Assembly: GCA_005805375.1 (NCBI GenBank)
Contig: SYMT01000216.1
Location: 1 to 44,433 of the forward strand
Length of the DNA stretch: 44,433 nt
Direction of reading: 5' to 3'
Source: Actinomycetota bacterium
GTDB taxonomy: Bacteria > Armatimonadota > SYMT01
Positions 1 through 44,433 of this stretch are shown piece by piece (position 1 is the first letter of the stretch; the number at the start of each line of letters is the position of its first letter). Below the pieces are notes generated by a model, which worked only from the letters and a program-made list of their open reading frames with translations, searched no databases and had not been told where the DNA came from. The translations under genes and the position numbers were made by a program.

Positions 1-883
1 ACCTTGAGGGGGGATTCCTGGGCGCCCAGTACGCCCCGATGCGCGTGGGCATCAAGGAGGACAACGCTGCCTCCCCGACCTTCCGCGTGCGGAGCTTCGA
101 TCCGCTGGAGTCGATAGGGCCGGAGCGGCTGGCGACGCGGCGGCGGCTGGTCGGCGACATGGGGCAGGCGCCGGCCGGAGCGGCCGCACCGCCGCCCCCG
201 CCCGGAAGGGAATGCGCCGGCTGCCGGAACAAGCGTTTGACCCGATCACTTCCGGCAGGGCCCAGCGTGCCTTCGAGATCCGGCGCGAGCCCGAGACGCT
301 CCGAGACCGCCAGGGCCGCCACCCGCTGGGGCAGAACCTGCGGCCGGCGCGGCGCCTGATCGAGGCGGGGGTGCGCATGGTCTGCGTCAACGCCTGGCTG
401 GGTTATCCGCCGGGGGATCGCTTCGTCTTTACCCAGGGCTGGGACATGCGCGGCACCGTCAACCAGGGCAGCATCTTCGGTAGGGACCAGTACGGGCTCC
501 GCTTCGCGCTCCCTCGGTTCGACCAGGCGGTGTCCGCCTTGCTGGAAAACCTGGACCAGCGCGGTCTGCTGGAGACAACGCCCGCTGTCGTGGTGGGTGA
601 GTTCGGCCGCACGCCGAAGATCGTCCACAACCCGTTCCGCGGGCGTGACCACTGGCCGAGCTGCTACACTGCCCTCCTGGCGGGCGGGGGGATCCGAGGC
701 GGCTACGTTCATGGCAGCTCGGATGCCGTCGGCACCTACCCGGCGGGCAGCCCGGTGACGCCGGAAGACTTCGGCGCCACGCTGTTCCACGCGCTGGGGG
801 TCCCGATCGAGACCCGATTCGGCGTGGATGGGTTCATCGGGCCGGTGAGCACGGGGCGGCCGGTGCTGGAACTGTTCCGCTGA
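1..883 (+). pseudogene. DUF1501 family protein, 5' truncated by the window edge and frameshifted
   Basis: Two reading frames carry successive parts of one DUF1501 protein. The first frame, from base 3, reads LGAQYAPMRVG and then FRVRSFDPLESIGPERLATR, which matches the middle of DUF1501 proteins. Near bases 160-212 the family resemblance moves to another frame, which continues with EQAFDPITSGRAQRAF, the RRLIEAGVR segment and the VVVGEFGRTPK / GRDHWPSCY block, and ends at TGA 881-883. DUF1501 proteins are exported proteins of the alkaline-phosphatase-like fold and are usually coded beside DUF1549/DUF1553 cytochrome proteins. The 5' end lies outside the window. The frame change could be a true mutation or an assembly error; the decay of the genes just downstream favours a true pseudogene. 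The 140 bases after the stop hold an imperfect inverted repeat (891-897 with 925-931) without a T-run. Confidence 0.75.
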
Positions 884-1025
884 TCCGCGCGCCGGGCTTT
901 CCGGGAGTAGCCCCGCGCTCCGCGGCCCGGCTGCCTGCGTAGTCGGGCAGAGAGCGGGCATCGGAACGTCGCCCTTTCGCCGTGGCGCCCGCGCAGAAGC
1001 GGATGAGTTGTCTTCGCACGACTCC

Positions 1026-1135
1026 TCAGTGCCGCAGCGCAGCGACGCCGGCCAATCCCCATGCGCCGGCCAACGTCAACCCCGAGCTCCAGAGAATGAC
1101 GCCAAGGCAGATCCAGAACAGGAGACGGCCGGACA
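1026..1135 (-). pseudogene. C-terminal fragment of a COG2426-type small membrane protein
   Basis: Reading on the minus strand from about base 1135 gives a 36-residue hydrophobic segment (MSGRLLFWICLGV, then ILWSSGLTLAG) ending at a stop at 1024-1026. It resembles the last transmembrane helix of COG2426 (small multidrug export protein-like) membrane proteins. The matching N-terminal part lies in the same orientation at about 1850-2120, on the far side of a truncated IS4 transposase. I therefore read this as the severed 3' end of one gene. Alone it could also be taken for a small membrane peptide starting at an ATG, but no convincing ribosome binding site precedes it. Confidence 0.5.
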
Positions 1136-1139
1136 TGGC

Positions 1140-1840
1140 GCACCACCTGGTGTTCGCTCTGCGTGCAGGGGCCGCATGGCGCGTCCACCACGGCGTGCGT
1201 ACCACACTCACAGAGGTACATCCCCAACACCTGCGGAAAGGCGCTGTCGCCGCGACCTCCGGTGGGGCGCCCAAACGCCCGGACATTGGCCGGGGTGTCC
1301 GGGACATCGTGGTGATGTCCGTCGCAGGCCAGCAGCCGGAAGGGTCCCAGGAACGCGCCCCGGGTGGTCGCGGTAGCCAAGCGCCGGCAGACACGACGGA
1401 ACAAGCGCCGCAGGGGCCGGACGCCGAGCTGATAGCGGCGGGAGCAGAGGGCGCCCGGAGTGACCACGGTGAGGACCCGCGTGGGCGACTGCAGACACAG
1501 GAGGCGGAGGCCCGCAATGAGCCGGTCCCAGACGGCGGGAATGGGCGCCGTGGCGATGAGGCTCATGCCCATCACCAACCAGAGCCCCGCTTCGAAAGGC
1601 AGTTTGCGCTGCCGTTGGGTGTGGAGACCGGCTGCGGCCAGAGCCTGTTGTAACCGTTCTGGGGTGAGGACCTCGGTCAGCGCCGCCAGCGCGTGCTCCG
1701 GGTGACAGGGACCGTCCTGGGAAGCGGTGAGTAGGGCAAAACGCACGAGGGGGTGGTTCCAGTACGTTCGTGGTTGCCAATCCTCTGAACGATACCCATG
1801 GAGCCACCCTCTGTGTCACCCGGTGACAGGCACTTGTCTA
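1140..1840 (-). mobile_element. IS4-family insertion sequence remnant, truncated inside the transposase gene
   Basis: The minus strand carries an open frame from GTG 1746 to about 1155 that reads like the N-terminal half of an IS4-family transposase. The IS4 N-terminal domain (LTEVLTPERLQQAL, then FEAGLWLVMGMSL) is followed by the first catalytic Asp region (LLACDG, then VPDTPANVRAFGRP) and the GRGDSAFPQV and ECGTHAVVDA blocks. The similarity stops after about 196 residues, so the second catalytic Asp and the Glu are absent and the enzyme cannot be active. The frame then runs into the tail of a COG2426-like gene. The upstream end near 1815-1830 holds a near-perfect palindrome (TGTCACC, one base, GGTGACA) that could belong to the element's terminal region. 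I could not find the opposite terminal repeat, which fits a deletion that removed that end. Confidence 0.65.
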
Positions 1841-1849
1841 GCGGCATGG

Positions 1850-2120
1850 GTCCTAACCCTGTCACTCCATAGCGGCTCCAGATCTTGTGGATAGCTCCCT
1901 GTGGTCCTTTCTCCGTTTTCCTGCCGTGACGGTGTACCAGCCAGGTCCGCGGACGCTCGCCCGGCAAGACAACTACCAGGGCGCCCAGCTTGGCGCCGAT
2001 GGCGGCTGTGAAACCTACGGACACTGGATGGAGTTGCGGCGCCAGGCCGGCGGGGATTGCTGCCCAGAGCTCCTGTGCAGCCAGACCAAGTGCTGTTAGA
2101 AGCTGTACCGTAATCACCAT
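1850..2120 (-). pseudogene. N-terminal part of a COG2426-type small multidrug export-like membrane protein, interrupted by the IS remnant
   Basis: From ATG 2120 (GGGAG upstream as ribosome binding site) the frame encodes about 90 residues: a hydrophobic start, the ELWAAIPAGLA segment with HPV following, a second hydrophobic stretch (GAKLGALVVVLP), a basic loop and WSRYGVTGLG. The order matches COG2426 proteins, small inner-membrane proteins of about 150-180 residues annotated as putative small multidrug exporters; their real function is unclear. At about base 1850 the resemblance stops and the sequence enters the IS4 remnant. The final helix reappears at 1026-1135. About 20-25 family residues between the halves are missing, so excision of the element could not restore the gene. 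Confidence 0.55.
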
Positions 2121-2279
2121 CGGTCACTCCCGTTGTGGTGCCTCCCGCCCCACTGTATCCGATCCTGGGCAGGTCGGAGCGGGACTCGGTCAAAGCGCCA
2201 TGCGCCGGAATCTGGCGACTGTTGCACCACTGCGATCCGCTGCGAGCAGATCTTGCGCCGCGCGGTCGCCGCGAGGAAA

Positions 2280-2600
2280 TCACAGGTGAAACTGCGTCGC
2301 GTAGACGTCGGTGAGCTCGAAACGCAGCCGGAGCGGCTGCCCGGCCAGCTTGCCCACCCGGGCTCCGCTCGTCCAGCGGACGACAGGCTCCACCTCATCG
2401 TCGAAGAGGGCCGGGCAGTCATCGAGTGCAGACCCGGGCACCGGCCCGCCCCGGTTGTCCTGGAGTTCGCCACACTCTGGAGGGAACCCGGCGGCAGGTG
2501 GTGGACCAGCCGGGCTGCTATCGGGAGGTGACTGCCACCGCCATGAGCCTGCCGGCTATGGCGCGGGCCTCCGGCTGGGCTGGTTGTCCCCGGACTACCG
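2280..2600 (-). pseudogene. frameshifted C-terminal remnant of a secreted glycosidase-like protein
   Basis: The minus strand ending at TGA 2280-2282 reads ELQDNRGGPVPG, then ALDDCPALFDDE, VVRW, VGKLAGQPLRLRFELTD and a final ATQFHL. This layout (ELQD.G.PIPG / L.DC.P..GD / VVRW / LAGKPVRLRF / short aromatic tail) is characteristic of the C-terminal beta-sandwich end of large secreted GH32-like or related proteins in Planctomycetota-type genomes. Just upstream, the preceding family segment (LPPGSLQSV) lies in a different frame and joins to ELQDN only with a frameshift near 2468. No complete open frame covers the region. It is a decayed gene fragment whose upstream part cannot be followed with confidence beyond about base 2600. 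The exact family is uncertain. Confidence 0.4.
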
Positions 2601-2976
2601 CGCGACGTGGGCAAACAGTAAAAACTCTCTTTCGAGCCGGTAAACATCGGGGCGCGGCCTGGAAACCAGCGGTCCACTGTAGGTCGCGGTCGCGCTGGGC
2701 CAGCCTGATGCACCCACAACACGACCGGGCCGACCTCGCTTCGGACCTCCCCCATCCAACGTCTACTTCCTGACTCTTGTCGGAGCGTGGAGGTTCCGGA
2801 TGTGATGCGGCTGTGCGGGCAGTGAGGGTTCCCACACGCGCGTGCTGGCCCACTGCGGTAGAATTTCAATGAGCCGCGCCGACTGCTCTGCAGAGTATCC
2901 CCGGCGCCGGCCAGTATTCCTCCAAGAAGCGACCCGGGCGGGCGACGCACCGGGCGCTGGTGAGCCAAAGGAAACC
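2601..2976. other. no gene recognised; degraded spacer before the epimerase gene
   Basis: Open frames here are short or antisense and their translations are Arg/Ser/Pro-rich, without recognisable motifs. The stretch may be further decayed 5' sequence of the glycosidase-like remnant plus the promoter region of the epimerase gene. I see no convincing promoter, repeat or RNA gene. Confidence 0.4.
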
Positions 2977-4023
2977 ATGCGGGTACTCATCACAGGGTCG
3001 AGCGGACAGATTGGAACGAACCTCGCGCTCCGGCTGCTGGAGCAGGGCCACGAGGTGTTCGGCGTGGACAAACGGTTGAACACCTGGACTGATCGGTTCC
3101 GCTACTTGCTCCAGGACCTGAGCTCCCACTACCCCTCGCACCCGACCGGGATCGGGGGCGTAGACTATCCGCCCTGCGATGTGGTGGTGCATCTCGCTGC
3201 CCATGCCAAAGTCCATCAACTCGTGCTCCAGCCGCACCGCGCGCTCGAGAACATGGTGATGGTCTACAACGTGCTGGAGTACTGCCGTCAGACCACGACC
3301 CCGATCCTCTTCTCCAGCAGCCGGGAGGTATACGGGGACATCCGGCGCTTCAGCACCGACGAGACGAGCGCGGACTTCGCGTTTACCGAGAGCACCTACT
3401 CCGCCAGCAAGATCGCCGGAGAGGCGCTGGTGTACTCCTATGCCCGGTGCTACGGACTGCCGTACATCGTGTTCCGGTTCAGCAACGTCTACGGCCGGTT
3501 CGACAACGACCTGGAGCGGATGGTTCGCGTCATCCCCCTCTTCGTCCATCGGATCGCCAACGACGAACCGATCACCATTTTCGGCAAGGACAAGGTGCTC
3601 GACTTCACTTACGTGGATGACTGCGTGGAAGGCGTGATGCGGGGCATTCATGCACTGGCTGAGAGACGTGTAATGAATCAGACGATCAATCTCGCCTGTG
3701 GTGAAGGGAACACTTTGGTGGCAATGGCGGAGTACATCGCCGAAGCCCTGGGTAAGGAACCCAACGTCACGCTGAAGCCGCCGCTCCTCGGCGAAGTGAC
3801 CCACTACGTCGCAAACATCAGCAAGGCCAGCCAGTTGCTCGGCTACGAGCCCCAGGTATCCCTGCGAGATGGGATTCACCGGGCGGTGGCGTGGTCCCAG
3901 GAGTGGGCCGCGACCCACGGCTCCACTGCGGGCCTGCGGGAGGCGACTCCGGAGGAAGGTGGAGTCTCGGACGACATGGGGATCGGTTACAAAGAAGAGA
4001 TGGATCTGGTTGGTTCCGCCTGA
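2977..4023 (+). CDS. NAD-dependent epimerase/dehydratase (extended SDR)
   Basis: A 348-residue extended short-chain dehydrogenase, probably a cytoplasmic nucleotide-sugar epimerase or dehydratase. The dinucleotide-binding motif GSSGQIG lies at residues 7-13, right after the first strand (MRVLITG). [11 protein letters not shown] segment, the [10 protein letters not shown] block and the catalytic YSASK (YxxxK) follow, then RFSNVYGR and the [11 protein letters not shown] substrate-domain motif, all typical of UDP-glucose 4-epimerase-like enzymes. The start at ATG 2977 is chosen because the Rossmann fold begins there and AAAGGA precedes it; the open frame extends upstream but has no family character. 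The next gene starts 14 bases after the stop, suggesting cotranscription. The substrate cannot be told from sequence alone. Confidence 0.85.
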
Positions 4024-4037
4024 ACGAGGAGCGCGCC

Positions 4038-4616
4038 GTGGCGGAAGTCTACGTCAGCACGGATGTCGAGGCCGACGGCCCCATTCCGGGGCCGCACTCG
4101 ATGCTGAGCTTTGGTTCTGCAGCCTACCTTGCCGACAAGACATTGGTAGGGACGTTCAGCGCGAATCTGGAACAACTGCCTGAAGCTCGCCCGCATCCGC
4201 AGACGATGGCGTGGTGGGAAAGCCAGCCCGACGCGTGGGTCGCCTGCCGAGAAAACGTGCAGGCGCCGGCCGTCGCCCTCCCGGCCTACGCGCGCTGGCT
4301 GAAGGAACTCCCCGGCCGGCCGGTGTTTGTCGGCTACCCTGCGGCCTACGACTTTCTCTTCGTCTACTGGTATCTGATCCGCTTCGCCGGCGAGAGTCCC
4401 TTCTCCCACTCAGCGCTCGACATCAAGACGCTGGCAATGACCCTGCTCGGGGGAGAGTACCGCGCCGCGGTGAAGCGAAACATGCCGAAGCGGTGGTTCG
4501 ATCCGCTGCCGCACACGCACCGGGCGCTCGACGACGCGCTGGAGCAGGGCGCGTTATTCTGCAACCTGCTCCGTGAAGCGGAGGAGCTCAGAACCGGGCC
4601 GCGCCGAACTCAATGA
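4038..4616 (+). CDS. DEDDh 3'-5' exonuclease (Rv2179c-like exoribonuclease family)
   Basis: A 192-residue protein of the RNase T/DnaQ-like exonuclease fold, closest in layout to the Rv2179c-like 3'-5' exoribonucleases. The first acidic pair is in STDVEADGP near residues 7-12, the next conserved Asp is in [10 protein letters not shown] near residue 103, and the last motif is [11 protein letters not shown], which supplies the His and final Asp of a DEDDh site. The GTG start at 4038 is preceded by GAGGAG and places the first catalytic motif at the usual distance from the N-terminus; the frame upstream overlaps the epimerase gene and is discarded. It is expected to trim RNA or DNA 3' ends in the cytoplasm. 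Its last 29 bases overlap the end of the convergent outer-membrane protein gene. Confidence 0.8.
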
Positions 4617-6567
4617 TGAAGCGGTGTTCGAGCTGCGACCAGTAGATGCCGAGGTCGCGCCCGCCGATCGTCCGCACGATGCCGAGCTGGTAATCCTGCT
4701 GCCCGAAGTTCCCAAACGAGTAGAGGGAGTGGAGCACATCAAACCGCCAGTTAGCGCCCATCCGGTAGCTCATCTGTACGATGCTGTTCCGGTTGTTTGC
4801 ATCCAGAGCCGTTGAACCGAGAGCCGTGAGCTGCAGGCGCTTCGTCACCGCGAAGCTCATGTTGAACGTGGCGTTGGTGCGCCCGGTGGACGGGAAGAGG
4901 CTCGTAGCGGCGTTGAGCGAGTTGTGGGTCAGCCCGAACGACAGTTGCCCATTGCGGGGCAGCGCCTTCCGGATGGTGGCGTCCAGCGCGGGACCGAAGC
5001 CGCTATTGAGTGAGTTCCCGGCCACCCCCCGAAGCGCCAGGCTGCTGTCCAGGCTAAAGCCGCCGCCCAGAGTGACGGACTTCGGGCGCACCTTCACCCC
5101 AACTGCTTGAAACTGGCTCCCCGGGGTGTTGATGAGGCGCCGCCGGTCGGTCCGGTCCAGCCCGGTGAGACCCTGGATCGCGACCGGCTGTTGATCACGA
5201 TAATAAAAGCTGGTTTCCGCAGAGACCATCAACTTGCCGTCGGCCACGGGACGCGGCTTGGTTTCGAAGGCGAACGAGAGTGTGCGTGCGAAATTGGCGC
5301 GCTGAAACTTGGAGCCGGTGAGTGCGAGTTGCACATTGCCGATGTTGGGCATGCCGGCGGTCAGATTCACGCTCCCGTAGAAGTCACGGTGCGCCGGAAA
5401 CTGCAGGTCGGCCACCAGACGCGAAGTGGGATTGAGCTGTTGAATGTGGTTCCACTGAAACCCCCAGCGATCCGGCGAAGACAGGTTCGTGAACATAGCC
5501 TGTCCCTCGCTGGATCCGGAAAACCCGTACTTCTGTACCAGATCCACACTCAGACCCCGCTGGCGTGTGAAGTTGCCGATGCCGCCCGATTTCGCGCCGT
5601 AGCCCAGGCGGAGCGCGGTGCTGGAGCCCGGAGACATCCGGAGGTAGAGCGGAAGGTCGAGGGTTAGGCCCTCAGAACCGAGCCCGACGTACTGCCGGGG
5701 GCCGTCGAAGCCGTCTCGGAGGCTGGTCTCGTGGTAGCTCATCCGCAGGCTCTTCACGCCGCCGACGAAGGCGCGCGCGCCCTGCATCTGCACCCGGTCG
5801 TCCAGAACGTAGTTGGCGTGCCTGCCGACCCAGAGCAATTTGCTGTCGCTGAGGTCCACGAGCTCGAAGTCTGGGTTGACGTTGCGCGGTCGTTCCGGCA
5901 GGTCGGTGAGGCCGTACCCGCTGAACCACTGCCGGACGCCGACTGCGAGTACGTAGCCTTCAAAGGACTTCAGATCCAGCCAGAGACGCTGACCGAAGAG
6001 CGTCTTGTCATCGGCGGCGATGCTGACCTTCCCGAGCGCCTTCACCGAGTTCCGGTTCAAGTCCACCTGCACGGAACTCGCGTCGAGCGTGATCCCGCGG
6101 AAACGTACGCGGACCTGCTCGTCCGCCTGGATGAAGCGTTTGTCCTCGCTGTAGGCCACGTACTTGGCGTCAATACGCATCACTCGGCCGCCGACGGAGG
6201 TTTCCAGCAGCTTGCTCACCATCGGCACACTGATCACAGTCTGGTCTATGCCGGCGGCAACGGTAACATTTGCCGCCTGGGGCACGGCTGAGGACGTCAG
6301 TGTTGCGCGGGCCACCCCGGCGGAGGTGAATGCGAGAGGGGTGATGCTCCCTGCGGTCGTGTAGAACCGGACCTCAGTTCCGTCCCGGACCGGCCGGCCG
6401 CTGACCGCCCGAATGTCCGCCGTAATCATGGCGGTGCTGATGCCGTCGGCTAGGAGCACATTCGGGCTGACCTGTGCGCGGACGGATCCCGCTGCGAGCG
6501 CGGGCCGGGTGACCCCGACAACAAGGGCAGCGCTGAGAGCGAACAGCAGGAGAGTCGCGCGTTTCAT
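4588..6567 (-). CDS. outer-membrane protein: Big-1 domain, OstA/LptA-like domain and beta-barrel
   Basis: A 659-residue protein with a signal peptide at residues 1-25 ([15 protein letters not shown], cleavage near ALA-A). Residues about 27-125 form a bacterial Ig-like Big-1 domain ([11 protein letters not shown], then [11 protein letters not shown] and [13 protein letters not shown]). About 130-230 resembles the OstA/LptA jellyroll ([31 protein letters not shown], then VKALGKVSI). The remainder, from about 270, is rich in alternating polar/hydrophobic strands with aromatic girdle residues and ends in Phe (GAARF), the usual C-terminal signal for outer-membrane barrel insertion. LptD couples an OstA-like domain to a barrel to insert lipopolysaccharide, so a related lipid-transport role is plausible, but the Big-1 domain is not part of standard LptD. 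ATG 6567 is chosen for the signal peptide. The 3' end overlaps the convergent exonuclease gene. Confidence 0.7.
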
Positions 6568-6794
6568 AAAGGTCCAGGTCCGAGTGAGGGGGGCTCCCCC
6601 GGGAGTCGGGATTGCCTGAAAACTGCCGATAGAGAGTTTCCCCGGTTCGCAGTGGGAATTCCTCCCCGAATCACGGCCGGCGGAAAACGAACATTGGACA
6701 CACATATCCCGGAGTACGGTTCGCGGCTCGCCCGATCCGGCAGGAATCACCGCCGGCGAGGGTGAAGGGTTGAATCCGGAGGGTTGAGACAGAG

Positions 6795-7736
6795 ATGATC
6801 GGCGTGCTCGGATGGATGCTGGTGGTGATCGCGATCGCGGTGGTGTTCTCCGCGTTTCGGCGCCCGGAAGGCGCAGCGGCGGCCGCGCCGCAGTCCGGTC
6901 CGGATCGGACTCGCGTGATCACCGGGCTGATCGTGTTCGTGTTGGGAGGCGGGCTTGCGGCGTGGCCGAGTCTCGCCCTGGCGCGGCTCACTACGGTCGA
7001 ACTGACCCGACAGGACAGTTGGTGCACCAATCCGCCCATCTCGGTGGACGGACCCCTGCGCTGGGAGGGGAAGGCGCTGGTCGCGAATCTGGAAGCGGGC
7101 AGCGGGCGCTATGCGGTGTTTCCTGTGGATTGGGAAGCCAATCGCTTCGAAGCCGAGTGGGATGTCACCATCACGCACCTGGACCGGAAACGGGATCCCA
7201 TCCAGTTGGAAGTGGGAGGCGTCCGGAAATCCGTGCCTCGCTCCGATCTGGACTACGCTTCGTGCGCCGTCGGCCTGATGGATCAGAACGCGGCGAATAT
7301 TGACGATCGCGACCACGTGAGCGGAAGCGCGATCGAAGCCTGCTTTTCGGATGATGTCCGGCTGCGGGCCAGCGACGCGAATTTCCTGGTCCAGACTTCG
7401 TCCTCCACCGAATCGGGCACCAAAGACCTCGATCTGGAGTTCAAGCCGAGCCCGCCGGTGCAAATCCGGGTAGGGGTCAAGTACCACTGTTTCCTCACCT
7501 ACGACGGGCGTACCCATTCGGCGGCCCTCGTCGTCAAGGACAACACCGGTCAGACCGTCGCCTCCCGCCGTCTGGAGGACTTGAAGGACTTCACCAGCAG
7601 CGTCGCGTGGTTCGGCGTGACGGTCCGCGGGTACAACCGGTACGATAAGAAACTCGACCCGAAGAAGTCGGACACAGGGTACGTCAGACCCCGAGCCGAA
7701 GTACGCCTTGAGAACGTGACGTATCGTCAGCCCTAG
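6795..7736 (+). CDS. membrane-anchored protein of unknown function with a possible LamG-like ectodomain
   Basis: A 313-residue protein not recognised as a named family. It begins with a hydrophobic helix (residues 2-20, GVLGWMLVVIAIAVVF), then a short Ala/Pro-rich linker and a second helix at about 41-62 (ITGLIVFVLGGGLAAWP). The remaining 250 residues are polar and strand-rich, with a YHCFLTYDGRTHSAAL segment and repeated beta-strand-like stretches resembling a concanavalin/LamG-type jellyroll of the DUF1080 kind, which is an inference. The ectodomain probably faces the periplasm. The gene is divergent from the barrel gene; the 227 bases between them show no clear promoter. The next gene starts 45 bases downstream in the same direction. 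Confidence 0.7.
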   Translation: MIGVLGWMLVVIAIAVVFSAFRRPEGAAAAAPQSGPDRTRVITGLIVFVLGGGLAAWPSLALARLTTVELTRQDSWCTNPPISVDGPLRWEGKALVANLEAGSGRYAVFPVDWEANRFEAEWDVTITHLDRKRDPIQLEVGGVRKSVPRSDLDYASCAVGLMDQNAANIDDRDHVSGSAIEACFSDDVRLRASDANFLVQTSSSTESGTKDLDLEFKPSPPVQIRVGVKYHCFLTYDGRTHSAALVVKDNTGQTVASRRLEDLKDFTSSVAWFGVTVRGYNRYDKKLDPKKSDTGYVRPRAEVRLENVTYRQP

Positions 7737-7781
7737 CGAACCGGCCGGGTACGAACTCTGGCATTGAGGACATCGGACACC

Positions 7782-10370
7782 ATGTACCCACAGTCACCAG
7801 GAAAAGGCCGTACGCGGCCACGAGCGATCACCGCAGGACAGGTGCTCCTGGGTCTTGCGACAATCAGCGGAATCGGCGCCGGCGCAGCGGGGCTGGTGGT
7901 GCGCCTGGGCGCGCAGTCGGACGGAAGCGCTGTCGTCCCGACCAATCAGACCGTGACACCGGCAGGGGCGGTGCACCAGCTCCCCGGCTCGCGACCCAAG
8001 GACGTGGCTATCTCCCCGGACGGTTCGTGGGTGGCGGTCCTGGCGACCAACCGGGTTGCATTTTTCCGGGCGGATGGTGCGCCCGCCGGAACGGCGAATC
8101 TGACCGGTGCGGCGTTGGGAGTCGCGTTCAGTCCAGATGGGCAGTGGCTGTTTGCGTCGCAAACGAGCGGCAAAGTCGCCCGGCTTCACGTCGAGAGCGG
8201 CGAGTGGAAGAAGGACGGCGAGCTCACCGTGGACGTGGGCGGCTCCGGGGGCGGCCGCCGGGGGAGCGGAAACCCGCAGACCGGGGGCCTCGCCGTGTCG
8301 CCCGATGGCGCCCGGCTTTACGCCGCGCTCGGCATCCGCAACGCCGTTGCGGTGGTGAATCTCTCCAACAGCCAGGTGGAACGCACGGTCCCGGTGGGGG
8401 TGGCGCCGTATCACGTGGCACTTACTCCGGACGGGCGCACGCTCTGCGTCGCCAACCGCGGCGGAGCCGCCGCTCCGTCCGCCGAAACCCACGCCGCTCT
8501 GTCGGCGCAATCGCGCGTGCGGGTGGATCCCGCGACGGATGCCGCACTCGGCGGAAGTGTCTCGTTGGTAGACACCACAAGCTTCCAGACAACCGCGGTC
8601 GAAGTGGGGCGGCAGCCCGGTGGCATGGCCATCTCCAGAGATGGCCGGACGCTGTACGTCGCCAACTCCGATTCGGACAGCGTCTCCGTGGTTGAATTCG
8701 CGGCCCACAAGGTCACGCACACCGTCTCGGTGCGTCCCCCCGACGACCCCGGTTTCGGTCAGATTCCCGTGAGTCTGGCGCTCTCCACCGATGGCGACAC
8801 CCTTTTCGTGGCGTGTGGCGGCGGAAACGCGATCGCGGTGCTCACGGCGCGCGGCACCCCGAAGCTGCGCGGTTTCATCCCATGCGGCTGGTTCCCCATC
8901 CAGGTGCGGGAAAGGGACGGTCGCCTCGTGGTGGCAAACGCCAAGGGCATCGGGGCCCGCAATCCGAATGAGAAGGGCAAGTTCGGCGTCCACGCCTCGG
9001 TGGGTTCCGTGCAGTTCATCGCCGCCGCCGATTTTCGGCGCCTGGCGCCGTTGACCCGCCAGGTAGCCCGCAACAACCGGTGGGGCGACGAACCCGGGGC
9101 GCGCGCCGACGTGGCTCCCGTGCCGGTGCCCGCGCGGGTCGGCGAGCCGTCCGTCTTCCGCCACGTCGTCTACATCATCAAAGAAAACCTCACCTACGAT
9201 TCGGTTTTGGGCGATCTGTCAACCGGGAACGGTGATGCTTCGCTCACCCTGTTCCCGGAGCAGGTGAGTCCCAACCACCACGCCCTCGCACGCGAGTTTG
9301 TGCTTCTGGACAATACGTATAGTTCGGGCACCAACTCGGCCGACGGGCATCAGTGGGTCGCGTCGTCGGTGGCGAACGGATACATGGAGCACAACTACGG
9401 GCATCACGTGCGGAGTTATCCGTATGACGGGGGCGATCCCCTGGCCTACTCGCCGGCCGGATTCCTCTGGACGGCGGCCAGCCGGGCCGGAAAGAGCGTG
9501 CGGGTCTACGGTGAGTTCGTGAACAAGCCCTCGATCGTGGACCCGGCGACGGGGCGCACGCCGACCTGGACGCAGCTCTGGCAGGACTACCGCGCCGGGG
9601 GAAATCGCTTCCGGATCACGGCCGATACGGACAATGCGGCGCTGAAGCTGTTTCTCCATCCGCATTTCATCGGCTTCCCGCTGATTGTCACCGACCAGTG
9701 GCGGGCGGACCAGTTCCTCGCCGACTTCCGGCGCTGGGAGCTGCGGGGAGATATGCCGGATTTGACCATGATGCTCCTGCCCGCCGACCACACTTCGGGG
9801 ACCCGGGCCGGCATTCCGACCCCGCGCGCGCAGGTAGCGGACAACGATCTGGCGCTGGGACGCATCGTGGAAGCGATCACCCGGTCTCGCTTCTGGAAGG
9901 ACACGCTCATCCTCGTTGTGCAGGATGACTCGCAACTCGGGCTGGATCATGTGGACGGGCATCGGATGCCCGCCTTCGTCATTTCCCCCTACACGCGCCG
10001 GGGCGCGGTGGTCAGCGAGGCCTACAACCACACGTCGTTTGCCCGCACCATCGGACTGGTGCTGGGCTTCCCGGCGCTCAATCGGTTCGACCGCACCGGT
10101 CTGCCGCTCACGCAGTGCTTCCAGGCACAGGCGGATTCTCGCGCGTACTCGGTGCGGGCAAACAACATCCGTCTGGATGAGATGAACCCGCCCACGAGCG
10201 CTCTGCGAGGCGAGGCCCGGCGTCTGGCCGAGGCGTCCGGCGGGCAGGACTGGAGCGACGTGGATCGGGCCGAACCGGAGGTGGTCGCGCGGGCTGTGTG
10301 GCACGCGCAATTCCCCCACCGTCCTTTCCCGGCTGCCCGGTTCCATCCGCCTGCTGACGACGACGATTGA
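7782..10370 (+). CDS. YVTN-type beta-propeller fused to a phosphoesterase (phospholipase C/acid phosphatase family)
   Basis: An 862-residue exported or membrane-anchored protein with a hydrophobic segment near residues 20-45. Residues about 60-450 contain repeated propeller signatures: DVAISPDGSWVAV, GVAFSPDGQWLF, LAVSPDGARLY, HVALTPDGRTL, MAISRDGRTLYVAN, LALSTDGDTLFVA. From about residue 463 a phosphoesterase domain begins with VVYIIKENLTYDSVLGD, continues with NSADGHQWVASSVANGY, and has late motifs QDDSQLGLDHVDGHR and YNHTSFARTI that supply likely metal ligands. Proteins with this architecture are secreted phosphatases or phospholipases in several environmental phyla; the substrate is unknown. 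ATG 7782 has GAGGA 12 bases upstream; an in-frame TTG at 7764 is possible. The stop is close to the hemW start region, suggesting one transcript. Confidence 0.8.
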   Translation: MYPQSPGKGRTRPRAITAGQVLLGLATISGIGAGAAGLVVRLGAQSDGSAVVPTNQTVTPAGAVHQLPGSRPKDVAISPDGSWVAVLATNRVAFFRADGAPAGTANLTGAALGVAFSPDGQWLFASQTSGKVARLHVESGEWKKDGELTVDVGGSGGGRRGSGNPQTGGLAVSPDGARLYAALGIRNAVAVVNLSNSQVERTVPVGVAPYHVALTPDGRTLCVANRGGAAAPSAETHAALSAQSRVRVDPATDAALGGSVSLVDTTSFQTTAVEVGRQPGGMAISRDGRTLYVANSDSDSVSVVEFAAHKVTHTVSVRPPDDPGFGQIPVSLALSTDGDTLFVACGGGNAIAVLTARGTPKLRGFIPCGWFPIQVRERDGRLVVANAKGIGARNPNEKGKFGVHASVGSVQFIAAADFRRLAPLTRQVARNNRWGDEPGARADVAPVPVPARVGEPSVFRHVVYIIKENLTYDSVLGDLSTGNGDASLTLFPEQVSPNHHALAREFVLLDNTYSSGTNSADGHQWVASSVANGYMEHNYGHHVRSYPYDGGDPLAYSPAGFLWTAASRAGKSVRVYGEFVNKPSIVDPATGRTPTWTQLWQDYRAGGNRFRITADTDNAALKLFLHPHFIGFPLIVTDQWRADQFLADFRRWELRGDMPDLTMMLLPADHTSGTRAGIPTPRAQVADNDLALGRIVEAITRSRFWKDTLILVVQDDSQLGLDHVDGHRMPAFVISPYTRRGAVVSEAYNHTSFARTIGLVLGFPALNRFDRTGLPLTQCFQAQADSRAYSVRANNIRLDEMNPPTSALRGEARRLAEASGGQDWSDVDRAEPEVVARAVWHAQFPHRPFPAARFHPPADDDD

Positions 10371-10456
10371 TTGGCGTGCGCTCTCCGGCGCCTGCGACAG
10401 CATGGCTCCCGCTCTCGTTGCTTGATCCCGCAGCCAGAGCGGAGCCGTGCGTCGCA

Positions 10457-11692
10457 GTGGGTGTCCCCGATCTGCCCCTGGGCATCTATGTACACATCCC
10501 GTTTTGCGTGCGGAAGTGCCATTACTGCGACTTCGTCGCGGGACCGGCGCCGGATGAGATTCGCAGCGCGTATGTGGCGGCGCTCGAAGCGGAAATTCGG
10601 GCTTGCGCGCTGGCGGGAGCTCTGGTGCGCACCGTGTACTTCGGCGGAGGTACGCCTTCGGAGTTGAACGGCGCCGCGTTGGCCCGCATCGTCGCCGCAC
10701 TGCGGGATTCATTTTCTTTTGTTGCTGCTGATCTCCCCGACGCCCGTCCTTGCTTGCCGTTACCGGGGTCCGCGTTCGCGAGCCCGGTGGAACCTCCCCC
10801 GCCTCCTCCGCCCCTTACCGCTACCGAGTGGACCATCGAGTGCAACCCCGGAACGGTTAGTGAGGAATCGCTCACGGCGATGCACGAGATGGGATTCAAC
10901 CGCATCAGCCTCGGCGTGCAGACGTTCTCGGACATTCAGTTGCAGCGGCTGGGACGGATTCACACCGCGGCCGAGGCGGCCGAGGCGGTGCAGATGGCCC
11001 GCCGGGCCGGATTTACCCGCCTGAGCGTGGATCTGATTTTCTGCCTCCCGGATCAGACCCTCGCTGAGTGGCAGAATGATGTGGAGCAGGCGCTCCTGCT
11101 GGGACCCGAGCACCTGTCGCTCTACAACCTGACGATCGAGCCGGAGACGGAATTCGGCCGCCGGCACCGCGCCGGGTGCATGCAACTCCCGGATGACGAC
11201 CTGGCAGCCGACATGTACGAGTGGGTAATGGATCGCTTGAGTGAGGCAGGGTTTGCGCTGTACGAGGTATCCAGCTTCGCGCGTCCCGGAGAGGCGAGTC
11301 GGCACAACAGCCTCTACTGGCGGCACGAACCATACCTCGGCTTCGGCGTGGGCGCCAGTGCGTACCTTCATGGGATGCGCTGGACTCACACCCGCAGCAT
11401 GCAGGCTTATCTTGCCACGGCAGCCCGCCCGGGCGGGCCGGAGCGGGCCGTCGAGGAAACACTCCCTCCTCGGGCCGCTTGCGGTGAGGCGATCATGCTT
11501 GCCCTGCGGACCTCCGCGGGCGCGGACATAGCGGCACTGGCCGCCCGGTATGGGGTGGATGGTGAGCGCGAGTTCGGCGCAACACTCCGCGGATTGGAAC
11601 AGGATGGGCTTTTGGTGCGCGACGGCGCGCGGACTGCCTTGACCCGTGCGGGATTGCTGCTCGCCAATACGGTGTGCAGCCAATTTCTCTAG
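10457..11692 (+). CDS. hemW: HemW-type radical SAM heme chaperone (coproporphyrinogen III oxidase-like)
   Basis: A radical SAM protein whose 4Fe-4S ligands lie in CVRKCHYCDF (CxxxCxxC). FGGGTPSEL follows, then IECNPGTVSEE, RISLGVQTF, and HNSLYWRHEPYLGFGVGASA. The HN..YW motif is typical of HemW, a cytoplasmic protein that hands heme to target enzymes; it is not the oxygen-independent coproporphyrinogen oxidase HemN. The start is uncertain: GTG 10457 puts LPLGIYVHIPFC at the usual place near the N-terminus with a weak GGAG upstream, while an in-frame TTG at 10367 overlapping the preceding stop would add 30 residues without family character. Between the GGGTP motif and ECNPGT there is an unusual Pro-rich insert of about 35 residues ending in a run of seven Pro. 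It opens the housekeeping run that continues to nfo. Confidence 0.85.
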   Translation: MGVPDLPLGIYVHIPFCVRKCHYCDFVAGPAPDEIRSAYVAALEAEIRACALAGALVRTVYFGGGTPSELNGAALARIVAALRDSFSFVAADLPDARPCLPLPGSAFASPVEPPPPPPPLTATEWTIECNPGTVSEESLTAMHEMGFNRISLGVQTFSDIQLQRLGRIHTAAEAAEAVQMARRAGFTRLSVDLIFCLPDQTLAEWQNDVEQALLLGPEHLSLYNLTIEPETEFGRRHRAGCMQLPDDDLAADMYEWVMDRLSEAGFALYEVSSFARPGEASRHNSLYWRHEPYLGFGVGASAYLHGMRWTHTRSMQAYLATAARPGGPERAVEETLPPRAACGEAIMLALRTSAGADIAALAARYGVDGEREFGATLRGLEQDGLLVRDGARTALTRAGLLLANTVCSQFL

Positions 11693-11735
11693 GTCACGCG
11701 GTGTGCCCGCCTCCAGGATGATTCGGGGGCGAAAC

Positions 11736-13058
11736 ATGAACCAACTCGAAGCGCGTGCCGCTACCCGGACGAGCCGGGTTACCACCGGAGGGCTTCTGGC
11801 GCTCTGGTGCACAACCGTTCTGCTCGGTGGGCTGTACGCCGCACCGGCAGTGGGCCGATGGCTGCGTCCCGCGAGCGCGCGCGGGGTCGAGCCGCAGGGC
11901 CGGCAGGCGCGTCTAGCCGCACCGCCGCTCCCGTCGCCGTTTCCCGCCTCTGCGAGTGTCAGCCCGCCGGGGGGTGCGCCACCCATCCCGGGCGGAGGCG
12001 CGGCGGGCGTTTCGGTCCCTGCGACCGCAGATCCTGCTGTTCCGCAGGGACAGTTGGGCGCGGGAAGTACTCCGGCGGCGGCGGCATCCGCGCCGAATCC
12101 TCTTCGCGGCGGCATCGTGCCGGGCGATCGGCCGGGCCCGAATGCTACCCTCGGGCCGACCGAGCAATGGATTAGCCCATTAGAGCAGCTCAAGATGCGG
12201 GGGCAGGCGCCGCCGTCGGCAGTGATCGCGCCCCCGATCGGCGCGCCTGGGGTTGGGATGCCGGGTGATCCGGGTGCCAAGGCAGCGTCGCGGACTGATC
12301 CGGACCGCGGGCTGCCCGGCAGGAGCCTTGCCGGGCGGCAGGAAGAGCGCGCCGAACCGGCCGGCAACACCCCGAGGGACCGTGCGAGTTTCCGCGATGT
12401 TCTCACTCCCGACCCCTCGCCTCTGGATTCTCGCCGGGGAGCGGGTGTCGGCAGCGCAGATCCCGCCTCCACGGGCGCCGGCGCGGAGAGAGTCCTGGGC
12501 CCGGGCGCGCGCGAGGGGTCCCGTGGGGTGCGGAGTGTTCCGGCCCGTGGCGAAGCGCCGGAGGGGTTGCCGTCCCCTGCCGGGAGTGCGGCGCGAGGCC
12601 TGGCGGCGCCGCGCCCGGCAGGGAAGCTCTCGACCGGGGGAGGGGCCGACGCCCTGCCTGCCGGGCCCGACCCAGCCGCCACCGGGCCTCGGCCCCGCAC
12701 GCGCCCCGGAGCGGGTCCGGATCCGGGAGGGCCGGCGTCCGCTCAGCCGGCCCGTGACAATCCCCCCACCGTGCCCGCGCGGCTGGGGCCGGTGGAAGGT
12801 GGGGTGACCGCGGACGAAACGGGCCTCTTCCGGGTGCAGGTCGGCAGTGCCCGCGATCGGCGCGAAGCGGAGCGCCTCCAGCAGCAAATCCGTCGCGAAA
12901 CCGGGTTGAAAACTCAACTGATTCCCACCGCCGAAGGATTCCGAGTTCAAGCAGGGGCCTTCCGGAATCGCGAGAATGCGGTTAAAGTGTTGGACAAGCT
13001 GCGTGGCAGTGGGTCGGAGCCGGGTGACGTTCCGGATGACCGGTCCCGGTCCCGCTGA
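11736..13058 (+). CDS. membrane-anchored SPOR-domain protein with a long disordered linker
   Basis: A 440-residue protein. One transmembrane helix lies at about residues 18-38 (GGLLALWCTTVLLGGLYAAP). It is followed by roughly 320 residues almost entirely of Pro, Gly, Ala, Arg and Ser, expected to be disordered. The C-terminal 70 residues form a SPOR domain: FRVQVGSARDRREAERLQQQ, then LKTQLIPTAEGFRVQAGAF and RNRENAVKVLDKL. SPOR domains bind denuded glycan strands of septal peptidoglycan, so the protein likely spans the periplasm to the division site. ATG 11736 is taken because GGGGGC precedes it; ATG 11718 in frame would add six residues. It lies between hemW and smpB with short gaps (43 and 20 bases) in the same direction. 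Confidence 0.75.
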   Translation: MNQLEARAATRTSRVTTGGLLALWCTTVLLGGLYAAPAVGRWLRPASARGVEPQGRQARLAAPPLPSPFPASASVSPPGGAPPIPGGGAAGVSVPATADPAVPQGQLGAGSTPAAAASAPNPLRGGIVPGDRPGPNATLGPTEQWISPLEQLKMRGQAPPSAVIAPPIGAPGVGMPGDPGAKAASRTDPDRGLPGRSLAGRQEERAEPAGNTPRDRASFRDVLTPDPSPLDSRRGAGVGSADPASTGAGAERVLGPGAREGSRGVRSVPARGEAPEGLPSPAGSAARGLAAPRPAGKLSTGGGADALPAGPDPAATGPRPRTRPGAGPDPGGPASAQPARDNPPTVPARLGPVEGGVTADETGLFRVQVGSARDRREAERLQQQIRRETGLKTQLIPTAEGFRVQAGAFRNRENAVKVLDKLRGSGSEPGDVPDDRSRSR

Positions 13059-13078
13059 CCTCTGGATCGAGGACCACC

Positions 13079-13570
13079 ATGAATTTGCAACAGAAAAAGT
13101 CCGGAGGGCGTGAGGCCCCTGCCCGTCGGATGCTGGCGACCAACCGGCGTGCGCGGTACGAGTACGACATCATCGAGTCCGTAGAGGCCGGCCTCGTGCT
13201 TACCGGGACGGAAATCAAATCCGTGCGCGCCGGGAAAGTCCAGCTTCAGGATGCGTTTGCGAAGATCACCTCCGGGGAGGTGTGGCTGCACAACATGCAC
13301 ATCGCGCCCTACGAACAGGGTAACCGGTTCAATGCAGACGCCATGCGGCAGCGCAAACTGCTCCTCCATCGTGGCGAAATCGAGCGGCTTTACGGCAAGG
13401 CGCAGGAGCGTGGGCTGGCATTGATCCCGCTCTCCGTTTATCTGCGAAACGGGTTTGCGAAGGTAGAGATCGCGATTGCCCGAGGGCGCAAGCTGTACGA
13501 CAAGCGCGAAGCGATTGCCGAGCGTGAGGCGCAGCGAGCGCAGGAAAGAGCGTTTCAGGGGCGGGAATGA
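13079..13570 (+). CDS. smpB: SsrA-binding protein SmpB
   Basis: A 163-residue protein, the usual SmpB length, which binds tmRNA and brings it to stalled ribosomes for trans-translation. Family landmarks are ATNRRARYEYDI near the N-terminus, the GLVLTGTEIKSVRAGKVQL segment (residues about 40-60), the EVWLHNMHIAPYEQGN block, then KLLLHRGEIERL, and the basic C-terminal tail that inserts in the decoding site (GRKLYDKREAIAEREAQR). The stop overlaps the nfo start by four bases (ATGA), indicating translational coupling. No tmRNA gene was found in the window. Confidence 0.95.
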   Translation: MNLQQKKSGGREAPARRMLATNRRARYEYDIIESVEAGLVLTGTEIKSVRAGKVQLQDAFAKITSGEVWLHNMHIAPYEQGNRFNADAMRQRKLLLHRGEIERLYGKAQERGLALIPLSVYLRNGFAKVEIAIARGRKLYDKREAIAEREAQRAQERAFQGRE

Positions 13571-14463
13571 AGTCCACCACATCTCCCGATCTTGTGGCCG
13601 GCGCCGCGGGGCCGGATCGCCGATTCGGCGCCCATATGCCCACTACCGGGGGGCTGCATCATGCGTTTGCTGCCGGGGAGGCTGTCGGCTGCGACGTGAT
13701 TCAGATCTTCACGAAGAACCCGCAGCAGTGGCGCGCACGCTCGTTGACCGATGACCAGATCACCCGTTTCCACGCCGCGGCCCGGGACAGCGCGGTGCGT
13801 TGTCTGGCCGCGCACGACACGTACCTCATCAATCCCGCGGCCGCCGACGCGGATTTGCTGGAGAAGAGCCGGGCGGCTCTCGCCGACGAACTGGAGCGGA
13901 GCAGTGTGTTGGGGATTCCCAACGTGGTGATGCATCTGGGTGCGGCGGGCGCTGCGCCCGAAGAGGAGGCCTTGCAGCGCCTCGCAGAAAGCGTGGCAGT
14001 GGTGCTCGAACGCACGCCGAACGCCACCAGCCGGCTGTTGCTGGAGACTACTGCAGGTCAAGGCTCCTGCCTCGGGTATCGTTTCGAGCATCTGGCGCGA
14101 GTGCTGGAGTTTGCGGCTGCCCCGGAACGGCTGGGCGTCTGCTTCGACACCTGCCACGTGTTCGTGGCAGGATACGATCTGCGGGACGAAGAATCCTACG
14201 CCGCGACGATGGCGGAGTTTGACGCCCGCGTCGGATTGCGCCACGTGCGGCTGGTGCATGCCAATGACGCCAAGCGCGCCTGCGGCAGCCGGGTGGACCG
14301 CCACGATCATGTGGGGAAGGGAGAGATCGGGACCACTGCGTTTCGGCTCCTCCTCAACGATGGGCGCCTGAAGGAGGCCTCGGTGGTGCTCGAGACTCCG
14401 AAGGAAGGTGAGATGGACCCGGTCAATCTCGCTGCTCTTCGAGCGGCGGCAGGCGTGATTTAG
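13567..14463 (+). CDS. nfo: endonuclease IV (AP endonuclease)
   Basis: A 298-residue Nfo-type TIM barrel that cleaves DNA 5' of abasic sites in base excision repair. It reads FGAHMPTTGGLHHAF at the N-terminus and FTKNPQQW nearby. The metal-ligand regions are then in order: AAHDTYLINPA, VMHLGAA, LLLETTAGQG, GVCFDTCHVFVAGYD, LVHANDAKRACGS, DRHDHVGKGEIG and VLETPKEGEMDP. Together these supply the His, Glu and Asp residues of the tri-zinc site, all of which appear intact. The ATG overlaps the smpB stop, so the two are probably translated together. A sigma-70-like promoter for hrcA follows about 20 bases after the stop. Confidence 0.93.
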   Translation: MKSTTSPDLVAGAAGPDRRFGAHMPTTGGLHHAFAAGEAVGCDVIQIFTKNPQQWRARSLTDDQITRFHAAARDSAVRCLAAHDTYLINPAAADADLLEKSRAALADELERSSVLGIPNVVMHLGAAGAAPEEEALQRLAESVAVVLERTPNATSRLLLETTAGQGSCLGYRFEHLARVLEFAAAPERLGVCFDTCHVFVAGYDLRDEESYAATMAEFDARVGLRHVRLVHANDAKRACGSRVDRHDHVGKGEIGTTAFRLLLNDGRLKEASVVLETPKEGEMDPVNLAALRAAAGVI

Positions 14464-14484
14464 TGATAAGCACAACATTCCGGA

Positions 14485-14513
14485 TTGACAGTCACAGTCC
14501 GGCTTGCTAACAT
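14485..14513 (+). promoter_or_regulatory. sigma-70-type promoter of hrcA-grpE
   Basis: A consensus -35 box TTGACA (14485-14490) is followed after exactly 17 bases by TAACAT (14508-14513), one change from the -10 consensus. Transcription would start near 14520, about 50 bases before the chosen hrcA ATG at 14572. No CIRCE element (TTAGCACTC, nine bases, GAGTGCTAA) is visible here, although HrcA commonly represses its own operon through one. Confidence 0.7.
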
Positions 14514-14571
14514 GAGACGGGTTGTGAACGACACGGCAGGAGAGAGGGCTGCGTCGGGCGTATCTGCGGAT

Positions 14572-15600
14572 ATGGACCTTGATCGCCGAAAACGAGACTT
14601 GCTTCAGACCATCGTCGTCGCGTATGTCGAGAGCGCGGAGCCGGTAGGGTCGCAGTTTCTCGCGTCCCAGCCAAGCCTCGGAGTGCGCTCCGCCACGATT
14701 CGCAATGAATTGGCGGAGATGACGATGATGGGGTACCTGCGACAACCGCATACGTCTGCGGGCCGCGTCCCCACGGAGCAGGGGTACCGGTACTATGTGG
14801 ACCACCTGATGTCGTGGGCGCGGTTGGGGCCCGTGGGTGTGCGGGCACTGCGAGGCGCGCAGCGGATCAGTGCGGGCGATGTAGAGGCGCTGCTCTACCA
14901 GACCTGCCGCGTGCTTTCCAGCCTGACGCAGTACACGGCGGTAGCCACACTGCCGAGCAGCGGCGAGCGCCTGGTGCGTCAGGCACACGTGATTTCCGTC
15001 TCCCCGTCGCGCTTGCTTGCAGTGGTGGTGCTGGATGGGGGGCAGGTGGTCCACCGCTTCCTGGACGTCAAGCAGGCATTGACTCCGGCGGAAGTGACCC
15101 GGCTTTCCAATGCGCTGGACGAACGGGTGCGTGGTGCTTCCCCGTCGTCGCTGTGCGCGGAAGCGCGCCCGTGCGACGAACTCGGGCCGCTGGATGCGAT
15201 TCTGCGGTCGCTGATTGAAGTGCTCGCACTGGGTGTGTCCGGAGACGACAGCGACCTGATGCTGGGAGGGGCCAGCCACATCCTGGAGCAGCCGGAGTTC
15301 CGCGAGGCGAACCGCGTGGAACCGCTGATCCGATTTCTTGAGGAGCGGCGCACCGCGTTTCAAACGCTGCGCAGCCTGCTGGCGCGGAGGGCGCTTACCG
15401 TCAGCATCGGCAGCGAGAACTCGCACGATGCATTGCGCGACGTCAGCTTTGTTGCGGCGCGGTACGCCACAGGTGGAGCTGCCGAAGGTTGGGTCGGGGT
15501 GCTGGGACCGACACGGATGCACTATGATCAGGCAGTCTCGGCCGTGCAGTTTGCGGCGCAGTCTCTCACCGAGGCGCTATCGCGGTCGGCCGGAGAATGA
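14572..15600 (+). CDS. hrcA: heat-inducible transcription repressor HrcA
   Basis: A 342-residue protein, the typical HrcA length, with the N-terminal winged helix (DLDRRKRDLLQTIVVAYVES, then EPVGSQFLAS and SVGVRSATIRNELA-type segments) and the diagnostic GYLRQPHTSAGRVPTEQGYR block. The C-terminal ligand-sensing domain follows, with ASHILEQPEF, IGSENSHDALRDVSFVAARY and GVLGPTRMHYDQAVSAV. HrcA represses chaperone operons by binding CIRCE and needs GroEL for folding. ATG 14572 is chosen because the longer frame starts inside the promoter -35 box, and the family begins at this point. The stop is followed closely by grpE, giving an hrcA-grpE transcript; dnaK and dnaJ are not next to them here. Confidence 0.93.
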   Translation: MDLDRRKRDLLQTIVVAYVESAEPVGSQFLASQPSLGVRSATIRNELAEMTMMGYLRQPHTSAGRVPTEQGYRYYVDHLMSWARLGPVGVRALRGAQRISAGDVEALLYQTCRVLSSLTQYTAVATLPSSGERLVRQAHVISVSPSRLLAVVVLDGGQVVHRFLDVKQALTPAEVTRLSNALDERVRGASPSSLCAEARPCDELGPLDAILRSLIEVLALGVSGDDSDLMLGGASHILEQPEFREANRVEPLIRFLEERRTAFQTLRSLLARRALTVSIGSENSHDALRDVSFVAARYATGGAAEGWVGVLGPTRMHYDQAVSAVQFAAQSLTEALSRSAGE

Positions 15601-15611
15601 GGAGATGGAGA

Positions 15612-16235
15612 ATGCCCTGGACGCAGAGCGCGCCCGGACAAGACGGTGAAGGCGAAGTGAATTCCGAAGCGGAAGAGCTAGGCCCCGACGACGTTGCGGG
15701 GGATGGGGTCAATCCTGAAATGGGCTACGAGGAGGGGGATGCTCCCGCCGGGACGGCCGCGGGCGCGGCCACGGCTGCGGACGAGCGAATTACGGCGCTG
15801 GAGGCGGATCTGGGAGAGGTCAAAGATCGCTTTCTGCGCAGCGTGGCGGAGATGGAGAATGTCCGGCGTCGAGCGCGTCTGGATGTGGAGGAAGCACACC
15901 GGTTTGCGAATTCGCGTCTCATTACCGATCTCCTCCCCGTCCTGGACAACTTTCTCAGAGCCCTGGATGCCGCCACACAGACCGATAACCTGGCGGCGCT
16001 GCAGGATGGGGTGACGCTGATCCATCGCCAATTGGAGGATGCGCTGGAACGGGCGGGCCTGTCGCGGATTTCCGCTCTCGGCGAACGGTTTGACCCCAAT
16101 CTGCACGAAGCGATCATGCAGGTTCCGGCAGAGGAAGGTCAGGAGCCGATGACGGTAATCGAGGAACTCCGGGGTGGTTTCCGCCTCCACGACCGCGTGC
16201 TGCGACCCAGTCTGGTCAAGGTGACTTCGGCCTGA
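15612..16235 (+). CDS. grpE: nucleotide exchange factor GrpE
   Basis: A protein of 207 residues that releases ADP from DnaK. An acidic disordered N-terminus (about 60 residues) precedes the long helix (ITALEADLGEVKDRFLRSVA, then EMENVRRRARLDVEEAHRFA). The four-helix bundle region (LLPVLDNFLRAL) and the beta-wing, with the signature region FDPNLHEAIMQVPAEE and GGFRLHDRVLRPSLVKV, follow. ATG 15612 is preferred for its GGAGATGGAG ribosome binding site; ATG 15597 overlaps the hrcA stop and would add five residues. It is the last gene of the transcript, which ends in a strong terminator. DnaK, its partner, is not in the window. Confidence 0.92.
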   Translation: MPWTQSAPGQDGEGEVNSEAEELGPDDVAGDGVNPEMGYEEGDAPAGTAAGAATAADERITALEADLGEVKDRFLRSVAEMENVRRRARLDVEEAHRFANSRLITDLLPVLDNFLRALDAATQTDNLAALQDGVTLIHRQLEDALERAGLSRISALGERFDPNLHEAIMQVPAEEGQEPMTVIEELRGGFRLHDRVLRPSLVKVTSA

Positions 16236-16264
16236 GAGTCGGGGCGATGCGCGTTTCGTCAGGA

Positions 16265-16302
16265 GCCGAAGGACGCCGGTGGGGGCGTCCTTCGGCAATT
16301 TT
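16265..16302 (+). terminator. rho-independent terminator of hrcA-grpE
   Basis: A perfect 13-bp stem (arm GCCGAAGGACGCC at 16265-16277, partner 16284-16296) with a six-base loop is followed by AATTTT. It closes seven bases before the ATG of the channel gene, so that gene must be transcribed from read-through or a promoter within or upstream of the hairpin. Confidence 0.88.
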
Positions 16303-16308
16303 CCGGTC

Positions 16309-17397
16309 ATGAGGGCGCCCGGGCCGCTGCACCGTCTCCGTCTTGCGCTGGCGGTGTTCGTGATGGTGATTCTGAGCGGCGTAGCCGGTTATGCGACGAT
16401 TGAGGGACAGTCGTTCCCCGAGGCGCTCTACTCGACGATCATGAGTGTGGGGGCGGTTACGGACGTGGTAACCCGGACCCGGTGGGGGCGACTGCTCAAC
16501 GGGGCCCTGGTTGTAGCCGGAGTGGCCGCGACCGCGCTGATGGCCGGGGCGGTGGTGGAGATTGTTGTGGGCGCGCAGTTACGCGCGATCCTGGGAAAGC
16601 GGCGCATGGAAAAAGAACTGTCCCGCCTGCGGGATCACTACATCGTGTGTGGCTACGGCCGGATGGGGCAAGAGCTGGTTCAGTTGTTCACCCAACGGGG
16701 CGCCTCGGTCGTTGTGATTGATGTGAGCGAAGAGAAGTGTCGCCTGCTGCAGGAACTGGGATTGCCGCACATAGAGGGGGATGCCGCCAGTGATGCTGTG
16801 CTCCAGGCTGCGGGCGTGGAACGGGCAGCGGGACTCGTGACGGTTGCCCCGCGCGATGCCGACAACATCTTCATCACCTTGAGCGCGCGCGCCCTGAATC
16901 CGGATCTGTGCATCGTCGCGCGTTCCATCTACGATCAGGATGTCCACAAGTTGGAACTGGCGGGGGCTGACCGGGTGGTGTCTCCCTACGTCAGCGGCGC
17001 TCGCCGCATCGCGGCGGCTGTGTTCGAGCCGACCGTGGCCGAGTTCCTGGACGTGCAGAACGATCAGGGAAGTGTGCAATGGCAACTCACGGAGATTCCG
17101 GTGGGGGATCAGGTGTCGTTGACCGGCCGGAGCCTGCGTGACAGCGGCATCCGGGAAAACACCGGGTGCACCGTGCTCGCCATCCGCCGTCGCGGAGAGA
17201 CCGGTTTCCACAGCAACCCGGGGCCGGATGTGCTGCTGCATCCGGGCGACACGCTCATCGCGATCGGCACTCAACCGCAGGTGCAACGACTCTATGAGCA
17301 CGCAGGCGTTCAGCACGAGGGGCTTCTGCGCAAGCTCATGCGTGCCCGGCACGCGGTCACGCAGCGATCCGGACGATTCGGCCGCCGCAAAGTCTAG
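16309..17397 (+). CDS. two-helix potassium-channel-like protein with RCK (TrkA-N/TrkA-C) domains and an atypical pore loop
   Basis: A 362-residue protein with the layout of MthK-like potassium channels: TM1 at residues about 10-30, pore helix and loop at 35-52, TM2 at 60-88, an RCK-N Rossmann domain from about 110 (YIVCGYGRMGQELV, with GxGxxG at 115-120, and DVSEEKCRLLQ), then a TrkA-C domain from about 255 (TGRSLRDSGIRENTGCTV, then LHPGDTLIAIG). RCK domains bind NAD(H) or ions and gate the pore. The selectivity filter, normally TVGYGD, reads SVGAVTD at residues 46-52, so the canonical GYG is missing. It may therefore be a non-selective or non-conducting relative. The start ATG 16309 avoids the terminator hairpin covered by the longer frame. 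Confidence 0.8.
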   Translation: MRAPGPLHRLRLALAVFVMVILSGVAGYATIEGQSFPEALYSTIMSVGAVTDVVTRTRWGRLLNGALVVAGVAATALMAGAVVEIVVGAQLRAILGKRRMEKELSRLRDHYIVCGYGRMGQELVQLFTQRGASVVVIDVSEEKCRLLQELGLPHIEGDAASDAVLQAAGVERAAGLVTVAPRDADNIFITLSARALNPDLCIVARSIYDQDVHKLELAGADRVVSPYVSGARRIAAAVFEPTVAEFLDVQNDQGSVQWQLTEIPVGDQVSLTGRSLRDSGIRENTGCTVLAIRRRGETGFHSNPGPDVLLHPGDTLIAIGTQPQVQRLYEHAGVQHEGLLRKLMRARHAVTQRSGRFGRRKV

Positions 17398-17571
17398 CAG
17401 CGCCGACGTGCGGGTCAGTCTGCGGCGCTGGGAGGTGTGCCCTGGACCGGGCACGGCCAAGGTTGCAGACTGCTATGTTGGCCCACCTGCTCACCCGAGA
17501 GGCGTCCGGCGGGGCTCCCGGCAAATGGAACGGGTTGCCCTGTCTGCGCCTGTCAAGTCGCGGACGAGAAT

Positions 17572-18057
17572 TTATTCGCCGAGACGGACCAGGTGTTCGG
17601 CGAGCAGGTACCAGCGCAACTCGGCGCCCCCGGGCTCCACGCGTTGAACGTCCAGGCAGGCGAGCGACGCCTTTGCTACCCGGACGTGTCCTCCGCCGAT
17701 CAGCGTGCCGACGAGCGTGCTGAAATCCGGCTCGTGACCGACAAGCAGCACCCGCGCGCGCGGGGCCTGATCGGCCAATAGCGCCTGGAGGTCTCCCAGG
17801 CCGCACCCGCCGCCGAGCGCAGGGACCTCCTGCACGTGCGCCTCGCATGCGAGGCTCCGTGCTACGATGTCCGCCGTTTCCCGCGCGCGGACCAGGGGGC
17901 TGGTCAGAATCACGTCGAGGCGCAGATCCAGGCCGAGCATCCCACGCGCCGCCAATTCCAGTTCCTGGATCCCGCTCGGCGTCAGGCGCCGGGCGGCATC
18001 AGGCCGGCCCGGCTGCCGGTCTTCGGCGTCGCCATGACGTAGAAAGAAGAGACGCAT
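17572..18057 (-). CDS. sixA: phosphohistidine phosphatase SixA-type histidine phosphatase
   Basis: A 161-residue histidine phosphatase. The catalytic RHG lies at the N-terminus (MRLFFLRHGDAED), the second Arg in SPLVRARETADIV, the acidic region near the middle, and the second catalytic His in LLVGHEPDFSTLVG. The length and the FFLRHGDAE start match SixA, which removes phosphate from His-containing phosphotransfer domains. ATG 18057 is chosen because RHG must lie within the first ten residues; the frame extends upstream without family features. It lies just downstream of, and in the same direction as, the small unknown gene at 18071-18523 (13-base gap). The 174 bases to the convergent channel gene hold two short hairpins without T-runs. 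Confidence 0.88.
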   Translation of the reverse strand: MRLFFLRHGDAEDRQPGRPDAARRLTPSGIQELELAARGMLGLDLRLDVILTSPLVRARETADIVARSLACEAHVQEVPALGGGCGLGDLQALLADQAPRARVLLVGHEPDFSTLVGTLIGGGHVRVAKASLACLDVQRVEPGGAELRWYLLAEHLVRLGE

Positions 18058-18070
18058 CGAACTACGGCTC

Positions 18071-18523
18071 CTACCTGTTCGCGGGCGCAAGTCCGAGGTA
18101 CACGCGATCCAACGGGAAGCGGAGGATGAGTTCCAGCGACCAGGGCGTAAGCACCCGGACTTCGAGGTAGTCCGTGCCACCCGGGGGATCCGTCGCCGGC
18201 CAGTAGTGCCGTGCCTCGAACCGGGGCCGCCACCCCACCAGAGTCACCTCCACGCCTTCGGGATTCGAGAGGCGGGCCTCGCGGCGCCCCGGATCGGCAG
18301 ATACTACCGTCCCGCGGATGATGGACGGCAGCACCGTCCCCACACCGTCCTGAAGCGTCGGATAGTAACGGCTCCGGTGATAACCGCCTCCGCGCGTTTC
18401 AAACCCGAGTTCGACTTCTTCGCCCGCCATGGCAGCCAGGCGCTCGAAGGAAAACACGAACTCCTTCAGCGTGTCGAGCAGGTCGGGCCCACGCAGTGTC
18501 TCGGCGGTGGATTCTTCAGCCAT
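18071..18523 (-). CDS. conserved-looking protein of unknown function
   Basis: A 150-residue soluble protein with no signal peptide or membrane helix, not recognised. It begins with a charged helix (LLDTLKEFVFSFERLAAMAG), then alternates beta-strand-like segments (EVELGFETRGGGYHRSRYYP, VEVTLVGWRPRFEARHYWP, YLEVRVLTPWSLELILRFPL). Codon use and the short spacing to sixA (13 bases) and to the enolase-superfamily gene upstream (23 bases) argue for a real gene in a three-gene minus-strand operon. The composition suggests a small mostly-beta domain; no function can be assigned. Confidence 0.7.
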   Translation of the reverse strand: MAEESTAETLRGPDLLDTLKEFVFSFERLAAMAGEEVELGFETRGGGYHRSRYYPTLQDGVGTVLPSIIRGTVVSADPGRREARLSNPEGVEVTLVGWRPRFEARHYWPATDPPGGTDYLEVRVLTPWSLELILRFPLDRVYLGLAPANR

Positions 18524-18546
18524 CGGGGCATCCTTCCGGTGTCAGT

Positions 18547-19743
18547 TCAGCAGTCCACGCGGTGCAACGCGACCGCTGTCTCGTCCAATTCCACCCCGAG
18601 TCCCGGTTGGGTCGGCAGTGGCACATATCCGCCCACAATCGGAATCGGGTCCACGATCAGATCGTCCGAGCGGAGAAAATTGCCCACCATGTCACCTGGT
18701 AGTGTGCAATTGGCTGCGGCGAAACTGGCATGCACATAGGCCATGTCGCGGATACCCAGATCCACGCCGCTCCCGTGCCAGACCCGGATTCCCGCTTGCT
18801 CCGCCAGCCAAGCCATGCGCACGAAGGACGCCATGGACCCGTTGAGATTGAAATAATCCACCGCATTCAAGCGCACGGCAGCGAGCACGGCAGCCGGAGT
18901 GGATGCGTGGATGGCGATCGGCAGGGGCGACACCTGGCGCAGGTGGACGTACGCCTCCAGGTTGTCCCGCCACGGCACCGGGTCCTCAAGCACGAGGACA
19001 TTGAAGCGTTCCAGCGCCCGCGCCATCCGCAGCGCCTGGGCCGGCTCGTAGAACCGGCAGTTGGGATCCACGGTGATGGTGAAGTCAGGTCCGCATGCGT
19101 CCGTGATCGCCGCCACGCGTTCGACGATGGGATCATCCTCGGAGATGGCCGCCCACCGGGCGTGGTCGCCGGGGGAAGCGGCGCCGGCCGGTGACGCTCC
19201 CCGATCCGAACTGACCGCCGCGTCGGCGCTGCCTCGCGGCGGCTGCCGCCGCGCGTTCGGATTGGCCAGGGCTGCCTTGATTTTGATGCCGTGAAACCCG
19301 CGTTCCAGGCCTGCCCGCGCCTGTCCGGCGGTGTCTTCCGGACTTCGGCGGCTCGCCCAGTAGTCCACCAAAACCTGTTTCTGCCGCGCGCCCCCGAGCA
19401 GTTGATGGACCGGCACCTCCCACGTGCGTCCGAGCAGATCGAGAATCGCCATCTCGAACGTGTCGTAGGCGGCTTCGGGCGGCAGCGGCAGACTGTGCAG
19501 CGGAAAGCCCCGAGGATCCTTCCCCAGGATCGCCTGAATTCCGGCCTCAATGGCCGCCTCGCTCTCGCCGCGCGAACTCTCGCCCACCCCGGCCACTCCT
19601 GCATCGGTATGCAGTCGAATGATCCACTTGGGGACCGCGTCGAAAGTGGCCAGGCCAGGATCCCACCATCGGCCACTCCGCTCCAGAACACCCTCTCGAC
19701 ACGGGACGACGACCTGCCACTTCTCCACGCAGGTGATGCGCAT
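18547..19743 (-). CDS. enolase-superfamily enzyme (mandelate racemase/muconate lactonizing type)
   Basis: A 398-residue protein with the N-terminal capping domain (residues 1-125) and the (beta/alpha)7-beta barrel. The KxK catalytic pair is K154/K156 (GIKIKAA), the first metal ligand is D226 (TVDPNCR) and the second is E253 (VLEDPVP). At the third ligand position the segment reads LPIAIHAS, with His279 where Asp, Glu or Asn is usual. H333 lies in VWHGSG near the end of the barrel. Such enzymes dehydrate or racemise sugar acids; the substrate cannot be read. A low-complexity Ala/Gly/Ser/Pro-rich insert of about 45 residues follows K156 (about 160-205). ATG 19743 has GGAG upstream. It heads the minus-strand operon with the unknown gene and sixA. 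Confidence 0.8.
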   Translation of the reverse strand: MRITCVEKWQVVVPCREGVLERSGRWWDPGLATFDAVPKWIIRLHTDAGVAGVGESSRGESEAAIEAGIQAILGKDPRGFPLHSLPLPPEAAYDTFEMAILDLLGRTWEVPVHQLLGGARQKQVLVDYWASRRSPEDTAGQARAGLERGFHGIKIKAALANPNARRQPPRGSADAAVSSDRGASPAGAASPGDHARWAAISEDDPIVERVAAITDACGPDFTITVDPNCRFYEPAQALRMARALERFNVLVLEDPVPWRDNLEAYVHLRQVSPLPIAIHASTPAAVLAAVRLNAVDYFNLNGSMASFVRMAWLAEQAGIRVWHGSGVDLGIRDMAYVHASFAAANCTLPGDMVGNFLRSDDLIVDPIPIVGGYVPLPTQPGLGVELDETAVALHRVDC

Positions 19744-19803
19744 TTTGGAACTCCGGAAGATACTGACAGTAGGAGTGTGCGCCGCCACCAGTGCAGATCC
19801 CTG

Positions 19804-19830
19804 CGTCACGGGACGTCGTGACGTATTTTT
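19804..19830 (+). promoter_or_regulatory. inverted repeat followed by a T-run between divergent genes
   Basis: CGTCAC (19804-19809), eight bases, GTGACG (19818-19823), followed directly by TATTTTT. It sits between the divergent enolase-superfamily and IMP dehydrogenase genes. It could be an operator for either gene or a short attenuator hairpin in the IMP dehydrogenase leader. The six-pair stem is weak for a stand-alone terminator. Confidence 0.35.
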
Positions 19831-19874
19831 GTTCTACTGGCACTTCTTGCCCGCAGATGGTGCGCCCCGCGTGG

Positions 19875-19904
19875 TTGACGTTTCGCTGCTGCTTAGCCCA
19901 TAAA
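19875..19904 (+). promoter_or_regulatory. possible sigma-70-type promoter of the IMP dehydrogenase gene
   Basis: TTGACG at 19875-19880 and CATAAA at 19899-19904, spaced by 18 bases, lie 50 bases ahead of the ATG at 19954. The -10 box is weak, so this is a candidate only. Confidence 0.35.
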
Positions 19905-19953
19905 CTTCGGCAACACAATGCGGTTTGGAGTTCCGGTTCAGGGAGGAATCAGA

Positions 19954-21546
19954 ATGGAGACGCTGATCGAGGGAGGACGTGCCGCCGGCACCCGACCCCC
20001 CGACTCGGTGCCTGCAGAGGCCCGGATGGACCCTCTGGCCGAGCATTCGCTGGATGGGTACGACGCCGAATCAGTGTTCGGCGCCGGTTCCGGCCTCACG
20101 TTTGACGATCTCATCGTTCTTCCGGGATACATTGACTTCCCGGCGGCGGATGTGCGCCTGGAAACGCACCTCACCCGGAACATCCGCATCAAACGGCCGC
20201 TGATCAGCTCGCCGATGGATACGGTGACGGAAGCGGCAATGGCCATCACGCTGTCGCTCCTCGGCGGCATCGGAATCCTGCACTACAACAACACCGTCGC
20301 AGAGCAGGTCGAGATGGTACGCAAGGTGAAGCGCTACGAGAACGGGTTCATTACCGACCCGATTTCCCTGTCGCCGGAACACACCATCGCCGATGTAGAC
20401 GCCATCACGGCGCGGTACGGTTTTTCGGGGATTCCGATCACTGCGGACGGCACCCTGGAGTCTCCGCTGGTCGGGATCGTCACCAACAGAGACACAGACT
20501 TCGAGCGAGACCGCAGCCGCAAGTTGCGGGAGGTGATGACCACGGAACTGGTCACTGCGCCCAAGGGCATCACACTCAGCGAGGCAAATCGCATCCTGCG
20601 TGCCTCCAAGAAGGGGAAACTGCCGGTGGTGGATCACCAGGGGCGGCTGGTGGCGCTCCTGGCCCGACGGGATTTGCTCAAGAACCTCAATTTCCCGGAC
20701 TCCTCCAAGGATGGTTCCAAGCAGCTCCTCTGCGGCGCCGCGGTTTCGACCCGGGACGAAGATCGAGACCGTGTGGACGAACTAGCCGCCGCAGGCGCCA
20801 ACGTCATTGTGGTGGACGCCGCGCAGGGGCACTCGATCTATCAGCAGCGCATGGTGGGGTACATCAAGGGGCGCTATCCACATGTGGACGTGATTGCGGG
20901 CAACGTCGTCACCCGGCAGCAGGCGGAGACACTCATCCACGCAGGAGCCGACGCGCTTCGGGTCGGGATGGGTCCGGGTTCCATCTGCATCACCCAGAAC
21001 ATGATGGCGGTCGGACGGCCGCAGGCGACGGCGGTGTACCGCACCGCCGAGTTCGCGCGCAAGTACGGGGTACCGGTGCTGGCAGACGGCGGGATCAACG
21101 GCATCGGACCGATGGCCAAGGCGCTGGCTCTCGGCGCCAGTGCGGTGATGCTGGGGAACCTGCTCGCCGGCACCCAGGAGGCGCCCGGAGAATACTTCTA
21201 TGACAATGGGGTGCGCGTCAAGCGATACCGCGGCATGGCCAGCCTTGAGGCGATGGGGCAGGGGGGAGCCAAGCGCTACCTGACGGACCGTAATGACCCC
21301 ATCAAAGTCCCCCAGGGAGTTTCCGGCACCGTGGTGGACAAAGGCTCGCTCGTTGACTACGTCCCGTACCTGATGAAAGGTCTTCAACAGGCGTTTCAGG
21401 ACATGGGGTATGCCGACATTCCGTCACTGCATGCGGCGCTGTGGGAAGGGCGTCTCCGCCTCGAACGCCGGACCCCGAACGCAGCGGCGGAGGGCAGCGT
21501 CCACAGCCTCGTGAGCTACGAAACCCCGCGCTTCGGCATACGCTGA
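19954..21546 (+). CDS. guaB: inosine-5'-monophosphate dehydrogenase, eukaryote-like form
   Basis: A 530-residue IMP dehydrogenase, catalysing the NAD-dependent step from IMP to XMP in guanine nucleotide synthesis. The N-terminal extension (about 45 residues) precedes [18 protein letters not shown] domains span about 120-240. The catalytic Cys is C345 in GPGSICITQ, with the finger/flap regions [19 protein letters not shown] and [15 protein letters not shown]. Many stretches ([45 protein letters not shown]-type C-terminus read as [10 protein letters not shown]) follow the animal/fungal enzyme rather than typical bacterial GuaB. ATG 19954 has GGGAGG upstream. It is a single-gene unit divergent from the enolase-superfamily gene. 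Confidence 0.92.
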
Positions 21547-21726
21547 GGGAGACGGCAGGTACTGATACTCTGTTGACCTCGGAAAACGGGGCGCAGACAC
21601 GCGAAACTATAGGTGCTTCCGAGTGTCGGATCGGACATCCTGAACACGGAATCTTTTTTGTTCGCCCGAGACTTCGGTCTCGGCGAGCCGCGTCTTGCGG
21701 CCGCCGGCGGCGGACGGGAGTGGAGT

Positions 21727-24411
21727 ATGGCTTCCTCAGGGAGATGGTCCCGCGCGACGGTCCCGTGCCTTGTCGTGATGACGGCAGGGTTCGTCGCTGT
21801 TCCCGCCGACGCTGCCCCGAGCACGTGGCAAAAACCGATCCAGGTCGCCGCGGCAGGTATGCCTCCGGCGAAGTCGGCGCCTGCGGCCCGCCCGGCGCCC
21901 ATCACATCACTGTCGCTCACCCCGACGGCGATCGTACTCGACGGCCCCCGGTCCGTACATCGCATCCTGGTCACAGGCGTCCGCAAGGACGGCACCCAGG
22001 TGGATCTGACCGGTCAGGCGAAGTTCATCAGTTCGACGCCGAAGGTCGCACAGGTGAGTCCGTTCGGCGTCGCAACTCCGACCGGCAACGGCCAGGGCAA
22101 GATTCTGGTCACCGCCGGAGGGCGACGTGCCGCACTGGCTTTAACCGTCCGCAATGCGGACAAACCGGCTCCGTGGAACTTCTCGAACCATGTCATCTCC
22201 GTCCTGAGCAAGGGCGGGTGCAGCATGGGTGCGTGCCACGGGGCCGCAGCCGGCAAGAACGGCTTCCGTCTCACCCTGCGGGGTTATGATCCGGACCTGG
22301 ACTTTGAGCGCCTTCTGCGTGAGGGCGGCGCCCGCCGTCTGTCGAAGTCCGATCCGGGCAACAGCCTGGTGCTCCTCAAGGGCTCCCTCGCTGTGCCGCA
22401 CGCGGGCGGACAACGCTTCAAGACGGACAGCCTGGAGTACCAGGTCCTCTCCGAGTGGATGGCCGAGGGGATGGCCGGTCCCAGCGCCACCGACCCGACG
22501 CTGGTACGACTGGAAGTCGCGCCCGGTGAGCGGATCCTGGTGGAGAAGGCCGAACAGCAGCTCCTGGTGCGTGCCCACTTCAGCGACGGGCACGTGGAAG
22601 ATGTTACCCACTGGGCACGTTACGCTTCCAACGAGGAAGGCGTCGCCACGGTGGATGACACCGGCAAGGTGCGGATTCAGGGCAACGGCGAGACCGCGAT
22701 TACAGTGATGTACATCGACAAGGTGACCTTCGCTCGCGTATCAGTGCCGTTCCCGAACAAGGTGCTGCCCGCCCAGTATGCGAAGATCCCGGCCCCGAGC
22801 TACATTGACCGGTTGGTGCTGAAGAAGCTCGAAGCCCTTCGCTTGCTGCCGTCCGATGTGGCTGAAGACGCCGAGTACATGCGGCGCACCTATCTCGATC
22901 TCATCGGCACGCTGCCGACAGCAGCCGAAGTGCGCACCTTCCTGGGTGACCAGGATCCGACCAAGCGCGCCAAGCTGGTGGATCAGTTGCTCGAGCGGCC
23001 CGAGTACGTGGACTACTGGACGTACAAATGGGGCGACCTGCTCCGCGTGAACCGCGAAACCCTCACCGAGAAGGGCATGTGGGCCTTCTACAGTTGGGTG
23101 CGCGAGGCAGTTGCCGAAAATCGCCCGTGGGATCGGGTTGTGCATGACGTGCTGACCGCCAACGGGAATACCTTCTCGGATGGCCCCAGCAACTTCTACC
23201 GGATCAGCCGCACGCCGGAAGATCTCACCGAAACGGTGAGCCAGGCGTTCCTGGGAATCCGCGTGCAGTGCGCCCGTTGCCACAACCATCCGTTTGAGAA
23301 GTGGACCCAGCAGGACTATTACAAGTTCGCCAATCTCCTCTCGCGGGTGACCCGGAAGCCGGGCGAACATCCGCAGGATCTGGTCATCACTGCTGCCGCT
23401 ACCGGGGAGATCGCCTTCCCGAAGACCGGCAAGCCCCTGCCTCCCGCCCCGTACGACGGGAAGCCGATGGCCACGGACAGCGCGGAGGATCGCCGTGTCT
23501 ACCTGGCTGACTGGCTGGCCTCGCCGAAGAACAGCTACTTCGTGCAGTCCATCGTCAATCGCGTGTGGCGCCACTTCATGGGGCGCGGCTTGATTGAGCC
23601 GGTGGATGACCTCCGGGCCACGAACCCGGCCTCGAATGAGCCGTTGATGCAGGCGCTGTGTAAGGACCTGGTGGAGCACAACTTCGACCTGAAGCACCTC
23701 ATCCGCCAGATTGCGACCAGCCGCACCTATCAGCTCACTTCGCGGCCCCGGCCGGAAAACAAGAAGGACGACAAGCAGTACAGCCGGTACTTCGTGCGTC
23801 GTCTGACGGCCGAGCAGCTTCTGGATGCGATCTCGCAAGTTACCCAGCAGCAGGAGAAATTCTCCAATCTGCCTGCGGGTTACCGCGCCATCCAGTTGCC
23901 GGACACCAAGGTAGCGAACTACTTCCTGGACGTGTTCGGACGGCCGCCGCGGCAGATCACCTGCGATTGTGAGCGCGCGCAGGAGCCGAACATGGCTCAG
24001 GCGCTGCATCTCATCAACGGCGCCGGCGTCAACCAGAAAATCTCGGCGAATGGCGGCTTCGTGGATCAGCTCCTGAAGTCTCCGAAGAAAGACAACGAGA
24101 TCGTGGAGGAGATGTATCTCACCTGCTTTGGCCGCTTCCCGACCAAGTAGGAGATGGATGCCGCCCTCCAGACCGTGAAGGAAGCGATGGAGCCGCCGAA
24201 GCCGGCCGCAGCGAAGCCTGCGGACCCAAAAGCTGCTGCGGCTGACCCGAAGGCAGCGGACGCGAAGGCCGCGGACGCGAAGCCGGCGGACCCCAAGGCC
24301 GCCAAGCCGGCCGAGCCGCCGAAGTTCGATCCGGTCGTGGCCCGGCGCCAGGTCTTCGAAGATCTGCTCTGGGCGCTTATCAACGGAAAGGAGTTCGTGT
24401 TCAACCACTAG
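21727..24411 (+). pseudogene. secreted Ig-like (Big-2) / DUF1549 / DUF1553 protein with an in-frame amber codon near its C-terminus
   Basis: A signal peptide (residues 1-30) is followed by a Big-2-like Ig domain (about 58-142), a CSMGACHG heme-like motif (C165, C170, H171; CX4CH), a second Ig-like region, DUF1549 (YMRRTYLDLIGTLPTAAEV, then VQCARCHNHPFEKWTQQDYY with CxxCH) and DUF1553 (VNRVWRHFMGRGLIEPVDDL, then QALHLINGAGVN). The frame stops at TAG 24148-24150 after 807 residues, in YLTCFGRFPTK. The same frame continues at once with EMDAALQTVKEA, an Ala/Lys/Pro/Asp-rich linker and ALINGKEFVFNH, the conserved C-terminal end of DUF1553 proteins, to TAG 24409-24411. A single G-to-T change in a Glu codon would explain it. 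It is either a recent nonsense mutation, a read-through stop or a sequencing error. ATG 21727 has GGGAG upstream. Confidence 0.75.
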
Positions 24412-24442
24412 GACGAACACGGGCCCGGTCTCACTGACCCAC

Positions 24443-24500
24443 GGACCGCCGCCGGGCAGCGCTGCACAAATGCAATGCAGCGAATGTCGGCGGCGGTTCC
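24443..24500 (+). other. long GC-rich inverted repeat upstream of the cytochrome-WD40 gene
   Basis: GGACCGCCGCCG (24443-24454) pairs with CGGCGGCGGTTCC (24488-24500) with one bulged base, and the interior holds a small palindrome (GCAGCGCTGC). It lies between the DUF1549/DUF1553 gene and the cytochrome-WD40 gene. No T-run follows, so it is more likely an RNA stem that tunes the downstream transcript than a terminator. Confidence 0.45.
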
Positions 24501-24533
24501 GTCATATGGGGAGAGGCAAGTCTGGAGAGACGA

Positions 24534-25961
24534 ATGAAAATGCGCTTCGTGACGATCAGCGCCGCCGTCGCTGCCGTGTTGCTCCTACCGGGGACGGCCC
24601 ACGCGCAAAATGTAAGCTTCAGTAAGGATCTGGTGCCGATCCTGCGGGAGCAGTGCGTGAAGTGCCACAGCACCCGGCAGCCATCCGGGGGCTTTGCGGT
24701 CTCCACGTTCGCCGCCATCGAAAAGGGCGGCAAGGGCGGCAAGGCACTGGCGCCCAAGCCGGATGACAGCCGGCTGATCAAGTACCTGGAGGGCACGCTC
24801 CAGCCGAAGATGCCGATCGGGGGCTCGCTCACCAAGGAACAAATTGCTAAGTTCCGCGCGTGGATTACCCAGGGCGGAAAGTCGGATGTGGACGTGGGGC
24901 TGGTGGTCATTCCGGACTCCGCCATTCCGGCCGTCAAGACGCCGGTGATCGCGGTGAAGGTGCCGGTGCTGCCGGAGGCGCTCGCGTTGGCGTGGAGCAA
25001 GGACAACAAGTTCCTGGCGATTGGGACGTACAAAACCGTCCTGATCGTGGACCCCTCCACAGGTCAGCGTATCGGTGAACTGAAGGGGCATGCCGACAAG
25101 ATCCACGATCTACAACTGAGCCCGGACGGTAAGATCCTCGCGGCGGCGGGCGGACCGCCCGCCCAACAGGGCGAGATCAAGCTCTGGGACACGACCACGT
25201 GGAAAGAGATCCGAACGATCGTCGGCCATACCGACTACATCTACAGCATCTCCTGGAGCCCGGACAACAAGCGGATCGCCACGGCCAGCTACGACAAGAC
25301 CATCAAGGTGTTCGACGCAACCACCGGGTCCGAAGTCAGCACCCTGAAGGACCATGCGGACGCGGTGTACGCTGTGGCGTTCGACCCCACCGGCAACCTG
25401 CTTGCCTCCGGCAGCGCAGATCGTTCGGTAAAGGTCTGGGATGTGAAAAGCGGAAAGCGTATTTACACGCTGGCGGGCCATACCGACACCGTGTACTCTC
25501 TGGCCTGGAACCCGAAAGGCAACCAGATCACCTCCGTGGGCGCAGACAAGACCGTGCGCACCTGGAACGTGAATCCCCAGAGCGGCAACCAGGCGCGCAA
25601 TGTGACGGCTCACGACAAGGCCGTTGAAGAAGTGGCCTATTCGCCGGACGGCAACGCGATGGCGACCGTGAGTGATGACAAGAGCGTGAAGATCTGGAAT
25701 GCCGCCAACGGGTCCACCACCCACCACATCAAGGACCTCGGCGACGGTCTTCAGTCGGTGGTCTTCAGCCCCGACAGCAAGCTGATCGCGATCGGTGGTT
25801 ACGACGGCACAGTGCGCATCATCAACGCAGCGGACGGCAAGACGGTGAGCACGATCATCGAGATGCCGAAGGCCGCGCCGGCGCCCGCCGCCAAGCCGCC
25901 GGCAGCAGTCCCGGCGAAGCCGACCCCGGCGAAAACGGACGCAAAGCCCCGTTCCCGCTAA
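24534..25961 (+). CDS. secreted c-type cytochrome domain protein with WD40 propeller
   Basis: A 475-residue exported protein. Signal peptide residues 1-24 (MKMRFVTISAAVAAVLLLPG, cleavage after AHA), then a single-heme cytochrome domain of the planctomycete type with CVKCH (C41, C44, H45) and the KMPIGGSLTKEQIAKFRAWI end motif. From about residue 140 a WD40 propeller follows, with repeats such as HADKIHDLQLSPDGKILAAA, HTDYIYSISWSPDNKRIATA, HADAVYAVAFDPTGNLLASG, HTDTVYSLAWNPKGNQITSV and KAVEEVAYSPDGNAMATV. The last 30 residues are Ala/Pro/Lys-rich. Such proteins are coded with DUF1501 and DUF1549/DUF1553 proteins; their biochemical role is unknown. ATG 24534 has GGAGAGA upstream. It probably forms a unit with the amber-interrupted gene and ends at a strong terminator. 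Confidence 0.88.
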   Translation: MKMRFVTISAAVAAVLLLPGTAHAQNVSFSKDLVPILREQCVKCHSTRQPSGGFAVSTFAAIEKGGKGGKALAPKPDDSRLIKYLEGTLQPKMPIGGSLTKEQIAKFRAWITQGGKSDVDVGLVVIPDSAIPAVKTPVIAVKVPVLPEALALAWSKDNKFLAIGTYKTVLIVDPSTGQRIGELKGHADKIHDLQLSPDGKILAAAGGPPAQQGEIKLWDTTTWKEIRTIVGHTDYIYSISWSPDNKRIATASYDKTIKVFDATTGSEVSTLKDHADAVYAVAFDPTGNLLASGSADRSVKVWDVKSGKRIYTLAGHTDTVYSLAWNPKGNQITSVGADKTVRTWNVNPQSGNQARNVTAHDKAVEEVAYSPDGNAMATVSDDKSVKIWNAANGSTTHHIKDLGDGLQSVVFSPDSKLIAIGGYDGTVRIINAADGKTVSTIIEMPKAAPAPAAKPPAAVPAKPTPAKTDAKPRSR

Positions 25962-25996
25962 CGCCGCTACCCTGTACAGGGTTCGCCGCACACTCG

Positions 25997-26030
25997 AGAG
26001 GAGCCGGTCACCGACCGGCTCCTCTTCTTT
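25997..26030 (+). terminator. rho-independent terminator after the cytochrome-WD40 gene
   Basis: GAGGAGCCGGTC (25998-26009) pairs perfectly with 26013-26024 across a three-base loop and is followed by TTCTTTCT. It ends the upstream operon. Confidence 0.9.
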
Positions 26031-26121
26031 CTCTCCATCCGCCGCTGCCCAATCATCCCCGAGGACGGCGGCGCATCGCAGCGTACTCGTTCCTCACGTG
26101 TGCCCCTGCGAGTGCTCCCCC

Positions 26122-26172
26122 CGTACCCGAGCCACGCCGGGTGCCCCCTGGGCGTAGCAAGTGGTCCCCCGC
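26122..26172 (+). repeat. 51-bp direct repeat, copy A
   Basis: It begins CGTACCCGAGCCACGC and ends AGCAAGTGGTCCCCCGC. Copy B starts 78 bases later and differs by one base (C/T at the centre-left). The unit is intergenic and looks like a dispersed genomic element rather than coding sequence. Confidence 0.85.
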
Positions 26173-26199
26173 GACGCCCCAGGCCGCCGCCATCCCCTT

Positions 26200-26250
26200 C
26201 GTACCCGAGCCACGCTGGGTGCCCCCTGGGCGTAGCAAGTGGTCCCCCGC
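26200..26250 (+). repeat. 51-bp direct repeat, copy B
   Basis: It matches copy A at 50 of 51 positions, including the flanking CGTACCCGAG and GTGGTCCCCCGC ends. The 27 bases between the copies are not repeated. Confidence 0.85.
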
Positions 26251-26821
26251 ACAACAGCCAGCGATTTCCCCACCCCACCACGACCCCGACTTACACCCCC
26301 CCGGCTACCCTGGGTGTTCCAGGTCAAAAGTGGGAAGCGCCTTCTTGGTGAAATGATGAGAACGCAGGTCGCACGGAATAGTTCGCCAGTCAGCGCTCGT
26401 CCGCCGGGCCGCGAGGGATTGAAATCGCCTCGCTGGGGGAGCGTCCTACCGGACGGGAACTGGCGATACCCGGGCCCGGCACGCGGACGAAAGGAGTCTT
26501 CCTCGGCTTCTGGGCAGCCTGCCCTACTCGGCTTGGGAGCGAGAGCGTTCGGCCGAGCTTACCGACCCCCCGCCCCGGAACGGGCGACCGCGGGCCTCGC
26601 GATCGCCTTATTCCCGCTGAAGCGTTATCCGCGGACAGGCTGCTGGCGGAGGCCAGGGCCGGCAACCGATTTGAACCGGTTTTCCTCGGAAGTAGCCCCG
26701 CGGTTTTGACCCGGGGCGGGAGGGCGGATGAGCACAAACCGGCAAGCTATCGGCGACCCAGTGTTTCGGAGTTTTCACCGAAGTGCTTCCATTGGCGTCC
26801 GGAGGTGCAGTAGCGCACCGT

Positions 26822-26855
26822 GGGTCCACTTGCTCACGCGCGTGGCTCGGGTACG
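26822..26855 (-). repeat. shortened inverted copy of the 51-bp repeat
   Basis: Read on the minus strand it begins CGTACCCGAGCCACGC, exactly as copies A and B, and ends GAGCAAGTGGACCC, close to their AGCAAGTGGTCCC end. The middle 13 or so bases are missing. Conserved ends with a variable centre suggest that the outer parts are the functional unit. Confidence 0.65.
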
Positions 26856-27278
26856 TGGGGCAGTTTGACGCGCTGAAGGCAGGCCCGAGACCACGAACTG
26901 TGGGGTGCTTGTGGGATGACGTTTTCGCCCGAACACGCGCCCGTGTTTCGCCTTGTGCACGTTGGGCATTGCAGCTTGCCGTGACGACCACAACCAGTTC
27001 TACATGGTGACGCGTGACACCTCCGAGGCACTCCGAGTGTTCGGGGCGCGGCGCCGCGGAACCCCCTTCAGCACCCGCCGAGGCGACATCCGCACTGCTC
27101 GGCGGTGATCTTCACCATGAGCCTTCAGTGAAACACCGTGGTGCTCAAGGAGCCGCCCGATGGCGCATTCGCACTGCGGAGTACAAATTCCGGGGAGGGA
27201 ACAGGCGCGGGTGGGGTGGAACAACGGGAGGGCGTCGGCCCCACCCTGGTGAGGTCCGGCAGCCGGGAGGGAGCACGA

Positions 27279-28340
27279 ATGTCGGTCGAAGGGGAAACGG
27301 AAGCGCGCCTGCCCGCCGGGTTGCTGCGGGTGGCCGTGACGGCGGTGTTTGAGCGCTGCGGGATGAGCCCGGACGATGCCGGGCTACTGGCGGACACGCT
27401 CGTCGAGGCGGATCTGCGCGCGGTGCATTCGCACGGGCTGCTGCGGGTGCCGGAATACGTGAAGAAGCTCACCGCCGACGGTGTGAATCCGCAGGGGCGT
27501 CCGCATATCGTCCGCGATGAGGGTGCGTGCCTGGTGGTGGACGGCGGGAATAGCATGGGCCAGATAGGCGCCGCCTTCGCGATGGAACAGGCGATCGCTC
27601 GTGCCGTGACCACCGGCGTAGCTGCGGTGGCGGTGCGCGGAAGCAACCACTGTGGGGCGATGGCCTGGTTTGCCTGCCAGACGCTCCCGCACGATATGAT
27701 TGGGATCGCTACCTCGAACGCGCTGCCTACCATGGCGCCGTGGGGGAGTGCAGAGCGCATCCTGGGCATCAATCCCCTTGCCATCGCGATCCCTACCGAC
27801 GAAGAGCTACCGCTGGTGTATGACGGGGCGTTCAGCATGTCGGCGCACGGGAAGATTCGTATCCTGCAGCAGCAGGGAAAGCCCCTTCCCGAGGGATGGG
27901 CGTTGGATATCGAGGGCCGCCCGACTACCGACCACGCGGCGGCGCTGGCAGGCATGCTGGCTCCCGTCGGGGGCGCCAAGGGGACGGCGCTCGCACTGAT
28001 GATGGGCATCCTCTCGTGCCACCTTTCCGGTGCTCTCTACGGTACCGAACTTGGGAGCCTCGAAGCGGGACCGATCCCCGGAGAGGACAGCCACTTCATG
28101 CTGGCGCTCCGCGTTTCCGCGTTTGAGGAACCCGCCCGTTTCAAGTCCCGTGTGGATGCCGCCATCCGCGAGATCCACGCCAGCCGGCCGGCCGAGGGCG
28201 TGGATCGCATCTATGTGCCGGGAGAGCCTGAATGGCTCCGAAGGCAGGAGTACATCCGCGACGGCGTTCCGCTGACCGCGGCAGTGCGGGACGGTCTGGA
28301 AACAGCGTTTGCGCGCTTCCAGGTGACCTGCCCCTGGTGA
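27279..28340 (+). CDS. Ldh-family oxidoreductase (malate/L-lactate/ureidoglycolate dehydrogenase fold)
   Basis: A 353-residue NAD(P)-dependent dehydrogenase of the LDH2/MDG fold, distinct from the Rossmann dehydrogenases. Landmarks are LADTLVEADLRAVHSHGLLR (catalytic His in SHG), VVDGGNSMGQIG, VAVRGSNHCGAMAWFA, IGIATSNALPTMAPWGSAER, LGINPLAIAIPT and the C-terminal PVGGAKGTALALMM. Family members oxidise 2-hydroxy acids or related sugar acids and reduce the matching keto acids; the substrate is not readable. ATG 27279 has GGGAGGGAGC upstream. The sulfatase gene follows about 50 bases later in the same direction, suggesting a catabolic unit. Confidence 0.87.
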   Translation: MSVEGETEARLPAGLLRVAVTAVFERCGMSPDDAGLLADTLVEADLRAVHSHGLLRVPEYVKKLTADGVNPQGRPHIVRDEGACLVVDGGNSMGQIGAAFAMEQAIARAVTTGVAAVAVRGSNHCGAMAWFACQTLPHDMIGIATSNALPTMAPWGSAERILGINPLAIAIPTDEELPLVYDGAFSMSAHGKIRILQQQGKPLPEGWALDIEGRPTTDHAAALAGMLAPVGGAKGTALALMMGILSCHLSGALYGTELGSLEAGPIPGEDSHFMLALRVSAFEEPARFKSRVDAAIREIHASRPAEGVDRIYVPGEPEWLRRQEYIRDGVPLTAAVRDGLETAFARFQVTCPW

Positions 28341-28388
28341 GAGAAATCTTGCCCTCGCGCGTGAAATCCTACAGTGAGGCAATCTGAA

Positions 28389-29798
28389 GTGCGTTCCACG
28401 AGCCGTTTGGTCCCGCTGCCGGCCCTGCTGTTCGCGCTGGCTCTGCTGGTGTCTCCGGCGACTCCTGTGCGGTCGCTGCACGCGCAAGCCCGGCACAGGA
28501 ATGTGCTGATCCTGGTGGGTGATGACCACGGGCGTGACCTCGGCTGCTACGGCGCCCCGGTCCGGACGCCGCACCTGGACAGCCTGGCACGGGAGGGAAC
28601 GCGCTTCGACTACGCGTTCTGCACGGTGTCCAGTTGCAGCCCCAGCCGCTCCGTCATCATGAGCGGGCTCCACACACACGCCAATGGGATGTACGGGCTG
28701 CAGCACGCCGTGCACAAGCAATCGTCGCTCGATTCGGTGCGTGGGCTCCCGAATCTGCTGCGCACTGCGGGCTATCGCTCACTCTGCGTGGGTAAGTATC
28801 ACGTCGCCCCGGAGGCGTCCTACCGCTTCGACGAGTACTCCAACGAGGGTGGCGGACGCAACGGCGCCCGGATGGCGCAGGCGGCGGCCGCGTGGCTCGG
28901 GAAGGACCCGGAGCGGCCGTTCTTGCTCTACATGGGGTTCACCGACCCCCACCGGGGCGCGCGCGGCTTTGCCAACGAGGGCGACTACCCCGGAATGACC
29001 CGGGACCGGTATGACCCTGCCCGGGTCACGCCGCCCCCCTTCCTACCCGACCATCCGGATACCCGCGGCGACCTCGCGGATTACTACGAGTCGGTCGGGC
29101 GCCTCGATCAGGGGGTGGGCCACGTGCTGCGGGTGCTGCGCGACTCCGGGCACCTGGATGACACCCTCATCCTCTATCTGAGTGACAACGGCATCCCGTT
29201 CCCCGGGGCGAAGACGACTTTCTATGAACCGGGGATGCGACTTCCGCTCATCGTTCGCGCGCCGGCGCAGCAACGACGCGGGGTTGTGTCTCGTGCGATG
29301 GTGAGCTGGACGGACGTGCTGCCGACTGTGCTGGCGTACACCGGTACGGCCGGGCCCGCCTACCCGCTCCCTGGGCGCTCCTTCCTCGGTGTGCTGGACC
29401 AGGACAACCCGGCGGGCTGGGACGTGGTCTATGGATCCCACCAATTCCACGAGATCACCATGTACTACCCGATGCGAGTGATCCGCACCCGACGCCACAA
29501 GTACATTCTGAACCTCGCCCACGGCCTGCCGGCCCCGTTCGCCTCTGATCTGTACAACTCCGCGACCTGGCAGGGAGTCCTCCGCCGCAAGGACACGCGG
29601 GTGGGGCAGCGCACCCTGGATGCTTTCCTGCACCGCCCGCGCCACGAGTTGTACGACCTGAAGCAAGATCCGGGCGAAACCCGGAATCTGGCGTCGGATC
29701 CGCTCCTCAAGCCGGTGCTGACCGACCTGCAGACCCGCCTGCGTACGTGGCAGGACCAGACGAAGGACCCGTGGCTGGTCAAGTACACCCACGAGTAG
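28389..29798 (+). CDS. exported sulfatase, N-sulfoglucosamine sulfohydrolase-like
   Basis: A protein of 469 residues with a signal peptide (about residues 1-33). The metal-binding start is ILVGDDHGRDLGCYG (Asp45, Asp46), with TPHLDSLAREG next. The active-site motif is CSPSR (C83-x-P-x-R) followed by SVIMSGLHTHANGMYGLQH. The Cys must be converted to formylglycine by a sulfatase-maturating enzyme, none of which is in the window. Later motifs are VGKYHVAPE, FLLYMGFTDPHR and LYLSDNGIPFPGAK, then YDLKQDPGETRNLA at the C-terminus. The layout resembles heparan N-sulfatase-type enzymes that act on sulfated glycans. GTG 28389 is preferred because GAGG lies ten bases upstream; GTG 28374 would add five residues. 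Confidence 0.88.
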   Translation: MRSTSRLVPLPALLFALALLVSPATPVRSLHAQARHRNVLILVGDDHGRDLGCYGAPVRTPHLDSLAREGTRFDYAFCTVSSCSPSRSVIMSGLHTHANGMYGLQHAVHKQSSLDSVRGLPNLLRTAGYRSLCVGKYHVAPEASYRFDEYSNEGGGRNGARMAQAAAAWLGKDPERPFLLYMGFTDPHRGARGFANEGDYPGMTRDRYDPARVTPPPFLPDHPDTRGDLADYYESVGRLDQGVGHVLRVLRDSGHLDDTLILYLSDNGIPFPGAKTTFYEPGMRLPLIVRAPAQQRRGVVSRAMVSWTDVLPTVLAYTGTAGPAYPLPGRSFLGVLDQDNPAGWDVVYGSHQFHEITMYYPMRVIRTRRHKYILNLAHGLPAPFASDLYNSATWQGVLRRKDTRVGQRTLDAFLHRPRHELYDLKQDPGETRNLASDPLLKPVLTDLQTRLRTWQDQTKDPWLVKYTHE

Positions 29799-29883
29799 TG
29801 ACACTCGGTCGGCAGGGGCCTGTTCCTGGCCTGGTGCGCAGCGCGGGAACTGCGCCGGGTGCTGAACAGCCGGCCTGGTTCGC

Positions 29884-31557
29884 CTAACGGGCTCGCGGTC
29901 CGCCCGGGAGTTCCAGATCGAGCAGTTCCACGGTGGGGATGAACGGGCCATCCCCACGTAGATCCCCGAACACTACCCACTCGCCGCCGTGTCGGGCGCG
30001 CACGAGGCCGAAGCGCTCACCGAGGCGCGCGACGATGCCGCGAAGGTCGTCTCCGCCGATCTGAGGACCAGGACGTTGTGCGCCGACCCCGGCCGGGGAA
30101 GCGGCAAGGCGCAGCAAGGTGGTGCCCGTCAGGGGATCGTGGCGGGCAGCTTCGATGGGCACGCGTCGGATTCGAAGTTCCGGGCCCGGGGTGCGCGTCC
30201 GGCCCGGCGAGGGGGGCTCGATCCGGTTCCCCTCCTGGACCAGATCGGGAGTCTCTGCGGTTACCTGAGCGGTGGTGTGGCCGCGAACCAGGTTGCCCCG
30301 CACGGTGGACGGCTTCAGGTAGTCGGTTGCGCGGTTGCTGTAGAAGATGCCGACCGCACCATTGTGCACGAGTGTGTTCTCGGCCAGCAGCATCCACGAG
30401 TTGCCGCACCCGACGCCGCCTGCCGGATTGGCGAAGAAGACATTGCGCTCGATGCGGGCGCGCCCATCCTTGCTCAGCCGCACCGTGGCGCCGCCGCGGT
30501 GACCCGAAAACAGATTCTCCACGATGTGCGGCTCCGACAACTTCATCGAGTAGATGGCGCCTCCGTCGTCTTCGGCAGAGTTCCCCACAAAGGTGTTGCG
30601 CGCGATCCGGGGAGAGGACTCGTATTCACAGTAGATTCCGCCGGCGTCGCTGTTGCCGCCGGCGCGGTTCTGCACAAAGACGTTGCCCTCAATGTCCGCC
30701 AGGGCATTGGAAAGTGAGATCGCCGCGCCGTTGCTGCTGCGGCCCTGCTTCTTGCGGTCCGGATCCGTGTCTGCGATCCCGGTCCGGTTGCCGATGAAGA
30801 GGTTTTCAGCGATGATCGGAGGGGGGATCTCCTCTCGCGGGCGGACACTCTGGCTGCGCAGCCCGATGGCGCCCCCGCCCCCGACCTCAGTAGTGTTGCC
30901 TACAAAGATGTTCCCCTGAATGCGCGGAGCGGCATAGTTCAGGCAGGCGACGGCGCCGCCTTCCGTCCCGATCTGATGCAGCACGCCCTGCAGGTATCCG
31001 GTCGGTGTCCGCGTGCCGTTGTTCACAAACGTGTTGTTGGTGAGTGTCGGCGACGTGCGATCACACAACAACGCGCCTCCCGGGGTCCGGCTCCGTCCAC
31101 CCCGCAGGACGAACCCATCGAGTCGTGCGTGGTTGGCGCCGATCAGCAGCCGATCTCTCCCGGCCGCGTCCAGGACCGTGCGGAATCTCTGGAGGTCGCG
31201 TTCCCAGCCGGGCGCCGAGAAGCCTCCGAACAGGTCCACGTATGGCCGGAGTGGGAGGGCTACTGTTCGATAGGTCCCGGCCGCTACGAGGACCGCCCAC
31301 CGGCGCTCACTGGTGGCGTTCGCGCGCGTCAGGGCGTACCGCACCGTGGCCCAGGGTCGGGTGCGGGACCCGTCTCCCTGCGAGTCGGATCCCCGGTAGG
31401 GCGCCACGTATCGCACCACTCGGTAGGCGGCCAGGTCCACTGCCCCGGTCCGCGGCCCGAGTGCATCCAGGTCAGCGCCGGAAGGCGGGACGGACGTGGA
31501 TGCGAGCGGCGCCAGCACGCTGAGGAGCGCTGCGATGGAGAGCACGGCATGACGCAT
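29884..31557 (-). CDS. secreted right-handed beta-helix protein
   Basis: A 557-residue exported protein with a signal peptide at about residues 1-22. After YVAPYRGSDSQGDGSRTRPW, a sequence start typical of DUF1565/beta-helix proteins, it shows repeating parallel-beta-helix turns with Asn ladders: SPTLTNNTFVNNGT, PRIQGNIFVGNTTE, PIIAENLFIGNRTG, ADIEGNVFVQNRAG, SPRIARNTFVGNSAE, PHIVENLFSGHRG, ARIERNVFFANPAG. Such folds are found in polysaccharide lyases, carbohydrate isomerases and surface proteins, but no catalytic set is visible. ATG 31557 has GGGAGC upstream and opens the signal peptide; the frame extends upstream antisense to the next gene and is ignored. It converges on the sulfatase gene. 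Confidence 0.83.
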   Translation of the reverse strand: MRHAVLSIAALLSVLAPLASTSVPPSGADLDALGPRTGAVDLAAYRVVRYVAPYRGSDSQGDGSRTRPWATVRYALTRANATSERRWAVLVAAGTYRTVALPLRPYVDLFGGFSAPGWERDLQRFRTVLDAAGRDRLLIGANHARLDGFVLRGGRSRTPGGALLCDRTSPTLTNNTFVNNGTRTPTGYLQGVLHQIGTEGGAVACLNYAAPRIQGNIFVGNTTEVGGGGAIGLRSQSVRPREEIPPPIIAENLFIGNRTGIADTDPDRKKQGRSSNGAAISLSNALADIEGNVFVQNRAGGNSDAGGIYCEYESSPRIARNTFVGNSAEDDGGAIYSMKLSEPHIVENLFSGHRGGATVRLSKDGRARIERNVFFANPAGGVGCGNSWMLLAENTLVHNGAVGIFYSNRATDYLKPSTVRGNLVRGHTTAQVTAETPDLVQEGNRIEPPSPGRTRTPGPELRIRRVPIEAARHDPLTGTTLLRLAASPAGVGAQRPGPQIGGDDLRGIVARLGERFGLVRARHGGEWVVFGDLRGDGPFIPTVELLDLELPGGPRAR

Positions 31558-31682
31558 GGGAAGCTCCCGAGCCGCCTGAGGGCGACGGGTCAGGCAAGGG
31601 GAGCGAGGGGTACGAGTGTGCGGCGGAAGGAGCCGCCCCTGCGCTCGCGCAACTGTAGCGCAAACTGCTCGAGGAGAACACC

Positions 31683-32336
31683 ATGTCCCGGTTCGCCCGC
31701 CCGCGCACGCCTTCCCGGTCCACCCATCCGGCGCCCACCGGGCTCGCCCGTACTGCTTGCCTGTTGGGTTCGGGGCGGCAGCTGCGCCTGGTTTCGCTGC
31801 GGGCCGTGGGGGCGCTGGTCCCGGCCGCGCTTCTGGTGCTTGCCTGGGGTGGCGCGGCGCCCGCAGCGGCCATTGTGCCCGACCCGCCTGAGAAGGCCTG
31901 TCGCGCGTTTGTCCAGGAGTTCTACGATTGGTACGCGAAGCGCAGCCACAAGGGCGCCTTCGGAATTGAGGAGGCTCTGAAGGAGCGGCGGCGCGTGTTC
32001 GATGCGGAGTTGGTCCGGCGGCTTCGTGAAGATGCCGCTGCCGCCGCAAAGGCGCCGGGCGAGATCGTGGGTCTGGATTTCGATCCGGTGCTGAACGCAC
32101 AGGACATCGCCGAGAAATACATCGTTGGGGCTGTCCGGCGCCAGGGTGTTCGGTTCCGGGTGGATGTATTCGGCTACTGGAATGGCAGGAAATCTCCCCG
32201 GCCGGACGTCACCCCGGAAGTGCTCCGTGCCGGCAGCCGCTGGGTGTTTACCAATTTCTACTACCGTCGGGACGGGAAGCAGGCGACGAGCAATCTACTC
32301 CAGGTCCTCCAGGAACTGAAGCGCGAGAGGAAGTAG
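31683..32336 (+). CDS. exported DUF3828-like protein
   Basis: A 217-residue protein with a long basic N-terminus, a hydrophobic segment at about residues 38-62 (SLRAVGALVPAALLVLAWGG) ending in AAPAAA, which looks like a signal peptide, then a 150-residue domain starting ACRAFVQEFYDWY. The layout FVQ.FYDWY, LV..L...A, DPVLNAQD and a late W(V)FTNF segment resembles DUF3828 periplasmic proteins, of unknown function. ATG 31683 has GAGGAGAAC upstream. It is divergent from the beta-helix gene and followed by a purine-rich tract. Confidence 0.75.
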   Translation: MSRFARPRTPSRSTHPAPTGLARTACLLGSGRQLRLVSLRAVGALVPAALLVLAWGGAAPAAAIVPDPPEKACRAFVQEFYDWYAKRSHKGAFGIEEALKERRRVFDAELVRRLREDAAAAAKAPGEIVGLDFDPVLNAQDIAEKYIVGAVRRQGVRFRVDVFGYWNGRKSPRPDVTPEVLRAGSRWVFTNFYYRRDGKQATSNLLQVLQELKRERK

Positions 32337-32338
32337 CA

Positions 32339-32417
32339 CGGAGGAAGGAGGGCAGAGGAGGAAGGAGGGCAGAGGAGAAAGGAGGAAGGAAGGAGGGACG
32401 GAGGAAGGAGGACAGTG
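32339..32417 (+). repeat. purine-rich tract with imperfect GGAGGAAGGAGGGCAGA repeats
   Basis: About 79 bases of almost pure A/G on the plus strand, made of imperfect units of GAGGAAGGAGGGCAGA type. It lies directly after the DUF3828-like stop and before the convergent hydrolase gene. Such homopurine runs can form triplex structures or expand by slippage; no regulatory role is shown. Confidence 0.85.
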
Positions 32418-32539
32418 GCGGCAGGGGAAATGTGTGAGAATCCTGGGTGAACGAGAGAGGAGGTCATCGCTCCTCGCGGTGGCTTTCGGGCTGTGCTTCG
32501 GCGCCACGCACCACCCACCGTTTTCGCCACCACGCTCCC

Positions 32540-33448
32540 CTAACGCGTCACCCCGATCCGTTCCAGCCACGCTTCGCAGAGCCTCGTCCAGGACGCGCAG
32601 GGGTTTCCGTCCTGCCGGACACCGAAACCGTGTCCGCCCTGGTTGAAGATGTGCAGTTCGGCGGAGACCCCGGCCAGCTTCAAGGCCATGTAGAACATCA
32701 CACTGTTCCCCACCTCGGATCCCTTTACGGGGTCGTCGGAGGCGTGCACGAAGAAGACGGGTGGGGCATCCGGCGCCACACGCACGGTGGGTGTGAGTTT
32801 TTGCTCGGCGGGAGGGTAGAAGTACCCGGAATAGGCCATGATGCCGAAGTCGGGGCGGCAACTCACGCGGTCCACATCGTCATGGGGCGCATAGCTGCGC
32901 TGTGCGAAGTTCGTGGCCGTGGCCCCCACCAGGTGCCCGCCGGCCGAAAACCCGACCATGCCGATCCGGTTCGGATCCAGCTTCCATTCAGCGGAGCGGC
33001 TCCGGATGAGGCTGATAGCCCGCTGGGCATCCTTCAATGGTCCGGGCGCCGGCACCCCGAGCGTGTCGCCCGGACGCCTGGGACAACGGTACTTGAGGAT
33101 GATGCCCGTCATACCCAGAGAGTTCAGCCACGCGGCGACCTCCTCTCCTTCCAGGTCCCACATCAGCGCGTGGTAGCCGCCACCGGGACAAATCATGACC
33201 GACGCACCGTTATCTTTTTCCTGCGGCGGCCGGTAGATCGTCAGGGTCGGACGGGTGACGTTGGTCACCCACTTCTGCCACTTGTCGCCGGGCCGCGGGT
33301 CAAGCCACTTCTCCGGCGGGATCGTCTCCGCATGGTCATCAGCCGGAGCTCCAGGCCAGACCGGTACCACCTTCGGCTCCTCTGCGCGTCCCATCGCTGC
33401 CCCTCCCAGCCCGAGCAGTGCTCCCACCAGTGCTGTGCGTCGGTGCAT
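32540..33448 (-). CDS. exported alpha/beta-hydrolase (acetyl-xylan-esterase-like / BD-FAE type)
   Basis: A 302-residue esterase-type hydrolase with a signal peptide (residues 1-22). The oxyanion segment is ICPGGGYHALMWDLEG, the nucleophile elbow is GFSAGGH (Ser near residue 170), the acid lies in HASDDPV and the His in GGHGFGV. The layout resembles carbohydrate esterases found with xylan or pectin degradation genes, but the acyl substrate is unknown. ATG 33448 is the only start with the full signal peptide. The gene converges on the DUF3828-like gene; the 286 bases upstream, before the divergent lactonase, hold no recognisable gene. Confidence 0.85.
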   Translation of the reverse strand: MHRRTALVGALLGLGGAAMGRAEEPKVVPVWPGAPADDHAETIPPEKWLDPRPGDKWQKWVTNVTRPTLTIYRPPQEKDNGASVMICPGGGYHALMWDLEGEEVAAWLNSLGMTGIILKYRCPRRPGDTLGVPAPGPLKDAQRAISLIRSRSAEWKLDPNRIGMVGFSAGGHLVGATATNFAQRSYAPHDDVDRVSCRPDFGIMAYSGYFYPPAEQKLTPTVRVAPDAPPVFFVHASDDPVKGSEVGNSVMFYMALKLAGVSAELHIFNQGGHGFGVRQDGNPCASWTRLCEAWLERIGVTR

Positions 33449-33734
33449 TCCCTTCTCTCAGGTCCGTCCGAGCCGCCGATCGGGGCTGCGGGTCCTCGTT
33501 CTTCGCCGGACCCGGAAGTTCCTCGATCCCGCCGGGAAGACAGGGAGGCGGACAGTGGTAGACATGGCGAGGTGTCAGAGGAAACAGGACACCACGGGGT
33601 GAAAGGAAGTATGAGGGAATGAGACGGAACAGGTTTGCTGTCCGGCTGGCCCGAGAACCTCCCGCAGTCGCGCAGACAATCACGCCCTGTTTCCGGTTGT
33701 CTCTCGCACTCGCCCGTCATATGAGGGAACCAGG

Positions 33735-34820
33735 ATGCCCCACTATTGGGTCTACGTCGGCACGAGCACCGGAGAGAAGAGCCGGGGTATCTACCGGTTC
33801 CAGTGGGATTCCAGCACCGGCGCGCCCGTGTCCCCCGTCGAGCTGGCTGCTGAAACCCCCAATCCCACGTTCTTGAACCTCCACCCGAGTGGACGGTTTC
33901 TGTACTCCGTGAATGCGATCTCTGACTTCAATGGGGAGCGCACCGGCGCCGTGAGTGCCTTTGCGGTGGATGCCGCCACCGGGGGGCTCACGCTGCTCAA
34001 CCAGCAGCCCTCGGGGGGTACCGGTCCCTGTCATGTGGTCGTCTCGCCGGATGGGGGCGCCGTGCTGACGGCGAACTACGGCGGAGGCAGTACCGCGTCC
34101 CTTCCGATCGAGGCCGATGGGCGCCTCGGACCTCCCGTCTCGGCGATACAGCATGTCGGGTCGAGCGTGAATCCGCGTCGTCAGGAGGGCCCTCATGCCC
34201 ACTCGGTCAACCTGGACCCTTCGGCACGTTTCGCCCTTACCGCCGATCTGGGCCTGGATCAGGTGCTGATCTATCGATTCGATGCGGCGGCGCATACGCT
34301 CACGCCCCATGATCCCCCGTTCGGGCGCACGGCCGGCGGCGCCGGTCCGCGGCACCTGGCGTTTCACCCGAGCGGTCGCTTCGCCTATGTCATCAATGAG
34401 CTCGACTCCACCGTTACCGCCTTCCAATGGGAATCGGGAGCGGGCACACTCGCTGTGATTCAGACTATCTCTACCCTGCCGAAGGGATTCGCCGGCGAAA
34501 ACTATCCGGCTGAGATCGTAGCGCATCGCGACGGTCGGTTCCTGTACGGATCCAACCGGGGGCACGACTCGCTGGCGATCTTTGCCGTTGACGGCGCCAC
34601 CGGTCTGCTGACTCCCACGGGTCACGCTGCCAGCGGAGGCAAGTGGCCGCGCAATTTCAACTTTGACCCGACCGGCGACTGGGTGCTGATCGGCAATGGG
34701 AGCTCAGACAACATCCGCATTTGCCGCGTGAACCGGCAGGACGGTTCACTGACCCAGGTCGGCGCCGACCTGGAAGTCCCGTCCCCGATTTGTCACAGGT
34801 TCCTGCAAGTCAGTTCGTAG
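33735..34820 (+). CDS. lactonase-type seven-bladed propeller (6-phosphogluconolactonase family)
   Basis: A 361-residue protein of the Pgl-type beta-propeller family, with YWVYVGTSTGEKSRGIYRFQ at the N-terminus and blade motifs: NPTFLNLHPSGRFLYSVN, PCHVVVSPDGGAVLTANY, PHAHSVNLDPSARFALTADL, GPRHLAFHPSGRFAYVINEL, YPAEIVAHRDGRFLYGSNRG, WPRNFNFDPTGDWVLIGNG. Family members hydrolyse 6-phosphogluconolactone or related sugar lactones. There is no signal peptide, so it is probably cytoplasmic. ATG 33735 has GAGGGAACC upstream. It converges on the TIM-barrel-like gene. Confidence 0.88.
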   Translation: MPHYWVYVGTSTGEKSRGIYRFQWDSSTGAPVSPVELAAETPNPTFLNLHPSGRFLYSVNAISDFNGERTGAVSAFAVDAATGGLTLLNQQPSGGTGPCHVVVSPDGGAVLTANYGGGSTASLPIEADGRLGPPVSAIQHVGSSVNPRRQEGPHAHSVNLDPSARFALTADLGLDQVLIYRFDAAAHTLTPHDPPFGRTAGGAGPRHLAFHPSGRFAYVINELDSTVTAFQWESGAGTLAVIQTISTLPKGFAGENYPAEIVAHRDGRFLYGSNRGHDSLAIFAVDGATGLLTPTGHAASGGKWPRNFNFDPTGDWVLIGNGSSDNIRICRVNRQDGSLTQVGADLEVPSPICHRFLQVSS

Positions 34821-34836
34821 CGGGATGAGCCGGCGT

Positions 34837-34860
34837 CCTTCTTCCCGGTTGGGACGAAGG
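34837..34860. other. hairpin between convergent genes
   Basis: CCTTC and TCCC (34837-34846) pair with GGGA and GAAGG (34851-34860), with one mismatch. No T-run follows on either strand, so a terminator role is uncertain. It sits in the 86-base gap between the lactonase and the convergent gene. Confidence 0.3.
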
Positions 34861-34906
34861 GCTCGGGCGAGCGCGGCTGTGATGCGTCTCGAAGCTGCCC
34901 ACCGCG

Positions 34907-36304
34907 CTAATGCCAGACCTCGCGGATGACGTCCAACTTCTCGTCGCTGAGGTAACCGTAGCGGTTGATCCAGACTCCCTGCACCGGGCTGTCGGCCGCG
35001 AGTTGGAGGCGGCGGCGGAAGTCATCGGTCGGCCCATAGCCGTGGACGAGGGCATACAGCGGAGTCGCGCCGCCGACGGATGCGAGGGCCTGGTTGATCT
35101 TGCGCCGCTGGGGCTCGTTGGGAATGGGGTGCGGAGCGTCGGGTTCAGGGTAGTCGTAGGTGGCGAGAGTCAGACCCGCGGGCTCACCGTCAGTCAGGTC
35201 CATGAGGTTCACCAGTGCGCGCACCAGCAGAGCCTCGTCCAGCCCCGGATTGGCCGCCATCAGGGCATCGCCCCAAAAGCGAACCATCAGGGCCCAGTGC
35301 ATGGTGTAGAGCTTGGCGGAAATGGAGTCGCAATGTTCCGCCGCGCCCTGAAAATCCATGCCGGTGAACAGCGTGTAGGGCGGCATGAACGCATTGGCCG
35401 AGAGTTGTTTGCCCGTACCACCGGCGCTGGTGAGTGCCGTACGCCAATCGCGCAGCAGATCCCGTGAGAGCGCCGCCTTCAGGCGCAGCCACCCGACCAC
35501 TCCGGGAAACCGTCCGAGGTCTCGCAGTAACGTGAACTTCCCACGGTCCGGAGAGGCGAGGTCGGTCAGGTCCGCGTTCGTCAGGTCGCCATGCAGGTAG
35601 TCCCACAGCGCCTGCACATCCCGTCGGATGCCGGCAAAGTCGAAGCCATGCGCCTCGGCCCACGTCTCGACGGGCTTGCCGAAGTCCTGGAACAGCTCCC
35701 CAAACGTGTAGCAGGGATACTCGGGCCAGTCTACTCGCAGGCCGTCCACTTCCGGATACCGCGCGAGCAGATCGTGCGCGTAGGCGCGATTGTAGGCGCG
35801 GATCGCCTCACTGGCCAGGCTGCCGGTATCCGCCATGCGGTTGGAGGGGATGGCGCCGTCGGGCAGCCGCGGTGTGTCCTCCGGGCGCAGTCCAGGGGGC
35901 TGGACGGCGCCCACCTGGAAGTAAACCTGGAGACCCCGCGCATGCGCCGCCTCAAGGAACCAGTCCACGACCGGCCCGTCCCGGTCCGTCAGGTCGTTGG
36001 CGCCTCGAGGACGATAAGGCGTGTCCGCGTACAGGTCGGCGTTCGGGACAAAACTGGGACCACTCCGCACCCAGAGTTCGCGCTTCCCCCAGAGTGGCCG
36101 GTCGAACAGGCGCACACTGGCCCCCGCATCTGCCGGTGGTTGCCACGAGCCGTTTGCGGCATCCCCGGGGGCTGTAACCGTTGGATTGCACGCCACCGCA
36201 CAGGCCCCGGCTCGCCCGGCGATGTTGTCCAGAATTCCCTCGACGCCCTCGTTCAGGACGAAGTCGGTGAGCACGGTGATTCCAAGAAAGCGGTGGGTCG
36301 GCAT
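34907..36304 (-). CDS. TIM-barrel-like protein, possible glycoside hydrolase-type
   Basis: A 465-residue cytoplasmic protein (no signal peptide). The segments GITVLTDFVLNEGVEGILD, VVDWFLEAAHARGLQVYFQV, YPEVDGLRVDWPEYPCYTFG, FCS-like EHCDSISAKLYTMHWALMVR and TPLYALVHGYG resemble the strands and loops of glycoside-hydrolase-like TIM barrels of the GHL10/GH10-related kind seen in environmental genomes, with a possible acidic residue pair in RVDWPEYP. I do not recognise an exact family. ATG 36304 has GAGGAG upstream; the frame extends to 36424 without family character. The preceding bases lie beside the next, divergent gene. Confidence 0.65.
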   Translation of the reverse strand: MPTHRFLGITVLTDFVLNEGVEGILDNIAGRAGACAVACNPTVTAPGDAANGSWQPPADAGASVRLFDRPLWGKRELWVRSGPSFVPNADLYADTPYRPRGANDLTDRDGPVVDWFLEAAHARGLQVYFQVGAVQPPGLRPEDTPRLPDGAIPSNRMADTGSLASEAIRAYNRAYAHDLLARYPEVDGLRVDWPEYPCYTFGELFQDFGKPVETWAEAHGFDFAGIRRDVQALWDYLHGDLTNADLTDLASPDRGKFTLLRDLGRFPGVVGWLRLKAALSRDLLRDWRTALTSAGGTGKQLSANAFMPPYTLFTGMDFQGAAEHCDSISAKLYTMHWALMVRFWGDALMAANPGLDEALLVRALVNLMDLTDGEPAGLTLATYDYPEPDAPHPIPNEPQRRKINQALASVGGATPLYALVHGYGPTDDFRRRLQLAADSPVQGVWINRYGYLSDEKLDVIREVWH

Positions 36305-36484
36305 GGTTGGCTCCTCGTCTGAGAGTTCTCCTCCGGCGAGGGCTCGTCCTGTTTTCCGTACGGCCCTGATCGAGCAGGCGGACCGAGCGTGGGCGGTGAG
36401 GATGTAACCCGTGCGCCGGCTCACGCATCTAATTCCTGGCGCCGCGAGATTTCAACACGGCGCCCACAGTCCCGGAGATGACTC

Positions 36485-37321
36485 ATGCGCCGCGTGTTCT
36501 GCCTTATCCTGCTTCTCCCCGCCGCGTTCTTCGTGGGACGGACGCCGGCCGGCGCCGAACCGCGGGCGCCGAAGCCCACGCCAGTGGGTAAGACGGTGCT
36601 GGGAGTGCTGCCGCTGCCGGAGGGGGAGCGTGGAGCCAGACGCTCGTCCGACGAATTGGTCAACCGACTGGAGACGCGGGTGGACCGGCTGGAGGCCGAA
36701 CTGCGCGAGATCCGGGCACTCATCGCCGAACTGCGGCGTACCCGAACGCAGCAGCCGGAACGCTCCTTGATTCCGCCTCCGGCCGTCCCGTCGAAGCTGG
36801 TGCGGGACTATCAGTTCGCGAAAACCCTCGCCGACACGACCAACCAGGGGCCCGTGCTCACGGCGCTGAACGGTTCAGTAGCCACTGCCTCGTACGAGTT
36901 TGCCGCCGGGAACGGCCTCCGGTTAGACCATACAGGCGTCACGGACCACTACACGCTCGAACTCACTTTTCGTCTGGACGAGGTCGAAGGATGGCGCAAG
37001 ATCGTGGACTTCCGCGGTCGGGAAGAGGACGCCGGCCTCTACGTCTATGAGGGTCAATTGCAGTTCTACGGTCACGAAACGGGTGGCCGGATTGAGCCGG
37101 GCAAGGACTACCAGATTCGTCTGGAACGGGATCGGACCACGCGTGCCGTGCGTGCTTCCATCAACGGCGTCCCTGCTCTCCAGTTCGTGGATACGGAAGG
37201 GACTGCCGTGTTCGCGGGCGGAGTCGGTTACTTTTTCATAGACGACACCAGCACAGATGGCGCCGAGGCATCGGGCGGTTCTCTGAAACGGCTTCGGATC
37301 TGGGACGGGCCTCAGAGGTGA
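36485..37321 (+). CDS. secreted protein with a coiled coil and a LamG-like domain
   Basis: A 278-residue protein with a signal peptide at residues 1-24 (MRRVFCLILLLPAAFFVG, cleavage near AGA-E). Residues about 53-88 form a short coiled coil (DELVNRLETRVDRLEAELRE, then IRALIAELRR). From about 105 it carries a LamG/concanavalin-type jellyroll: LVRDYQFAKTLADTT, YTLELTFRLDEVEGWRKIVD, DAGLYVYEGQLQFYG, RLERDRTTRAVRASINGVPA and GVGYFFIDDTS. Such domains bind sugars or proteins, and the coiled coil could make oligomers. ATG 36485 has GGAG upstream. A terminator-like hairpin follows at 37473. Confidence 0.75.
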   Translation: MRRVFCLILLLPAAFFVGRTPAGAEPRAPKPTPVGKTVLGVLPLPEGERGARRSSDELVNRLETRVDRLEAELREIRALIAELRRTRTQQPERSLIPPPAVPSKLVRDYQFAKTLADTTNQGPVLTALNGSVATASYEFAAGNGLRLDHTGVTDHYTLELTFRLDEVEGWRKIVDFRGREEDAGLYVYEGQLQFYGHETGGRIEPGKDYQIRLERDRTTRAVRASINGVPALQFVDTEGTAVFAGGVGYFFIDDTSTDGAEASGGSLKRLRIWDGPQR

Positions 37322-37472
37322 CCTCAACCGGTAGTCCCGGCGGGGTAGCAGCGGCGACCGGTCGGCCCCGGTTTTCTGAACAGCAGCCGCATTCTCAGCC
37401 CCCAGTTCGCCGCGTACCGGACGCTCCGCCGACCTCAGCCCAACGCCTCCGGGGAGTATGCCCAAACGACCC

Positions 37473-37510
37473 CCGGGCGAATCAGGTTGCTGATTCGCCC
37501 GGAGTGTTTT
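37473..37510 (+). terminator. rho-independent terminator
   Basis: CCGGGCGAATCA (37473-37484) pairs perfectly with 37491-37502 over a six-base loop, and GTGTTTT follows. It ends the LamG-like gene's transcript and insulates the next gene. Confidence 0.85.
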
Positions 37511-37596
37511 CGTGTCCTGCGCGGCGGGTATCCTGAAAGTACTCGTCCGGTGCGGGCGGCCAGTCCCGCGCGCACGCTCCCGTTTCAGGATCACAG

Positions 37597-39138
37597 ATGC
37601 TCGGAAGGCTTTCCCTGGCAGCGTTCGCCGCGGCTGCAGCTCTCTTTTTCTCATACAGGTCCCAGGGCCCGGCGATGCCGGTGGGCAGGCCCCAGGATTG
37701 GGTGACAACCAAGTCTCGGTGGAACGAGGCGGGCAGATTTTGGATTGCGTCCGCACCCGCAGAGATCCGCAGCGGCAAACCCTACGGGAAGCTGCGCTAC
37801 CTGTATCAGCAGTACTGCGCATTGCTGGTCAAGCATTCCTGTCCGCTGAACAGTTCCCTTGTGGGCAGAGGTACCGTAGGGCTGTACGCCTGGGCGTGCG
37901 CCGACCATGCGCTGAATCTGGAACATCTCTTTCAGGCAGCCGGGATCCGTGGCCTTCAGATTTTTCTGATTCGCGGTACGCCGAGTTCTACCCTCTCCGG
38001 CATCGCGAAGGGCGTGAACATGGACCATGGTGCGTTGGTGGCGGTCATCGAGGGAATGCCTTTCGTGTTTGATCCATGGCTGCCGGCGTACCTGACTAGT
38101 AAGTCCTATGCGAATTCCGAGCAGATGGACTTCGGAGGCATCCCGATCGAACTTTGGGAGTGGAAGATGCGGCGCCACGGCTATGAGGTGTACACGCATA
38201 CAAGCGAACTGATCGGCAACACGTGGCACCCGTCAGTGGCAAAGGCCCTGGAGGCAGGCAACGGCAAGTTCACGGCAACGGGTGACTTGCCGCGACCGCA
38301 GCGAGCGACTCCGTCTCGGGCGCACTGGAAACTGGGTCTGATCGAGACCGCGGGTTACCACAAGTCGGCGCCGAAGCAGATCGCGGCAGCAGGAACCGAT
38401 GGGTTCTTCTGGATCTGGACGGCGTTCAATGACGACAAGGAGTACGTGGCTCGGCTTCGTCTTCACTGGGCGGCGGCGCCGGATCTTGCCACGCTCGTCC
38501 CCGGGGAAACCGTCAACGTCTCCGGTTCGATGGTGGACACGCTGTCCCCGGCAAATCCGGCTATCGGCTACCGCTGCGACATCCTGGCCGACTATGTGCC
38601 CGGGTTGGGGACGGACCGAAAGATCCAAAATGTCCTCTCCGTTGGGCTCGTAACCGATGCGAGCGGCAATCCGAAGCAGGTAAGCCACACCGATGGGAAG
38701 TTCACCGTCCCAGCAGGTGACTCCCCCGACGCCGCGCTGAAGGTGACCGTGGCAGTAGCCGGGCGCCAACTCGGGGAGTCCCTTATCTACCGGTATCGGT
38801 GGTCACCGACCGGTGCAGCCCCCGTGCCCGGAGGCAAGCTGGGGTTTGCGGGCCGCTGGAAGACGGCGTGGGGAATTGTCGAGCTGGGCGTCCGCAACAC
38901 GACAGTGACGGGCTCCTACCCACACGACGGCGGCAAGATTGACGGACTTCTCTCCGATGACGGGAAGATCCTGACCGGGACCTGGTCGGAAGGTCCTACC
39001 TATCAGCCGCCCAACGATGCGGGGGACATCGTGTTCACGCTGAGCGACGACGGGAGGACCTTCGCGGGCCGCTACTGGTACGGACAGCGGAAACCGGATG
39101 ACCCCGGCGCGGAATGGAACGGCACACGGATCGAGTAG
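37597..39138 (+). CDS. secreted papain/transglutaminase-like protein with a C-terminal beta-barrel module
   Basis: A 513-residue protein with a hydrophobic start (residues 5-20) that is probably a signal peptide or anchor. Residues about 90-165 resemble the papain-like/transglutaminase core: C101 in YAWACADHALNLEHLFQAAG, H144 in MDHGALVAVIEG and D159 in FVFDPWLP give a possible Cys-His-Asp triad. The middle (about 250-400) is beta-rich with Ig-like character. The last 95 residues form a separate module: FAGRWKTAWGIVELGV, GSYPHDGGKIDGLLS, LTGTWSEGPTYQPPNDAG and a final EWNGTRIE, a layout seen at the ends of other secreted proteins. I do not recognise the full protein. The start and signal suggest periplasmic or surface localisation. 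Confidence 0.6.
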   Translation: MLGRLSLAAFAAAAALFFSYRSQGPAMPVGRPQDWVTTKSRWNEAGRFWIASAPAEIRSGKPYGKLRYLYQQYCALLVKHSCPLNSSLVGRGTVGLYAWACADHALNLEHLFQAAGIRGLQIFLIRGTPSSTLSGIAKGVNMDHGALVAVIEGMPFVFDPWLPAYLTSKSYANSEQMDFGGIPIELWEWKMRRHGYEVYTHTSELIGNTWHPSVAKALEAGNGKFTATGDLPRPQRATPSRAHWKLGLIETAGYHKSAPKQIAAAGTDGFFWIWTAFNDDKEYVARLRLHWAAAPDLATLVPGETVNVSGSMVDTLSPANPAIGYRCDILADYVPGLGTDRKIQNVLSVGLVTDASGNPKQVSHTDGKFTVPAGDSPDAALKVTVAVAGRQLGESLIYRYRWSPTGAAPVPGGKLGFAGRWKTAWGIVELGVRNTTVTGSYPHDGGKIDGLLSDDGKILTGTWSEGPTYQPPNDAGDIVFTLSDDGRTFAGRYWYGQRKPDDPGAEWNGTRIE

Positions 39139-39157
39139 CCGCCGGCCCGCTGCGCAT

Positions 39158-39210
39158 GATGACCGGGTTCCACCGGTAACCAGCCGGTGGAACCCCGGTC
39201 ATCGTGTTTT
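39158..39210 (+). terminator. strong rho-independent terminator, possibly bidirectional
   Basis: A 19-base arm (39158-39176) pairs with 39184-39203, with a single bulged C, over a seven-base loop, and GTGTTTT follows on the plus strand. It ends the papain-like gene. It also lies 58 bases beyond the stop of the convergent DUF1501 gene and could serve that side as well. Confidence 0.88.
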
Positions 39211-39268
39211 CACCGGGTAGTGAGTGGTGCGGTTCTGTCCGCTTCCGGTCCGATGCAGGATCCCGAGT

Positions 39269-40714
39269 CTATGCGGGCGAGGGCGGGCGCTCGAGAATCT
39301 TCGCGACGACCTGTCCCGGCTGCCCGTCCAGCAAGCTGCCGAACCCATTCGGTCGCGTGATGGTCAACTGCTGCGGCTCCAGTCCGAACAGGTAGAGCAG
39401 TGTGGCGTGGTAGTCGTAGTGATTAACGGTGTCCTGCACCGCTTTGTACCCGATTTCGTCGGTCTCTCCGTGGACCAACCCGCCCTTCACCCCGCCGCCC
39501 GCCAGCCACATGCTGAAGCCCTGACCGTTGTGGTCGCGGCCGATGTCAGCCTCGTTCTGTACCACGGGCAGGCGGCCCATCTCCCCTCCCCAGTGTACCA
39601 ACGTCGTGTCCAGCAACCCTCTGCGTTTCAGGTCCATCACCAGGGCGGCGCCCGGCTGGTCTATCTTGCGGCAGACCTTCGGGAGTGTTCGCTGAATTCC
39701 GCCGTGATGATCCCAGGTCTGGTTGCCGGTATGGATCTGCACGAAGCGCACGCCGCGTTCCACCAGTCGCCGAGCGATCAGGCAGCGGGTCCCATAGTCG
39801 CGGCTGTCGTCGTGATCCAATCCGTAGAGCCGGTGTGTCTCCGCGGACTCACCGGAGATGTCGAGCGCCTCGGCGGCGGCAAGCTGCATGCGGGCGGCCA
39901 GTTCGTAGCTCTGCATGCGGGCAGCCAGGTCATGCTCGCCCGGGTGCCGAGCGGAATGGGCCTGGTTGAGGCGCTGCAGATAGGCGAGCGTGCGACCCTG
40001 GGGTGCGCCGCGGAGGTGGGCGGGCGGGTCCAGATTCAGGATGCGCGGCTCCCGCGGCCGGATGACGGTGCCCTGGAACAGAGATGGCAGCCACCCGTTC
40101 TGCCAGTTCTCAACCCCGAGCACGGGGATCCCCGTTGGGTCGGTCAGCACGACGAAGGCGGGCAGATTCCGGTTCTCGGAGCCGAGACCGTAGGTAAACC
40201 ACGCGCCCAGGGCCGGCCGCCCGCGGAGGATGCGGCCCGTGTTCATCGCGCTGATGCCGGTCTCGTGCCCGTTGGTACCCGTATGCATTCCGCGGATCAG
40301 GCAGATATCGTCCGCGACCTGGCCCAGGTGTGGAAGCAACTCACTCAGTGCCATCCCGCATTCGCCGCGTGGGAGGAACTTCCAGGGACTGGCGTACAGC
40401 TTCTGGCTGGCTTGTTCGGTATTGTCCTGTTGGAACCGGAGTTTCGTTTCCTGGAGATGGTGATTCGCCAGTTCGGGTTTCGGGTCGAACAGATCGAGGT
40501 GGCTCGGTCCACCCTGCATGAACATCGAAATCAGAGCCCGGGCCTGCGGCGCGCGGGCAGGGAGGCGCGGCTTCAGGTCGTAGTCACGCCGCTCCAATTC
40601 CGGTTTGGGCGGCGCGGCGAGGGCGCCGTCCTGTCGAAGCAGGTCCAGGAGGGCCAGCCCTCCCAGACCAAACGCGCTCTGTGCGAGAAGATGGCGACGG
40701 GTGAAGTGCGACAT
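39269..40714 (-). CDS. DUF1501 family protein with a Tat signal
   Basis: A 481-residue protein with a twin-arginine-type leader (FTRRHLLAQSAFGLGGLALL). The DUF1501 landmarks are all present: ALISMFMQGGPSHLDLFDPKP, KFLPRGECGMALSELLPHLG, ICLIRGMHTGTNGHETGISA, PALGAWFTYGLGSENRNLPA, the GGEMGRLP active-site-like block, GRDHNGQGFSMWLAGGGVKGG and HATLLYLFGLEPQQLTI. The fold is related to alkaline phosphatases and sulfatases; the activity is not established. It starts nine bases after the upstream cytochrome/DUF1549/DUF1553 gene in the same direction, the standard two-gene pair. Confidence 0.92.
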   Translation of the reverse strand: MSHFTRRHLLAQSAFGLGGLALLDLLRQDGALAAPPKPELERRDYDLKPRLPARAPQARALISMFMQGGPSHLDLFDPKPELANHHLQETKLRFQQDNTEQASQKLYASPWKFLPRGECGMALSELLPHLGQVADDICLIRGMHTGTNGHETGISAMNTGRILRGRPALGAWFTYGLGSENRNLPAFVVLTDPTGIPVLGVENWQNGWLPSLFQGTVIRPREPRILNLDPPAHLRGAPQGRTLAYLQRLNQAHSARHPGEHDLAARMQSYELAARMQLAAAEALDISGESAETHRLYGLDHDDSRDYGTRCLIARRLVERGVRFVQIHTGNQTWDHHGGIQRTLPKVCRKIDQPGAALVMDLKRRGLLDTTLVHWGGEMGRLPVVQNEADIGRDHNGQGFSMWLAGGGVKGGLVHGETDEIGYKAVQDTVNHYDYHATLLYLFGLEPQQLTITRPNGFGSLLDGQPGQVVAKILERPPSPA

Positions 40715-40723
40715 GGACGGCTC

Positions 40724-43435
40724 CTATTCGACGTACAGAAAAGCGTTTGACGCGACCAGGGCGTGGCAGAAACGGGTGAGTGCAGGCAGCGCCACCTCCG
40801 CAGGCTTTGCTTCCGCATTCGGCGTGTTCGCGGCCTGCTCGTCGCGTAAGAAGGCTACCCCGTCCTCGACCTCGCGCAGAGAGGGTGTGTGACCGAGTGC
40901 CAGGCGCCAGGCCAAACGACATTGTGTGGCGAGGTCAGCTCCGGCCTGGCGCCGGACCCGATCGGCGAACAGGGATGCCTGCTGCAACACGAACGGGTTG
41001 TTGAGCATGAGCAGTGCCTGCGACGGAGCGGTGGACGACGCACGGCGTTCGCAATTCGGCGACAGCGGCGGGAGGTCGAACGGCTCCAGCACGCCGAGGG
41101 GCATTGTCCGGCGCATCTGGATGTAGATACTGCGTCGAAACTCTTCGTCGCCCAGCGGCACAAACTTCCCGGTGGGGCGCCCGGATCCGTCGCGGGTGTC
41201 TACCGCAATGATCACCTGTCCCCCCTCGTCCGGGCTTACCGGCACCGGTGGCCCGTAGAGTTTCCGTGTGAGCCGACCGCTCGCCGCGAGAAGTGAGTCC
41301 CGGATCGTCTCGGCCTCCAGGCGACGGACCGGCATCCGCCCCAGCAGGCGGTTCTCAGGGTCCAGGGCATCCAGAGCGGAGCGGCGTCTGGATGTCTGCC
41401 GGTAGGCGGTGGAACACACAAGCAGGCGGTGCAGGCGCTTCAGTTTCCAGCCGCCTGCCATGAAGTCCGAGGCGAGCCAGTCCAGCAGTTCGGGGTGCGA
41501 CGGCCGTTCCCCCTGGGTGCCGAAATCGCCCGGCGTGGACACGAGCCCCTGCCCGAAGTGATGGAGCCAGAAGCGATTGACGAGCACGCGCGCTACGAGA
41601 GGGTGCCGGCCGTTCGTCAGATGGCGGGCGTAGGCCAGCCGACGGCCGGAGGTCGGGAGGGACGGGTCGTCGCTCGGTATCTCTGCCCCGGCCCGATTCA
41701 GCACACTCAGCTCTCCGGGCGCGACCTCCTGACGCGGCTGCTGGAAGTCCCCTCGTGCAAAGAGGTGGGTCGGGGGGAGCGGCCCCGGCGCCTCCGTCAG
41801 GCACATGGCGAAGCGATCGGCCGGCCGCGCCTTCCCGGCGGCGGCGATGAGGTCGTCCCACCGTTTCGTGAATTCGGCCAGTTTATCGGGCCGGAACCGG
41901 GCCACAGAGGCGCCATCCACGCCCACGAACGGGTGCTGCGCGAGGAACTGTTTCTGCGCCGGGGTGCGCTGGGCCGGAGGGGTGGACCGGACGGTCCGGG
42001 CAATTTGCTGTGCGTCGTTCGGAAGCTTCGCCACTTCTCGCTCGAAGGTGGACTGCACGATCGCATCCAGTTCGGCCTGGCGCTGCTTCGACAACGCCTG
42101 GAGTTCGCGATCTGCTGCGGCCGCGCGGTCGCGTTCCGCGTCGCTCCAGAGGGATACCAGGCGCTGCGCGGGCGTGCGCCACTTCTTCCAGTCGTAGGCG
42201 GGGGCGAAGAGCGCGCGTACCCGGTAGTAATCCACCTGGGTGATCGGGTCGTAGCGATGGTTGTGACACTGGGCGCAGCCCACGGACAGCCCGAGGATGG
42301 CGGTACTGGTGATCTTGATGGTTTCGGCGATTACCTGGTTGCGTGCCGTTGGGGCGTCCGCGTCGGATGCGCCCGTGCCGTCCGGCCCCATTCGGAGAAA
42401 TCCGGTGGCGATCAGCCGGTCGGCCTGCTCCGGTGTCAGGTCGCGGTTGGGTGCGGGGACCAGTTCATCGCCGGCGAGTTGCTCCACCAGAAACTCGTTC
42501 CAGGGACGGTCGGCGTTGAACGCGCGAATCACGTAGTCGCGGTACTGGTAGGCCCACGGACGGAGGGAGTCCTGTTCGGAGTAGCCATCGCTGTCGGCGT
42601 AGCCTGCGACGTCGAGCCAGTGCCTGGCCCACCGTTCCCCGTACTCGGGCGAGGCGAGCAGGTCGTCCACGAGCTTCTCGTACGCGTCTGGGGATACGTC
42701 TGCCGTGAAGCGGTTCACTGCCTCGGGGGATGGCGGGAGCCCTGTCAGATCGAAATACAACCGGCGAATCAGTGTCTCGCGGTCCGCTTCAGGTCCGAAA
42801 CCCTGACCCTTTGCTTCCAGGCGGGCGAGCAGGAAGGCATCAATCGGGGCCCGCACGCGATCCTGCCGCTTGACCCGGGGCACGGCCGGCGTGGTGATCG
42901 GCTGGAAGGACCAGTGCGCGCGCTCCTCGTCCGTGAAGGAGTCGGCCGCGGACGGCGCCGCGGGTTCCGGTCGCGCGGTGCGGGCCCCCGCTCCGATCCA
43001 CTCCGCCAGTGTTCGCAACTCCCTTGCGGAGAGCTTCTTGGGGCCGGGCGGCATTTCACCCGCAGCAACCCGGCGGTACAGCCGGCTGTCGTTGGGGTTA
43101 CCGGGGACCACAGCGGCGCCGGAGCGACCCCCCTTCACCAGCAAACGGGCCAGGCGAGTATCGAGCCCGCCCTGGATCGTGTCCTCTTCCCCGTGGCACT
43201 GCCAGCAGTGTGCCTTTAGAATGGGACGGACGTCACGCTCGAAGAGCAGTTCCCGGCCCGAAGGTGCAGCGAGGGCTGTTGCGCCCGGCCGGCGACCGGA
43301 CGGCGGCGACGCCGGAGCGTCGCGCTGTCCGGTCGCACTGCGCCCGGGTACGGGACCGGCGAACGCAAAGAGAAGGCCCGCCAGCAAAGCCAGCGCCGGA
43401 TATCGAAATGGAGTGCCGGGCGACACAGGCGTCAT
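40724..43435 (-). CDS. planctomycete-type cytochrome C / DUF1549 / DUF1553 protein
   Basis: A 903-residue exported protein with a signal peptide in the first 33 residues. A single-heme cytochrome domain with CWQCH (C77, C80, H81) and the PDSRLY..V..GEMPP-type end (read as NDSRLYRRVAAGEMPPG) comes first. DUF1549 follows (LIRRLYFDLTGLPPSPEAV, ERWARHWLDVAGYADSDGY, LGLSVGCAQCHNHRYDPITQ with a second CxxCH), then a charged coiled-coil stretch and DUF1553 (VLVNRFWLHHFGQGLVSTPG, PSHPELLDWLASDFMAGGW, LLGRMPVRRLEAETIRDSLL, SQALLMLNNPFV). These proteins are common in Planctomycetota-like genomes, always near DUF1501 genes, and are thought to act in the periplasm or at the surface. It forms an operon with the DUF1501 gene downstream. 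Confidence 0.92.
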   Translation of the reverse strand: MTPVSPGTPFRYPALALLAGLLFAFAGPVPGRSATGQRDAPASPPSGRRPGATALAAPSGRELLFERDVRPILKAHCWQCHGEEDTIQGGLDTRLARLLVKGGRSGAAVVPGNPNDSRLYRRVAAGEMPPGPKKLSARELRTLAEWIGAGARTARPEPAAPSAADSFTDEERAHWSFQPITTPAVPRVKRQDRVRAPIDAFLLARLEAKGQGFGPEADRETLIRRLYFDLTGLPPSPEAVNRFTADVSPDAYEKLVDDLLASPEYGERWARHWLDVAGYADSDGYSEQDSLRPWAYQYRDYVIRAFNADRPWNEFLVEQLAGDELVPAPNRDLTPEQADRLIATGFLRMGPDGTGASDADAPTARNQVIAETIKITSTAILGLSVGCAQCHNHRYDPITQVDYYRVRALFAPAYDWKKWRTPAQRLVSLWSDAERDRAAAADRELQALSKQRQAELDAIVQSTFEREVAKLPNDAQQIARTVRSTPPAQRTPAQKQFLAQHPFVGVDGASVARFRPDKLAEFTKRWDDLIAAAGKARPADRFAMCLTEAPGPLPPTHLFARGDFQQPRQEVAPGELSVLNRAGAEIPSDDPSLPTSGRRLAYARHLTNGRHPLVARVLVNRFWLHHFGQGLVSTPGDFGTQGERPSHPELLDWLASDFMAGGWKLKRLHRLLVCSTAYRQTSRRRSALDALDPENRLLGRMPVRRLEAETIRDSLLAASGRLTRKLYGPPVPVSPDEGGQVIIAVDTRDGSGRPTGKFVPLGDEEFRRSIYIQMRRTMPLGVLEPFDLPPLSPNCERRASSTAPSQALLMLNNPFVLQQASLFADRVRRQAGADLATQCRLAWRLALGHTPSLREVEDGVAFLRDEQAANTPNAEAKPAEVALPALTRFCHALVASNAFLYVE

Positions 43436-43521
43436 CCCTCGCTGTGGTGACTATTGCGAATGTTCTCAAGGGAAGGTTCGGCACGCACCCGCCGCGCACC
43501 TTCGCAGCAGATGCGCGTCCT

Positions 43522-44169
43522 TTATCCGCCGCCGATCCGCGCGCCGCATTCCGCACAGAACTTCGCGCCCGGCTTCGCCTCCGCGCGGCAGGAGGGGCAG
43601 GAGGGCTTGGCTGCCAGGTTGTGTCCGCATTCGCTGCAGAAGCGCTTCCCTGCCTGGGAGTCGGTGCCGCACGCCGGGCAATTCGAGGCCGCCGCGGCGC
43701 TGCTCAGTTTCACGCCCCCGGTCAGATCCGCGCTCATCGCCTTTTCGCGCAGTTGTTGGATCGTGGCCTCGCTCTCAATCGCCGTGATTTCCTGATCCAT
43801 GTGCGGCGAGCAGCCCACGCACTGATTGCGCTCGTGATTCCAGCAGACCGGTTCACAAACCCACTGGCCGCACCGCCGGCACTGTTTGAACTGGGGGCTG
43901 ATCTCCTCCACCGCCTTCTTCAGCGCGCCGTCGTGCGCCGGGCCGCCGATCGCCCGCTGGATTTCAAACGCGGAGTCGGCCGCTCGCCCGAGGAGGCCGC
44001 CGAAGAGATTTCCGGCGGCCCGCAGCGCACCTTCAGCCACTCCCGTCAGGTTGGCCTGAAAGGAGGACATATAACCGTTCCCGCAGCGCTCGCAGTTGAA
44101 CCGGAACTGAAAGCCGCGATCGGTGGAGAGGTCGTCGTAGTTGTCGGTGAATGGGATGTGTCCAGCCAT
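43522..44169 (-). CDS. multi-zinc-ribbon protein of unknown function
   Basis: A 215-residue cytoplasmic protein with zinc-binding Cys pairs: CERCGNGY near residues 26-33, CRRCGQWVC with CWNHERNQCVGC near 97-118, CPACG with CSECG near 163-182, and CPSC with CAECG near 190-210. The last two pairs form a double zinc ribbon at the C-terminus, a common adapter for protein or nucleic acid binding. The middle (about 45-85) is helical with little character. ATG 44169 is preceded by AAGACATATT without a strong ribosome binding site. It lies downstream of the partial gene at the window edge and is probably cotranscribed with it (45-base gap). Confidence 0.78.
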   Translation of the reverse strand: MAGHIPFTDNYDDLSTDRGFQFRFNCERCGNGYMSSFQANLTGVAEGALRAAGNLFGGLLGRAADSAFEIQRAIGGPAHDGALKKAVEEISPQFKQCRRCGQWVCEPVCWNHERNQCVGCSPHMDQEITAIESEATIQQLREKAMSADLTGGVKLSSAAAASNCPACGTDSQAGKRFCSECGHNLAAKPSCPSCRAEAKPGAKFCAECGARIGGG

Positions 44170-44214
44170 AATATGTCTTTCTGCCGCGGTGCTTCGTTTT
44201 GCCGCGTCTTTCTA

Positions 44215-44433
44215 TCAGAGCGCGGCGGCGATGAACTCGTTGAGCAGATTGTCGGGCGGCGGGTTCATGGCCGCGCGCACGTTGGCTTCGAGTTGATCCT
44301 GATTCAGATTGCCCAGCGGATTGCCGTGTATGCGCCCTTCACGCAGACAAAAGTGCAGGGCCATTCGGAGGAGGCTGACGCTGCGTTCGAGACACCAGCT
44401 TCGCATACGATCGGCGCGCACGGCGTCCGTGTC
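44215..44433 (-). CDS. 3' end of an unknown gene, cut by the window edge
   Basis: The visible 72 residues are helical and charged (RMRSWCLERSVSLLRMALHF, then QDQLEANVRAAMNP, ending LLNEFIAAAL) and end at a stop at 44215-44217. The frame continues past the right edge, so the start is outside the window; an internal GTG at 44421 is unlikely to be the true start. The family is not recognised. The orientation and spacing suggest an operon with the zinc-ribbon gene. Confidence 0.55.
   Translation of the reverse strand, partial: DTDAVRADRMRSWCLERSVSLLRMALHFCLREGRIHGNPLGNLNQDQLEANVRAAMNPPPDNLLNEFIAAAL

Follow-up and report, generated by a model that had tools for sequence, protein, structure and literature searches.

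Within the 44,433-nucleotide stretch of DNA analysed here (hereafter the window), a gene of the DUF1549/DUF1553 family is interrupted by an amber codon, beyond which the same frame runs on to an end with the look of that family. The locus therefore raises the question of whether UAG is read as an amino acid in this bacterium, whether the tail is produced by some other route, or whether the gene carries a nonsense mutation or an error in the assembled sequence. An earlier note on this DNA had put forward four readings, namely a very recent nonsense mutation, a base-call error, a read-through event and amber suppression, with possible recoding of UAG in the genome.

Reading of the sequence together with its open reading frames confirms that a TAG interrupts the gene and that, as the note had described, the same frame then stays unbroken for 86 codons, starting with EMDAALQTVKEA and ending with ALINGKEFVFNH, with the conserved end EDLLWALINGKEFVFNH leading straight into a second TAG (Table 1). 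The mechanically listed open reading frame opens at a GTG at position 21613, but the start is probably the ATG at 21727 since MAS-G is present in both orthologues. From this ATG, the read-through protein amounts to 894 codons, the TAG position counted. In the read-through translation, a PSCyt2/DUF1549 domain (Pfam PF07583, residues 398-579, 178 bits for a cut-off of 29.8) is followed by a PSD1/DUF1553 domain (PF07587, residues 627-853, 154 bits for a cut-off of 28.5), so that each domain scores above its Pfam cut-off. The PSD1 match extends past the stop, which is residue 846 of this translation, and the DLLWALxNxxEFxFNH-type C terminus is present in the gene only beyond the TAG. The window gene thus resembles DUF1549/DUF1553 proteins in domain order and in its C-terminal (E)DLLWALxNxxEFxFNH motif, and differs from them by its premature TAG and by a linker common only to the orthologue from the same family. 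By eye, its N terminus resembles a signal peptide. The gene downstream (24534-25961) encodes a WD40-repeat protein, and inspection by eye suggests that its N-terminal part (VPILREQCVKCHS) is cytochrome-c-like. In the relative, the orthologue is likewise followed by a gene that starts similarly, so this pair of DUF1553 and WD40-repeat genes may be conserved.

Table 1. Parts of the interrupted DUF1549/DUF1553 gene, in window coordinates
Feature	Position	Strand	Remarks
Main open part up to the premature stop	21727..24147	+	807 codons; PSCyt2/DUF1549 and most of PSD1/DUF1553
Premature amber codon TAG	24148..24150	+	CAG (Gln) at the aligned codon of the closest orthologue
Conserved in-frame C-terminal continuation	24151..24408	+	86 codons; last residues EFVFNH
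Possible re-initiation ORF	24154..24411	+	In-frame ATG 3 nt past the TAG; 85 aa; from the mechanical ORF listing
15-bp-period repeat, part of the Ala/Lys/Pro/Asp linker	24244..24302	+	Linker in this gene and the same-family orthologue only
Natural gene end, TAG	24409..24411	+	Directly after ...EFVFNH; the orthologue has FNH-TAA

As for the relatives, the closest orthologue that we found (record SYKE01000309.1) comes from a different genus within the same family. It shows 74% identity over residues 78-932 and has no stop. Where the window gene reads ...FPT-K-TAG-E-M-D..., this orthologue reads ...FPT-R-Q-E-L-D..., the TAG GAG ATG of the former corresponding in the latter to CAG GAG TTG, which contains neither a stop nor an ATG. 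The aligned codon is thus a glutamine codon and not the GAG that had been expected in relatives. The whole length of the tail can be aligned with the uninterrupted C terminus of the orthologue, at 76% identity over the 84 codons aligned and at 100% across the final 28, and the 86-codon frame is therefore not there by chance. The wider alignment of the C terminus has 31 other rows, which represent 30 distinct genes, two of them (L032, on G001:C297, and L061) being the same gene, the closest orthologue. None of these 30 homologues terminates at the TAG column, so the tail belongs to the protein; this also does away with the possibility that relatives normally end at FGRFPTK. All 30 run 36 to 84 residues past the column, to a conserved final helix, and every homologue examined has the kind of end that the earlier note had called typical of DUF1553 proteins. 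The column itself is variable (A, E, D, R, T, Q, G, P, V or S), so several residues are tolerated at the position of the stop. Across the phylum, 11 genomes yielded 18 strong matches, among which an internal stop is seen in the window gene only, and a search of viral contigs found no close relative of the gene. Within its own genome, the tail has no second copy, its sole further match being one of 51 bp at 80% to the conserved end, located on a different contig.

The low-complexity Ala/Lys/Pro/Asp linker that had been noticed in the tail is real and consists in part of the 15-bp-period repeat listed in Table 1. It comprises ~50 residues (24160-24320) between the last two C-terminal helices, and it is found only in the window gene and in the same-family orthologue, being absent from the other 29 homologues that we compared. 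There are 86 residues after the TAG column in the window gene and 84 in the orthologue, versus 36-46 in the other homologues.

Comparison of the window gene with the closest orthologue gives, for the tail, a dN of 0.18 and a dS of about 1.25, that is, a dN/dS of about 0.15, while values outside the tail are about 0.07-0.19. Over the last 28 codons, there are 0 non-synonymous changes over 65 sites and nine synonymous changes over 19 sites, and neither measure points to relaxed selection past the stop. On the assumption that the tail has been neutral ever since the stop appeared, the latter must be very young and occupies at most about 6-9% of the lineage's branch; with dS close to saturation and branches taken to be equally long, this figure is a rough bound. 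That the tail is intact means either that its translation ceased only very recently, or that it is still translated, or that the stop is a consensus error. The orthologues have an open frame at the position of the stop, as for a nonsense allele. We have not filed the gene as an established pseudogene, since selection past the stop is not relaxed, as a very young stop would lead one to expect. Published cases of in-frame stops in prokaryotic protein-coding genes are common to two or more species (Belinky et al. 2021, PMC7918605). Ours is similar in that a TAG faces a CAG in relatives, the downstream frame is intact and dN/dS is below 1. However, it is a singleton from one draft genome, the published set being better guarded against artefact, and our dN/dS compares the window gene with an other-genus relative lacking the stop, whereas stop-bearing sequences were compared in that study.

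The genetic code of the organism was assessed by family searches (DUF1553, sulfatase and ABC) and by checks on release factor 1 (RF1), tRNAs and PylS. The 7.5-Mb draft genome displays a very large DUF1553 expansion, with 78 distinct genes alongside about 45 sulfatase matches, and two of the DUF1553 genes lie within the window. An internal TAG occurs in one of these 78 distinct genes (97 matches), the window gene, and in none of the above-cut-off sulfatase or ABC-transporter matches of the genome. UAG is the terminator of five of the 22 DUF1553 genes with a scorable conserved end, of five further annotated window genes (HemN-like, xylose-isomerase-like, TrkA, sulfatase and the second DUF1553 gene) and of the interrupted gene itself, right after FNH. 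RF1, the product of prfA, is present (474 bits, against a curated cut-off of 423). None of the 29 typed tRNAs in this genome, which is about 80% complete, has a CUA anticodon; a tRNA-like stretch outside the ARAGORN calls (L100) has no CTA anticodon by eye; and PylS is below the cut-off, as in most control genomes. Other internal stops that turned up were rejected as support for recoding. A TAG in G001:C112 is outside the aligned protein region, a TGA on the genome's own contig C154 belongs to a frameshifted DUF1553 copy, and a TAG on C362 falls in a weak sulfatase match of 47 residues, below the cut-off.

The organism uses the standard genetic code, in which UAG is an ordinary stop, and genome-wide recoding of UAG, which had been suggested for this genome, is refuted by the lone TAG among 78 DUF1553 genes, the presence of RF1 and the lack of a CUA tRNA among those typed. 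More generally, the view that UAG is recoded as an amino acid, or is read by a dedicated amber suppressor tRNA or a pyrrolysine system, draws on the single in-frame TAG of the window gene and on nothing else. Set against 77 DUF1553 genes without an internal TAG, the use of UAG as a terminator, an RF1 above its cut-off and the tRNA and PylS results, it is extremely improbable, although a rare suppressor tRNA might, strictly speaking, sit in the ~20% of the genome that the assembly lacks.

With UAG an ordinary stop, the tail could still be made if the TAG were partly read by a near-cognate tRNA, or if ribosomes re-initiated at the ATG located 3 nt downstream, which would yield less of the tail, or the tail as an 85-aa chain of its own. 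Both routes are consistent with the intact frame and the constrained tail, and read-through also with the many residues tolerated at the site. Re-initiation gains from the closeness of the ATG, since E. coli gene pairs keep substantial re-initiation at +2 nt, where the loss was 5, 20 and 70% in three pairs (PMC10666635). Our locus is like such termination-reinitiation coupling of adjacent genes in having a start codon a few nucleotides from a stop, but here stop and start lie within one ancestral gene, the ATG at 24154 is not conserved, since the orthologue has TTG, and re-initiation is hypothetical. Moreover, an AGGAG sits directly against this ATG, with zero spacer, and the local RNA fold around the stop is ordinary (z = -0.87). 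A conserved stop and context, as expected of a programmed site, are absent, the orthologue carrying neither stop nor ATG there and the stop being known from one genome only. A young allele accounts for the constraint on the tail without any extra mechanism, and we consider it unlikely that either route operates. A more elaborate version, in which a persistent, real TAG gives 807-aa and 85-aa chains by termination-reinitiation at ATG 24154, or leaky amber read-through tunes the output of full-length protein, and in which the C-terminal helix docks either in trans or in cis, is in our judgment decidedly doubtful.

The main rival to a genuine nonsense change is an artefact of a fragmented assembly of metagenome type, whether a wrong consensus or base call or a mixture of strains, in which case the true gene would be uninterrupted. 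Such an error would yield an identical sequence, and it agrees with a tail that is without any decay, with an assembly of 727 contigs at 80% completeness and with the frameshift, in a conserved stretch, of another DUF1553 gene on contig C154 of the same assembly. The latter gene (L069, G000:C154:5500-8273, with the frameshift near 2363-2384) may be a pseudogene or an assembly error. Isolated errors are normally removed by consensus calling, and substitutions alone are not the commonest type of assembly error. The lesion in the window gene is precisely a lone substitution, with no indel or homopolymer nearby, and we hold an error to be possible, if somewhat unlikely.

We favor, as the probable explanation, that a bacterium with the standard code carries an isolated nonsense change of one base in a secreted-type DUF1549/DUF1553 gene that is otherwise intact. 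Most simply, one C-to-T transition would have converted CAG (Gln) to TAG, and RF1 would terminate translation there, releasing an 807-residue product. The 86 residues that this product would lack at its end comprise one helix from the C-terminal bundle, the linker and the final, conserved helix. The allele would be young, which would account for a tail that still looks selected, and it is perhaps a polymorphism in the sampled population. The codon itself, the intact relatives, the selection on the tail and the ordinary usage of UAG are shown by the data, whereas a genuine TAG base and a truncated product are inferred. The uninterrupted relatives, the selection on the tail up to very recent times and the isolated nature of the lesion support nonsense mutation and base error as a pair among the readings of the earlier note. 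Genome-wide recoding and a dedicated amber suppressor are not supported, and read-through, by chance or programmed, is possible though unlikely.

A structure model of moderate quality (mean pLDDT 69, eight sequences), which for this reason serves for helix positions only, places the stop at residue 457 of the modelled fragment, in the first turn of a helix spanning residues 456-469. The linker is predicted to be disordered (pLDDT 33-41), and the final helix, residues 518-534, is well predicted (pLDDT mostly 71-92). Loss of the conserved end would probably harm folding. The stop is near the 3' end, and read-through or re-initiation could still compensate for it.

The finding is an ordinary one, of a published kind, and by itself it is of little importance. 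What it means for annotators is that the C terminus encoded by 24151-24408 is part of the interrupted DUF1553 gene, and that a lone in-frame TAG before a conserved tail should not be taken for recoding before a check of the codons that end genes, of release factor 1, of the tRNAs and of paralogues.
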